DNA from: an uncultured Bacteroidia bacterium
GTDB lineage: Bacteria > Bacteroidota > Bacteroidia > Bacteroidales > F082
DNA length: 44,240 nucleotides
Reading direction: 5' to 3'
Assembly (NCBI GenBank): GCA_902801625.1
Contig: CADCJI010000027.1
Location: 1 to 44,240, forward strand
A program made the translations under genes and the position numbers. Positions 1 to 44,240 of this stretch are shown here, piece after piece. Positions within the stretch are counted from its first letter, which is position 1. Every line of letters begins with the position of its first letter. The notes beneath the pieces are model-generated. The model saw only the letters and a list, made by a program, of their open reading frames with translations. It was not told the origin of the DNA and did no database searches.

Positions 1-486
1 CTCGACGTCGACCAGGAGAACCGCCGCCTCAGCCTCGGCCACAAGCAACTCGAAGAGAATCCTTGGGACGTGTTTGAAACCGTCTTCACCGTCGGTTCCT
101 TGCACCAAGGTACTGTCATCAGCGCTAACGACAAGGGCGCCGTGGTCAGCCTGCCTTACGGTGTGGAAGGCTTCTGCCCGAGCCGCTATATGAAGAAGGA
201 AGACGGCACTCCTGCCAAGGTGGACGACAGCCTCGAGTTCAAAGTCCTTGAATTCAACAAGGAAAGCAAGAAGATCATCCTCGCCCTGCCTAAGGTAGAA
301 GAGGAGAAGGAAGCTCCTGCCAAGACCACAGAGGAAAAGGCCGCTGAAAAGGCTGCCAAGCAAGCCAAGCGCACTGTGAAGGAAATCAATGACAACATTG
401 AGCACAGCACCCTCGGCGACCTCGAAGTCCTTGCCGGTCTGAAGGAAAACCTTGAGAAGCAAGAGAAAGCCCAGAAAGGCGAATAA
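1..486 (+). CDS. rpsA: 30S ribosomal protein S1, C-terminal part (5' truncated by window)
   Basis: The frame is open from base 1 and encodes about 161 residues before the stop at 484-486. It begins inside an S1 (OB-fold) RNA-binding repeat, with LGHKQLEENPW typical of Bacteroidetes S1. A further S1 repeat follows, containing SLHQGTVISANDKGAVVSL and YGVEGFCPSRY. The protein ends in a lysine/glutamate-rich low-complexity tail, common in S1 of this phylum. S1 binds mRNA on the small ribosomal subunit and is important for initiation in bacteria with weak Shine-Dalgarno usage. The N-terminal repeats lie outside the window. A GTG at 70 is internal and is not the start. A strong terminator follows directly. 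Confidence 0.93.
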   Translation, partial: LDVDQENRRLSLGHKQLEENPWDVFETVFTVGSLHQGTVISANDKGAVVSLPYGVEGFCPSRYMKKEDGTPAKVDDSLEFKVLEFNKESKKIILALPKVEEEKEAPAKTTEEKAAEKAAKQAKRTVKEINDNIEHSTLGDLEVLAGLKENLEKQEKAQKGE

Positions 487-511
487 TCGTTTCACTTGCT
501 GAAAAATGCCA

Positions 512-545
512 AACGGCCGCTCTCGGAGGAGGGCGGCCGTTTTTC
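512..545 (+). terminator. Rho-independent terminator of rpsA
   Basis: An 8-bp perfect stem, ACGGCCGC at 513-520 and GCGGCCGT at 533-540, encloses a 12-nt loop and is followed by a run of T. It sits 26 nt after the rpsA stop codon. Confidence 0.9.
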
Positions 546-623
546 AATTAATGCAATTCAGCTATTGAGAGTGAAAAATATGCAATTCTGGCAATTTAAT
601 TCTATTCGTGTTTATTCTTTGTA

Positions 624-631
624 TATCTTTG
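624..631 (+). promoter_or_regulatory. Candidate Bacteroidetes -7 box for the C25 protease gene
   Basis: TATCTTTG matches the TAnnTTTG consensus. It lies 34 nt upstream of the ATG at 666, so the leader would be short. No convincing TTTG -33 element is seen at the usual distance. Confidence 0.45.
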
Positions 632-665
632 TATGCTTAATTTGAAAAGTATAAATATCTGAATA

Positions 666-3600
666 ATGAAAAAAAACTTACTGATTCTTCTATCCATGAT
701 GCTCAGTTTGAGTGTCATGGCGCAGCAAAACATCCAACTGCGTTCAGTCGACAAAGCTGAATGTGTGAAAAGTGATTTGACAGGTCTTAAGGCCACGTTT
801 TCGTTTTCGGGTCTTGAGGCTAACGAGGTGACTACCGATCGCGGCGTTTTCTCCATGCTCTCCATGCCTAACACCGTCATCGGTGGTAACGAAGGCGACC
901 CTCAGATTCCTGTCGTGAACCAAATTATTGCCGTTCCATTTGGTGCTATGCCTAGCATCCGTGTGACCCATTATTCCGCAACGGATTACAACCTTGAGGA
1001 ATACGGAATACACAGGCTATCGCCTCGTCAACCTGAGGCATGGAAAGACCAAGAGTATCCATTCGTCTATAACGAAGCCGCCTATCAAACGCGAGGCCTC
1101 CGCTCTGATCCTATGGTTCAAGTGGGCGTAGAAGGCATTATGCGTGGTGTTCAAGTGGGGCAGATGAGCATTGAACCCGTCAGTTATGACCCTATCAACA
1201 ACAAAATTCGTGTGTTTAACGACATTGAGGTGGAGGTTAGTTTCGACGGTGCTGATATCCGCGCCACAGAGGATATGTTGATCAAGACTTACAGCCCTTA
1301 TTTCACTGGGTTTTATGACCAGCTGTTCAACGGCCGGGCAGTAAGGGGTGTTTATGAGGACCATCCCGACCTCTGGTCCGCTCCTGTGAAGATGCTGGTC
1401 ATTGCCAACCGCATGTTCGAGAATTGTATCCAGAATTGGGTGGCTTGGAAGACCTTGAAAGGTATCTATGTGGATGTGAACTATACCGACATCATCGGTA
1501 CTACTGCTGAGGAAATAAAGAGCTTCATCCAAGACAAGTACGCTGAGAATGCTCCTACCTTCCTGATGATTATGGGCGACCAAGCCCAAGTGGTGAATTC
1601 GGGCATTGGAACCAAGACGGGCTTCGTTACGGACCTTTACTACTCCAGCGTGGATGGAGACCAGTTCCCCGACATGCTCCACAGCCGTCTTTCTGCCGAG
1701 ACCGTCAATGAAATGACGGCCATGCTCAACAAAGGTATGGAATATGAACAATACACCATGCCCGACCCGAGCTATTTGAACAATGTGCTTTTTGTGGCTG
1801 GCTATGATAATACGGGGTGGGACGTTATCGTTGGTCGTCCTACGGTTTGGTATGCAACCAATTACTATTACAATGCCGAGCATGGCTTCACCAACATCAA
1901 TGAGTTTAGCCACGGCATCTTTGACGGCTGTTACGATTATCTGAATTCTGGTGTAGGCTTTGCCAACTATACGGCTCACGGCAGCGAGACAGCCTGGCTA
2001 GACCCGCAGTTTTCCGTTGACGATGTCAACAATCTGACCAACGAGCACAAGTATTTTCTGGCCATGGGCAACTGCTGCAGAACTGGAAACTGGGGCTATA
2101 ACGAATCCCCATGTTACGGTGAAGTGTTGACTCGTGCCGAGAACAAAGGCGCTTACGCTTATATAGGTTCCTGTCCTCCCACGACTTGGTATAATGACTA
2201 TTATTTTGGCGTGGGTGCCACGACCGTCAACACGAACCTCTCGACGGGTCAACTTGGTGTGATGCCGACCTTTGAACAGACCACCATGGGCAGTTATGAT
2301 GCTATTTGGAGAAACGATGCCTACAACACCGTTTGTTCCATTCTTTATGCAGGCAATCTTGCAGGTAATGCTGCTCGCGCTCTTGGATATAGCGTCCACT
2401 GCAACCCGCTTTATTATTGGGAAGGCTATCATGTGCTTGGCGATGGCTCCATCATGCCTTATCGTGTACAACCTACAGCCAACAACGTGAGCCACATGCA
2501 TGTCTTTCCTATAGGATGGGAGTCCTTTGAGGTGAATGCCGTTGCAGGGTCATATGTGGCTATTAGCGTGGATGGTGAGCTCATCGGTACCTCTCTTGTG
2601 GATGATTCGGGTAGGGCATACGTTCCCGTTACTCCGGTCCATACAAGTTGCAATGTCACCATTTGTGTGACCGCTCCACAGCGCATCCCTTATATTACCA
2701 CAATTCCATCTTCTATCGTTGAAGGACCTTATCTTTCGGTAGATAGCTTTACCCCAACCATTGCCCATGTTGGTGATGCCATTAATCTGAGCATCAATTT
2801 TAAGAACACGGGCACTGAGTCCACAACCGGCACAACTACTGTCACCTTGAGTTCGGCAACTTCCAACGTTATCATTGATGAGGAAACCAGTAGCTTTGTT
2901 GCTTTGGCTCCCGAAGTCACGACGACCGTGAGCGGTTTCCAGTTCCACATTGCTCAAGGTGTTGCCGATGGCACGGATGTGACCATTCATTATGCTGCAG
3001 TCAATGGCGACGATAGATGGGAAGGCAATATCGTTGTCACTGCCAACGAGGCCGTGTTGGCCTATCAGAGCATGAAATGGGATGGCAGTTTCGTCCCAGG
3101 CGAAACGATTACCTTAACCACCAAGTTCAAGAACAGAGGTCACTACCAAGCTACCAATGCTGTGGTCACGATGAGTTCTTCCAGCAACTACATCGACATC
3201 ACCAATCCTTCGGTCAATGTGGGTGTTATTGCTGTTGATGAAGAGGTGACTTGCCAGTTTACCGCCACCATTGCAGTTGATTGTCCTGAGGACGAACAAA
3301 TCCCTGTCAACTTCACCATGACGGCAGAAGGCGGTCTCGAAGTGCAAGGCAACGAGATGTTGAAGAATTCCTGTAAAGTCATTTTCGAACTCAGCGACTC
3401 CTACGGTGACGGATGGAATGGAAACAAGTTGATTGTCTCTTTTGATGACGGAAGCCAAGCCCAAGAGCTAACTATTGAAAAAGGTGGCGGTGCTTTCTAT
3501 GAATTGGAAATAGGCCACGGCGTTCATGTGACGTTGACCTGGCATTCGGCAAGTATGGCCAGTGAATGTTCGTTTGTCGTGAAATACGAAGGCGATATGT

Positions 3601-5720
3601 TGGTCTATCAATCGAGTGGCACCCCATCTTCTGGTGTCCTCTATGAGTTCGACTGCGACTGCGCCATGGTTTACCAGACCTTCTTCGTCACCGCTGTTCC
3701 CGATGATGACACGCACGGCACAGTCACAGGTAGCGGTGAGTTCCATTATGGGGCGAGTTGTACGGTGACAGCCACGCCTGCTTCGGGCTATCTCTTCACC
3801 AATTGGACTCAAAATGGCGAAGTAGTTTCCTATAGTGTTTCCTATTCCTTCGATGTGACCACCGATGTGGATTTGGTGGCCAATTTCGTTGAGGGAGTCG
3901 AGATTGGTGATGGGGGTGATGCGACGGATGAATACCTTCCGAGTAGAAGCCTTTACAAAAACACACTTTCCGAACAGATATACACCGTTGAGGAATTGGG
4001 TGGCGCCGGAGTCATCACCAGCATTGCCTTCTATAACGGTGGTACGGCTAAGACACGCCACTACGACTTCTACATGAAGGCCACATCGAAAAGTTCTTTC
4101 ACTGGAAACAGGGATTGGGAAACTATTTCCGCTTCCGACAAAGTGTTTAGTGGAGAAGTCACCATGGTGGCCAATGATTGGACAATCATTACATTGAATC
4201 CTGCATTCCTCTATGACGGTACGTCCAATGTGGTGCTTGTTGCTGACGACCATACGACTTCAACCAGTAGTGGTATGAAATGCCGTGTGTTTGATGCCCC
4301 AAGCCAGGCTATCCGCGTTTTTAGCGAAAGCACGAACTACGACCCGATGAATACTTTGAATTATTATGGAACAATTCTCAATGTGAAGAACCAAATCCGT
4401 ATCACCAAATCGGCTCCATCAACTGAGCCCATCACCATCACCGTGAGCGCCTATCCTGCCCAAGGAGGAACATTGACAGGAGGTGGTGTGTACAACTTCG
4501 GTGAGACTTGCACGGTCACGGCTACGGCCAACGAGGGTTATTATTTCATTGGTTGGACAGAAAACGATGAGGTAATCTCCAATGATTTGGAAATCAGCTT
4601 TGTGGCACTCAGCGACAGGACTCTTGTAGCCATGTTCGTTCAAGCCATCGAAATTGGTGAAGGCACCACGACCAATACCTATTTGCCAAGCTACAGCTAT
4701 TACAATTATACCTTGTCCCAGCAGATTTACACGGCTGAGGAAATAGGCACAGCGGGAACGATCAACAGCATAGCCTTCTACAACGAAGGAGGGGAGAGGA
4801 CCCGCACGTATGATTTGTACTTGGCTACGACAGAGAAGTCATCCTTCAGTGACAATATCGATTGGATTCCGATGGAGGCATCCAACAAGGTATTCAGTGG
4901 CAGTGTCACCATGGCTGCCAACGCTTGGACCTTCATCGTGTTTGATGCACCGTTCGAATATGATGGTACTTCCAACCTCGTTGTTGTGATTGACGACAAT
5001 TCAGGCAGATATGATGGTACGCCTTATATGGCTTGCTCGGTTTACAGCACAAGCACAAGCCAAGCCATTTATTCATACAACTCCGCCACCAACTATAACC
5101 CGTTGTCACCTCCGACCACTTCAGGTGCCACCAGCTGGAATCCGAATGCCAATGCTGTCTTGTCGGTGAAGAACCATATTCTTCTTGGCATTGAGACAGA
5201 GGCCGAACAAATCGTCGAACTGGCTGCAGGCGCAAATTGGTTCTCAACCAACCTTGACATCACTCTTGACCAACTCAAGAGTGCCATTGAAGCCGCTGTG
5301 GGGGCGAACGGCACTGCGACCATCAAGTCACAAAACAGTTCCATCTCATTCACCAACGGACAGTGGAGACCTGCCAACCTGGACTTCGACATTCGTGAGA
5401 TGTACCAGATTCTGGTCAGCGCTGATTGTGAACTCATGTTGTCAGGCATGCCCGTCAATCCGGCAGCCTATGAAATCACCATCTACAACGGTATCAACTG
5501 GATTGGATTCCTTCCGAGCGAGAGCATGTCTATTGACGAGGTCTTCTCTGGACTTAATCCAGAGGTGGGCGATGTCGTCAAGTCTTCGGAAGGCACTTCC
5601 ACCTTCAACGGCAACGGCTGGAGAGGGTCAGTTGATATCCTTGAGCCAGGACATGGTTACATTTATTATTCCAATGCAACGGACAACAAAGCTTTCACCT
5701 ATCCAACAAACTCAAAATAG
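666..5720 (+). CDS. Gingipain-like C25 family cysteine peptidase, large secreted multidomain protein
   Basis: This 1684-residue protein starts with a signal peptide (hydrophobic core at about 5-17, likely cleavage after VMA at 17-19). A propeptide-like region follows to about residue 230, then a C25 catalytic domain. His438 in YTAHGSE and Cys471 in GNCC are 33 residues apart, the same separation as the catalytic His/Cys pair I recall for gingipains. After the protease come Ig-like/CARDB-like regions (about 690-920). Next are two tandem copies of a module made of an InlB-type beta repeat plus a beta-sandwich (about 1005-1510). A final domain of about 170 residues has paired NWxxFxP and GHGYIYYS-like motifs. 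The expected role is extracellular or surface proteolysis. The canonical type IX secretion sorting domain is not recognisable at the C-terminus. It is flanked by terminators, so probably monocistronic. Confidence 0.85.
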   Translation: MKKNLLILLSMMLSLSVMAQQNIQLRSVDKAECVKSDLTGLKATFSFSGLEANEVTTDRGVFSMLSMPNTVIGGNEGDPQIPVVNQIIAVPFGAMPSIRVTHYSATDYNLEEYGIHRLSPRQPEAWKDQEYPFVYNEAAYQTRGLRSDPMVQVGVEGIMRGVQVGQMSIEPVSYDPINNKIRVFNDIEVEVSFDGADIRATEDMLIKTYSPYFTGFYDQLFNGRAVRGVYEDHPDLWSAPVKMLVIANRMFENCIQNWVAWKTLKGIYVDVNYTDIIGTTAEEIKSFIQDKYAENAPTFLMIMGDQAQVVNSGIGTKTGFVTDLYYSSVDGDQFPDMLHSRLSAETVNEMTAMLNKGMEYEQYTMPDPSYLNNVLFVAGYDNTGWDVIVGRPTVWYATNYYYNAEHGFTNINEFSHGIFDGCYDYLNSGVGFANYTAHGSETAWLDPQFSVDDVNNLTNEHKYFLAMGNCCRTGNWGYNESPCYGEVLTRAENKGAYAYIGSCPPTTWYNDYYFGVGATTVNTNLSTGQLGVMPTFEQTTMGSYDAIWRNDAYNTVCSILYAGNLAGNAARALGYSVHCNPLYYWEGYHVLGDGSIMPYRVQPTANNVSHMHVFPIGWESFEVNAVAGSYVAISVDGELIGTSLVDDSGRAYVPVTPVHTSCNVTICVTAPQRIPYITTIPSSIVEGPYLSVDSFTPTIAHVGDAINLSINFKNTGTESTTGTTTVTLSSATSNVIIDEETSSFVALAPEVTTTVSGFQFHIAQGVADGTDVTIHYAAVNGDDRWEGNIVVTANEAVLAYQSMKWDGSFVPGETITLTTKFKNRGHYQATNAVVTMSSSSNYIDITNPSVNVGVIAVDEEVTCQFTATIAVDCPEDEQIPVNFTMTAEGGLEVQGNEMLKNSCKVIFELSDSYGDGWNGNKLIVSFDDGSQAQELTIEKGGGAFYELEIGHGVHVTLTWHSASMASECSFVVKYEGDMLVYQSSGTPSSGVLYEFDCDCAMVYQTFFVTAVPDDDTHGTVTGSGEFHYGASCTVTATPASGYLFTNWTQNGEVVSYSVSYSFDVTTDVDLVANFVEGVEIGDGGDATDEYLPSRSLYKNTLSEQIYTVEELGGAGVITSIAFYNGGTAKTRHYDFYMKATSKSSFTGNRDWETISASDKVFSGEVTMVANDWTIITLNPAFLYDGTSNVVLVADDHTTSTSSGMKCRVFDAPSQAIRVFSESTNYDPMNTLNYYGTILNVKNQIRITKSAPSTEPITITVSAYPAQGGTLTGGGVYNFGETCTVTATANEGYYFIGWTENDEVISNDLEISFVALSDRTLVAMFVQAIEIGEGTTTNTYLPSYSYYNYTLSQQIYTAEEIGTAGTINSIAFYNEGGERTRTYDLYLATTEKSSFSDNIDWIPMEASNKVFSGSVTMAANAWTFIVFDAPFEYDGTSNLVVVIDDNSGRYDGTPYMACSVYSTSTSQAIYSYNSATNYNPLSPPTTSGATSWNPNANAVLSVKNHILLGIETEAEQIVELAAGANWFSTNLDITLDQLKSAIEAAVGANGTATIKSQNSSISFTNGQWRPANLDFDIREMYQILVSADCELMLSGMPVNPAAYEITIYNGINWIGFLPSESMSIDEVFSGLNPEVGDVVKSSEGTSTFNGNGWRGSVDILEPGHGYIYYSNATDNKAFTYPTNSK
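3682..5199 (+). repeat. Tandem duplication of a beta-repeat plus sandwich module within the C25 protease
   Basis: Two consecutive segments (about 3682-4420 and 4429-5199) encode homologous modules. Each begins with a GTVTGSGEF / GTLTGGGVYNFG-type InlB-like repeat containing CTVTAT and GY.F..WT. It continues with YLPS....TLS.QIYT.EE, SIAFYN, KSSF..N.DW, KVFSG.VTM and YDGTSN. This is protein-level similarity with divergent DNA, so the duplication is old. Confidence 0.8.
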
Positions 5721-5742
5721 TCTGTGTCACCATAAAAACGCT

Positions 5743-5773
5743 AAAACGGCCATCTCATCGAGGTGGCCGTTTT
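5743..5773. terminator. Bidirectional terminator between convergent genes
   Basis: A 10-bp perfect stem, AAAACGGCCA at 5743-5752 and TGGCCGTTTT at 5764-5773, has an 11-nt loop. The A-tract on the left arm and T-tract on the right arm suit termination from both directions. It lies between the C25 protease (+) and the iron-sulfur protein gene (-). Confidence 0.82.
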
Positions 5774-5795
5774 GTATGAATGATGTCAAAATAGG

Positions 5796-7175
5796 TTACT
5801 TCTTCTTCACATAGTCATTCATCTTAGCCTTGCCCCAAATTACCTCCATGATCTTGAGAGATTCTTGTACATCCATGTTGCCACGGGCTTCAAGGTTGCG
5901 TTGGATGAAGACGCAGTCGGTGAGTTCGGCGTTGTCGCAGACGATGTCGCGAGCTAAGGCATCGCAGGTGGGCGCGCCACAGATGCCGCAATCGGTCTGG
6001 GGCAAACGGGCGCGGTATTCATCAATTTTCTTCATCTTCTCCAAGGCAACGGCGATGTTGTCGTCAAGGACGAGCATGGAACGCGGCTTGATTTCACCGA
6101 CCTTCATGTGGCGCATCAAGTAGTTGCGCTCTTCCTCCAATTCGTGGTCTTTGGTCTGTTCGCCTTTGCGCTCGCGGTCGGCGATCTTGCGGGCGCGACC
6201 AAACACGCGTTCGCAGATGAGGAAACGATTGTCGCAGGTCAGGATGCCACCGGGACAGCTTTGGTCGCAGGCACGCAATTCGAGGAAGTCGACATCTTCA
6301 ATCTCTTCGTTTTCGACTTTTTCCAAAAACTCGATGACATTATGGATTTCATCAATGGAGTAGGAGTGGTGGGCATCTGAGAGACGACGCTCGCCATTGG
6401 TCAATGAAGTCAGTACGCCATCGGCGGAGAGTTGCGAAACGGGCAGTTTCTGTTCCTTGTAGCCATGGCCTTGTTTCTTGATTTCGTGATAGACACGGTT
6501 GTAGAGCGAGTCCATGTTGATGACGCCATCAACCAACGACTTTTCTTCGCCTACAGGGTTTTTCACGGCTGCAATCTTGGCCGCGCAAGGGGTGATGTAG
6601 AAAATGCCGATTTGGTCATCCTTTAATTCCATTTCCTCCTTGATTTTGCGGCGGATGTACATGGCCGTGATGTCGATGGGTGCCCGCAATGGGATGAGGT
6701 TTTCCGTGAGACCGGGGAATTTCACCTGAATCAGGCGCACGATGGCCGGACAGAAAGTCGAAATCAGCGGCTTGATGTCGGGATTTTCAACGGCATATTT
6801 CTTTTTGGCCGCTGTATATACGGGTATGGACGACTCCGCCTCGATGATGCGGGTGAATCCCAAATCCTTGAGGATGCCATAGATGCGCGACACGGTGATT
6901 TCGTTCGGGAACTGGCCCATGAAGACTGCTGGAACGAGGGCTACACGAATGGGGAAGTTGAAGATGTCCTCGAAGTCGTCTTGTTCAATGTAGATGGAAC
7001 GAGTGGGGCATACCTTGAAACAGTTGCCGCAGTCGACACAACGGTCGGGCATTAGGACGGCTTTTCCGTCGCGCACGCGCAAAGCCTCAGTCGGGCAGAT
7101 CTTCATGCAGCGCGAGCAACCTATGCAGGTGTCTTCATCTATCTTTAGGGCGTGGAAGAACGGGGTCTTTTCCAT
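5796..7175 (-). CDS. [FeFe]-hydrogenase-like iron-sulfur protein with C-terminal 4Fe-4S domain
   Basis: The chosen start is the ATG at 7175 (MEKTPFFHALKIDEDTC), because the 28 codons upstream look like read-through of AT-rich leader. The 459-residue product has two [4Fe-4S] ferredoxin motifs (C17..C27 and C46..C56). A hydrogenase large-subunit fold follows with degenerate H-cluster motifs: STFCPA (C142) instead of TSCCP, ITPCAAK (C197), and RACDQSCPGG (C303, C307). It ends with an RnfB/HydS-type 4Fe-4S domain, DCGICGAPTC plus C421. It is the last gene of a leftward operon behind an RsbW-like ATPase and a DRTGG protein. Comparable proteins sit beside [FeFe] hydrogenase operons in Thermotoga and clostridia. 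The altered motifs argue against robust H2 turnover, so a sensory or electron-transfer role is inferred. Confidence 0.82.
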   Translation of the reverse strand: MEKTPFFHALKIDEDTCIGCSRCMKICPTEALRVRDGKAVLMPDRCVDCGNCFKVCPTRSIYIEQDDFEDIFNFPIRVALVPAVFMGQFPNEITVSRIYGILKDLGFTRIIEAESSIPVYTAAKKKYAVENPDIKPLISTFCPAIVRLIQVKFPGLTENLIPLRAPIDITAMYIRRKIKEEMELKDDQIGIFYITPCAAKIAAVKNPVGEEKSLVDGVINMDSLYNRVYHEIKKQGHGYKEQKLPVSQLSADGVLTSLTNGERRLSDAHHSYSIDEIHNVIEFLEKVENEEIEDVDFLELRACDQSCPGGILTCDNRFLICERVFGRARKIADRERKGEQTKDHELEEERNYLMRHMKVGEIKPRSMLVLDDNIAVALEKMKKIDEYRARLPQTDCGICGAPTCDALARDIVCDNAELTDCVFIQRNLEARGNMDVQESLKIMEVIWGKAKMNDYVKKK

Positions 7176-7346
7176 ATCGTTGAATTGTTGTTTGTTGAAT
7201 CGTTCAATTGTTTGTGTGATACACTTCGTGTAGAAATCATACAAAAATCTGTTTTTCAAAATCTTACAAAATCATTGGTGGTTGAAATTTGATTTTTGAT
7301 TGATTTTAATACTGATTTTTGGTAGATTTCTTTGCGAAGCAAATCC

Positions 7347-7769
7347 CTATGTAAAGTTTACCTCCATTTCAACCGTCGTTCCTACACCCACGTTAGAGGT
7401 CACATTCAATTTGTCGACATTCTTTTGGATGTTGGGCAGACCCATGCCTGCGCCGAAGCCCATGTTGCGCACCTCAGGCGAGGCGGTGGAGTTGCCTTCC
7501 TGCATGGCCCAGTCGATGTCGGGGATGCCGGGACCTTTGTCTTCCACCTTCAGAATAATCTTGTCGGGTTCGATGTCGGCATAAATCATGCCGCCGTAGG
7601 CATGAGCGATGGCGTTCACTTCAGCCTCGTAGAGGGCAACGACTACCCGCTTGACAATCTGAGGGCTGACATTGAGCTGCTTCAATGTCTTCTTGATGGC
7701 GCTCGATGCGGCTCCCGCATTCACGAAGTCCGCTTCATATACTTGGTATTCTAAGTGCATGGCGTTCAA
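7347..7769 (-). CDS. RsbW-like anti-sigma/serine kinase-type ATP-binding protein
   Basis: This 140-residue protein is a single HATPase_c (GHKL) domain. The N box is EAEVNAIAHAY (Asn52), the G1 box DKGPGIPD (77-84), and the G2 box GFGAGMGLP (104-112). The short length and lack of sensor or His-phosphoacceptor domains match RsbW/SpoIIAB-type serine kinases. An alternative start is Met4 (7760). It sits between a DRTGG gene (13 nt upstream) and the hydrogenase-like iron-sulfur gene, so it is expected to work with the hydrogenase regulatory set. The partner sigma factor or STAS protein is not in the window. The 171 bp between it and the next gene hold AT-rich, TTGTTGAAT-type simple sequence only. 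Confidence 0.83.
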   Translation of the reverse strand: MNAMHLEYQVYEADFVNAGAASSAIKKTLKQLNVSPQIVKRVVVALYEAEVNAIAHAYGGMIYADIEPDKIILKVEDKGPGIPDIDWAMQEGNSTASPEVRNMGFGAGMGLPNIQKNVDKLNVTSNVGVGTTVEMEVNFT

Positions 7770-7782
7770 TTTTGGTTAGACA

Positions 7783-8127
7783 TCAGAAAATGGGTAGCAT
7801 GCCCGCCTTGAAGAGCAGTCCGCAGGCCTTGAACATGGAGAAGTCGCTTTCCATGACTACCATGCCTTCGTCCTCGGCTTCCTCAATCATCTCCTCGGTG
7901 GCTTTCTTGCGCCTCACCAGGACGATGATGTCGAGGTTGCCCATCTCGCAGGTACGGATGGTCTGCATATTGCATAATCCCGTCAGAATCACGGGGTTGT
8001 AGTCGCCGAGGGTGAGCACGTCGCTCATCAGGTCGGAGGCGAAGGCGGTTTCGTGATCTTCGTCCAAACGGTCTTCGCCGCAACGCACCTTGGCGTTCAA
8101 TAGTTCAGATATTTCTCTGAGTTTCAT
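7783..8127 (-). CDS. DRTGG domain protein (first copy)
   Basis: The 114-residue protein aligns along its length with the DRTGG protein at 10859-11194. Shared features are the N-terminal MKLREISELLNAKV / MKVKELVEKLNLKV, the SDLMSDVL / SDLLSDVM core, and a hydrophobic IIVLVRRKK / CIILVKNL strand. It also has a C-terminal S.F..F.A.GLLF segment. DRTGG domains are associated with CBS and PTA proteins and probably bind a small ligand; stand-alone versions recur next to [FeFe] hydrogenase genes. It is the first gene of its leftward operon. The function is not established. Confidence 0.8.
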   Translation of the reverse strand: MKLREISELLNAKVRCGEDRLDEDHETAFASDLMSDVLTLGDYNPVILTGLCNMQTIRTCEMGNLDIIVLVRRKKATEEMIEEAEDEGMVVMESDFSMFKACGLLFKAGMLPIF

Positions 8128-8198
8128 TTTATTGTTGATTGTTGTATTGTTTAATCGTTTAATTGACTACGTCGAATCTTTGATTTGTTGTTTTGTTG

Positions 8199-8285
8199 AC
8201 TCGGGACTTCGGAACGCGGGACGTAGGACTTTTTGTCGCTTTGCGTCATCGCGAGGAACGAAGCGATCCAGAGTGTTGCTGATGT
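8199..8285. repeat. Intergenic dispersed-repeat fragments (gggacttcgg and gcgaggaacgaagcga types)
   Basis: Two repeat-like pieces lie in the 288-bp gap 8128-8415. The first, at about 8203-8227 (cgggacttcggaacgcggga), resembles the reverse complement of the frdA-frdB intergenic sequence at 22153-22213. The second, near 8245-8275, has the cgcgaggaacgaagcgatcc core, which I recognise as a widespread bacterial intergenic repeat type. They fall within the leader of the DRTGG operon, beside the rhuM insertion point. Confidence 0.55.
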
Positions 8286-8294
8286 TTAATTGCA

Positions 8295-8302
8295 CAAAAA
8301 TA
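8295..8302 (-). promoter_or_regulatory. Candidate -7 box for the DRTGG/RsbW-like operon
   Basis: On the minus strand this reads TATTTTTG, matching TAnnTTTG. Transcription would begin near 8288 and give a leader of about 160 nt containing repeat sequences. No clear -33 element. Confidence 0.4.
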
Positions 8303-8357
8303 AATCATTTTTGAATATGTATACGGAAATTTATGGGAAAAAACTCACAAACATTCT

Positions 8358-8385
8358 TGCTTTTTCGAATTCTTTGTAAATTTGC
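8358..8385 (+). promoter_or_regulatory. Candidate promoter of the rhuM-family gene
   Basis: TAAATTTG at 8378-8385 is a perfect TAnnTTTG -7 box. TTG at 8358-8360 is 17 nt upstream and can serve as the -33 element. The ATG at 8416 follows 30 nt after the box. Confidence 0.6.
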
Positions 8386-8415
8386 AGAGGTAACAACCAT
8401 AATCTTTTACATTCT

Positions 8416-9450
8416 ATGCCCTCCACCGAAATCACCATCCGTTCCTCCGCTGCCGAATATCTGACCTACATTGCGGCCACTGGCGACAATCCTCAAAGCA
8501 TCGAAATGCGCTATGAGGACGAGAACATCTGGCTTACGCAAAAGCTTATGGCGGTGCTGTATGATGTAGATGTTCGAACAATTAACTATCACATAAAGAA
8601 GATTTTAGAAGACGGTGAACTGAACGAGAGTTCAGTTATCCGAAAATATTGGATAACTGCTTCTGACGGCAAAAACTATGAAACCAACCATTATGGTCTC
8701 CAAATGATTATCGCTGTCGGTTTCAAGGTAAACAACGAAAAGGCGGTGCGCTTCCGCAAGTGGGCCAACCAAATTGTGAAGGACTACACCATACAAGGTT
8801 GGGCGATGGACAAGGAACGGCTCAAGAAATACGGCACCATCCTGACCAAGGACTACTTTGAGAAACAGTTGGAGGTCATCCGCGAGATTCGACTTTCGGA
8901 ACGCCGTTTCTATCAGAAAATCACCGATATATACTCTACAGCCCTCGACTATGACCCGACGGCAAAGACGACGCGCGAGTTTTTCAAAAAGGTGCAAAAC
9001 AAACTGCATTGGGCTATTCACGGTCATACTGCCGCTGAACTGATTTACATTCGCGCCGATGCCGAAAAACAGAACATGGGCTTGCAAACTTGGGAGGCGG
9101 CACCGAGCGGGAAGATTGTCAAGTCAGATACATTTGTCGCCAAAAACTATCTTTCCAAAGAGGAGATGCAGGCGTTGGAACTCATCGTTTCCGGTTACCT
9201 TGACTTTGCTGAAAGCCAAGCCAAACGTAACATCCCAATGACGATGCAGGATTGGGCAAAGCACCTTGACCGCATCTTGATGGCTACGGAGCATGAACTA
9301 TTGACCAATGCAGGGACAATCTCAATGGAAGTCGCACGTCAACACGCCGAAACAGAATTCGAGAAATTTAGAATTGTTCAAGACCGCCTTTTTGAAAGCG
9401 ATTTCGATAGGTTTTTGGCCTTGGAAGAAGAACGAAAGGAGTTGGAATAA
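8416..9450 (+). CDS. RhuM-family protein
   Basis: The 344-residue protein has features of the RhuM family: an N-terminal region with IWLTQKLMAVLYDVDVRTI, then ESSVIRKYWITASDGK, HYGLQMIIAVGFKVN and FRKWANQIVKDYTIQGW. The helical C-terminal part contains the AAELIYIRADAEK and TWEAAP signatures. The family name comes from a Salmonella pathogenicity-island gene and its biochemical role is unknown; members are scattered and often horizontally acquired. It has its own promoter and stands on the opposite strand inside what otherwise reads as a leftward hydrogenase-accessory block. Only 12 nt separate its stop from the convergent HATPase gene, and no terminator is seen there. Confidence 0.82.
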   Translation: MPSTEITIRSSAAEYLTYIAATGDNPQSIEMRYEDENIWLTQKLMAVLYDVDVRTINYHIKKILEDGELNESSVIRKYWITASDGKNYETNHYGLQMIIAVGFKVNNEKAVRFRKWANQIVKDYTIQGWAMDKERLKKYGTILTKDYFEKQLEVIREIRLSERRFYQKITDIYSTALDYDPTAKTTREFFKKVQNKLHWAIHGHTAAELIYIRADAEKQNMGLQTWEAAPSGKIVKSDTFVAKNYLSKEEMQALELIVSGYLDFAESQAKRNIPMTMQDWAKHLDRILMATEHELLTNAGTISMEVARQHAETEFEKFRIVQDRLFESDFDRFLALEEERKELE

Positions 9451-9462
9451 CCCATAGCTGGG

Positions 9463-10011
9463 TCAATCATTATAATGTATCTCCTCCAAATTCTCCTGAA
9501 TCATCTCCTTCAGGTATTTCATGATGCTGACATCGTTCATAGACATGCCATCAAGGGCTTCCTTGATTTCATCAGTATCGAAGACGAACTCGCCGTCGTC
9601 GGTGATGTGCTTGTAGATGAAATGGATGTCCTCGTGCGCAGCGAACAGCATCACCAACGAGCCAGCTAAATCGCCCATTGGGGGACGGTCTAAGTGGTCG
9701 TGCTGGAACCAGAAGTTCAACACGGTGCCTTTACCGACCTCACTTTCAATCTTCATGCCACCGCCGGCGTTTTCGGTGTTCATTTTGATGAGCGGCAGGC
9801 CGAGGCCGACCTTACGTGTTGTGCGTGAGGTTGTCCAAGGGTCTGTCACTTTGGCCAAAAACTCGGGCGTCATGCCTTTGCCGTTGTCCTTAATGGTGAA
9901 GGCGTATATGTTGTCTTTCAGGCTGTCCTTGATGGTTAGTTCGACGAGGGTGGAGTTGGCCGCCGTCGAGTTTTCCATCAGGTCGTAAACATGCATTGAT
10001 AGTTCTTTCAT
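9463..10011 (-). CDS. HATPase (GHKL) domain ATP-binding protein
   Basis: The 182-residue protein starts directly with an HATPase domain. It has an N-box-like segment around Asn14 (LMENSTAANS), G1 DNGKGM (42-47), and G2 VGLGLPLIKMNTENAGG (68 onward). A C-terminal extension of about 80 residues follows that I do not recognise. There is no phosphoacceptor helix, so it is not a complete histidine kinase. Its start overlaps the stop of the PHP gene by 4 nt, indicating translational coupling. The PHP plus HATPase pair beside hydrogenase genes is a recurrent neighbourhood (known to me from Thermotoga and Clostridium). It is probably a kinase or ATP-dependent switch in hydrogenase regulation, by inference. 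Confidence 0.8.
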   Translation of the reverse strand: MKELSMHVYDLMENSTAANSTLVELTIKDSLKDNIYAFTIKDNGKGMTPEFLAKVTDPWTTSRTTRKVGLGLPLIKMNTENAGGGMKIESEVGKGTVLNFWFQHDHLDRPPMGDLAGSLVMLFAAHEDIHFIYKHITDDGEFVFDTDEIKEALDGMSMNDVSIMKYLKEMIQENLEEIHYND

Positions 10012-10784
10012 CCGAATAAGAGTTGTAGTTTTTCCTTGGGTTCAGTGTCGATGTAGCGTCCATCCTCGCCGTGGAGCGTCTTGCGGAACTCGTCGAAGGT
10101 CTTGTCGTACATGTGCAGCACGCAATGCACCTCGCCGATGATGTGCAGAAAATGGGCATCGCTGCTCTTGGTGAAGTTGAACTTCTTCAGATAGGCGTAT
10201 TTCTTCAAAAAGTCAGGCTTGGTGACATGCTTCGAGATCTCCAAGGCGTCGGCCTTGATGTCGGGCGGCACAAAACCCAATTGACTCACCAAACTGCTCG
10301 CCGGCTTGTTGACATGCGCTGGAACAAATAGTCCTCCGATTTCGTGCACCACATCATAAAGTTGGTCCAAATCGGCATCCAGTGCGCTCCACAGCAGCCA
10401 TTCCTCTTCGCCCACCACTTCCTCGTTCTCGTCAACGATGAGTTGATAGCCAAACTTCTCCTCATCAAGTGGGATGTGGGGGAGGTGTGCGTCAAGGAAT
10501 TCCTGAAATTTGTCCAACTGCTCATCATTCTCGAAATAGGCGAGGGCATGGGCTTCTTCTTGCGTGGTGATTTCGACGCCGCCTATGACGAGGATGCCGT
10601 TTTCACGCCCGATCTTTTGCGTCACCTTCACCTGCCGTGTGGTGTTGTGGTCGCAGATGGCGATGACATCCAAATGGAGTTTCTTGGCCTGCTCGACGAT
10701 GGCGGAGGGACTCATATAGAGGTCACCGCACGGCGAAAGCACCGTGTGCATGTGGAGGTCGGCTCTATATGATTGTAGTTCCAT
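10008..10784 (-). CDS. PHP domain metal-dependent phosphoesterase
   Basis: This 258-residue PHP-domain protein has the expected metal-ligand motifs: HMH at 11-13, DHN at 45-47, Glu71 in GGVEIT, His79, His157 in PAHVNKP, and SSDAH at 207-211. PHP proteins are trinuclear metal phosphoesterases, related to the polymerase PHP domain and histidinol phosphatase. The substrate here is unknown. The gene is between a DRTGG gene (74 nt upstream, gap filled by a dispersed repeat) and a HATPase gene (4-nt overlap). Its consistent association with [FeFe] hydrogenase loci suggests turnover of a phosphorylated signal or modification, but that is inference. Confidence 0.85.
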   Translation of the reverse strand: MELQSYRADLHMHTVLSPCGDLYMSPSAIVEQAKKLHLDVIAICDHNTTRQVKVTQKIGRENGILVIGGVEITTQEEAHALAYFENDEQLDKFQEFLDAHLPHIPLDEEKFGYQLIVDENEEVVGEEEWLLWSALDADLDQLYDVVHEIGGLFVPAHVNKPASSLVSQLGFVPPDIKADALEISKHVTKPDFLKKYAYLKKFNFTKSSDAHFLHIIGEVHCVLHMYDKTFDEFRKTLHGEDGRYIDTEPKEKLQLLFG

Positions 10785-10800
10785 AAATCATGGTCGGCGT

Positions 10801-10850
10801 TTCGACGGGCTCAACGACCTTAGCTTTTGCAGGTCCCTGAGCCTGTCGAA
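10801..10850. repeat. Dispersed inverted-repeat element between PHP and DRTGG genes
   Basis: The left arm TTCGACGGGCTCAACGACC (10801-10819) and right arm GGTCCCTGAGCCTGTCGAA (10832-10850) are imperfect inverted complements around a 12-nt loop. The reverse complement shares cggcccttcgac and aggctcagggacc with the sequence embedded in nqrF at 18782-18833, so the two belong to one family. Confidence 0.7.
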
Positions 10851-10858
10851 GGGCCGTT

Positions 10859-11194
10859 TTATTCGTGAAGTAAGTTATACACCAATCCAGCAATCTCGTA
10901 TGTGGGAAGGTTGGTCTGCAAGATGGGCAAATCCTCATCATTGCTCTGCTCGATGGTCTCATCGTTGGGCATGAGGTTTTTCACGAGGATGATGCACGAC
11001 ATTTCCTTCAGCGAGGCCACGGCCATCACATTCTTGTGGGTTTGCAGCGTGATCCAGATGTTGCCTTCCATGGCGTTGCCCATCACATCGCTCAAAAGGT
11101 CGCTAATGTAGCAGCCATCTATCTCTCTGTCAAGGCCATTCTCGCCCGAGAGGACCTTCAGGTTGAGTTTTTCGACTAATTCTTTTACTTTCAT
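10859..11194 (-). CDS. DRTGG domain protein (second copy)
   Basis: The 111-residue protein is homologous to the one at 7783-8127, with MKVKELVEKLNLKVLSGENG and YISDLLSDVMGNA near the N-terminus. NIWITLQTHKNVMAVASLK and CIILVKNL form the middle, and YEIAGLVYNLL the end. It is the promoter-proximal gene of the DRTGG-PHP-HATPase operon. The two copies, each heading an operon with a HATPase partner, suggest duplicated regulatory cassettes or paired ligand sensors. The ligand is unknown. Confidence 0.8.
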   Translation of the reverse strand: MKVKELVEKLNLKVLSGENGLDREIDGCYISDLLSDVMGNAMEGNIWITLQTHKNVMAVASLKEMSCIILVKNLMPNDETIEQSNDEDLPILQTNLPTYEIAGLVYNLLHE

Positions 11195-11236
11195 TGTTTA
11201 TCGTTTTAAATCTTGTGTTTCGTTACTATTGGACTG

Positions 11237-11244
11237 CAAATTTA
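11237..11244 (-). promoter_or_regulatory. Candidate -7 box for the DRTGG-PHP-HATPase operon
   Basis: On the minus strand this reads TAAATTTG, a perfect TAnnTTTG. A TTTCG element about 20 nt upstream (around 11264) is a near-match to the -33 TTTG. The ATG at 11194 lies 43 nt downstream. Confidence 0.55.
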
Positions 11245-11272
11245 TGAATTATTTTATAAATAGCGAAAAACA

Positions 11273-11312
11273 CAAAAAAATAACGGCGCCGCTTGAAGCG
11301 ACACCGTTATTT
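11273..11312 (-). terminator. Rho-independent terminator of aspA
   Basis: On the minus strand a stem begins AAATAACGG, with an inner CGCTTCAAGCG loop-stem, and closes with CCGTTATTT followed by a run of T. It lies 23 nt beyond the aspA stop. Confidence 0.88.
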
Positions 11313-11334
11313 AAAGCAATTAGTCTATTATTAC

Positions 11335-12783
11335 TTATAATTTAATGTCAATGGGCTTAAGCATGTTCTCGGGACGGAGAATTTTGTCAAGTTGTTCCTT
11401 GGTGAGCAGGTTGTGCTCGAGGACCAGCTCGTAGACGCCGCGACCAGTTACCAGCTCGTAGACGCCGCGACCAGTTTCGCTGGCTTCCTTGGCAATCTTG
11501 GTGGATTGCTTATAGCCTATGATGGGGTTGAGCATGGTGACGATACCGATGCTGCCTTCGACCAGTTTGCGGCAACGCTCTTCGTTGGCAACGATGCCTT
11601 CGATGCAGTATTTGCGCAGGGTGTCAAGGCCGTTGGTGAGCAGGTGGATGGACTCGAAGAGGCTGTAGGCGATGACGGGTTCCATCACGTTCAGTTCGAG
11701 CTGGCCGTTATCGGAAGCAAAGGTGATGGTCATGTCGTTGCCGATCACCTTATAGCATACTTGGTTCATCACTTCGGGGATGACCGGGTTGACCTTGCCA
11801 GGCATGATGGAAGAACCGGGCTGGCGTTCGGGCAGGTGGATTTCATTGAAACCGCAACGAGGGCCGGAACTCATCAAACGGAGGTCATTGCACATCTTAT
11901 TGATCTTGATGCAGAGGCGCTTCATGGCCGCGCTGTATTGGATCATGCAGCTCGTTGCACTGGTGGCTTCGATGAGGTTGTCGGCCAAATGGATGCTCCA
12001 TCCCGTAATTTCGCGCAAGGCCTTGATGCAAGCCATGCTATAGCCCGGCTTGGAGCAGATGCCCGTACCGATGGCTGTGGCACCCATGTTGACGGTGAGG
12101 AACTCGCGGGCGGCGCTGTTCAAAGTGCGCAGTTCGCCACGAAGCGAAGCGGCAAAGCCACTGAATGTCTGTCCCAAAGTCATGGGGACAGCATCCTGCA
12201 ATTGGGTGCGGCCCATCTTGATGACTTCAGCAAACTCCTTGGCTTTCTTTTCCAAAGCATCGATCATTTGGGTCAGATGGGGGAGGAACTCCTCATGCTC
12301 AAGGAACATGGCCATGTGGATGGCGCATGGATAAGCGTCGTTGGTGGATTGCGAGGCGTTCACCACATCGTTGGGCGAGCAGAACTCGTATTGACCGCGT
12401 TGGTAACCCATGATTTCAAGGGCACGGTTGGCAATCACCTCGTTGGCGCACATATTGGTTGAGGTACCGGCACCACCTTGAATCATGTCAATCGGGAATT
12501 GGTCGTGGTGCTGTCCGGCAATCAGTTCGTCGCAAGCCTGGCAGATGGCGTTGGCTTGTTGGACCGTGATCATACCTACTTCATAATTGGCAAGAGCTGC
12601 GGCTTTCTTCGTGATGGCCATACCTTTGATGAAATTGGGGTAACTGACCATCAGATTGCCACTGATATGGAAGTTTTCAATGGCGCGTGTTGTCTGTACG
12701 CCATAGAGGGCCTCTTCTGGAACTTCTTTGCTTCCGAGAAGGTCGCTCTCGGTGCGGAATTTACTTGTTGTCTTGGCTGTCAT
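11335..12783 (-). CDS. aspA: Aspartate ammonia-lyase (aspartase)
   Basis: Aspartase converts L-aspartate to fumarate and ammonia. The class II fumarase/aspartase signature GSSIMPGKVNPV is intact, as are QGGAGTSTNM, SQSTNDAYP and MGRTQLQDAVPMTLGQ. Similarity to E. coli AspA runs end to end. The start at 12783 (MTAKTTSKFRTESDLLG) suits the family; an in-frame ATG at 12807 would add 8 residues. Near the C-terminus a 27-bp exact-type tandem duplication repeats TGRGVYELV, where homologues have it once. It is transcribed divergently from the nqr-frd operon; the fumarate it makes is the substrate of the fumarate reductase encoded there, so the pair forms an aspartate-to-succinate route. Confidence 0.94.
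   Translation of the reverse strand: MTAKTTSKFRTESDLLGSKEVPEEALYGVQTTRAIENFHISGNLMVSYPNFIKGMAITKKAAALANYEVGMITVQQANAICQACDELIAGQHHDQFPIDMIQGGAGTSTNMCANEVIANRALEIMGYQRGQYEFCSPNDVVNASQSTNDAYPCAIHMAMFLEHEEFLPHLTQMIDALEKKAKEFAEVIKMGRTQLQDAVPMTLGQTFSGFAASLRGELRTLNSAAREFLTVNMGATAIGTGICSKPGYSMACIKALREITGWSIHLADNLIEATSATSCMIQYSAAMKRLCIKINKMCNDLRLMSSGPRCGFNEIHLPERQPGSSIMPGKVNPVIPEVMNQVCYKVIGNDMTITFASDNGQLELNVMEPVIAYSLFESIHLLTNGLDTLRKYCIEGIVANEERCRKLVEGSIGIVTMLNPIIGYKQSTKIAKEASETGRGVYELVTGRGVYELVLEHNLLTKEQLDKILRPENMLKPIDIKL
11424..11477 (-). repeat. 27-bp tandem duplication inside aspA
   Basis: Two adjacent 27-nt units (11424-11450 and 11451-11477) are identical except for the last base. They encode two copies of TGRGVYELV, so the duplication keeps the frame. 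Confidence 0.95.
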
Positions 12784-12855
12784 AGCTTCAAGTGTTTTGA
12801 TTTTCAATTAATTATAATAATTACTTTTTAATAATCGATACATTTTTATCGTTTG

Positions 12856-12889
12856 CAAAAGTACAAAGAAATCAAATACCTGAAACAAA
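12856..12889 (-). promoter_or_regulatory. Candidate aspA promoter
   Basis: On the minus strand TACTTTTG (12863-12856) matches TAnnTTTG. TTTG (12889-12886) stands 22 nt upstream as a possible -33 element. The 413-bp region 12784-13196 between aspA and the ferredoxin gene is AT-rich and holds only promoters, leader sequence and a short direct repeat; no gene is seen. Confidence 0.55.
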
Positions 12890-13040
12890 AAAACGAAATA
12901 ATTCCAAACTATTATTCGAAATTAAGCTTAATATATTGGAATATAAATTGTTATAAATAATACAAAAACATAAAACCTGCCTAAAACCTCAATTTTGAAA
13001 ATTTTTGCTTTTTTTTCGCAAAAATCAAAATAAATGTCGT

Positions 13041-13048
13041 AATTTTGC
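13041..13048 (+). promoter_or_regulatory. Candidate promoter (-7 box) of the ferredoxin-nqr-frd operon
   Basis: TAATTTTG matches TAnnTTTG, with a TTCG near-match to the -33 element about 22 nt upstream. A start near 13055 gives a leader of roughly 140 nt, AT-rich, containing the direct repeat at 13127-13168. Confidence 0.5.
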
Positions 13049-13126
13049 AGCGAGATACAGATACGATAAAAACATATCGAATTAGCGGGCGAGTAGAAAA
13101 TTATTATAATAAGGTATGTAAATACT

Positions 13127-13168
13127 ATGGAAGTGTCAATAAAGACATGGAAGTGCCAAAATAAAGAC
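13127..13168 (+). repeat. Adjacent imperfect direct repeat in the nqr operon leader
   Basis: ATGGAAGTGTCAATAAAGAC (13127-13146) is followed immediately by a 22-nt near copy differing by one substitution and two inserted A residues (13147-13168). It lies 29 nt before the first start codon. Role unknown; it could be a regulatory-protein site or a chance duplication. Confidence 0.6.
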
Positions 13169-13196
13169 AAGGTATAATATATAAATCAATGTAATA

Positions 13197-13502
13197 ATGA
13201 TGATAATAAAGATTTGTACTGGGAGTTCGTGTCACCTCAATGGTTCTTACGATGTGATTCAGGAATTCAAGAGTTTGCTGAAGAAATACGATGCCGAAGA
13301 CTTGATCGAACTGAAAGCTAGTTTTTGCTTCAACGAGTGCATCAACGGCGTGAATGTAAAGTGCGAGACTGGATCCATGATGAACCAGGAGATGCCGAAT
13401 ATGACGCTTTGTGATGACGGTTTTCTCCTGCATCATGTCACCAAGGAGAATGCCGAGGATCTTTTTGTGAAGCAGATCTATCCCTTGCTTAACCTCAAAT
13501 AA
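13197..13502 (+). CDS. Thioredoxin-like [2Fe-2S] ferredoxin domain protein
   Basis: The 101-residue protein has the four cysteines of thioredoxin-like [2Fe-2S] ferredoxins: CTGSSC near the N-terminus and CFNEC in the middle. It closely resembles the protein at 31538-31837 next to the sensory hydrogenase, sharing GSSCHL.GSYDVIQ, LKKYD.EDL.EL.ASFC and DGFLL.. .VTK.NAE.LFV..IYPL. It is the first gene of the nqr-frd operon, one base before nqrA. Related single-domain ferredoxins accompany [FeFe] hydrogenases, where they relay electrons from NADH-linked subunits. Its position implies a link between NQR/fumarate respiration and the hydrogenase system. The start could also be the second ATG (13200). 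Confidence 0.85.
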   Translation: MMIIKICTGSSCHLNGSYDVIQEFKSLLKKYDAEDLIELKASFCFNECINGVNVKCETGSMMNQEMPNMTLCDDGFLLHHVTKENAEDLFVKQIYPLLNLK

Positions 13503-13503
13503 A

Positions 13504-14949
13504 ATGTCTGAGACCATAACGATACGGAAAGGTCTCGACCTGCCCATCAGTGGTGTGGCTGAGAAACGCCTCACCGATGCGCGCAGTATCACGACCTATG
13601 CCATGAAGCCCACTGACTTTGTGGGCCTAACCCCGCGATTGCTGGTTGAGGAAGGCGATAGGGTGGCTGTCGGCGATGCCTTGTTTTGCGACAAGAACGA
13701 TGAACGCATCCGCTTCACTTCACCCGTCAGCGGTCAGGTGAAGGCCATCGTGAGAGGCGAGAAACGCAAGCTTTTGGAGGTGGTCGTGGAAGCGGATTGC
13801 AAATCCGCAGGCTCGACCATCGCGGATTACAAATCCGCGACAACGGCTTTGACTACGGCAGATGCAATCAAAGAAGCCATGCTGCAATGTGGTCTATGGC
13901 CTCAATTGCGTCAACGGCCTTTTGGCACCGTCGCCAACCCCGATGACAAGCCCAAGGCCATCTTCATCAGCGCCTTCAGCAGTGCACCTTTGGCGCCTGA
14001 TTACGACTTTATTATGCGGGGTAGGGAAGAGCCTCTCAAAAAAGGCCTTGAGGCGCTGGCAAAGTTGACGAACGGAAAAGTCCATATTTGTTTCCGTCCC
14101 AATCAGCATCTTGCCTCAACAATTAAACAATTAAACAATCAACAGCTCAACATCCATTATATAATCGGTCCTCACCCTGCTGGAAACATCGGTACACAAA
14201 TCGCCCACATTGACCCTATTAATAAAGGAGAAATTGTCTGGACGATGAACTTGCAGGATGTTGCCGTGTTGGGTGAATTGGTTGCCACGGGCATTTACAA
14301 GCCTGAGCGTGTTGTCGCCGTGGCTGGACCCAATATCAAGAATCCACATTATTATCGTGTAAGGTTCGGGGCTTGTTTGGCTGAGATTACCAAAGCGCAA
14401 CTGCTTAACAATGAATATCCTAAGATGGATGCCAACGATGACACGAAGGAAAACCGCGTCATTTCGGGCGACATCCTGAGCGGCACACAAATCGCCGCTG
14501 ATGGTTTTCTGAGTGTCTACGATGACTTGGTGAGCATCCTGCCCGAAGGCGACTATTACGACTTCATGGGCTGGCTGATGCCTGGCTTTAGGAAGTTCAG
14601 CTTCTCGCGCACCTTCCTCAGCGGCTTCATGCCGAAAAGCACCTTCAAGCCTATGGGCATCGAGCTGCCGCGTTTCGAAAACCTTTGGAAATTCGACACC
14701 AACACCCACGGCGACTTGCGCCCCTTGGTCTTCACGGGCAATTTCGAACGGGTCTTCCCCTTCGACATTTATCCCACTCAACTCATCAAGGCCTGCATCA
14801 TCGGCGACATCGAGCTGATGGAGAACTTGGGCATTTACGAGGTCGAGCCCGAAGACTTCGCCCTTTGCGAGTTCATCGACACATCTAAAACCGACATCCA
14901 AACCATCATCCGCGAGGCTTTGGAGAAACTGAGAAAGGAGGGATTATAA
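13504..14949 (+). CDS. nqrA: Na+-translocating NADH:quinone reductase subunit A
   Basis: NqrA is the large peripheral subunit of the Na+-NQR complex, which couples NADH oxidation and quinone reduction to sodium export. The N-terminus has IRKGLDLPISGVAE, then GLTPRLLVEEGDRVAVGDALF and FTSPVSGQVKAIVRGEKRKL. The C-terminal part carries RVRFGACLAEI, ISGDILSGT, RTFLSGFMP and PFDIYPTQLIKACIIGDIE, all typical. At 481 residues it is longer than usual. The excess comes from an in-frame double palindrome at 13792-13839 (CKSAGSTIADYKSA) and possibly an AT-rich simple-sequence stretch near 14114-14150 (TIKQLNNQQL). The stop overlaps the nqrB start by one base. Confidence 0.93.
   Translation: MSETITIRKGLDLPISGVAEKRLTDARSITTYAMKPTDFVGLTPRLLVEEGDRVAVGDALFCDKNDERIRFTSPVSGQVKAIVRGEKRKLLEVVVEADCKSAGSTIADYKSATTALTTADAIKEAMLQCGLWPQLRQRPFGTVANPDDKPKAIFISAFSSAPLAPDYDFIMRGREEPLKKGLEALAKLTNGKVHICFRPNQHLASTIKQLNNQQLNIHYIIGPHPAGNIGTQIAHIDPINKGEIVWTMNLQDVAVLGELVATGIYKPERVVAVAGPNIKNPHYYRVRFGACLAEITKAQLLNNEYPKMDANDDTKENRVISGDILSGTQIAADGFLSVYDDLVSILPEGDYYDFMGWLMPGFRKFSFSRTFLSGFMPKSTFKPMGIELPRFENLWKFDTNTHGDLRPLVFTGNFERVFPFDIYPTQLIKACIIGDIELMENLGIYEVEPEDFALCEFIDTSKTDIQTIIREALEKLRKEGL
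13792..13839 (+). repeat. In-frame pair of palindromic repeats within nqrA
   Basis: GCGGATT-gca-AATCCGC (13792-13808) and CGCGGATT-aca-AATCCGCG (13821-13839) are two versions of the same hairpin, 12 nt apart. They encode ADCKSA and ADYKSA within the expanded part of NqrA. The gcggattacaaatccgc unit is one I recognise as a dispersed repeat in Bacteroidetes genomes (recollection, not searched). Confidence 0.85.
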
Positions 14950-16060
14950 TGTTCAATAATCTACGTCGTTTTGTTGACAAAATAAAGCCAAACTTTGTGG
15001 AGGGCGGTAAATTCGCATGGCTTCAGAGCACTTTTGAGGCCTTCGAAACCTTTGCCTTCACGCCCAATCGGGTCACCAAGCGCGGCAGCCACGTTCGCGA
15101 TGCCATCGATTTGAAACGCGCCATGATCATGGTTGTCATTGCCCTCGTTCCCGCCATGCTCTTCGGCATGTGGAACATCGGCTACCAGACTTCGCTCCAC
15201 GCCTCGAATTGGCCTTATGAGTTGGGCACAGTGGCCAGTTGGTGGTATTGCCTTTGGTTTGGCTTCTTGAGAATGCTGCCCATGTTGGCAGTGTCGTATA
15301 TTGTCGGTTTGGGCATCGAATTCACCTTCGCGCAGATACGTCACCATGAGGTGAACGAAGGCTTTTTGGTCACAGGTTTCATCATCCCGATGATTGTGCC
15401 GGTCACCACACCTTTGTGGCAACTGCCTTGGTGGCGCGTGCCTTCCTCTTCTTCGCCTATCCCACTAGGATGTCGGGCGACAACGTATGGATTGCCGCCG
15501 ACCTCTGGGGCACCGATGCCATCACGAGCGCCACGCCTTTGGCTGAATTGGCCGCTGGCGTGCATCCTTCGGCTTCCGCCTTGGATATGTTCATTGGAAC
15601 AATTCCCGGGTCTACCTGTGAGACATCTGTGATAGCCATTTTGTTGGGCGCCATTTTGTTGTTGTTCACAGGGATAGCCAGTTGGCGTGTCATGCTCTCT
15701 GTCGTCCTTGGTGGTGGTCTCATGGGCTTGTTATTCAATGCCATTGGCGCCAACGAATATATGCAAGTGCCGTTCTACTATCATTACCTAATGGGCGGTT
15801 TCATGTTCGGTGCAGTCTTCATGGCCACCGATCCTGTTACGGCGGCTCAGACCAACACAGGCAAGTGGATCTATGGCCTGCTCATCGGCATTTTCGCCGT
15901 GATGCTCCGTGTCATCAACCCTGCCTATCCCGAGGGTATGATGCTCAGCATCCTGCTCATGAACTGCTTCGCCCCGCTCATCGACCACTGTGTGGTGGCA
16001 AGGAACATCAAAATGCGCCAACATCGTGCCTTAAAACTCTCAAAAACCGTTAAGTCATGA
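14949..16060 (+). pseudogene. nqrB: Na+-NQR subunit B, disrupted by an internal deletion with frameshift
   Basis: NqrB is a membrane subunit carrying covalent FMN and part of the sodium channel. The first frame (14949 to about 15419) encodes the normal N-terminal half up to PVTTPLW, including several membrane helices. The second half continues in another frame from about 15421 (TALVARAFLFFAYPTRMSGD) to the stop at 16058-16060. It includes the FMN site region TSATPL, PGSTCETS, GGFMFGAVFMATDPVTAAQT and NPAYPEGMM. Homologues have about 30 residues between PLW and ARAF, including a KEVFGGTGMN-type helix; here only about 14 nt remain. The missing segment and frame change would inactivate the gene if real. 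Flanking overlaps with nqrA and nqrC are intact, so assembly error is a serious alternative. Confidence 0.85.
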
Positions 16061-16671
16061 AGAAAGATGTCAATAGCAATCGATATATCTTCTTGTACGC
16101 CACTATTTTAATCATCATTGTGGCAGTGCTGCTCACGGTGACGGCCTTGTGGCTACAGCCGTTCCAAGACCGCAACAAGAAGAACGAGAAACGCATCAGC
16201 ATCCTTACGGCGGCGGGCATTCCCAACGTGGATTCCAAAAACGCCCCCTTGCTTTTCGAGAAGCATTGCACGGGTTCGTTTCTGTTGGATGAGAGTGGCA
16301 ATATCTCTGAGGACGGCACCCTTCCTTTATTTGTCATCGATCGACAAATCAGCGTTATCCCTATGCAGGGCAACGGACTTTGGGGCCCCATTTGGGGTTA
16401 TCTCGCCATTGCTGCCGATGGCAAGACCATCTTGGGCGCCAACTTCGACCACAAGTCTGAAACCCCTGGTTTGGGTGGTGAAATCACAACCGAGAAATTC
16501 AAAGGTCAATTTTCTGGAAAACAGATACTTGAAAATGGGAACATCGTTCCTATTCAATTTGATGCCATCACTGGAGCAACCAAGACTTCGAATGGAGTTA
16601 AAGAAATGATTGACAATACTTTGGAGAAATATTCAGCGTATTTAACGAGAATTGCAGAGAGAGGAGAATAA
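16057..16671 (+). CDS. nqrC: Na+-NQR subunit C
   Basis: NqrC is a periplasmic, membrane-anchored flavoprotein that carries covalently bound FMN. An N-terminal membrane anchor (about 10-32) is followed by GLWGPIWGYLAIAADGKTI, SETPGLGGEI and the FMN attachment motif TGATKTS (Thr for the usual Ser at the first position). At 204 residues it is somewhat short for the family, with a compact region before GLWGPIWG. The start codon overlaps the nqrB stop by 4 nt (ATGA). Confidence 0.92.
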   Translation: MKKDVNSNRYIFLYATILIIIVAVLLTVTALWLQPFQDRNKKNEKRISILTAAGIPNVDSKNAPLLFEKHCTGSFLLDESGNISEDGTLPLFVIDRQISVIPMQGNGLWGPIWGYLAIAADGKTILGANFDHKSETPGLGGEITTEKFKGQFSGKQILENGNIVPIQFDAITGATKTSNGVKEMIDNTLEKYSAYLTRIAERGE

Positions 16672-16673
16672 TT

Positions 16674-17300
16674 ATGGCTAATTTGAAGAAACTCATTATA
16701 GAACCGCTGCGCAAGACTAATCCCGTCACCGTGTTGGTGCTGGGTATCTGCTCTTGCCTTGCCGTGACCGCCCAACTCAAGCCTGCCTTGGTGATGGGCC
16801 TTTCAGTGACGGTCGTGACGGCGTTGTCGAATTTCATCATCTCGCTGCTACGAAAGGGCATCCCCAACCGTATCCGTATCATCGTGCAACTTGTTGTTGT
16901 GGCCACCTTGGTCATCTTGATTGACCAATTCCTGAAGGCCTTCGCCTACGATGTAAGCAAGCAACTATCTGTTTATGTGGGGCTAATCATCACCAACTGC
17001 ATTATCATGGGGCGCTTGGAGGCTTTTGCCTTGTCGCATGGGCCTGGAGAGTCGTTCTTGGACGGCTTGGGCAACGGGTTGGGTTATAGCATGATACTTG
17101 TCATCGTAGCCTTCTTCCGTGAACTCTTTGGGTCAGGTACTTTGCTTGGCTACCAGGTTATCCCGCAGTCATTCTACGAGGCTGGTTATCAAAACAACGG
17201 ACTGATGATTTTGCCGCCTATGGCACTCATTGTGGTAGGTGTCATCATTTGGATTCAGCGTACCCGTAACCCCGAAATGCAGGAAAACAACCAAAACTAA
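16674..17300 (+). CDS. nqrD: Na+-NQR subunit D
   Basis: NqrD is an integral membrane subunit of about six helices, homologous to NqrE and to RnfA/RnfE. Together with NqrE it binds an intramembrane iron-sulfur centre and forms part of the electron and sodium path. The 208 residues match the usual length. Conserved stretches include [17 protein letters not shown] (with the family cysteine), [14 protein letters not shown] (second cysteine) and [13 protein letters not shown]. It lies 2 nt after nqrC. Confidence 0.95.
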
Positions 17301-17305
17301 TAGGC

Positions 17306-17920
17306 ATGGAATACTTTAACCTGTTCATAAAATCGGTTTTCGTCGACAACATGATCTTCGCGTACTTTCTTGGTATGTGTTCGTATCTTGCCGTTTCGAA
17401 GACAGTGAAAACAAGCGCTGGTTTAGGGCTTGCTGTGACTTTTGTGTTGGTCGTTACCGTTCCAGTCAACTATCTGATCAATAAATATCTACTTTTGCCT
17501 GGTGCCTTGTCATGGATAAGCCCGAAATTGGCTTCTGTCGATTTGAGCTTCCTGACGTATATCCTCTTCATTGCCATTATCGCAGCCATCGTGCAGATTC
17601 TAGAGATGGTGATTGAGACCTTCACGCCGTCGCTCTATTCCGCTTTGGGCATTTTCCTTCCGTTGATTGCGGTGAACTGTGCCATCTTGGGTTGCTCGCT
17701 CTTCATGCAGGAGCGCAACTTCAGTAATGTGGGTGAGGCTGCCGTGTTCGGTCTCGGTTCAGGCATTGGCTGGCTGCTGGCCATTGTGGCCATCGCTGCC
17801 ATCCGCGAGAAACTGCGCTATTCCAAAGTTCCCAAAGGTCTGCAGGGTGTAGGCATCTCATTTATCATCACCGGCTTGATGGGTATCGCTTTCATGGCCT
17901 TTATGGGCATAAAAATTTGA
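17306..17920 (+). CDS. nqrE: Na+-NQR subunit E
   Basis: NqrE is the paralogue of NqrD with inverted membrane topology. The sequence has [16 protein letters not shown] (first conserved cysteine), [20 protein letters not shown] (second) and [20 protein letters not shown]. The 204-residue length is normal. It starts 5 nt after nqrD and ends 4 nt before nqrF. Confidence 0.95.
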
Positions 17921-17924
17921 TATT

Positions 17925-19271
17925 ATGGATTTTACAACCAATATATTACTTAGCATTATTGTTTTTTTAGGCATCGTCTTGCTGCTCGTTGCCCTGTTGC
18001 TATGGGTGCGCAACAAACTCATGCCCAAAGGTGAGGTGAAAATCACCATCAACGACGACAAAGTGCTGACCGTCCCGACGGGCAACACGCTGATTGCCAC
18101 GCTGGCCGAACAGAAAGTGTATCTGCCTTCTGCCTGTGGTGGAAAAGGCTCGTGCGGCCAATGCAAATGCCGTGTAGTGGAAGGCGGCGGAACGATTCTG
18201 CCCACCGAAGTAGGATTCTTTACCCGCAAGCAGATTCAGGACCACTGGCGCTTGGGGTGCCAGGTGAAGGTGAAGGAAAACCTGAAAATCGTGGTGCCGC
18301 AGTCGATTTTGAATGTGAAGGAATACGAATGCACGGTGGTCAGCAACCGCAACGTGGCCACTTTTATCAAGGAGTTCAAGGTGCAGCTGCCTGCCGGTGA
18401 GCACATGGACTTCGTGCCTGGCTCGTATGCACAAATCAAGATACCGAAGTTCGACATCAAATATGCCGACTTCGACAAGGAACTGATAGGGGAGGAATAC
18501 CTGCCTTCGTGGGAGAAATTCAAGATGTTTGACCTGCGATGCGTCAACACGGAACCCACCATCCGTGCCTATTCGATGGCCAACTATCCCGCCGAGGGCG
18601 ATGTCTTCATGCTGACGGTACGCATCGCAACGCCTCCTTTCAAACCTGATCATTCGGGATTTATGAATGTCAATCCTGGCATTGCCTCATCGTATATTTT
18701 CTCGTTGAAACCTGGCGATAAGGTGATCATGTCAGGCCCTTATGGCGAGTTCCATGTGAAAGAACACGACACGACAGAGGGCGGCCCTTCGACCCTTCGA
18801 GGGACCTCAGGGACCGCAGGCTCAGGGACCTCGCTGCCTGAGATGATCTGGGTAGGCGGTGGTGCAGGTATGGCTCCGCTTCGCGCACAAATCATGCACT
18901 TGACTCGTACCTTGAATGTAAGGGACCGCGAGATGCATTATTTCTATGGCGCTCGCGCCTTGAACGAGGTCTTCTATCTGCAAGACTTCCTGCAACTTGA
19001 GAAAGACTTCCCCAACTTCCATTTCCACTTGGCTTTGGACCGTCCCGACCCCGCTGCCGATGCACAGGGTGTGAAATATACTGCCGGTTTTGTGCATAAT
19101 GTGATGTACGACACCTACCTGAAAGACCACAAAGCTCCCGAGGACATCGAATACTACATGTGCGGTCCCGGCCCGATGAGTGCTGCCGTGGTCAATATGC
19201 TTGACAATCTGGGTGTGGCATCTGAGAACATCTTATATGATGACTTCGGTGGAGGAGCACCTAAGAAATAA
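17925..19271 (+). CDS. nqrF: Na+-NQR subunit F, NADH-oxidising flavoprotein
   Basis: NqrF accepts a hydride from NADH on FAD and passes electrons through a [2Fe-2S] cluster. It has an N-terminal membrane helix (about 7-28) and a plant-type ferredoxin domain with CGGKGSCGQCKC and LGCQV. The FAD-binding domain has RAYSMANYP, and the NAD domain has GGGAGMAPLR, YGAR and YYMCGPGPM. It ends YDDFGGGAPKK. At 448 residues it is longer than usual because about 20 residues rich in Gly, Ser and Thr (near 284-306) are inserted at the boundary between FAD and NAD domains. That DNA is a dispersed repeat. The inserted residues lie in an inter-domain hinge, so function may be preserved. Confidence 0.94.
   Translation: MDFTTNILLSIIVFLGIVLLLVALLLWVRNKLMPKGEVKITINDDKVLTVPTGNTLIATLAEQKVYLPSACGGKGSCGQCKCRVVEGGGTILPTEVGFFTRKQIQDHWRLGCQVKVKENLKIVVPQSILNVKEYECTVVSNRNVATFIKEFKVQLPAGEHMDFVPGSYAQIKIPKFDIKYADFDKELIGEEYLPSWEKFKMFDLRCVNTEPTIRAYSMANYPAEGDVFMLTVRIATPPFKPDHSGFMNVNPGIASSYIFSLKPGDKVIMSGPYGEFHVKEHDTTEGGPSTLRGTSGTAGSGTSLPEMIWVGGGAGMAPLRAQIMHLTRTLNVRDREMHYFYGARALNEVFYLQDFLQLEKDFPNFHFHLALDRPDPAADAQGVKYTAGFVHNVMYDTYLKDHKAPEDIEYYMCGPGPMSAAVVNMLDNLGVASENILYDDFGGGAPKK
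18782..18833 (+). repeat. Dispersed repeat embedded in frame in nqrF
   Basis: This stretch shares cggcccttcgac and aggctcagggacct with the reverse complement of the intergenic element at 10801-10850. It encodes a Gly/Ser/Thr-rich peptide (GPSTLRGTSGTAGSG) at the FAD-NAD domain boundary and keeps the reading frame. Confidence 0.78.
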
Positions 19272-19293
19272 TCAACTGAAAATACTTATCATC

Positions 19294-20100
19294 ATGAATT
19301 TACCAAAGATACATTCCATTTCCAAGAAGATTCTCGTCGGCGCCTTAGGCGCATTCTTGAGTTTCTTCCTGCTGTTTCATGCTAGCGCCAATCTACTCAT
19401 TCTGAGACATGACGGCGGCGAGTGGTACAACGCTTTCTGTCATTTCATGGGCACCTATGTCATCGTCAAGGTGCTGGAGATAGGCCTTTTTGCTGCACTG
19501 TTGCTGCATGTGGTTTTGGCCATTTGGCTGGCCGTCACCAACAAGATGGCCCGACCCAAAGGCTATCATAAGCCGCAACGCTCCAAAACGCACACCGGTT
19601 CCAAACTGCAAGTGTGGACGGGCATCCTCATCTTCGCCTGCCTCATCATGCACTTCACTGACTTCTATTTCGTGAAAACCGGCTTGGTGCAAGGGAAATA
19701 CATGGCCAAAACGGAAGATGTTGTAGAACTTAAAACTACGCAACCCAATGCCTTCAACTATGCCGAACAACATGGCGAATACTCCGCCAGGGAGAATTGG
19801 CTCACCAACTTTGACAAAGAGGACAAGGCCGTCCTTGAGGCCGCCGGACTTGAAGTCGAGCCTGACTTCTACCACCAAGCCCGCGAGAAATTCAAGATTT
19901 TACACATCATCATTGCCTATTTGGTGTTCTTTACCGTCGTATGGTTCCACCTGCGGCATGGTTTCGCTGCCGTGTTCCAGACCTTCGGGTTGTATAACTA
20001 CAAATACGGCAAAGCCATTGAGGTGCTTGGCCAAATCTATACCTGGGTAGTGTGCCTGATGTTCGCTGTCGTGGTCATCGGGGTGTATTTCGGACTATAA
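19294..20100 (+). CDS. frdC: Fumarate reductase/succinate dehydrogenase cytochrome b subunit
   Basis: This 268-residue membrane subunit is of the diheme b type found in Bacteroidetes and epsilonproteobacteria. About five hydrophobic helices carry histidines suited to heme ligation, in FFLLFHASAN, FCHFMG, LLLHVV, LIMHFTDFYF and LHIIIAYLVFF with FHLRHGF. The start is the ATG at 19294 (MNLPKIHSISKKILVG); the frame is open further upstream but overlaps nqrF. It passes electrons from menaquinol to FrdAB for fumarate reduction. It follows nqrF by 22 nt with no terminator, so frdCAB is most likely cotranscribed with nqr. Confidence 0.92.
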   Translation: MNLPKIHSISKKILVGALGAFLSFFLLFHASANLLILRHDGGEWYNAFCHFMGTYVIVKVLEIGLFAALLLHVVLAIWLAVTNKMARPKGYHKPQRSKTHTGSKLQVWTGILIFACLIMHFTDFYFVKTGLVQGKYMAKTEDVVELKTTQPNAFNYAEQHGEYSARENWLTNFDKEDKAVLEAAGLEVEPDFYHQAREKFKILHIIIAYLVFFTVVWFHLRHGFAAVFQTFGLYNYKYGKAIEVLGQIYTWVVCLMFAVVVIGVYFGL

Positions 20101-20104
20101 TAAT

Positions 20105-20154
20105 AATGCTGAATTATGAATGTCTAAATAACAAGGTTCTAAGAATTCAGCATT
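20105..20154. repeat. Inverted repeat between frdC and frdA
   Basis: AATGCTGAATT (20105-20115) and AATTCAGCATT (20144-20154) form an 11-bp perfect stem with a 28-nt loop. A further attcaacattccgcattc simple-repeat tail follows. There is no T-run, so it is more likely a dispersed or RNA-processing hairpin than a terminator. Confidence 0.75.
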
Positions 20155-20192
20155 CAACATTCCGCATTCCTAATTAAAAGACAAACTATGAT

Positions 20193-22151
<1,959 letters not shown>

Positions 22152-22152
22152 G

Positions 22153-22213
22153 ACGCGAGACGCGAGACTGCGTGACACGAGTCGTTGTCCCGCGTCCCGA
22201 AGTCCCGTGTCCC
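22153..22213. repeat. Dispersed repeat between frdA and frdB
   Basis: The gap holds gacgcgagacgcgagac and cccgcgtcccgaagtcccgtgtcccacgtc. Its reverse complement (cacgggacttcgggacgcggga) matches the sequence near 8203-8227 closely. It separates the two coupled genes without a terminator. Confidence 0.65.
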
Positions 22214-22232
22214 ACGTCATAAAAAGACAACT

Positions 22233-22988
22233 ATGAAGTTCACATTACATATTTGGAGACAGGAGAACGCCCGCGCCAAGGGCCATTTCGAGACCTATCC
22301 TTTGGAAGGCATCTCGCCCGAATGCTCCTTCCTTGAGATGCTTGACATCTTGAACGAGCAGCTTATCAGTGACCACATCGCCCATCCCGTGTGCTTCGAC
22401 AACGACTGTCGCGAGGGTATCTGCGGCATGTGCGGACTCTATATCAACGGTCGCCCGCATGGCAACGACGATGGCATCACCACCTGTCAGCTCCACATGC
22501 GCAAGTTCCATGATGGAGACGATATCTGGATTGAGCCCTGGCGCGCCAAACCGTTCCCAGTCATTCGTGACCTCGTGGTGGACCGTTCCGCCTTCGACAA
22601 GATCATCCAAGCGGGAGGCTACATCAGCACCACCACAGGTGGTGTGCCTGATGCCAACACGATTCCGGTTCCGAAGCATAAAGCCGACATGGCCATGGAT
22701 GCCGCCTCTTGCATCGGTTGTGGAGCTTGTGTAGCAGCTTGTAAGAATGCCAGCGCGATGCTGTTTGTAGGTGCCAAGGTCAGCCATTTGGCCTTGTTGC
22801 CGCAAGGGCAAATCGAGGCTGCCGACCGCGTTCACAAAATGGTCTGCAAGATGGACGAGTTGGGCTTTGGCAGCTGCACCAACACCTACGCCTGCGAGGC
22901 CGAATGCCCGAAACTCATCAAGCGGCAGAACATTTCGAGACTCAACCGACAATGGATTGGAGCGTTGTTTGGGAGAGACAGGAAATAA
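22233..22988 (+). CDS. frdB: Fumarate reductase/succinate dehydrogenase iron-sulfur subunit
   Basis: FrdB wires the flavoprotein to cytochrome b through three iron-sulfur clusters. The [2Fe-2S] ligands are in [15 protein letters not shown] and TTCQLH. The [4Fe-4S] ligands are in [12 protein letters not shown] and the third cluster in [13 protein letters not shown]. The start is ATG 22233 ([13 protein letters not shown]), giving 251 residues; the 16 codons upstream in frame are repeat sequence. It is the last gene of the operon, followed by a strong terminator. Confidence 0.95.
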
Positions 22989-22997
22989 AACAATAAG

Positions 22998-23028
22998 AAT
23001 CGCGCTTTTTTGAGGCGCGATTTTTTTT
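22998..23028 (+). terminator. Rho-independent terminator of the nqr-frd operon
   Basis: AATCGCGC (22998-23005) pairs with GCGCGATT (23015-23022), and eight T residues follow from the stem base. It lies 10 nt after the frdB stop. Confidence 0.92.
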
Positions 23029-23086
23029 GTGATATCCAACTCCGTCGTTTTTTAGTATCTTTACCGCCTCAAAGACGCAAATCGCC

Positions 23087-26000
23087 ATGCAAATCTTCCA
23101 ACGCAACATCCTCAACAAATACATCGAAGGTCTTGATAATACGCTGATTGATGAGCGTTACAAGACTTTCTCCAGCTTCTTCTTGGATCCTGAAAGGCAG
23201 GCCAATATCCTCAACAGCAAGGAAGAGCAGTTCCAAGAAGGTTTCCTTCGCGAATTGTATGTGAAGATTCTCGGCTACACTCTGAATCCCGACCCAAATT
23301 TCAACCTTACCACCGAAAAGAAAAACGAGACCAACAGCAAAAAAGCCGATGGTGCCATTCTTGTCGATGGCAAGGTTGTGGGTGTGATTGAGCTGAAAGA
23401 CCACAAAACGCCTGACCTTAGCAAAGTTGAGGCTCAGGCCTTCAACTATAAGAGCCAGCACAAAGAAGCCGTCTACGTCGTCATCTCCAACTTCGAGAAG
23501 CTGCGTTTCTACATCGACAACGCCGTCGATTTCGAAGAGTTTGATTTGTTCCACCTTACCCGCGTCGACTTTGCCCTGCTATGGATATGCCTGGCATACG
23601 AGAACATCGCCAAAAACCTCCCCAAGCAAATCAAGGCCGCCAGCCTCACTAATGAAGACCAGATTACCAACGCCCTCTATAAGGACTACTCCAACTTCAA
23701 GCGCGACCTCTTCGAGGACATTCTGAAGAACAACCCCACCGATGACACGGAGCACAAGATCCTGCTTTTCAAGAAAACGCAGAAGCTTCTCGACAGGCTG
23801 CTCTTCATCTTCTTCGCCGAAGACCGTGGGCTGCTGCCACCCAACTCCATCATGCTCATCATCAACCAATGGGAAAAGCTGAAAGACCTTGACGAGTATC
23901 AGCCATTTTACAATCGCCTGAAGAAATATTTCGGCTATATGAACACCGGCTTCCAAGGCAAGAACTATGAGGTCTTTGCCTACAATGGCGGCCTCTTCAA
24001 GCCAGATGAAATCCTTGACGGTCTAATCATCTCCGACGAGGTGCTGATGCGCTACTGTAAGAAGATTTCCGACTACGACTTCCAGAGCGATGTCGATGTC
24101 AACATCCTTGGCCACATTTTCGAGAACTCTTTAACAGAAATAGAAGAGGTAACAGAGCGGCTGTTGACATCGGGTCATGCCTCGATGGGACAGTCGCAAA
24201 CAGCAAGCAAACGTAAGAAAGACGGCGTTTTCTACACCCCACAATACATCACCAAATACATCGTTGAAAACACCGTCGGCAAGCTCTGCCGCGAGAAGAA
24301 GGCGGAACTCGGCATTGATGAGAGCGAGTATTTCACCGACAAGAAACGCCAAGTGGCCACCAAGAAGGCCCTCATCGAGAAGCTGGAGGCCTACCGAGAC
24401 TGGCTCCTGCAGATTTCCATCTGCGACCCCGCTTGCGGTAGTGGTGCCTTCCTCAATGCTGCCTTGAACTTCCTCATCGCTGAACACAAGCTCATCGATG
24501 AGATGCAAGCCAAAGTCGAAGGTGCCGCCATCGTGTTTCCCAACATCGAGAACCCCATCTTGGAAAACAACCTCTACGGTGTCGACATCAACGAGGAAAG
24601 CGTAGAAATCGCCAAGTTGTCATTATGGCTCCGTACTGCCAAGCCCCACCGCAAGCTAAACTCGCTCAACGACAACATCAAATGTGGCAACTCGCTCATC
24701 GATGATCCAATTATTGCTGGCGATAAGGCCTTCTGTTGGGAGAAGGAATTCCCGAAAATCTTCCTCGAAAAACAAAAGCGACCATGGCATATCACTACGG
24801 CCGTTCACGATAGCCGAACCTCCGATAGAATGATAGAATACGACGTGAGGCGGCTTCGCGACCACGGCACACGACCTTACCCCGAGCCGATGCTTTTGAG
24901 CACGGAAGAGGAAATCATCATCACGGAGACCGTGGCGAAGATTGTGGAGGAAGATAAGCTGAACGTTTTGGCCTACAACATCTGCTTCGACCACATGCAC
25001 TTATTGCTCGTGTGCGAGGAAGAAGAAGTTCCGAAGATAGTGGGAAAGATAAAGTCGATGACGGCGCGAGCGGTAAATATAGCGATGGGAAGGACTATAC
25101 CTACGAAGGAAAAACCTAAAGGCTCGACCTCGGTAGCGACGGAAAGCCTGGTAGGTACGACCGCGATAGCGACGACGGAAAGCCCGGTAGGTAGGACCGC
25201 GGTAGCGACGACGGAAAACCCGGTAGGTACGACCGCGGTAGCGACGACGGAAAACCCGGTAGGTACGACCGCGGTAGCGACAGCGGGTCATGACCCGCTG
25301 ACCCTACCGGACGCTACCCTACCGGACGACAAGCTTCCGAAAAAAGGCGTCACGCAGTGTTCCCTATGGGGAAGAAAATTCGGCAATACTTATATTAACT
25401 CCGACGAACACCTCTACAACGCCATCGAATACATCCGGACCAACCGCGAACACCATGGCCTCGACCCACTTCCCGTAGAATATCCCCATTGCGTCTCCAT
25501 CGAAGAAGCCTTCCGACCCGAGTACACGGGCGGCTTCGATGTGGTCATTGGAAATCCACCGTATGTGCAGTTACAAACGATGGGCGAAATGAGCGATGCC
25601 TATGAAAAGTGTGGCTATGAAGTTTACAACAAAACCGCTGACTTGTATTGCCTGTTCTACGAGCGTGGGTGCCAGTTGCTCAAAAAGAAAGGGCTGTTAG
25701 GCTTCATCGCTTCCAACAAATGGCTAAAAGTCAACTATGGCATTCAGTTGCGCAAGTATCTGACAACCAAAGCTAATCCATATATTTTGATTGACTTTCC
25801 TGGAGTACCTGTATTTGAGGATGCCACCGTTGACCCGCAGATTCTCCTGCTTTCCAAAGAACCTTATTCGGGTAAGACCTTTGCTTGTGCCTGCAAGCAA
25901 ACCTCCGATATTGCTCTTTTCATCGAAGAAAACAAGAAGGAAACAACATTTGGCGAAGATGCTTGGACAATTCCTGATGACTCTTCGGCTATTTTCGAGA

Positions 26001-27076
26001 AGATGAATGTTGGAATTCCCTTGAAAGACTTACCGATTACCATTAACTACGGCATTAAGACAGGTTTCAATGATGCCTTTTTCATTAATGGAGCGACCCG
26101 TAACCGTCTCATTGCCGAAGACCCGAAAAGTGCCGAACTCATCATGCCATTGCTTCGAGGAAGGGACATTCAGGCTTGGGTACCAGATTGGGTTGATTTG
26201 TATCTGATCAACACACATAATGGAATAAAAGAGACTGGAATAGAGCCAATTAGAATAGACGATTATCCTGCCATCAAGAAACACCTTGACCAATTCTACG
26301 AGAAGCTTGCAAAAAGGATTGACAAGGGCGTTACACCTTACAATTTAAGGAATTGCGACTATATCAAAGAGTTCTCCAAGCCCAAAATCATGTACCCGAA
26401 CATGACCAAATACTTGCCCTTCATCTATGATGAGACTGGGTATTTCGGAAACGACAAGACGTTCATCATCACCTCTCAAGACGACAGTTTTTCGCTTAAA
26501 ATCTTAGTCGCCATTTTCAACTCGAAATTGGCCAAACTATGGATTCGCCGCCATTGTCCAGAATTAGGAGAAGATCGTCGCGAAATCCGAAAGGTCTATT
26601 TCGAGAATTTCCCCATCCCAATAGAGTCCGGCAGGTACGACCGCGGTAGCGATAACGGGGCATGCCCCGTTGACCCTACCGGATCCTTTCCTTCCATCGG
26701 CCTACCTTCTGGAAGCAATCCTGCCAGACTATCCCAATTGGCAGAGCAAATGCTTTCCCTCCATTCCCAGCTTCAGCAAAAGCGTCACCGTTTCCTTCGT
26801 CGCCTTCAGGACAACCTTGGCATCGCGAAAGTCACCGCCGCTTTGGAGCATTTCGATGAGCTGGATTTCAAGGCCTTTGTGGCCGAGTTAAAGAAACAGA
26901 AAGTCGCCCTTTCACTTGCCCAACAAGATGAATGGGAAGACTACTTCAACCAATACAAGGCCGACTGCAACGCACTCACCACCCAAATCGCCGCTACCGA
27001 CAAAGAAATAGATCAAATGGTTTATCAGCTTTACGGCCTGACTGAAGATGAGATAAAAGTAGTGGAAGGAGATTAA
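23087..27076 (+). CDS. Type IIG (Eco57I-like) restriction-modification protein with inserted RAYT/Y1 transposase domain
   Basis: This 1329-residue protein is a single-chain restriction endonuclease plus N6-adenine methyltransferase. The N-terminal nuclease has a PD-(D/E)xK core (D88, E102-L-K104 in VIELKD). Methyltransferase motif I is DPACGSG (447-453) and motif IV is NPPY (823-826). The region after about 900 would hold the target-recognition domain, and a coiled segment closes the protein. Homologues pass directly from the GNSLIDDP...EFPKIF segment to GGFDVVIGNPPY. Here about 252 residues (563-814) intervene. They form a HUH nuclease of the REP-associated tyrosine transposase type, with HMH at 636-638 and Tyr782 in EYIRTNREHHGL, split by a low-complexity repeat linker. 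A REP-like hairpin is also embedded near residues 1181-1199. No frameshift is present. There is no separate specificity gene nearby. Confidence 0.88.
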   Translation: MQIFQRNILNKYIEGLDNTLIDERYKTFSSFFLDPERQANILNSKEEQFQEGFLRELYVKILGYTLNPDPNFNLTTEKKNETNSKKADGAILVDGKVVGVIELKDHKTPDLSKVEAQAFNYKSQHKEAVYVVISNFEKLRFYIDNAVDFEEFDLFHLTRVDFALLWICLAYENIAKNLPKQIKAASLTNEDQITNALYKDYSNFKRDLFEDILKNNPTDDTEHKILLFKKTQKLLDRLLFIFFAEDRGLLPPNSIMLIINQWEKLKDLDEYQPFYNRLKKYFGYMNTGFQGKNYEVFAYNGGLFKPDEILDGLIISDEVLMRYCKKISDYDFQSDVDVNILGHIFENSLTEIEEVTERLLTSGHASMGQSQTASKRKKDGVFYTPQYITKYIVENTVGKLCREKKAELGIDESEYFTDKKRQVATKKALIEKLEAYRDWLLQISICDPACGSGAFLNAALNFLIAEHKLIDEMQAKVEGAAIVFPNIENPILENNLYGVDINEESVEIAKLSLWLRTAKPHRKLNSLNDNIKCGNSLIDDPIIAGDKAFCWEKEFPKIFLEKQKRPWHITTAVHDSRTSDRMIEYDVRRLRDHGTRPYPEPMLLSTEEEIIITETVAKIVEEDKLNVLAYNICFDHMHLLLVCEEEEVPKIVGKIKSMTARAVNIAMGRTIPTKEKPKGSTSVATESLVGTTAIATTESPVGRTAVATTENPVGTTAVATTENPVGTTAVATAGHDPLTLPDATLPDDKLPKKGVTQCSLWGRKFGNTYINSDEHLYNAIEYIRTNREHHGLDPLPVEYPHCVSIEEAFRPEYTGGFDVVIGNPPYVQLQTMGEMSDAYEKCGYEVYNKTADLYCLFYERGCQLLKKKGLLGFIASNKWLKVNYGIQLRKYLTTKANPYILIDFPGVPVFEDATVDPQILLLSKEPYSGKTFACACKQTSDIALFIEENKKETTFGEDAWTIPDDSSAIFEKMNVGIPLKDLPITINYGIKTGFNDAFFINGATRNRLIAEDPKSAELIMPLLRGRDIQAWVPDWVDLYLINTHNGIKETGIEPIRIDDYPAIKKHLDQFYEKLAKRIDKGVTPYNLRNCDYIKEFSKPKIMYPNMTKYLPFIYDETGYFGNDKTFIITSQDDSFSLKILVAIFNSKLAKLWIRRHCPELGEDRREIRKVYFENFPIPIESGRYDRGSDNGACPVDPTGSFPSIGLPSGSNPARLSQLAEQMLSLHSQLQQKRHRFLRRLQDNLGIAKVTAALEHFDELDFKAFVAELKKQKVALSLAQQDEWEDYFNQYKADCNALTTQIAATDKEIDQMVYQLYGLTEDEIKVVEGD
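25150..25257 (+). repeat. Three 36-bp tandem repeats encoding a linker in the RAYT insert
   Basis: Units at 25150-25185, 25186-25221 and 25222-25257 are nearly identical. Each encodes a 12-residue VGTTAVATTENP-type repeat. A degenerate unit precedes them, and a fourth copy runs into the hairpin element at 25256-25310. Each unit contains GGTAG twice. No spacers are present, so this is not a CRISPR array. Confidence 0.93.
25256..25310 (+). repeat. REP-like 55-bp element, copy A
   Basis: The element runs from CCGGTAGG to CCCTACCGG. It contains GTAG just before a perfect 18-nt palindrome, AGCGGGTCATGACCCGCT. The outer ends are themselves inverted complements. GTAG beside a hairpin is the organisation of REP sequences recognised by RAYT proteins (established for E. 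coli). Confidence 0.85.
26628..26682 (+). repeat. REP-like 55-bp element, copy B
   Basis: This has the same length and layout as copy A, 1.37 kb downstream in the same gene and frame. Its palindrome is AACGGGGCATGCCCCGTT. It differs from copy A at six bases; four of these are two compensatory base-pair changes within the stem. Confidence 0.88.
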
Positions 27077-27144
27077 TAAGGTCTTATGTAACGATATCCA
27101 ATAAGGTAATTTGTTCAAAAGGGGAATACTGTCCCCCAAACAAA

Positions 27145-27176
27145 TCGAGGGCATACCAGAAATGGCGTGCCCTCGA
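27145..27176. terminator. Hairpin between convergent genes, possible terminator
   Basis: TCGAGGGCA (27145-27153) pairs with TGCCCTCGA (27168-27176), and the stem can extend with one mismatch and one wobble to a GAAA tetraloop. No strong T-run follows on either strand. It lies between the R-M gene and the hydrogenase gene; a second small hairpin (gggga...tcccc) precedes it. Confidence 0.5.
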
Positions 27177-27201
27177 ACAATGATTCAAAACCAGAATCTC
27201 A

Positions 27202-28632
27202 TTAAAACTCCGTCATTAGTTTTACGGTATTGAAGATCGTCTTTTCCTTGGCTTCATTGCCGTATTTATCGACATCGACGACGTTGCGCGGACTGTGAGT
27301 GATGCACACAGGACCGTTCAAGCAGCCGCCGTCGCAGGCCATGCCTTCAAAGAAGTTTTCAGTGGCCTTGTTGAATTTCAACTTGGTCAAGGCGGCCTTA
27401 CATTCGGCGATGCCGTTCATGGCGATAGGCTTCACGCCTTCCACACCCATTTCCTTAGCAACATCAGCAATACCATGGGCGATGCCGCCCGACTTGGCGA
27501 AGATACGGCCGTAATAGGAAGCGTTGTTCAACTCGGAGTCTTCCATCTGCGTAGTGTCGATGCCACGAGCGTCAACGAAGGCTTGCAACTCTTCAAACGA
27601 CATGACACTGTCGATGGCACCACCAGTCTTTTCAAGCCTGTATTCCAACTTTTTCGAGGTGCAGGGTCCGATGAAGACGACCTTGGCCGTCGGGTCGGAT
27701 TTCTTGATGAGGCGGGCTGTCTCCACCATCGGTGACACCGAAGAAGAGATATATTGCTTCAGTTCGGGGAAGTTTTTCTCGACAAAACTCACAAACGAAG
27801 GGCAGCACGAGGTGGTCATCAGTTTCTTCTCGTTCCATTCCTGGGCCTCACGGTAGAGGGTGATGTCGGCACCAAGGGCGGCTTCCACAACGTGATGGAA
27901 CCCCAATTTCTTGATGGCCGTAACAACTTGTGTTACGCGACCGAAGCGGCATTGGCTGACGATGGCCGGCGCAATGACAGCGTACACTTTGTATTTCGTG
28001 TTGTTCTCCGACTTCTTCAGGATGTCGATGATGTCGAGGATGAGCGACTTGTCGGAGATGGCACCGAAGGGGCATTTATAAACGCAGGCACCGCAAGAGA
28101 TACACTTTTCGTTGTCAATCTTGGCCTTCTTGTTCTCGTCGATGGAGATGGCCTTCACCTTGCAGCTCACCATGCAGGGACGGTGTTGCAGGATGATGGC
28201 AGAGTAGGGGCAGGCTTGGGTGCATTTGCCGCACTCGATGCACTTGTCCTTGTCGACGGTGGCGCGATGGTTCACGATGGTGATGGCATCCTTGGGGCAC
28301 ACTTCCTTGCAACTGTGTACCATGCAGCCACGGCAGGCTGGCGTGACATAGATTCCGTCAATGGGACATTCGTCGCAGGCGCTGTCGATGACCTCGATGA
28401 CGTTGGGGTTGCTCTTGTCGCCACCCATGGCCATTTGGATGCGGTCTTGCAGGATGGCGCGTTCCTTATAGATGCAGCAGCGTGTTTCGGCTTTCGGGCC
28501 AGGGCTGAGCAGCTTGGGCACTTCCATGTAGGCTTCCTCCAATCCGCCTTCGTAGGCGCGTCGGATGATTTCTTTCAGCACTTTGTATTTGACGAGTTGT
28601 ACGTCGGTGTCAAAAATCCTTTGTGAGTTCAT
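27202..28632 (-). CDS. [FeFe] hydrogenase, group B-like, with multiple ferredoxin motifs
   Basis: The 476-residue protein begins with a cysteine-bearing region (C52, C53, C86, C89). Several [4Fe-4S] motifs follow: CRGCMVHSCKEVC, CIECGKCTQACP, and CISCGACVYKCP. The H-cluster domain then carries TSCCP (274-278, Cys276/277), GPCTSKK (Cys324) and MACDGGCLNGP (Cys433, Cys437). The L3 motif CxxxC followed by NGP rather than GGGQ fits the group B hydrogenases of clostridia and Bacteroides, whose physiological direction is unsettled. All cluster ligands are present, so it may be catalytically active. It is the last gene of the ferredoxin-HydS-SpoIIE operon, 24 nt after the phosphatase gene. Confidence 0.86.
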   Translation of the reverse strand: MNSQRIFDTDVQLVKYKVLKEIIRRAYEGGLEEAYMEVPKLLSPGPKAETRCCIYKERAILQDRIQMAMGGDKSNPNVIEVIDSACDECPIDGIYVTPACRGCMVHSCKEVCPKDAITIVNHRATVDKDKCIECGKCTQACPYSAIILQHRPCMVSCKVKAISIDENKKAKIDNEKCISCGACVYKCPFGAISDKSLILDIIDILKKSENNTKYKVYAVIAPAIVSQCRFGRVTQVVTAIKKLGFHHVVEAALGADITLYREAQEWNEKKLMTTSCCPSFVSFVEKNFPELKQYISSSVSPMVETARLIKKSDPTAKVVFIGPCTSKKLEYRLEKTGGAIDSVMSFEELQAFVDARGIDTTQMEDSELNNASYYGRIFAKSGGIAHGIADVAKEMGVEGVKPIAMNGIAECKAALTKLKFNKATENFFEGMACDGGCLNGPVCITHSPRNVVDVDKYGNEAKEKTIFNTVKLMTEF

Positions 28633-28656
28633 CTTGTTTGGGTTATTGTGGGATGA

Positions 28657-29817
28657 TCAATAATAATTCAGTTCGACGATTTTGCCTATCTTGCGTAGGT
28701 CGTTGGCAATTTTCTCCACGATTTTCATCTTCATGGTCGTGTCGATGGGTAGTCCTTGGTGCGCCACGTTGACGCTTTGCCCGACGAAGAAGGTGATGTG
28801 GGTGGCCCGCTCAAAGAGGTAGTCTGCGAGGAGCGAGGCACCGTCTTTCTTGGTGAAGGTCTTGGGGGTCAGATCAGAGATGGAGATGTATTTCTCCAAC
28901 ATTTGCATCAGGCGGCGCAAGGTGAGCACACCCTCGGTGGTCAGGTCGATGCCTTTGATGTAGCCGATGGGAGGCACTTCCTTGTCAGGGAAATCGAAGC
29001 TGGTCTTCAACTCGGTTTTGAGGTGGCGCGCCACGATGGTGGAGCTGGTACCACCGCACACGATTTTCTTTGAAGGACCGGCCAAGAATTGCTCGATGTA
29101 GAAGTCATCCTTTTCCTTGTCGACGGGCGGGCCAACCATAATGTTAACATCAAGGCGCTTGCGAATCTTGACGGCGGCCACGGTGGTATCGTCGCCAGGC
29201 TTGTCGGCGTAGAGGTCGTTGCAGGCCGATGCCAAGAGGCAGGCCACGGCTCGGGCCGACATGGAGCGCGTGATGTTGGCATTGAGATGTTCCATGATTT
29301 GGTCACGTTCCCAACCGAAGTTGAGGATTTGTCCGATGCCAGCATGAATGGTGCCGTCGGACATGACAATGATGATGTCGTCTTCCTCAAGGTTTAGTTC
29401 GGTGCGAAATACCTTCTTGCCGCACACATCGAGTTCGATACGCTCGAAGTTCTGGCATTGTCCACGATGGTAGTAGATGGCCTCGGGGTTGTCGAATTCG
29501 AACATGATGCCTTTGCCCTCGGTGTTCACATGGATGATGGAGAAGGTGGAGTAGGCCACACCACGCTCCGAGCACACCGGAAGGGTTTGGATGATGGTCT
29601 CCACGCATTCGTAGATGTCGATGTCGTTGGCGGCCATCGTGCAGAGGATCTTCGAGGTGAGCGTGGAAAGGATGTTGGCCTTCACGCCGCTACCCAAACC
29701 GTCAGCCAAGACGAGGGTGGTGAAGCCGTCCTTAACGGTGCAGGCCACATTGTCGCCGCATAATTCCTCGCCGACATGGTTCAGCGAGGTGCATCCCGTT
29801 TCTAAGCAGAGTTCCAT
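28657..29817 (-). CDS. SpoIIE-family PP2C-type serine phosphatase
   Basis: The 386-residue protein has a PP2C/SpoIIE catalytic domain: N-terminal GEELCGDN, VLADGLGSGVKA (metal-binding Asp), and YSTFSIIHV. EDDIIIVMSDGTIHAG and KPGDDTTVAAVKI (second metal Asp pair) complete it. A C-terminal domain of about 150 residues (from IMVGPPVDKEKD) has no function I can name, although it looks conserved with hydrogenase-linked homologues. SpoIIE phosphatases normally dephosphorylate STAS anti-anti-sigma proteins that RsbW-like kinases phosphorylate. The RsbW-like protein at 7347-7769 is a plausible opponent. The start overlaps the stop of the sensory hydrogenase gene by one base, so phosphatase and sensor are translationally coupled. 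Confidence 0.87.
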   Translation of the reverse strand: MELCLETGCTSLNHVGEELCGDNVACTVKDGFTTLVLADGLGSGVKANILSTLTSKILCTMAANDIDIYECVETIIQTLPVCSERGVAYSTFSIIHVNTEGKGIMFEFDNPEAIYYHRGQCQNFERIELDVCGKKVFRTELNLEEDDIIIVMSDGTIHAGIGQILNFGWERDQIMEHLNANITRSMSARAVACLLASACNDLYADKPGDDTTVAAVKIRKRLDVNIMVGPPVDKEKDDFYIEQFLAGPSKKIVCGGTSSTIVARHLKTELKTSFDFPDKEVPPIGYIKGIDLTTEGVLTLRRLMQMLEKYISISDLTPKTFTKKDGASLLADYLFERATHITFFVGQSVNVAHQGLPIDTTMKMKIVEKIANDLRKIGKIVELNYY

Positions 29818-31526
29818 CAGTTCTTCTTGTTTTCTTCGGTTAGGGTTTTCTTGAGTTTCAGCAAGGCCACCTTGGTTTCGGCTGTGGTTTCGCCCAATAG
29901 CGATGCAATCTCCTGAGCCACACGCATTTGTTTCTTGATGACCTCATCGGTCGTGGTCAAGGTTTCCATCTTCACCTTCATGATGCGGTTTTCGTAATCG
30001 ACTGAATCGGTGACATCTTTTAGGATGCCGAAGATGACGTTTTGTCCAGCCAGGTAGTTGATGGATATGTCGACGTATTTCCCGGTGGTGGGGATGTGCG
30101 TCTGTTTGCAACTGATGTGCTTCTTTTGCGTATAGGCGTTGTAGAAGTCGATGGGACTGAAGAAGTCGGCGGCAGGTCTTCCCTTGGCGTTGGGATCATC
30201 GATGCCGAGGAGTTCCCTACCTTTATTGTTGATTTCCTGAATGTTGAGTTCCGAGTCGAGGACGATGATGCCTTCAGGACTGTTTTGGATGATCTCGAAC
30301 GAGAGTGATTCGGCACGCTGACGCATGTAAGGCAGGCAGATCTCGATATCAGCATAGCCGTTGTACACTGCCCAAGCCTTCTCGCGGCAAGTGGCATAGC
30401 CGCATGAACCGCAATTCAGTTCATCTTCGGGTGTCATCTTACCGGTCTGGTGCAGGATGGCCTCAATGTCGCGCTCAGGGGCAGCCATGCTGTGGCTACG
30501 AAGGCGCGGATGTGCGGCGGCCAGGCTTAAGTCAAGCGGGCTGTCGTCTTGAGGTTCGGTCAGGGCTTGTTTCTCGCGGCTGACATATTTGCGTACATCG
30601 GCAGTGGCCTTAATGGAACCACCCTCTTTAACCAAAGAGCAAGGTCCATTCACACAGGCGTCTACGCAAAGGTTGATTTCCATCACCACATGGTCGAGAT
30701 GTTCGATGTTTTCCAAAGCCTCGACGCATTTCTTCGGGCCGTCGACGGCGATATATTCATAGCCTTCGGGCAGAACAGGGAAGGAGTTGATGATGCCTTG
30801 CGGTATAGGGTATTCTTTGGCGAGGTTGGGCGTGCCGTTTTTCTTGTTGAGGCTAAGGTTGGAGATTTCGTCGAGTTTGATGTTTTTCTCATCGAAAAAT
30901 TTCACCACATCCTCAAAGGTCAGCACGTGGTCAATCAAATGGCATTCATCGGCTTCACGCTTCTTGGCGATGCAGGGGCCGATAAAGACGATTCGGGCAT
31001 CGGGGTGTTGCTTCTTGATGATTTTGGCATGGGCTACCATTGGCGAGTCAACAGGAGCTAGGTATTTGAGTGCCTTCGGATAATATTCCTGAATCATGCG
31101 GCAAGCGGCAGGGCATGCCGAGGTGATGAAATTGGTGAACTCGCCCGTCTTAAGCAATCGTGCATATTCCTTGGTGACAGCTTGTGCTCCCACGGCGGTT
31201 TCTTCCGCATCGGCAAAGCCTAACTTGGCCAAGGCCAATTTCATTACGCCAAAGTCGGTGAGGCCGAAGCTTGATATGAACGATGGGGCAACACTGGCAA
31301 TTACCTTGTCGGTACCAGCCAGCATTTGTTTCACTTCTTCCAGTTCGCTGTGAACGATCTTCGCATTTTGCGGACAAGCCAATGTGCAGTGGCCGCACAA
31401 GATGCAGCGGTCTTCAATGATTTCGGCCTGATGGCCCTTGAAGTCGATGGCTTTCACCGGACATTCGCGAAGGCATTTGTAGCAATCCTTGCATTTCGCA
31501 TTGCGAAACTCTAAGTATTTCGACAT
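29817..31526 (-). CDS. hydS: PAS-containing sensory [FeFe] hydrogenase (HydS-like)
   Basis: The 569-residue protein has two [4Fe-4S] motifs at the N-terminus (CKDCYKCLRECP, CILCGHCTLACP). An H-cluster domain follows with TSACP (135-139), GPCIAKK (Cys185) and NLCVDACVNGP (Cys287, Cys291). The first cysteine of the usual TSCCP is Ala137. It continues with an RnfB-like 4Fe-4S domain (CGSCGYATC 372-380, Cys397), a PAS domain (about 405-515), and a C-terminal helical tail without kinase motifs. This is the architecture of group C sensory hydrogenases. Coupling to a SpoIIE phosphatase suggests that H2 or redox state sensed by the modified H-cluster is relayed to the phosphatase. Confidence 0.88.
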   Translation of the reverse strand: MSKYLEFRNAKCKDCYKCLRECPVKAIDFKGHQAEIIEDRCILCGHCTLACPQNAKIVHSELEEVKQMLAGTDKVIASVAPSFISSFGLTDFGVMKLALAKLGFADAEETAVGAQAVTKEYARLLKTGEFTNFITSACPAACRMIQEYYPKALKYLAPVDSPMVAHAKIIKKQHPDARIVFIGPCIAKKREADECHLIDHVLTFEDVVKFFDEKNIKLDEISNLSLNKKNGTPNLAKEYPIPQGIINSFPVLPEGYEYIAVDGPKKCVEALENIEHLDHVVMEINLCVDACVNGPCSLVKEGGSIKATADVRKYVSREKQALTEPQDDSPLDLSLAAAHPRLRSHSMAAPERDIEAILHQTGKMTPEDELNCGSCGYATCREKAWAVYNGYADIEICLPYMRQRAESLSFEIIQNSPEGIIVLDSELNIQEINNKGRELLGIDDPNAKGRPAADFFSPIDFYNAYTQKKHISCKQTHIPTTGKYVDISINYLAGQNVIFGILKDVTDSVDYENRIMKVKMETLTTTDEVIKKQMRVAQEIASLLGETTAETKVALLKLKKTLTEENKKN

Positions 31527-31537
31527 GTCGTTCTTTT

Positions 31538-31837
31538 TTAGATTTCAATCAACGGATAGATTTCCCTTACAAAAAGTTCTTCTGCGTTGTCTTTGGTGAC
31601 ATTATGCAAAAGCAAGAAGCCGTCTTCGGTGCTGATGTTGGCTTTTTTCATCATATTCTCTGAAATGTCGTCGGTCTTCATGTTCACGCCTTGGGCGCAA
31701 TGGCCGAGGCAGAAACTGGCTTGCAATTCGACGAGATCTTCTATGTCATATTTCTTGAGGATGTCTTTCAAGGCTTGGATCACATCGTAGGAACCTTTCA
31801 AGTGGCATGAACTGCCAACGCATACTTTAATATTCAT
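31538..31837 (-). CDS. Thioredoxin-like [2Fe-2S] ferredoxin domain protein
   Basis: The 99-residue protein has CVGSSC and CLGHC, the four ligands of a thioredoxin-like [2Fe-2S] ferredoxin. It is the close paralogue of the 13197-13502 product at the head of the nqr operon. Here it precedes the sensory hydrogenase by 11 nt and is the first gene of the operon. It probably delivers electrons to, or reports on, the sensory hydrogenase. Confidence 0.87.
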   Translation of the reverse strand: MNIKVCVGSSCHLKGSYDVIQALKDILKKYDIEDLVELQASFCLGHCAQGVNMKTDDISENMMKKANISTEDGFLLLHNVTKDNAEELFVREIYPLIEI

Positions 31838-31916
31838 TTTGGGTTAGTTTTAATGGATTGTATTGTTGTGAACGATATTTTCTTGCTTTTGTTGTAGTGT
31901 TGTTAAATAATTAGGT

Positions 31917-31945
31917 CGGGTGGCCACAGTTTTTGTGGTCACCCG
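31917..31945 (-). terminator. Hairpin after the alcohol dehydrogenase gene
   Basis: CGGGTGGCCACA (31917-31928) pairs with TGTGGTCACCCG (31934-31945) with one G-T pair and a 5-nt loop. The T-run on the minus strand is weak, so termination efficiency is uncertain. Confidence 0.65.
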
Positions 31946-31966
31946 CCTGTCAATGGTAATATAAAC

Positions 31967-33184
31967 TCAAAAATTAACTTCGGTATCGTAATAGCAGCAC
32001 TTCAGCAGCTCTTCCATCTCATTTTGCGTTGGGATGCGTGGGTTGGAGCCTGTGCAGGCATCGCCAATGGCATTCTTGGCGATTTCCGGCAGTCTTTCAA
32101 GGAACACATTCTCAGGCACAAAGCCTTGTTCGCAAGGGTAGGAGTCGGCACCATAGTTCTTGATGCAGTGCGGGATATTGAGGTCGTCGTTCATCTTGCG
32201 CAGTGCGGCAATGAGCAAGGCCACCTTTTCGTCGTCGTTGCTTCCGCCAAGGTTCATATTGTCGGCGATGACACCGTAGCGTTGCTTGGCCTCGGGATTC
32301 TTGGCATTGAAGGCGATAACCTTGGGCAGATACATGGCGTTGGCTGCACCGTGGATGATGTGTGCGCCAAAATCGGCAAACGCGGCACCTGTCTTGTGAG
32401 CCATTGAGTGGACGATGCCTAACAGGGCATTGGAAAAGGCCATGCCAGCGAGGCATTGGGCGTTGTGCATCTCATTGCGGGCGTTCACATCGCCGTTGTA
32501 CGAGTTCACCAGGTCTCTTTGGATCATCTTGATGGCATGCATTGCCAACGGGTCGGTGTAGTCACAGTGGGCGGTCGAGACATAGGCTTCAATGGCATGC
32601 GTCATGGCATCCATACCCGTGTGGGCAACCAGTTTCTTCGGCATGGTTTGAGCCAAGGCAGGGTCAACGATGGCCACGTCGGGCGTGATTTCAAAGTCGG
32701 CGATGGGATATTTGATGCCCTTGGCATAGTCGGTGATGATGGAGAAGGCAGTCACTTCGGTGGCTGTGCCCGAGGTAGACGAAACGGCGCAGAAGTGGGC
32801 CTTGGTTCTCAGTTTAGGCAGGCCGAACACCTTGCACATGTCTTCGAAACTTGTCTCAGGGTATTCGTACTTGATCCACATGGCTTTGGCTGCATCGATG
32901 GGTGAACCACCGCCAATAGCCACAATCCAGTCGGGTTGGAACTCTTGCATCACAGCGGCACCTTTCATCACGGTTTCCACCGACGGGTCAGGCTCGATGC
33001 CGTCAATCACTCTCACTTCCATGCCTGCCTCTTGCAGGTAGGCGATGGCTCTATCTAAAAATCCGAAACGTTTCATGCTTCCTCCGCCAACGCAGATGAC
33101 GGCGCGTTTGCCTGTAAAAGTCTTCAATGCTTCTAAAGCGTTCTCACCATGATAAAGGTCTCTCGGTAATGTGAATCTATTCAT
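31967..33184 (-). CDS. Iron-containing (group III) alcohol dehydrogenase
   Basis: The 405-residue protein belongs to the butanol dehydrogenase/lactaldehyde reductase family, reducing aldehydes to alcohols with NAD(P)H. The cofactor motif is GGGSPIDAAK (91-100). Metal ligands are expected at Asp192 and His196 (GMDAMTHAIEA), His259 (GIVHSMAH) and His278 (HGAANA). TSGTATEVTAFSIIT is also typical. The neighbour rex is the usual regulator of such fermentative enzymes. The substrate (ethanol, butanol or propanediol) cannot be decided from the sequence. The 129 bp between it and the next gene contain a terminator-like hairpin. Confidence 0.92.
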   Translation of the reverse strand: MNRFTLPRDLYHGENALEALKTFTGKRAVICVGGGSMKRFGFLDRAIAYLQEAGMEVRVIDGIEPDPSVETVMKGAAVMQEFQPDWIVAIGGGSPIDAAKAMWIKYEYPETSFEDMCKVFGLPKLRTKAHFCAVSSTSGTATEVTAFSIITDYAKGIKYPIADFEITPDVAIVDPALAQTMPKKLVAHTGMDAMTHAIEAYVSTAHCDYTDPLAMHAIKMIQRDLVNSYNGDVNARNEMHNAQCLAGMAFSNALLGIVHSMAHKTGAAFADFGAHIIHGAANAMYLPKVIAFNAKNPEAKQRYGVIADNMNLGGSNDDEKVALLIAALRKMNDDLNIPHCIKNYGADSYPCEQGFVPENVFLERLPEIAKNAIGDACTGSNPRIPTQNEMEELLKCCYYDTEVNF

Positions 33185-33384
33185 TTTTGTGGGTTTTTAA
33201 TTGGTTATTATTAAAGTTTGTCTTACTGGTTTGGTTTTGATGATTGGTTGTTGAAAATCCTTTTATTTTCCGTAATAGGCTGATTTGTTATTATAAGATA
33301 TTTTTTTATCGATATTAACTAGAAAGGTTCCTTTTTCTTTAGATGCTTTTGTTTCCATTTATCGTTGTGGGAAAAAGTATTGGT

Positions 33385-34044
33385 CTATTTGTCGTTATTC
33401 AATTTCTTTGCTAATTGGTGCGAGAGGACAGCCAGTGACGAAGGGAGGTTCTCGTTTTTCACAAGGATGCCCTGCGGCACATTGAGCAAGGTGAAGGCAA
33501 AGTTCCAGATGGCAAGGATGCCGCACTTCACCATTTGGTCACAGACGGCCTGAGCTTGGTCGGCGGGCACAGTGATGATTCCAATTTTTACACCTGTGCG
33601 CCTAATGTAGTTCTCCATCTTTTCCATGGGAAGAATGAATTTGTCACCAACCTGAAGACCATGCAAGTCGGGGTCTTTGTCGAACCCGACTGTGATATTC
33701 AGTCCCATGCTAGAAAACTCTTTGTTGGTCAGTATAAGCCTACCAAGGCTTCCAACGCCGACCAAGATGGCTTCGTCCACTTTATTATAACCTAAAAAAT
33801 CACTTAAATCATTTAATAATGTATCGATTTCAAAACCAGCGCGAGGCTTTCCTTCCACACTACTCACTCCAGACAGGTCTTTGCGTACCAAGACAGGGTT
33901 GAGGTTAAGGCTTTGGGCAACAGCTGCTGCCGACACATATTTCTCGCCTTGTTGTTGCATCTTGAGGATGTGGCTGTAGTAGAGCGGCAACCGACTCAAG
34001 GTCGATTTAGGTACTACCAAGGAGATGTTGTGTTGTGTCGCCAT
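33385..34044 (-). CDS. rex: Redox-sensing transcriptional repressor Rex
   Basis: Rex binds DNA when NAD+ is high and releases it when NADH rises, derepressing fermentation and hydrogenase genes. The 219-residue protein has an N-terminal winged helix (VPKSTLSRLPLYYSHI, then SAAAVAQSLNLNPVLVRKDLS). A Rossmann domain follows with LVGVGSLGRLIL (94-105) and the NADH-linked GFDKDPDLHG. The C-terminal helix used for domain swapping is AVLSHQLAKKL. The start codon follows an extensive inverted repeat and promoter. Its neighbours (alcohol dehydrogenase, hydrogenases, fumarate reductase) are expected targets. The 200 bp between it and adh show no gene. Confidence 0.94.
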   Translation of the reverse strand: MATQHNISLVVPKSTLSRLPLYYSHILKMQQQGEKYVSAAAVAQSLNLNPVLVRKDLSGVSSVEGKPRAGFEIDTLLNDLSDFLGYNKVDEAILVGVGSLGRLILTNKEFSSMGLNITVGFDKDPDLHGLQVGDKFILPMEKMENYIRRTGVKIGIITVPADQAQAVCDQMVKCGILAIWNFAFTLLNVPQGILVKNENLPSSLAVLSHQLAKKLNNDK

Positions 34045-34077
34045 ATCGATACAAATTTATCTATTTGTTTGATGCTG

Positions 34078-34126
34078 CAAAAATAGTGCATTTTCCGATA
34101 CGATGTATCAAAAAAATGCACTATTT
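34078..34126 (-). promoter_or_regulatory. rex promoter overlapped by a long inverted repeat (candidate operator)
   Basis: AAATAGTGCATTTT (34081-34094) and AAAATGCACTATTT (34113-34126) are perfect 14-bp inverted repeats. Between them GATAC-gat-GTATC forms a further 5-bp stem. On the minus strand TATTTTTG (34085-34078) is a TAnnTTTG -7 box inside one arm, and TTTG (34112-34109) could be the -33 element. T-runs flank the structure on both strands, so a terminator is an alternative reading. Confidence 0.6.
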
Positions 34127-34321
34127 TTTGAATTGGATTATATATTGCTGTATTTCAATTTAATGAATAATCAATAGACAATTCAATAAAAGACGTTCAA
34201 TTGTATCAATGATTCAAGCTGAAGCTTGTCGTTCTGCCACGCACGGACGTGGATGATGGGCAACTGACTGCGAAGGTTAACCAACAGGAAGAGGTGGCCC
34301 ACATCACCATAGTTGCTTTCG

Positions 34322-34373
34322 TTTCGCGGAAGATTATGACGCACTATTATGTCCAAAACATGCCAATTGCAGG
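34322..34373 (+). repeat. 52-bp dispersed direct repeat, copy 1
   Basis: This stretch (contains ctattatgtccaaaacatg, reading actattatg at its start) matches 36675-36726 in the same orientation with 6 differences in 52 bp. It lies upstream of rex, in a 403-bp stretch (34045-34447) without a supportable gene. Confidence 0.85.
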
Positions 34374-34447
34374 AGAGAATCCTAAACAAATCTTCGGTTG
34401 CCGCATATCGTTGTTTTCCCGCATTGCAAATGCGGAAAAACGGGGAT

Positions 34448-34717
34448 TCATTCGCCCTTCTTGTACCCACGAAAAACCAACAATAACAAAACCAGATAAT
34501 ACTCGGCTGGGAATTGAACACCATAAATTGCCGAAAGCAACCACAAAGCTCCCGAAACCAGCACCACCCTGATGAAACCGATAATAAAATCCGCGATTTC
34601 CTCTGCCAGCTTATCCGCCAGTTTTTCAGTAGTTTTTTTCTTGAGTTTTTGCCAAAACCCCTTCGGTTTGGCGTTTTTGGCTGTCTACTTTGTAGACTTT
34701 ATAGATTGATTCTTCAT
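34448..34717 (-). pseudogene. Small membrane protein gene interrupted by a TAG codon inside a palindrome
   Basis: From the ATG at 34717 the frame reads MKNQSIKSTK, then TAG (34687-34685). It then runs open for 78 codons to the TGA at 34448-34450. The downstream part looks genuinely protein-coding: a lysine-rich stretch, TTEKLADKLAEEIADFIIGF, then two hydrophobic segments (VVLVSGALWLLSAIYG, YYLVLLLVF) and a basic RGYKKGE end. A -7 box stands 20 nt upstream of the ATG. The TAG falls inside GTCTAC-ttt-GTAGAC (34684-34698), a likely repeat insertion. No other good start lies downstream of the stop. No function recognised. Confidence 0.5.
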
Positions 34718-34737
34718 CTTATTTACGATTTATTCCG

Positions 34738-34745
34738 CAAAATTA
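34738..34745 (-). promoter_or_regulatory. Candidate -7 box of the small membrane protein gene
   Basis: On the minus strand this reads TAATTTTG, a match to TAnnTTTG, 20 nt upstream of the ATG at 34717. Confidence 0.45.
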
Positions 34746-35134
34746 CAGCCATTTTTCTGAAGATGCCATACTATTCCCTTTTTATTAATGAGTTAGACTT
34801 CTCCGAGTAAAGCATTTGAACAATTCCAGTTAATACTCAAGCACCTTTTTTGGAGGAGACCTGCACCTAATTTCGCCACAGCGTAGCCCGCAAGCAGATG
34901 GATTTCCCTCCATTGCCTTTACCGCAATTGATGATATCGAAGATCTGGATGGTTCAAATCCATGTTTGACACACTTGGCCTGTGGCGGTACGATTTGGAT
35001 TTCATCGTCGCTACAATCATAACTTGACGCAAAACGCTATGATTCAAGAGCTATCACATTTTCCAACGATGGATCACGCGTAGCGATTCTACAATAGTGT
35101 ATGTCTTGTTGGAAGCCGATGATGAAGAAATAAA
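34746..35134. other. 389-bp stretch without a recognisable gene
   Basis: No open frame with protein-like character was found on either strand. A GGTTCAAATCC motif near 34951 resembles a tRNA T-arm, but no acceptor or anticodon stem fits. The stretch looks like decayed accessory DNA between the small pseudogene and the AAA ATPase gene. Confidence 0.5.
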
Positions 35135-36577
35135 TCATCGTCCAAACAAACTATCCAAGGTGACCACTCGTTGGAAGATGCCACTGTGTATACCAAATTT
35201 CAGGCCGTATGTGGTGACAAGAGTCATCTGAACATTATGGCGACGACTCACATGCTCCACCATCCATTGGATGCGTTCACGGAGTTTCATCTCATATTCA
35301 TTTTTCACCTCAAACTCACCAGCCACGAATTTCATCTCACATAAATTGATAACGCGGTCTGAGCGGCTAATGACCAAGTCAAGTTGCATTCCTTTTTCGC
35401 CATCCATGCCACGTAGTGTCCATGGGGCATTGTCGGAGGCCACGCCACCCACTCCCATCGCCATCTTGATTTGCTCCACATGGTTCAAACAAGCGTTCTC
35501 AAAAGCGCGTCCGCGCCAAGGGTTAAGGGCTGCCATATTCTCGTTGTCGCGCCAGAAGTTTGGCTTCCGGTTGCGACCTTCCACTTGGGCAAGATAAAAA
35601 AGGCAGAACGGGTCGATGAGGCGGTATTGCTTGTTTCGTTTGTTGTTCTCAAAAGGTTTGTAGAGTTCGATAAAATCACTGGCTTCTAAAGCCCTCAGTA
35701 TTTCCGAAAGAGTTTTGCCGGAAGGGATGCCTGTCAATTGGCTGATTTCGTCGCGACTGTATCCGCTTTGGCGGTTGGCCAGTAGACGAATGATGGCTTT
35801 GTAGGGTTCAGGCGAACGGAAGATGGAGTTGAAGAGGCGTTCGAATTCGTCCTTCAGTTTGGCTTTGCGGTTGAAATAAAGCAAGTCGATGTTTTGAGCG
35901 AGACTGAGACCAGACTGTACATAGCTAAGATACATCGGAATGCCGCCGACAGCCATATAGAGTTGCAGAATATCATAGCGCGAGAGCATCACTTCCTGCG
36001 AGTGCAACAGCTGTTCAGTTTCATGTAGAGTGAAGGGGGAGAGTTGGATTTCGGCATTCACACGATCGTATAGACCGCCATACGAGTTGATGAGGTTGTC
36101 TTGAATCCAAGAGGTAGCCGAGCCGCACACAATCAACATCAAGTTGTCTTGTCCTGCGCCCCATCCGTTCCAAAAGTGCTCAAAAGCAGTAATGAAGCCT
36201 GAGCGAGGCGTGTCCATCCATGGCATTTCGTCGATGAAGACCAGTTGCCGATTGTTTTTGTCCTGTTGCTGGAGCAAACCTTTCAAACGGTCAAAGGCCT
36301 CCATCCAGTTTTTCGGGCGGTCTTTTTCTTGGTCGCCATATTCGACAAGGCTTGATTGGAAAGCGGTGAGTTGCGCATCAAGCAAGTTAGAATCTTCAAG
36401 TTCCAAGGGCGACACGCCCGTATGATAAAATGAAAAATGGTTTTTGAACAATTCTCTGACAAGGTAGGTCTTACCGACACGACGGCGACCATACACGGCC
36501 ACCAACTGTGCTTGCTCTTTGCGGTATAGCCGCATCAACTCTTCGATTTCCCGTTCTCGTCCAATAATTGCACTCAT
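35135..36577 (-). CDS. AAA ATPase with C-terminal DUF234/PD-(D/E)xK-like domain
   Basis: The start is ATG 36577 (MSAIIGREREIEEL), because an upstream in-frame ATG at 36604 falls inside the -7 box. The 480-residue protein has Walker A GRRRVGKT (30-37) and Walker B QLVFIDEM (111-118). Sensor-like IVCGSATSW follows, and a winged-helix region (QSGYSRDEISQLTGIPSGKT). The C-terminal domain carries a nuclease-like QLDLVISRSDRVINLCEMKF pattern (D..x E.K). This family of archaeal-type ATPases is common in Bacteroidetes and often varies between strains. Its function is unproven; defence or mobile-element roles are suspected. It is bounded by 52-bp direct repeats. Confidence 0.85.
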   Translation of the reverse strand: MSAIIGREREIEELMRLYRKEQAQLVAVYGRRRVGKTYLVRELFKNHFSFYHTGVSPLELEDSNLLDAQLTAFQSSLVEYGDQEKDRPKNWMEAFDRLKGLLQQQDKNNRQLVFIDEMPWMDTPRSGFITAFEHFWNGWGAGQDNLMLIVCGSATSWIQDNLINSYGGLYDRVNAEIQLSPFTLHETEQLLHSQEVMLSRYDILQLYMAVGGIPMYLSYVQSGLSLAQNIDLLYFNRKAKLKDEFERLFNSIFRSPEPYKAIIRLLANRQSGYSRDEISQLTGIPSGKTLSEILRALEASDFIELYKPFENNKRNKQYRLIDPFCLFYLAQVEGRNRKPNFWRDNENMAALNPWRGRAFENACLNHVEQIKMAMGVGGVASDNAPWTLRGMDGEKGMQLDLVISRSDRVINLCEMKFVAGEFEVKNEYEMKLRERIQWMVEHVSRRHNVQMTLVTTYGLKFGIHSGIFQRVVTLDSLFGR

Positions 36578-36601
36578 ATATTTCCCGTTTGGAATTAGCT
36601 G

Positions 36602-36609
36602 CAAAAGTA
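36602..36609 (-). promoter_or_regulatory. -7 box of the AAA ATPase gene
   Basis: On the minus strand this reads TACTTTTG, a match to TAnnTTTG, followed 24 nt later by the ATG at 36577. It decides the start codon for that gene. Confidence 0.6.
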
Positions 36610-36651
36610 TGGTTTATTCTTTGAATCGGCAATAGTTTTGAATGTTTATTT

Positions 36652-36726
36652 GTCCACGAAACGCATTTTTTTCATTTCGTGGACGATTATGATGCCCTAT
36701 TATGTCCAATACATGCCAATTGTAGG
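36652..36726. repeat. Hairpin plus 52-bp dispersed direct repeat, copy 2
   Basis: GTCCACGAAA (36652-36661) and TTTCGTGGAC (36675-36684) form a 10-bp perfect stem. The right arm begins the 52-bp repeat 36675-36726, which matches 34322-34373. The remaining 36727-36850 shows no gene. Confidence 0.82.
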
Positions 36727-36850
36727 GGTTAGGAGAACATATCTTTATCTCCTTAATATGATTGTTATTGTTTTGCCAAGATCTTGCCAAAAACTCCCCA
36801 CAAGCCTTCGGCTCATGGGGAGCATGGAAAACTTAGTTCAAAATAATGTA

Positions 36851-39088
36851 CTATGGCATGAGCTCAAACTCAATGCCAACACTCCAAGGTGAGGGTTGGT
36901 TGTTAGTGCTGCCAATCAAGAAGTCGTCTTTTGTGATGATGGGCGACAAGCGATAGCTGCCATAAACGCCGATGTTGAGCATGTTGGCGATGCAATAGCT
37001 GATGCGTGTTGTGGCTCCATATTCAAATAGGTTCATGGCTTTGCAGCGTTTATAATAACTGGTGACTTTTGGGTCGTAGTTATACCAATCAGGAAGGCTA
37101 GTAATTTGCCCATTTTCATCAAATGCATAGGACTCGTCAATAACTTTTACACGACGTGTGGCATTGATACCACCGTAGATGCCCAAATCCCAATTGACAC
37201 CCCACAGACGAATGACGACGCGTTGCAACAACTCCCCGCGCAGTTGCATCTGACGCATGATTACTTGCCCTTTGTTTTGGGTTGGGAGTTGGATATTGTT
37301 CGCGTAGCGGTTCCAGTCGAGACTGAGACCCATACCTATTTTATATGATTTGCCGTACATCCAGCGGCGACCGAAAGCGAAATGGCGGTTGAAGCCGTTC
37401 CATTTGTCCGTGTATAAATTGTAGTCGTATTGGAAGTAGGTTGTCTTTTGCCAACCTTCCGCTTCCACCTTTTTAAATGTGCCGTTCTGGCTGTTTCTGT
37501 ATTGGGTCAGCAGGTTGATGTCGCCACCCATGCCGCTGATGGGGCAGGAGTCATAGAATCCGTTGTAGCTGACATTGAGTTTTTTGCCTTGACCAAAATC
37601 TTTGTTGTTCAGTTTGATGCCAGTTGAGTCGGGATGCACCTTATAATAACCGAGCAGAACGCCATCGGTACTTTCCACATTGATGAAAACATCCTGGTTT
37701 TCGATGACCTTCGGGACAACAATTTTTACGCCGTCCTTCTCCTGCACGAGGTTGAAGGAACGCTCGGCGGGCTTCAGGTCACCCGTGAAATAGGCAGCTT
37801 GGGGTACGCCGTAGCCAAAGGCATAATCATAATAAGGATAGAGGTCGCACGACTTTTGGATTTCAGCCTTCATCTGCAAGGCTGTCAAGTCGCGCTTGGT
37901 TTGCCATGCACAGGCGCAGAAACCTGCTGTCAGAGGGCTGGCAAACGAAGTGCCGAAGGCGGAGGTGAAGCCACCACTGGGGTTGGCCACTTGGGCTTCG
38001 CCGAAAGCCACCACATCGGGTTTGCGGCGTTTATCGGCCGTTGGTCCATAGGAACTGAAAGAAATGTGACGATAATCCTTTAGGTTGGCATCGATGCCAC
38101 CCACGCAAATCACGTTTTCAGCATCGGCAGGGGTGATGATGGTCATCCAGCGGCTGTCGTCGCCTTCGTTGCCGGCAGAGTTGCAGATCAGGATGCCCTT
38201 TTCGACGGCTTTGTTGGCAGCTTTGGCCACATAGGATGTGCCGTCCATGTCCTTGGTCCAGTGACGGTCCTTGCCGTAACCCAGCGAGCTGTTGATGATG
38301 TCGGCACCGTTTTTGTCGGCCCATTCGGCACCTTGTGCCCACCACACCTCTTCTTTAAAGGGCTCCGGTTCGATTTCGGTACGCGCCAACAGGAATTCTG
38401 CGCCTGTGGCCAAACCGAGTTTCTGACCTTCCTCATTGATGCCGGCGATGCAGCTCAACACCATAGTGCCATGCGTGTTCCAGCCGTATACGTCCTCCTT
38501 TTTGTTAGGGAAGTTGTAGGTCCTGATAATCTGATGGTTATCGCGGAGATGCTGGAAAGCGGGGTGGGTGTTCACCTTGGGGAAGCCGCCGTCCATGACG
38601 CAGATGCGCAAACCTTTTCCGTCGATTCCTTTGTCGATGAAATGCTGTCCGCCGAAACGCTTCACTTGGTCGGTGAGGATGTCTTTGCCGTTGTCTTCAA
38701 TTTCCTTGTACTCAGTCTCGACGCTGGTCACCGTTCCGTTGGAAAAGATTTCCTGCACTTTGGCCACGAATGGTAATTGTGCAATCAATGCTGCATTGTC
38801 ATCAGTTGCTTCAATGCCTACGGCATTCAGCCAGCGCGACTCGCCGAAGACCTCGGTGGAGTAGGAGCCTACCGTATTGACATAGCTGTCATTCAAAGGG
38901 TAGTTGCTGATGTCGTAAAGGTCGGCGCCACATTGTTGGTAACGGGCAATGGCCTTGGCGTCGAAATAGGAATAAGGGTCAAATTGGGTGTCGTTTTTGT
39001 CGGTGAAGAATACCCAGAAACACTTGTCTTGTGCCATTAACATGCCATTTAGCAGGGTAAAAATGGCGATTAGGAATAATTTTCTCAT
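36851..39088 (-). CDS. Secreted S8 (subtilisin-like) serine protease with C-terminal outer-membrane beta-barrel-like region
   Basis: The start is ATG 39088, just downstream of a -7 box. It gives a signal peptide (MRKLFLIAIFTLLNGMLMAQ) with cleavage after residue 19. The upstream 24 codons in frame precede the predicted transcription start. The 745-residue protein has all S8 motifs: Asp166 in CVMDGGFP, His206 in NTHGTMV, oxyanion region NSAGNEG (303-309) and Ser381 in GTSFASPLTAG. After an interdomain region (about 440-560), the last 180 or so residues alternate hydrophobic and polar residues with aromatic girdles (SYKIGMGLSLDWNRY, VVIRLWGVNWDLGIYGG, LNIGVYGSYRLSP, WSVGIEFELMP). This suggests an outer-membrane barrel, so the protease may be displayed like an autotransporter. 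Confidence 0.86.
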   Translation of the reverse strand: MRKLFLIAIFTLLNGMLMAQDKCFWVFFTDKNDTQFDPYSYFDAKAIARYQQCGADLYDISNYPLNDSYVNTVGSYSTEVFGESRWLNAVGIEATDDNAALIAQLPFVAKVQEIFSNGTVTSVETEYKEIEDNGKDILTDQVKRFGGQHFIDKGIDGKGLRICVMDGGFPKVNTHPAFQHLRDNHQIIRTYNFPNKKEDVYGWNTHGTMVLSCIAGINEEGQKLGLATGAEFLLARTEIEPEPFKEEVWWAQGAEWADKNGADIINSSLGYGKDRHWTKDMDGTSYVAKAANKAVEKGILICNSAGNEGDDSRWMTIITPADAENVICVGGIDANLKDYRHISFSSYGPTADKRRKPDVVAFGEAQVANPSGGFTSAFGTSFASPLTAGFCACAWQTKRDLTALQMKAEIQKSCDLYPYYDYAFGYGVPQAAYFTGDLKPAERSFNLVQEKDGVKIVVPKVIENQDVFINVESTDGVLLGYYKVHPDSTGIKLNNKDFGQGKKLNVSYNGFYDSCPISGMGGDINLLTQYRNSQNGTFKKVEAEGWQKTTYFQYDYNLYTDKWNGFNRHFAFGRRWMYGKSYKIGMGLSLDWNRYANNIQLPTQNKGQVIMRQMQLRGELLQRVVIRLWGVNWDLGIYGGINATRRVKVIDESYAFDENGQITSLPDWYNYDPKVTSYYKRCKAMNLFEYGATTRISYCIANMLNIGVYGSYRLSPIITKDDFLIGSTNNQPSPWSVGIEFELMP

Positions 39089-39106
39089 ATTTTTTGAAAT
39101 TTGGTG

Positions 39107-39114
39107 CAAAGGTA
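39107..39114 (-). promoter_or_regulatory. -7 box of the S8 protease gene
   Basis: On the minus strand this reads TACCTTTG (TAnnTTTG), 18 nt upstream of the ATG at 39088. Confidence 0.6.
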
Positions 39115-39127
39115 TGGTTTTATTTTC

Positions 39128-39135
39128 TACTTTTG
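39128..39135 (+). promoter_or_regulatory. -7 box of the TerB-like gene
   Basis: TACTTTTG matches TAnnTTTG, 27 nt upstream of the ATG at 39163. It is divergent from, and only 13 bp from, the S8 protease -7 box, so the two promoters overlap. Confidence 0.6.
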
Positions 39136-39162
39136 TGCCATAATCGAAAAAACTATACAACT

Positions 39163-39498
39163 ATGGAAAACCTTACCAAAGAAAAGTTTGAAATTTTCAT
39201 GATGCTTTGCGCTTCGGGCATCGATGGCAACATTTCCATGAAAGAGCTGGAACGCATCTGCATGCAGTTCGATGAGAAGACTTATAAAGAGGTCTTTGAG
39301 TCGTGGAAGTCGATGACCAGCCCGGCTTGGTTGAGTTTCTTCAAGGAGCATAAGGATGAGTTCTTGAAGACCCAAGAGGATAAAGTCGCTTTCATGGCTG
39401 ACCTCAACGACATTGTTGCTGCAGAGGAAGGGGAGGTCAACCTCAAGGAACAGAACTTCATGAAAGTGCTTGAGATGCTCATCAACGACGAGCTCTAA
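39163..39498 (+). CDS. Small acidic helical protein, TerB-like
   Basis: The start is ATG 39163 (MENLTKEKFEIFMMLC); the frame extends upstream but would enter the promoter. The 111-residue product is acidic and mostly helical. ASGIDGNISMKELERIC near the N-terminus and AAEEGEVNLKEQNFMKVL near the C-terminus form two D/E-rich motifs, reminiscent of the TerB (tellurite resistance) fold. I do not assign a function. It is monocistronic, with a strong terminator. Confidence 0.75.
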   Translation: MENLTKEKFEIFMMLCASGIDGNISMKELERICMQFDEKTYKEVFESWKSMTSPAWLSFFKEHKDEFLKTQEDKVAFMADLNDIVAAEEGEVNLKEQNFMKVLEMLINDEL

Positions 39499-39519
39499 TA
39501 GCTAGACACATGTGACATT

Positions 39520-39568
39520 AAGGCTTTCCGATGTAACTATTGTGCATCGGAGAGCCTTTGTTTTTTTT
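39520..39568 (+). terminator. Rho-independent terminator of the TerB-like gene
   Basis: AAGGCTTTCCGATG (39520-39533) pairs with CATCGGAGAGCCTT (39545-39558), 14 positions with one mismatch, followed by a run of eight T. Confidence 0.92.
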
Positions 39569-39693
39569 AAATTGGCGCATCTTTCTAAATTAGAACGATT
39601 CTAATTTACGATTTAGGCGATTTTATTGTTTTTAAATGAAAGAAAAACAGATAGATACAAAAATCCCAACTATCGAAAAATCTTTCTTAATTA

Positions 39694-39725
39694 TTTGGAA
39701 TGAGCCGTAATTTTCCCTAAATTTG
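39694..39725 (+). promoter_or_regulatory. Promoter of the hydrogenase structural operon
   Basis: TTTG (39694-39697) and TAAATTTG (39718-39725) match the Bacteroidetes -33/-7 consensus with 20 nt between them, the best-formed promoter in the window. Transcription would start near 39732, leaving a leader of about 75 nt. Confidence 0.75.
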
Positions 39726-39807
39726 CAGCGTTTTTCGTGAGGCATGTCCTTTTGAAAGACAAACGAGAGAAATCAACTCAATAAATAACCATAAAAAAAA
39801 TCATTCT

Positions 39808-40197
39808 ATGGCAAAAGTTAAGTCTTTAGCAGAACTGAAAGCTATGAGAGAAAAGCTTCAGTCCAACCTTGACCTTCGCGAGAAGAGCAACGATCCCGAC
39901 TCTTTGGTGCAAATTAAGGTCGCAATGGCCACTTGCGGTATCGCCGCCGGTGCAAAACAAGTTATGGAACACATGATGGAGAAGGCCGACGAGCTGAAAA
40001 TCGGTGTCGTCTTCACCCAAACCGGCTGCATGGGCTACTGCCACGCCGAGCCGACCATCGAGGTGAAGTGCCCCGGCAAAGACCCGATCGTCTTCGGTCA
40101 TGTCGACAACAACCGCGCTGACGAAATCCTCACCAAGTATGTGATGAACAACGAAATGGTGGACGGCGTCATCCCCGTGAACTACGAAACTATCTAA
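39808..40197 (+). CDS. [2Fe-2S] ferredoxin-like hydrogenase subunit (HndB-like)
   Basis: The 129-residue protein has a helical N-terminus (KSLAELKAMREKLQSNLDLR) and a thioredoxin-like ferredoxin domain with ATCGIAAGAKQVMEHM (Cys43), QTGCMGYCHAEP (Cys74, Cys78) and Cys88. This matches HndB of the Desulfovibrio NADP-reducing hydrogenase and its homologues in bifurcating hydrogenase operons. It heads the structural operon directly behind the best promoter in the window and precedes the NuoF-like subunit by 23 nt. Confidence 0.88.
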   Translation: MAKVKSLAELKAMREKLQSNLDLREKSNDPDSLVQIKVAMATCGIAAGAKQVMEHMMEKADELKIGVVFTQTGCMGYCHAEPTIEVKCPGKDPIVFGHVDNNRADEILTKYVMNNEMVDGVIPVNYETI

Positions 40198-40208
40198 TAA
40201 CTTAATTC

Positions 40209-40214
40209 GGAGGA
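40209..40214 (+). promoter_or_regulatory. Strong Shine-Dalgarno before the NuoF-like hydrogenase subunit
   Basis: GGAGGA sits 6 nt before the ATG at 40221. Comparable sites stand before hydA (GAGGAGG, 42041-42047) and hydC (AGGA, 43865-43868). Strong Shine-Dalgarno sites are uncommon in Bacteroidetes. Confidence 0.75.
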
Positions 40215-40220
40215 ATTTAT

Positions 40221-42035
40221 ATGGCAAAAATCAAGATGCACGTGCTGGTCTGCGGCGGTACAGGCTGCCAGGCTTCGGCAAGTGCTCAAATCATCAAGAA
40301 CTTCGAGGACATTCTCGCCGCGAAGGGCTTGCAGGATGAAGTTCAGGTGGTCAGAACGGGTTGCTTCGGCTTCTGCGAGAAGGGCCCCATCGTCAAGATC
40401 ATGCCTGACAACACTTTCTACACTCAGGTCAAGCCTGAAGACGTCGAGAAGATCGTGAACGAGCACATCATCAAGGGCCGTAAGGTCACCGACCTGCTCT
40501 ACATGGATCCCGAGAACAAGGAACACGTTGCCGACTCGAAGCACATGGGCTTCTACCGTAAGCAACTCCGTATCGCCTTGCGTAACTGCGGTTTCATCAA
40601 CCCCGAAAACATCGACGAGTGCATCTCGCGTGGCGGTTATGAAGCTCTGGGTAAGGTGCTGTCCGAGATGACTCCCCAACAGGTGGTCGACGAAATCACC
40701 AAGTCAGGCCTCCGTGGCCGTGGCGGTGCTGGTTTCCCCACCGGCGTGAAATGGGGCCTCTGCGCAAAGAACAAGTGCGATGAAATGTACGTCATCTGCA
40801 ATGCCGACGAAGGTGACCCGGGTGCGTTCATGGATCGTTCCATCATGGAAGGCGACCCGCACAGCATCGTCGAGGCTATGGCCATCTGCGGCTATGCCAT
40901 CGGTGCTACCCACGGTTTGGTTTACATCCGTGCTGAATACCCGCTGGCTATCCACCGCCTGCAAGTCGCCATCGCCCAAGCTCGCGAATACGGCCTGCTC
41001 GGTAAGGACATCCTTGGCTCGGGCTTCGATTTCGACATCGAGCTCCGCTATGGTGCCGGTGCTTTCGTCTGCGGTGAAGAGACTGCTCTGATCCACTCGA
41101 TGGAAGGCAAGCGTGGTGAACCTACCCTGAAGCCTCCGTTCCCGGCTGTCAGCGGTTATATGGCCAAACCCTCCAACGTGAACAACGTGGAGACCTTCGC
41201 CAATGTGCCGATCATCATCACCAAGGGTGCCGACTGGTTTGCCAGCATCGGCTCCGAGAAGTCGAAGGGCACCAAGGTGTTCGCTCTGGCCGGTCAGATC
41301 AACAACGTCGGTCTGATTGAGGTCCCGATGGGCACCACCCTGCGCGACATCATCTACGAAATCGGTGGTGGTATCAAGGGTGGCCGTAAGTTCAAGGCCG
41401 TCCAGACTGGTGGTCCTTCAGGCGGCTGCTTGACGGAGAAGCACCTCGACACCCCGATCGACTATGAAAGCCTTGCCGCTGCCGGCTCCATGATGGGCTC
41501 TGGCGGTATGGTGGTCATGGACGACACCTCCTGCATGGTGGCCATCGCCAAGTTCTACTTGGAGTTCACCTGCGAAGAGAGCTGCGGTAAGTGCTCGCCC
41601 TGCCGTATCGGTAACAAACGTATGCTCGAAATCCTCACCAAGATCACGGAAGGCAGAGGCACCATGGACGACCTCCAGGAACTCCGCAACCTCGCCGCTG
41701 TGATTAAGGATACCGCCCTCTGCGGTCTGGGTCAGACCTCACCGAACCCGGTGCTTTCGACCCTCGACAACTTCTGGGACGAGTATGTTGAGCACGTTGT
41801 TGACAAGAAATGCCGCGCTGGCGTCTGCAAGAAGCTCATGCGTTATGAAATCGACAAGGAGAAGTGCATTGGCTGTGGCGCTTGTAAGAAAAACTGCCCC
41901 GCTGAGGCCATCTCGAAGACCGACTACATCGCTCCCGGCCACAAGCTGCCTTCGATGACGATCGATCCTTCCAAGTGTATCAAGTGCGGTGCCTGTATCT
42001 CAACCTGTAAGTTCAGTGCCATTTCTGTCAAATAA
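40221..42035 (+). CDS. hydB: NADH-binding subunit of [FeFe] hydrogenase (HydB/HndC/NuoF-like)
   Basis: HydB binds FMN and NAD(H) and links the NAD pool to the hydrogenase; in bifurcating enzymes it is the flavin site. The 604-residue protein has an N-terminal thioredoxin-like [2Fe-2S] domain (Cys11, Cys16, Cys48, Cys52). The NuoF core follows with GLRGRGGAGFPTG, NADEGDPGAFMDR, GAGAYVCGEETAL-type GAGAFVCGEETAL and SCGKCSPCRIG. Two C-terminal [4Fe-4S] motifs close it (CIGCGACKKNCP, CIKCGACISTCK). This fused layout is that of Thermotoga HydB and Desulfovibrio HndC. It lies between the HndB-like gene and hydA. Confidence 0.93.
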   Translation: MAKIKMHVLVCGGTGCQASASAQIIKNFEDILAAKGLQDEVQVVRTGCFGFCEKGPIVKIMPDNTFYTQVKPEDVEKIVNEHIIKGRKVTDLLYMDPENKEHVADSKHMGFYRKQLRIALRNCGFINPENIDECISRGGYEALGKVLSEMTPQQVVDEITKSGLRGRGGAGFPTGVKWGLCAKNKCDEMYVICNADEGDPGAFMDRSIMEGDPHSIVEAMAICGYAIGATHGLVYIRAEYPLAIHRLQVAIAQAREYGLLGKDILGSGFDFDIELRYGAGAFVCGEETALIHSMEGKRGEPTLKPPFPAVSGYMAKPSNVNNVETFANVPIIITKGADWFASIGSEKSKGTKVFALAGQINNVGLIEVPMGTTLRDIIYEIGGGIKGGRKFKAVQTGGPSGGCLTEKHLDTPIDYESLAAAGSMMGSGGMVVMDDTSCMVAIAKFYLEFTCEESCGKCSPCRIGNKRMLEILTKITEGRGTMDDLQELRNLAAVIKDTALCGLGQTSPNPVLSTLDNFWDEYVEHVVDKKCRAGVCKKLMRYEIDKEKCIGCGACKKNCPAEAISKTDYIAPGHKLPSMTIDPSKCIKCGACISTCKFSAISVK

Positions 42036-42055
42036 TAAAAGAGGAGGAAACAAAT

Positions 42056-43840
42056 ATGATTAACGTAACAATTGATAACAAACAGATCCAGGTCCCGGAA
42101 GGCACTACTATCCTGAAAGCCGCCCGCATGGCTGGTATCCATATTCCTACCCTTTGCTATTTTGAACTGGCAGGAATGAAATTTGAAAACAAACCCGGTG
42201 GCTGCCGCGTTTGCGTTGTCGAAGTGGTGAAAGACTTCAACGGCCGTCCGCGCCGTAACCTTGCCCCGGCTTGCGCCACCGACTGCGTGGAAGGCATGGA
42301 AGTGCTGACCCACAGCGCCCGCGTCATCAACGCCCGTCGTACCGTGGTCGAGCTTATCCTTTCCGACCACCCGACCGACTGCTTGACCTGCGCCAAGAGC
42401 GGCAACTGCGAGCTCCAGAGCTTAGCTCAGTACCTCGGCATTCGCGACATCCCGTTCAAGGGTGAGCAGAGCCACTATCGTCAAGACATGTCGCCCAGCA
42501 TCGTGCGCGACATGGACAAGTGCATCATGTGCCGCCGCTGCGAGAACATGTGTAACAACGTCCAGACCGTTGGTGCCTTGAGCGCCATCAACCGTGGCTT
42601 CAGCGCCGTCGTGGCTCCTGCCTTCGAGCAAGACCTTGTCGACTCGCCTTGCGTCATGTGCGGTCAGTGCGTCCAGGTTTGCCCTGTCGGCGCCCTCACC
42701 GAGGTGGACGATACCCGCAACGTCATGGCTGCCATCAACAATCCTAAGAAGACCGTCATCGTCAACACCGCCCCCGCCACCCGCGTGGCCCTCGGTGAAG
42801 AGTTCGGCATGGAGCCCGGCACCATCGTCACCGGTCAGATGACCGCTGCCCTGCGTCGCCTTGGCTTCGACTATGTGTTCGACACCGACTTCGCTGCTGA
42901 CCTTACCATCATGGAAGAAGGCACCGAGCTTCTCGGCCGTCTCAGCAAGTACATGGCTGGCGACAAGAGCGTCCGCCTGCCTATCATGACTTCCTGCTGC
43001 CCGGGTTGGGTCAACTTCTTCGAGCACTTCTTCCCGGATATGCTGGATGTGCCTTCAACCGCCAAGTCGCCTATGCAGATGTTCGGCGCTGTCGCCAAGA
43101 ATTACTGGGCTGAGAAGATGGGCATCAAGAGAGAAGACCTCGTCGTCGTCTCCATCATGCCATGCCTGGCCAAGAAGTACGAAAGCAAGCGTAAGGAATT
43201 CTACAAGGACGGTAACCCCGATATCGACTACGTTCTGACCACCCGCGAGCTGGCCCGCTTGATCAAGCAGTTCAACCTCGACCTGAAGGACATGCCGTGC
43301 GAGGACTACGACAACCCGCTGGGCGAGTCCACCGGTGCTGCCGTCATCTTCGGCGCCACCTCTGGTGTTATCGAAGCTGCTGTCCGTACCGCCTACGAGG
43401 TGTTCACCAAGAAGCCGCTGCCTAAGATCGACTTCACCGAACTCCGTGGTATCGAAGGAGTGCGTGACGCATGGATCGACTTCGACGGCACTCCTCTCCA
43501 CATCGGTGTTGCTCACGGTCTGTCCAACGCCCGCAAACTCCTCGAAAGAGTGCGCGAAGGCAAGGAACAGTTCCACGCCATCGAGGTCATGGCCTGCCCC
43601 GGCGGTTGCGTCGGCGGCGCTGGTCAGCCCTACCACCATGGCAACAGCGAGATCATCAAGAAGCGTACAGAAGCCATCTACCGCGAGGATGCTGGCAAAC
43701 CGATTCGTAAGTCACACGAAAATCAATCGGTTATCCAGCTTTACAAAGAGTACTATGGTGAGCCTTGCGGTCATCTGTCGCACGAACAGCTGCACACGAA
43801 CTATTTCGACAAGTCAGAACATGTTGAGATTAGCGAGTAA
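42056..43840 (+). CDS. hydA: [FeFe] hydrogenase catalytic subunit HydA (multimeric type)
   Basis: HydA catalyses reversible proton reduction to H2. The 594-residue protein has an N-terminal [2Fe-2S] domain (CRVCVVEV and LAPACAT). A His-Cys3 cluster motif (HPTDCLTCAKSGNCELQ) follows, then two [4Fe-4S] motifs (CIMCRRCENMC, CVMCGQCVQVCP). The H-cluster domain carries complete signatures: TSCCPGW (312-318, Cys314/315), MPCLAKK (Cys370) and EVMACPGGCVGGAGQPY (Cys514, Cys518). A C-terminal small-subunit-like segment ends with YKEYYGEPCGHLSHEQLHTNY. All ligands are canonical, unlike the other three hydrogenase-like proteins in the window, so this is the working enzyme. Confidence 0.95.
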   Translation: MINVTIDNKQIQVPEGTTILKAARMAGIHIPTLCYFELAGMKFENKPGGCRVCVVEVVKDFNGRPRRNLAPACATDCVEGMEVLTHSARVINARRTVVELILSDHPTDCLTCAKSGNCELQSLAQYLGIRDIPFKGEQSHYRQDMSPSIVRDMDKCIMCRRCENMCNNVQTVGALSAINRGFSAVVAPAFEQDLVDSPCVMCGQCVQVCPVGALTEVDDTRNVMAAINNPKKTVIVNTAPATRVALGEEFGMEPGTIVTGQMTAALRRLGFDYVFDTDFAADLTIMEEGTELLGRLSKYMAGDKSVRLPIMTSCCPGWVNFFEHFFPDMLDVPSTAKSPMQMFGAVAKNYWAEKMGIKREDLVVVSIMPCLAKKYESKRKEFYKDGNPDIDYVLTTRELARLIKQFNLDLKDMPCEDYDNPLGESTGAAVIFGATSGVIEAAVRTAYEVFTKKPLPKIDFTELRGIEGVRDAWIDFDGTPLHIGVAHGLSNARKLLERVREGKEQFHAIEVMACPGGCVGGAGQPYHHGNSEIIKKRTEAIYREDAGKPIRKSHENQSVIQLYKEYYGEPCGHLSHEQLHTNYFDKSEHVEISE

Positions 43841-43875
43841 TTCAATAACCAGTAAATAATAGAAAGGAAATAAAT

Positions 43876-44240
43876 ATGGCAGTTATTAAATTATCAGAAG
43901 CGAAGATCAACTTCATCAAGGACGTCTGCAAGTCGTTCGGCAACAAGCCGGGTGAGGTCATCAATGTGCTGCACAAGGTTCAGGGCGAGTATGGCTATCT
44001 GCCTGCTGAGGTCCAGGAGCTGGTGGCTAAGGAACTGAAGGGCGAGTATCCGATCAGCGTTTGCTTGGGTACTGCTTGCTATGTGCGTGGTGCCGAGAAG
44101 GTGTTGGACGAGCTGAAGCGTCAGTTGGGCATCAACGTTGGTGAGGTCACTCCCGACGGCAAGTTCTCACTGACCTGCCTCCGCTGCGTCGGTGCTTGCG
44201 GTCTGGCCCCCGTCATCGAAGTCGGTGACAAGGTCTACGG
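43876..44240 (+). CDS. hydC: Hydrogenase [2Fe-2S] subunit HydC/NuoE-like, 3' truncated by window, with an apparent internal deletion
   Basis: The frame opens at ATG 43876 and stays open to the window edge (121 complete codons). The N-terminal helical part is FIKDVCKSFGNKPGEVINVLHKVQGEYGYLPAEVQELVAKEL. The ferredoxin part has VCLGTACYVRG and CLRCVGACGLAPV with the four cluster cysteines. NuoE homologues have roughly 22-27 residues between VAKEL and KGEYPI, including a VYGVVTFYS-type segment. Here the two are joined directly (VAKELKGEYPI, near 44028-44051). The frame is kept. HydC carries electrons between the flavin subunit and its partners. Confidence 0.88.
   Translation, partial: MAVIKLSEAKINFIKDVCKSFGNKPGEVINVLHKVQGEYGYLPAEVQELVAKELKGEYPISVCLGTACYVRGAEKVLDELKRQLGINVGEVTPDGKFSLTCLRCVGACGLAPVIEVGDKVY

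Follow-up and report, generated by a model that had tools for sequence, protein, structure and literature searches.

Why does a type IIG restriction-modification (R-M) gene carry, within its own reading frame, a domain resembling a REP-associated tyrosine transposase (RAYT, TnpA_REP) together with REP-like hairpins, and does this domain live in the gene on its own account or does it serve the enzyme? To our knowledge, the function of TnpA_REP in its host is unsettled. In the passages of PMC8266576 concerned with it, TnpA_REP is termed a domesticated transposase, a mutant of the catalytic Tyr loses REP cleavage and a role of GTAG is reported. Quentin et al. 2018 (PMC6006769) describe in their main text a TnpA_REP subclass 2.4 with double-foot REPs and with REPs in frame between the HuH and Y motifs, so that REPs in frame within RAYT genes as such are already known. 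The window analysed here, one contig of 44,240 nucleotides from a 3.58-Mb genome (G000; 84% complete), contains such a RAYT-like domain within an R-M enzyme.

The host gene and its nested domain

The gene encodes a nuclease-like region, an N6 methyltransferase and a target domain in one chain, as expected for a member of type IIG. Its 1329-residue product matches PADLOC REase_MTase_IIG (PDLC03609, E 3e-297) and the Pfam families N6_Mtase, Eco57I and TaqI_C. The gene is organised as follows, the sequence GVIELK (residues 99-104) lying inside the region that matches HSDR_N:

23087-27076, + strand: type IIG restriction-modification gene hosting the nested domain, open reading frame of 1329 residues
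23306..23521, + strand: N-terminal nuclease-like region, residues 74-145 (Pfam HSDR_N, E 9.6e-5, 22.8 bits, cut-off of 25.1 not reached)
24425..24445, + strand: methyltransferase motif I DPACGSG, residues 447-453
24764..25528, + strand: nested RAYT/TnpA_REP-like domain, residues 560-814 (profile matches; limits from homologues with and without the insert)
24992..25000, + strand: HUH motif HMH, residues 636-638 (D-H-x-H invariant in 12 aligned nested domains)
25137..25281, + strand: 36-bp tandem repeat in four copies, linker between HUH and Tyr (four GGTAGGTACGACCGCGGTAGC core matches with 0-1 mismatches)
25430..25432, + strand: candidate catalytic Tyr782 within YIRTN (EYIRTN, residues 781-786; Tyr invariant in 12 aligned nested domains)
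25553..25564, + strand: methyltransferase motif IV NPPY, residues 823-826
26147..26617, + strand: TaqI_C-like target recognition domain, residues 1021-1177 (Pfam TaqI_C, E 3.6e-12)

DPACGSG, HMH, EYIRTN with Tyr782 and NPPY all lie where the sequence-only reading of this DNA had placed them. That reading had also expected contiguous motifs at this site in type IIG enzymes, in agreement with which motif I and NPPY are 123 residues apart in all but one of 24 homologues lacking the domain (118 in that one), compared to 288-385 residues in 15 nested genes (the partial homologue G403, having no motif I, was left out). Eight close homologues from the genus lacking the segment run EFPKVFEK-GGFDVVIGNPPY or nearly so. 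The insert end proposed before, residue 814 (25528), was retained by these comparisons, whereas its start had to be moved three codons upstream, to residue 560 (24764). The insertion site is identical in all 15 nested genes, which derive from seven families.

Searching the insert alone supported the RAYT identity proposed for it, with matches to Pfam Y1_Tnp (PF01797; E 1.6e-7, 31.9 bits, above the cut-off of 23), covering profile positions 23-81 only, i.e. the HUH half, and, in two stretches, to NCBIfam REP_Tyr_transpos (NF047646; E 4.4e-12, 46.1 bits, below the curated cut-off of 80 bits). A profile built from 12 nested domains matches ISDra2 TnpA (2xm3, E 1.2e-5), the matches to ISHp608 TnpA (E 0.13) and to TnpA_REP 4er8 (E 0.82) not being significant. 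HUH and candidate catalytic Tyr are combined in a Y1 core, as in TnpA_REP/RAYT proteins, and Trp761 is present besides them. Alignment of 12 nested domains shows D-H-x-H, L-W, Y-I-x-x-N and a distal His to be invariant; these motifs are recognisable in G698, G727 and G652 too, with F-W in place of L-W in G652. The Y---NP motif of class 2 is absent, the window having YIRTNR and other carriers YIQHNR, YINNNR, YIDNNH, YIEDNK and similar sequences in which Asn is retained and Pro replaced. Since the domain has DHMH, WG(R) and YIRTN (YIRTNR) and not the motifs NH[IFV]H, WQ and YIxNNP described for subclass 2.4 in the main text of PMC6006769, we term it 2.4-like only. Lying within a 1329-residue frame, it is not an autonomous IS200/IS605 element, which would have a transposase gene of its own and hairpins at its ends, and no intein or Hint family was among the 13 Pfam matches of the protein up to E 1. 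Two AlphaFold models reached a mean pLDDT of only 39 and 30, too low to support an intact fold.

Distribution of the nested domain

The whole protein found some match in 44 of 60 genomes of the genus and the insert in 11 of 99. The domain is present in six of these 11, without exception within this gene and in two copies in G007, the other five being weak matches (E 2e-4 to 6e-4) to translations of REP-like DNA with stops. Figures beyond the genus refer to even samples of 395 and 355 genomes, for phylum and class, and to 92 genomes of family f25. Seven of the 395 phylum genomes matched the domain profile at E up to 1e-5, i.e. the window, the nested G118, G124, G144, G152 and G294 and an ordinary RAYT in G187; the N-terminal part of the host was found at E up to 1e-40 in 23 of them, six nested, 16 not nested and one fragment. 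Matches in family f25 (17/92 genomes) include three of the nested genes already found in the phylum sample, other new matches being distant (E 4e-11 or worse) and located in frames of 120-243 residues. The class sample gave six of 355 genomes at E up to 1e-12, namely the window, the nested G698, G652 and G727 and the non-nested G625 and G804, the latter two representing close relatives of the nested domain outside any type IIG frame. G727 belongs to a different type IIG subfamily with its own N-terminus and has the domain at the same place.

Taken together, these searches identified 15 nested genes in 14 genomes of seven families. Close relatives of the insert in named records amount to six loci, from uncultured Bacteroidales or Bacteroidia MAGs, and phage, plasmid and viral collections yielded no relatives at the sensitivity used. 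The recurrence of the arrangement across families of the phylum suggests either a working partnership or a well-adapted passenger.

Constraint and gene integrity

The median pairwise dN/dS within the seven genus genes is 0.032 for the N-terminal part of the nested domain (HUH) and likewise 0.032 for the methyltransferase core, while it is 0.17 for the C-terminal part of the nested domain (Tyr) and 0.37 for the linker; all values are rough because synonymous sites are often near saturation, and pairs with undefined dS or dS below 0.05 were excluded (of 21 pairs, seven for the core, two for the N-part and one each for linker and C-part). Full-length open frames are present in nine of the 15 nested genes. 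Of the other six, the near-identical G007b and G018 are devoid of residues 1-208, G152 and G698 carry a frameshift downstream of NPPY and G294 a stop codon in the N-part; the G056 gene ends within the target domain, close to the edge of its contig.

These data bear on two readings. According to the first, a transposase remnant is passively tolerated in the loop and has no activity of its own, which is in line with the fast-evolving linker (dN/dS 0.37) and with four of 15 nested genes being frameshifted, interrupted or incomplete (G152, G698, G294, G056). We consider it improbable, as dN/dS in the HUH part is 0.03, the catalytic motifs are kept at 32-46% identity between families, and none of the 15 genes has a stop within the nested domain. 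The proposal that a type IIG enzyme has captured a RAYT-like domain in frame, catalytic motifs being kept, is supported, and within the genus the domain is under strong purifying selection.

According to the second, the RAYT is a domesticated accessory domain serving the R-M enzyme, for example by binding hairpins of its own gene or transcript and thereby limiting expression, or by bringing the enzyme to hairpin-bearing single-stranded invading DNA. The match in constraint between nested N-part and methyltransferase core (0.032 each) and the occurrence of the same architecture in seven families speak for it; such equal constraint would be surprising were the domain purely selfish. Against it, the domain is patchy, occurring in 6/99 genus genomes with close alleles managing without it, and G007b and G018 have retained the RAYT despite loss of the N-terminal nuclease-like region.

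Hairpins in the window gene and its homologues

The window gene contains two perfect palindromes (P2, P3) and a decayed one (P1), all in frame; the sequence-only reading had noted neither these nor the tandem repeat of the linker:

24157..24197, + strand: hairpin P1, decayed, immediately preceding the methyltransferase part (DNA fold -12.2 kcal/mol, z -3.1, 1/200 shuffles as stable)
25256..25310, + strand: REP-like hairpin P2 with 5' GTAG and 3' CTAC double foot, within the HUH-Tyr linker (fold -19.3 kcal/mol, z -4.1, 0/200 shuffles as stable)
26644..26681, + strand: P3, a GTAG-footed REP-like hairpin separating the target recognition domain from the C-terminal domain (fold -14.2 kcal/mol, z -2.0, 5/200 shuffles as stable)

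Both P2 and P3 are REP hairpins with GT[AG]G feet, and P2 has the arrangement of subclass 2.4, a double-footed REP in frame between HUH and Y. Its perfect palindrome core spans 25281-25300, and the fold of the single-stranded DNA including the outer feet reads GGTAG-CGA, CAGCGGGTCATGACCCGCTG, ACC-CTACC. P2 is the sole hairpin common to all seven genus genes (with a CACG core in G078). P3, having the same feet as P2 and a CATG core, is less stable relative to shuffles; it is present in G000, G095, G007b and G018, not in the nested G078 or the insert-free G033, which have related target domains, and was not found in G007a, which has a different one. P1 occurs in G000, G095 (perfect inner stem), G007b, G018 and G056 and is absent from the nested G078 and G007a and from eight genus homologues without the nested domain. 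Between lineages two inner pairs of P1 change on both sides and two outer pairs break, for which reason its covariation is suggestive only, and palindrome-restoring template switching would give the same pattern as compensatory change.

Palindromes were counted by one rule, arms of 9 or more and a loop of up to 3. When the synonymous codons of the window gene were shuffled 300 times, one or more such palindromes arose in 31 shuffles and two or more in a single one, and elsewhere in the 44-kb window the rule finds two further palindromes, at 13820 and 39586; a single gene is therefore moderate evidence, and the weight lies in the comparison of homologues. Palindromes are found in 15/15 nested genes versus 0/24 homologues without the domain (p 4e-11, a figure inflated, like all uncollapsed ones, by related rows), amounting to 30 in 52.5 kb versus none in 71.8 kb. 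Collapsing by family leaves 7/7 versus 0/11 (p 3e-5). The nested domain harbours 21 of the 30 palindromes and the host part nine, and for the host part alone the uncollapsed figures are 8/15 nested genes versus 0/24 (p 1e-4), or 6/15 nested genes if only REP-like palindromes are counted (p 0.0015). Four of the 30, representing three distinct sequences, are not REP-like by eye, and without them every one of the 15 genes still has a palindrome.

Feet and cores differ between lineages. Within 30 nt, the genus palindromes have a 5' GTAG/GTGG in 6/15 and a 3' CTAC/CCAC in 13/15 cases. Beyond the genus most palindromes lack feet or have them reversed: none were found within 30 nt of those of G118, G698 and G727, and the stem downstream of the G124 and G152 genes has them reversed (CTACC or CCACC 5', GGTAG or GGTGG 3'). 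The core is CATG in the window's genus, G727 and G625, TTTAAA in G118 and G698, TTGCAA in G124, G144 and G152, and ATTAAT in the nested G652 and the standalone G804, G294 having yet another one. This corresponds to one core type per supported RAYT clade, with CATG shared by two clades for which no sister relationship is shown, and with G118 and G698 having no resolved position. Palindromes of G698 are located in the N-terminal part, in the nested linker and in an apparent C-terminal region beyond the frameshift, one in each, and carriers of family f25 have one hairpin where the nested domain ends, followed by one or two directly behind the gene.

Occurrence of the hairpin stems across genomes

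The CGGG stem CGGGNCATGNCCCG is present in 25 of 99 genus genomes, among them G075 with 22 copies, while a reversed control matched one genome; related hairpins therefore exist beyond the carriers. In the carriers, all copies lie in the nested genes in G000 (2/2), G095 (3/3) and G007 (2/2). G018 has seven copies, at least one being P3 of the nested gene, G056 has three, all of them outside its incomplete nested gene, and G078 has none. For AAGGGNTTNNAANCCCTT, seven copies were counted in 21 genomes, all of them inside the nested gene or no more than about 200 bp from it in G118, G124, G152 and G144, the other 17 genomes having none, including the nested G294 with its different palindrome. The CAAGGGG stem CAAGGGGNNNNNNCCCCTTG occurs 17 times in the 14 carriers, 15 copies being at the nested gene (two of these just downstream) and two elsewhere in G018, and five of the 14 have none. 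Among the 40 genomes searched for this stem, the non-nested G804 has three copies (one in its own RAYT) and G625 one; 23 of 24 genomes without nesting have none, and G381 has 43 of its own kind.

Many-copy, genome-wide REPs were not seen in the window's genome, both CGGGNCATGNCCCG copies of which lie in the nested gene, a count referring to one stem pattern in a genome 84% complete. The few copies of the searched stems argue against active genome-wide dispersal. That in several carriers these stems are mostly or only at the nested gene (CAAGGGG 15/17; AAGGGNTTNNAANCCCTT 7/7; CGGG in G000, G095 and G007) fits an accessory domain, and the CGGG copies elsewhere in G018 and G056 do not. That the hairpins are strictly confined to the nested gene was considered as a general rule and rejected: it holds for the searched stems in G000, G095, G007, G118, G124, G152 and G144, but not in G018 and G056.

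Hairpins of the same kind were also observed in frame in a DnaX-like gene, in carriers and non-carriers alike.

Gains or losses, probable recombination and target-domain exchange

On the host tree (35 rows, fragment G483 left out) nesting needs six changes, at least five of them forced by well-supported branches. The RAYT tree, in which the standalone L165, L169, L179, L173 and L175 are not included, pairs the nested G727 with the standalone G625 (99/94) and the nested G652 with the standalone G804 (97/86); G804 has an N-terminus unlike the others and a long branch, the position of G294 is unsure and the deepest split is weak (55/12).

The closest pair with and without the insert is G007a and G022. 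Their DNA identity is mostly 96-100% before the insert, 83-100% through the target domain and about 60-80% in the C-terminal part, dropping to 76-90% in the last 330 bp before the insert. We read this diverged stretch as a probable recombination tract of ambiguous donor, its final 100 bp being nearest to the nested G000 and G095 (92-93%) and the preceding stretch to the insert-free G055 and G024 (89-90%). A diverged tract at this place is more like homologous recombination than clean insertion. The idea of a mobile domain spreading by in-frame insertion, put forward in the sequence-only reading, is upheld in part: the single site in 15 genes, five to six tree changes, two non-nested relatives and a second subfamily support mobility, but the tract adjoining the insert in the closest pair points away from clean insertion there.

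The hairpins might also constitute a target-exchange device, P2 and P3 bracketing motif IV and the target domain and the RAYT moving the cassette. Hairpins do flank the target domain on both sides in G000, G095, G007b and G018, the carriers of family f25 have them at the nested-domain end and just after the gene, and otherwise similar nested genes differ in their target domains. Exchange is equally common without the insert, however, with seven target types in eight genus genes lacking it versus three in seven nested ones, and the target domain of G007a is 97% identical to that of the insert-free G019. The breakpoints lie at NPPY and at the C-terminal domain, not at palindromes, in the nested pair G124/G152 as well as in the non-nested pairs G019/G055 and G019/G024. 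Target domains being exchanged with or without nesting, the RAYT is not needed for it, and exchange away from palindromes in the pairs examined leaves a specificity-switching role unsupported. RAYT-driven exchange was rejected on these grounds, and we disfavour the device as a very remote prospect.

Discussion

The nested domain resembles TnpA_REP subclass 2.4, as described in the main text of PMC6006769, in its core of HUH, Trp and Tyr, in the REP located in frame between HUH and Y, in the double foot of 5' GT[AG]G with 3' C[TC]AC (P2, P3), in the low copy number and in having Bacteroidetes among its hosts. In contrast to that subclass, in which the transposase is a separate gene flanked by REPs, it is nested in an R-M enzyme; a word search of the same main text returned no mention of restriction, fused or methyl. 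Among the matches listed from mainly open-access literature, no title or abstract described a RAYT nested in an R-M enzyme.

The host resembles type IIG enzymes (PADLOC REase_MTase_IIG, Eco57I/TaqI_C) in its nuclease-like N-terminus, N6 methyltransferase motifs, target domain and conserved C-terminal region, and differs from the usual ones by about 165-260 RAYT residues between motif I and NPPY and by REP hairpins that in some carriers lie in frame in the host part of the gene. Two other systems are comparable in part. The ShiLan domain, which according to PMC11855218 is a mobile insert that can be read in frame with a phage DNA methylase and hides an HNH, shares the stop-free insert in a DNA methylase gene, the patchy distribution and the nuclease carried along, but its HNH is out of frame, whereas the present HUH domain is read in frame with the host and forms one protein with it. 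The palindromic elements of Rickettsia, as presented in the sections of PMC3733652 dealing with them, are likewise palindromic repeats in frame within protein genes, unlike the present palindromes, which accompany a RAYT of the same gene.

We favour the reading of an in-frame REPtron living in the R-M gene, to which we give slightly better than an even chance, over the accessory domain serving the enzyme, which we regard as rather unlikely though serious; the data separate the two poorly, and they are not mutually exclusive. For the REPtron we propose that a RAYT with a REP hairpin between its HUH and Tyr motifs would have settled in the loop that precedes motif IV in a type IIG methyltransferase and would persist as part of the enzyme. 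The domain would still fold and cut single-stranded DNA at its own hairpins via a link between Tyr782 and the 5'-phosphate, like other TnpA_REP, the in-gene hairpins probably being both substrates and footprints of the nested RAYT. Alleles with and without the domain would be swapped by recombination, the R-M gene may act as a vehicle offering frequent horizontal exchange, and the in-frame position beside a catalytic motif would make imprecise loss costly. Speaking against this reading are the uneven occurrence of feet among the carriers, YIRTNR in place of Y---NP, the six nested genes that are not full-length open frames, the low copy numbers of the stems and, for a purely selfish domain, the constraint matching that of the methyltransferase core.

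Beyond the REPtron, we tentatively suggest, as a possibility well short of even odds, that the nested single-strand transposase and its in-gene hairpins form a one-gene unit, i.e. a working cis circuit maintained across the phylum, which may act in regulation, in immunity to hairpin-bearing single-stranded DNA or in gene-level homing. The arrangement would exemplify a methyltransferase that tolerates a nuclease domain between its motif I and motif IV. A fused RAYT together with an assayable enzyme, candidate substrate hairpins and the alleles G007a and G022 would make the role of TnpA_REP in its host directly testable.

REP-like hairpins outside the nested gene

Hairpins resembling P2 and P3, the two REP-like hairpins within the nested type IIG gene of the window, are contained in the Gln/Pro-rich linker of another gene, which we take to be DnaX-like. 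They occur there in two carriers of the nested gene and in two non-carriers, four genomes that all belong to the genus.

L064, L066, L070 and L075, middle of each locus: hairpins in the DnaX-like gene

The genome G381 has 43 dispersed CAAGGGG...CCCCTTG elements, many of them being paired at a distance of about 40 bp among the matches listed, and its type IIG gene is not nested. G625 encodes a standalone RAYT (L203 and L204) that is related to the nested one. The linker of the standalone protein includes GACAATGGGGCATGACTC units repeated in tandem, and a break in the assembly falls within this array; the same genome contains another R-M-like frame with a CAAGGGG hairpin inside (L210, contig C33).

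Further Y1 transposases and damaged nested genes

The window's own genome encodes four further Y1 transposase proteins (L001-L004) with the motif Y---Q--HH, which resembles subclass 1.2 of PMC6006769. No CATG hairpins, CATG being the palindrome core in the window's genus, were seen in the approximately 3.3 kb examined around each of the four.

Several nested genes are damaged in their host part. L131 (G152) and L199 (G698) each show a frameshift after NPPY and L132 (G294) has a stop in the N-terminal part. The near-identical nested genes L080 (G007, contig C121) and L081 (G018, contig C31) both lack residues 1-208, i.e. the nuclease-like N-terminus, while the RAYT and methyltransferase parts are kept.
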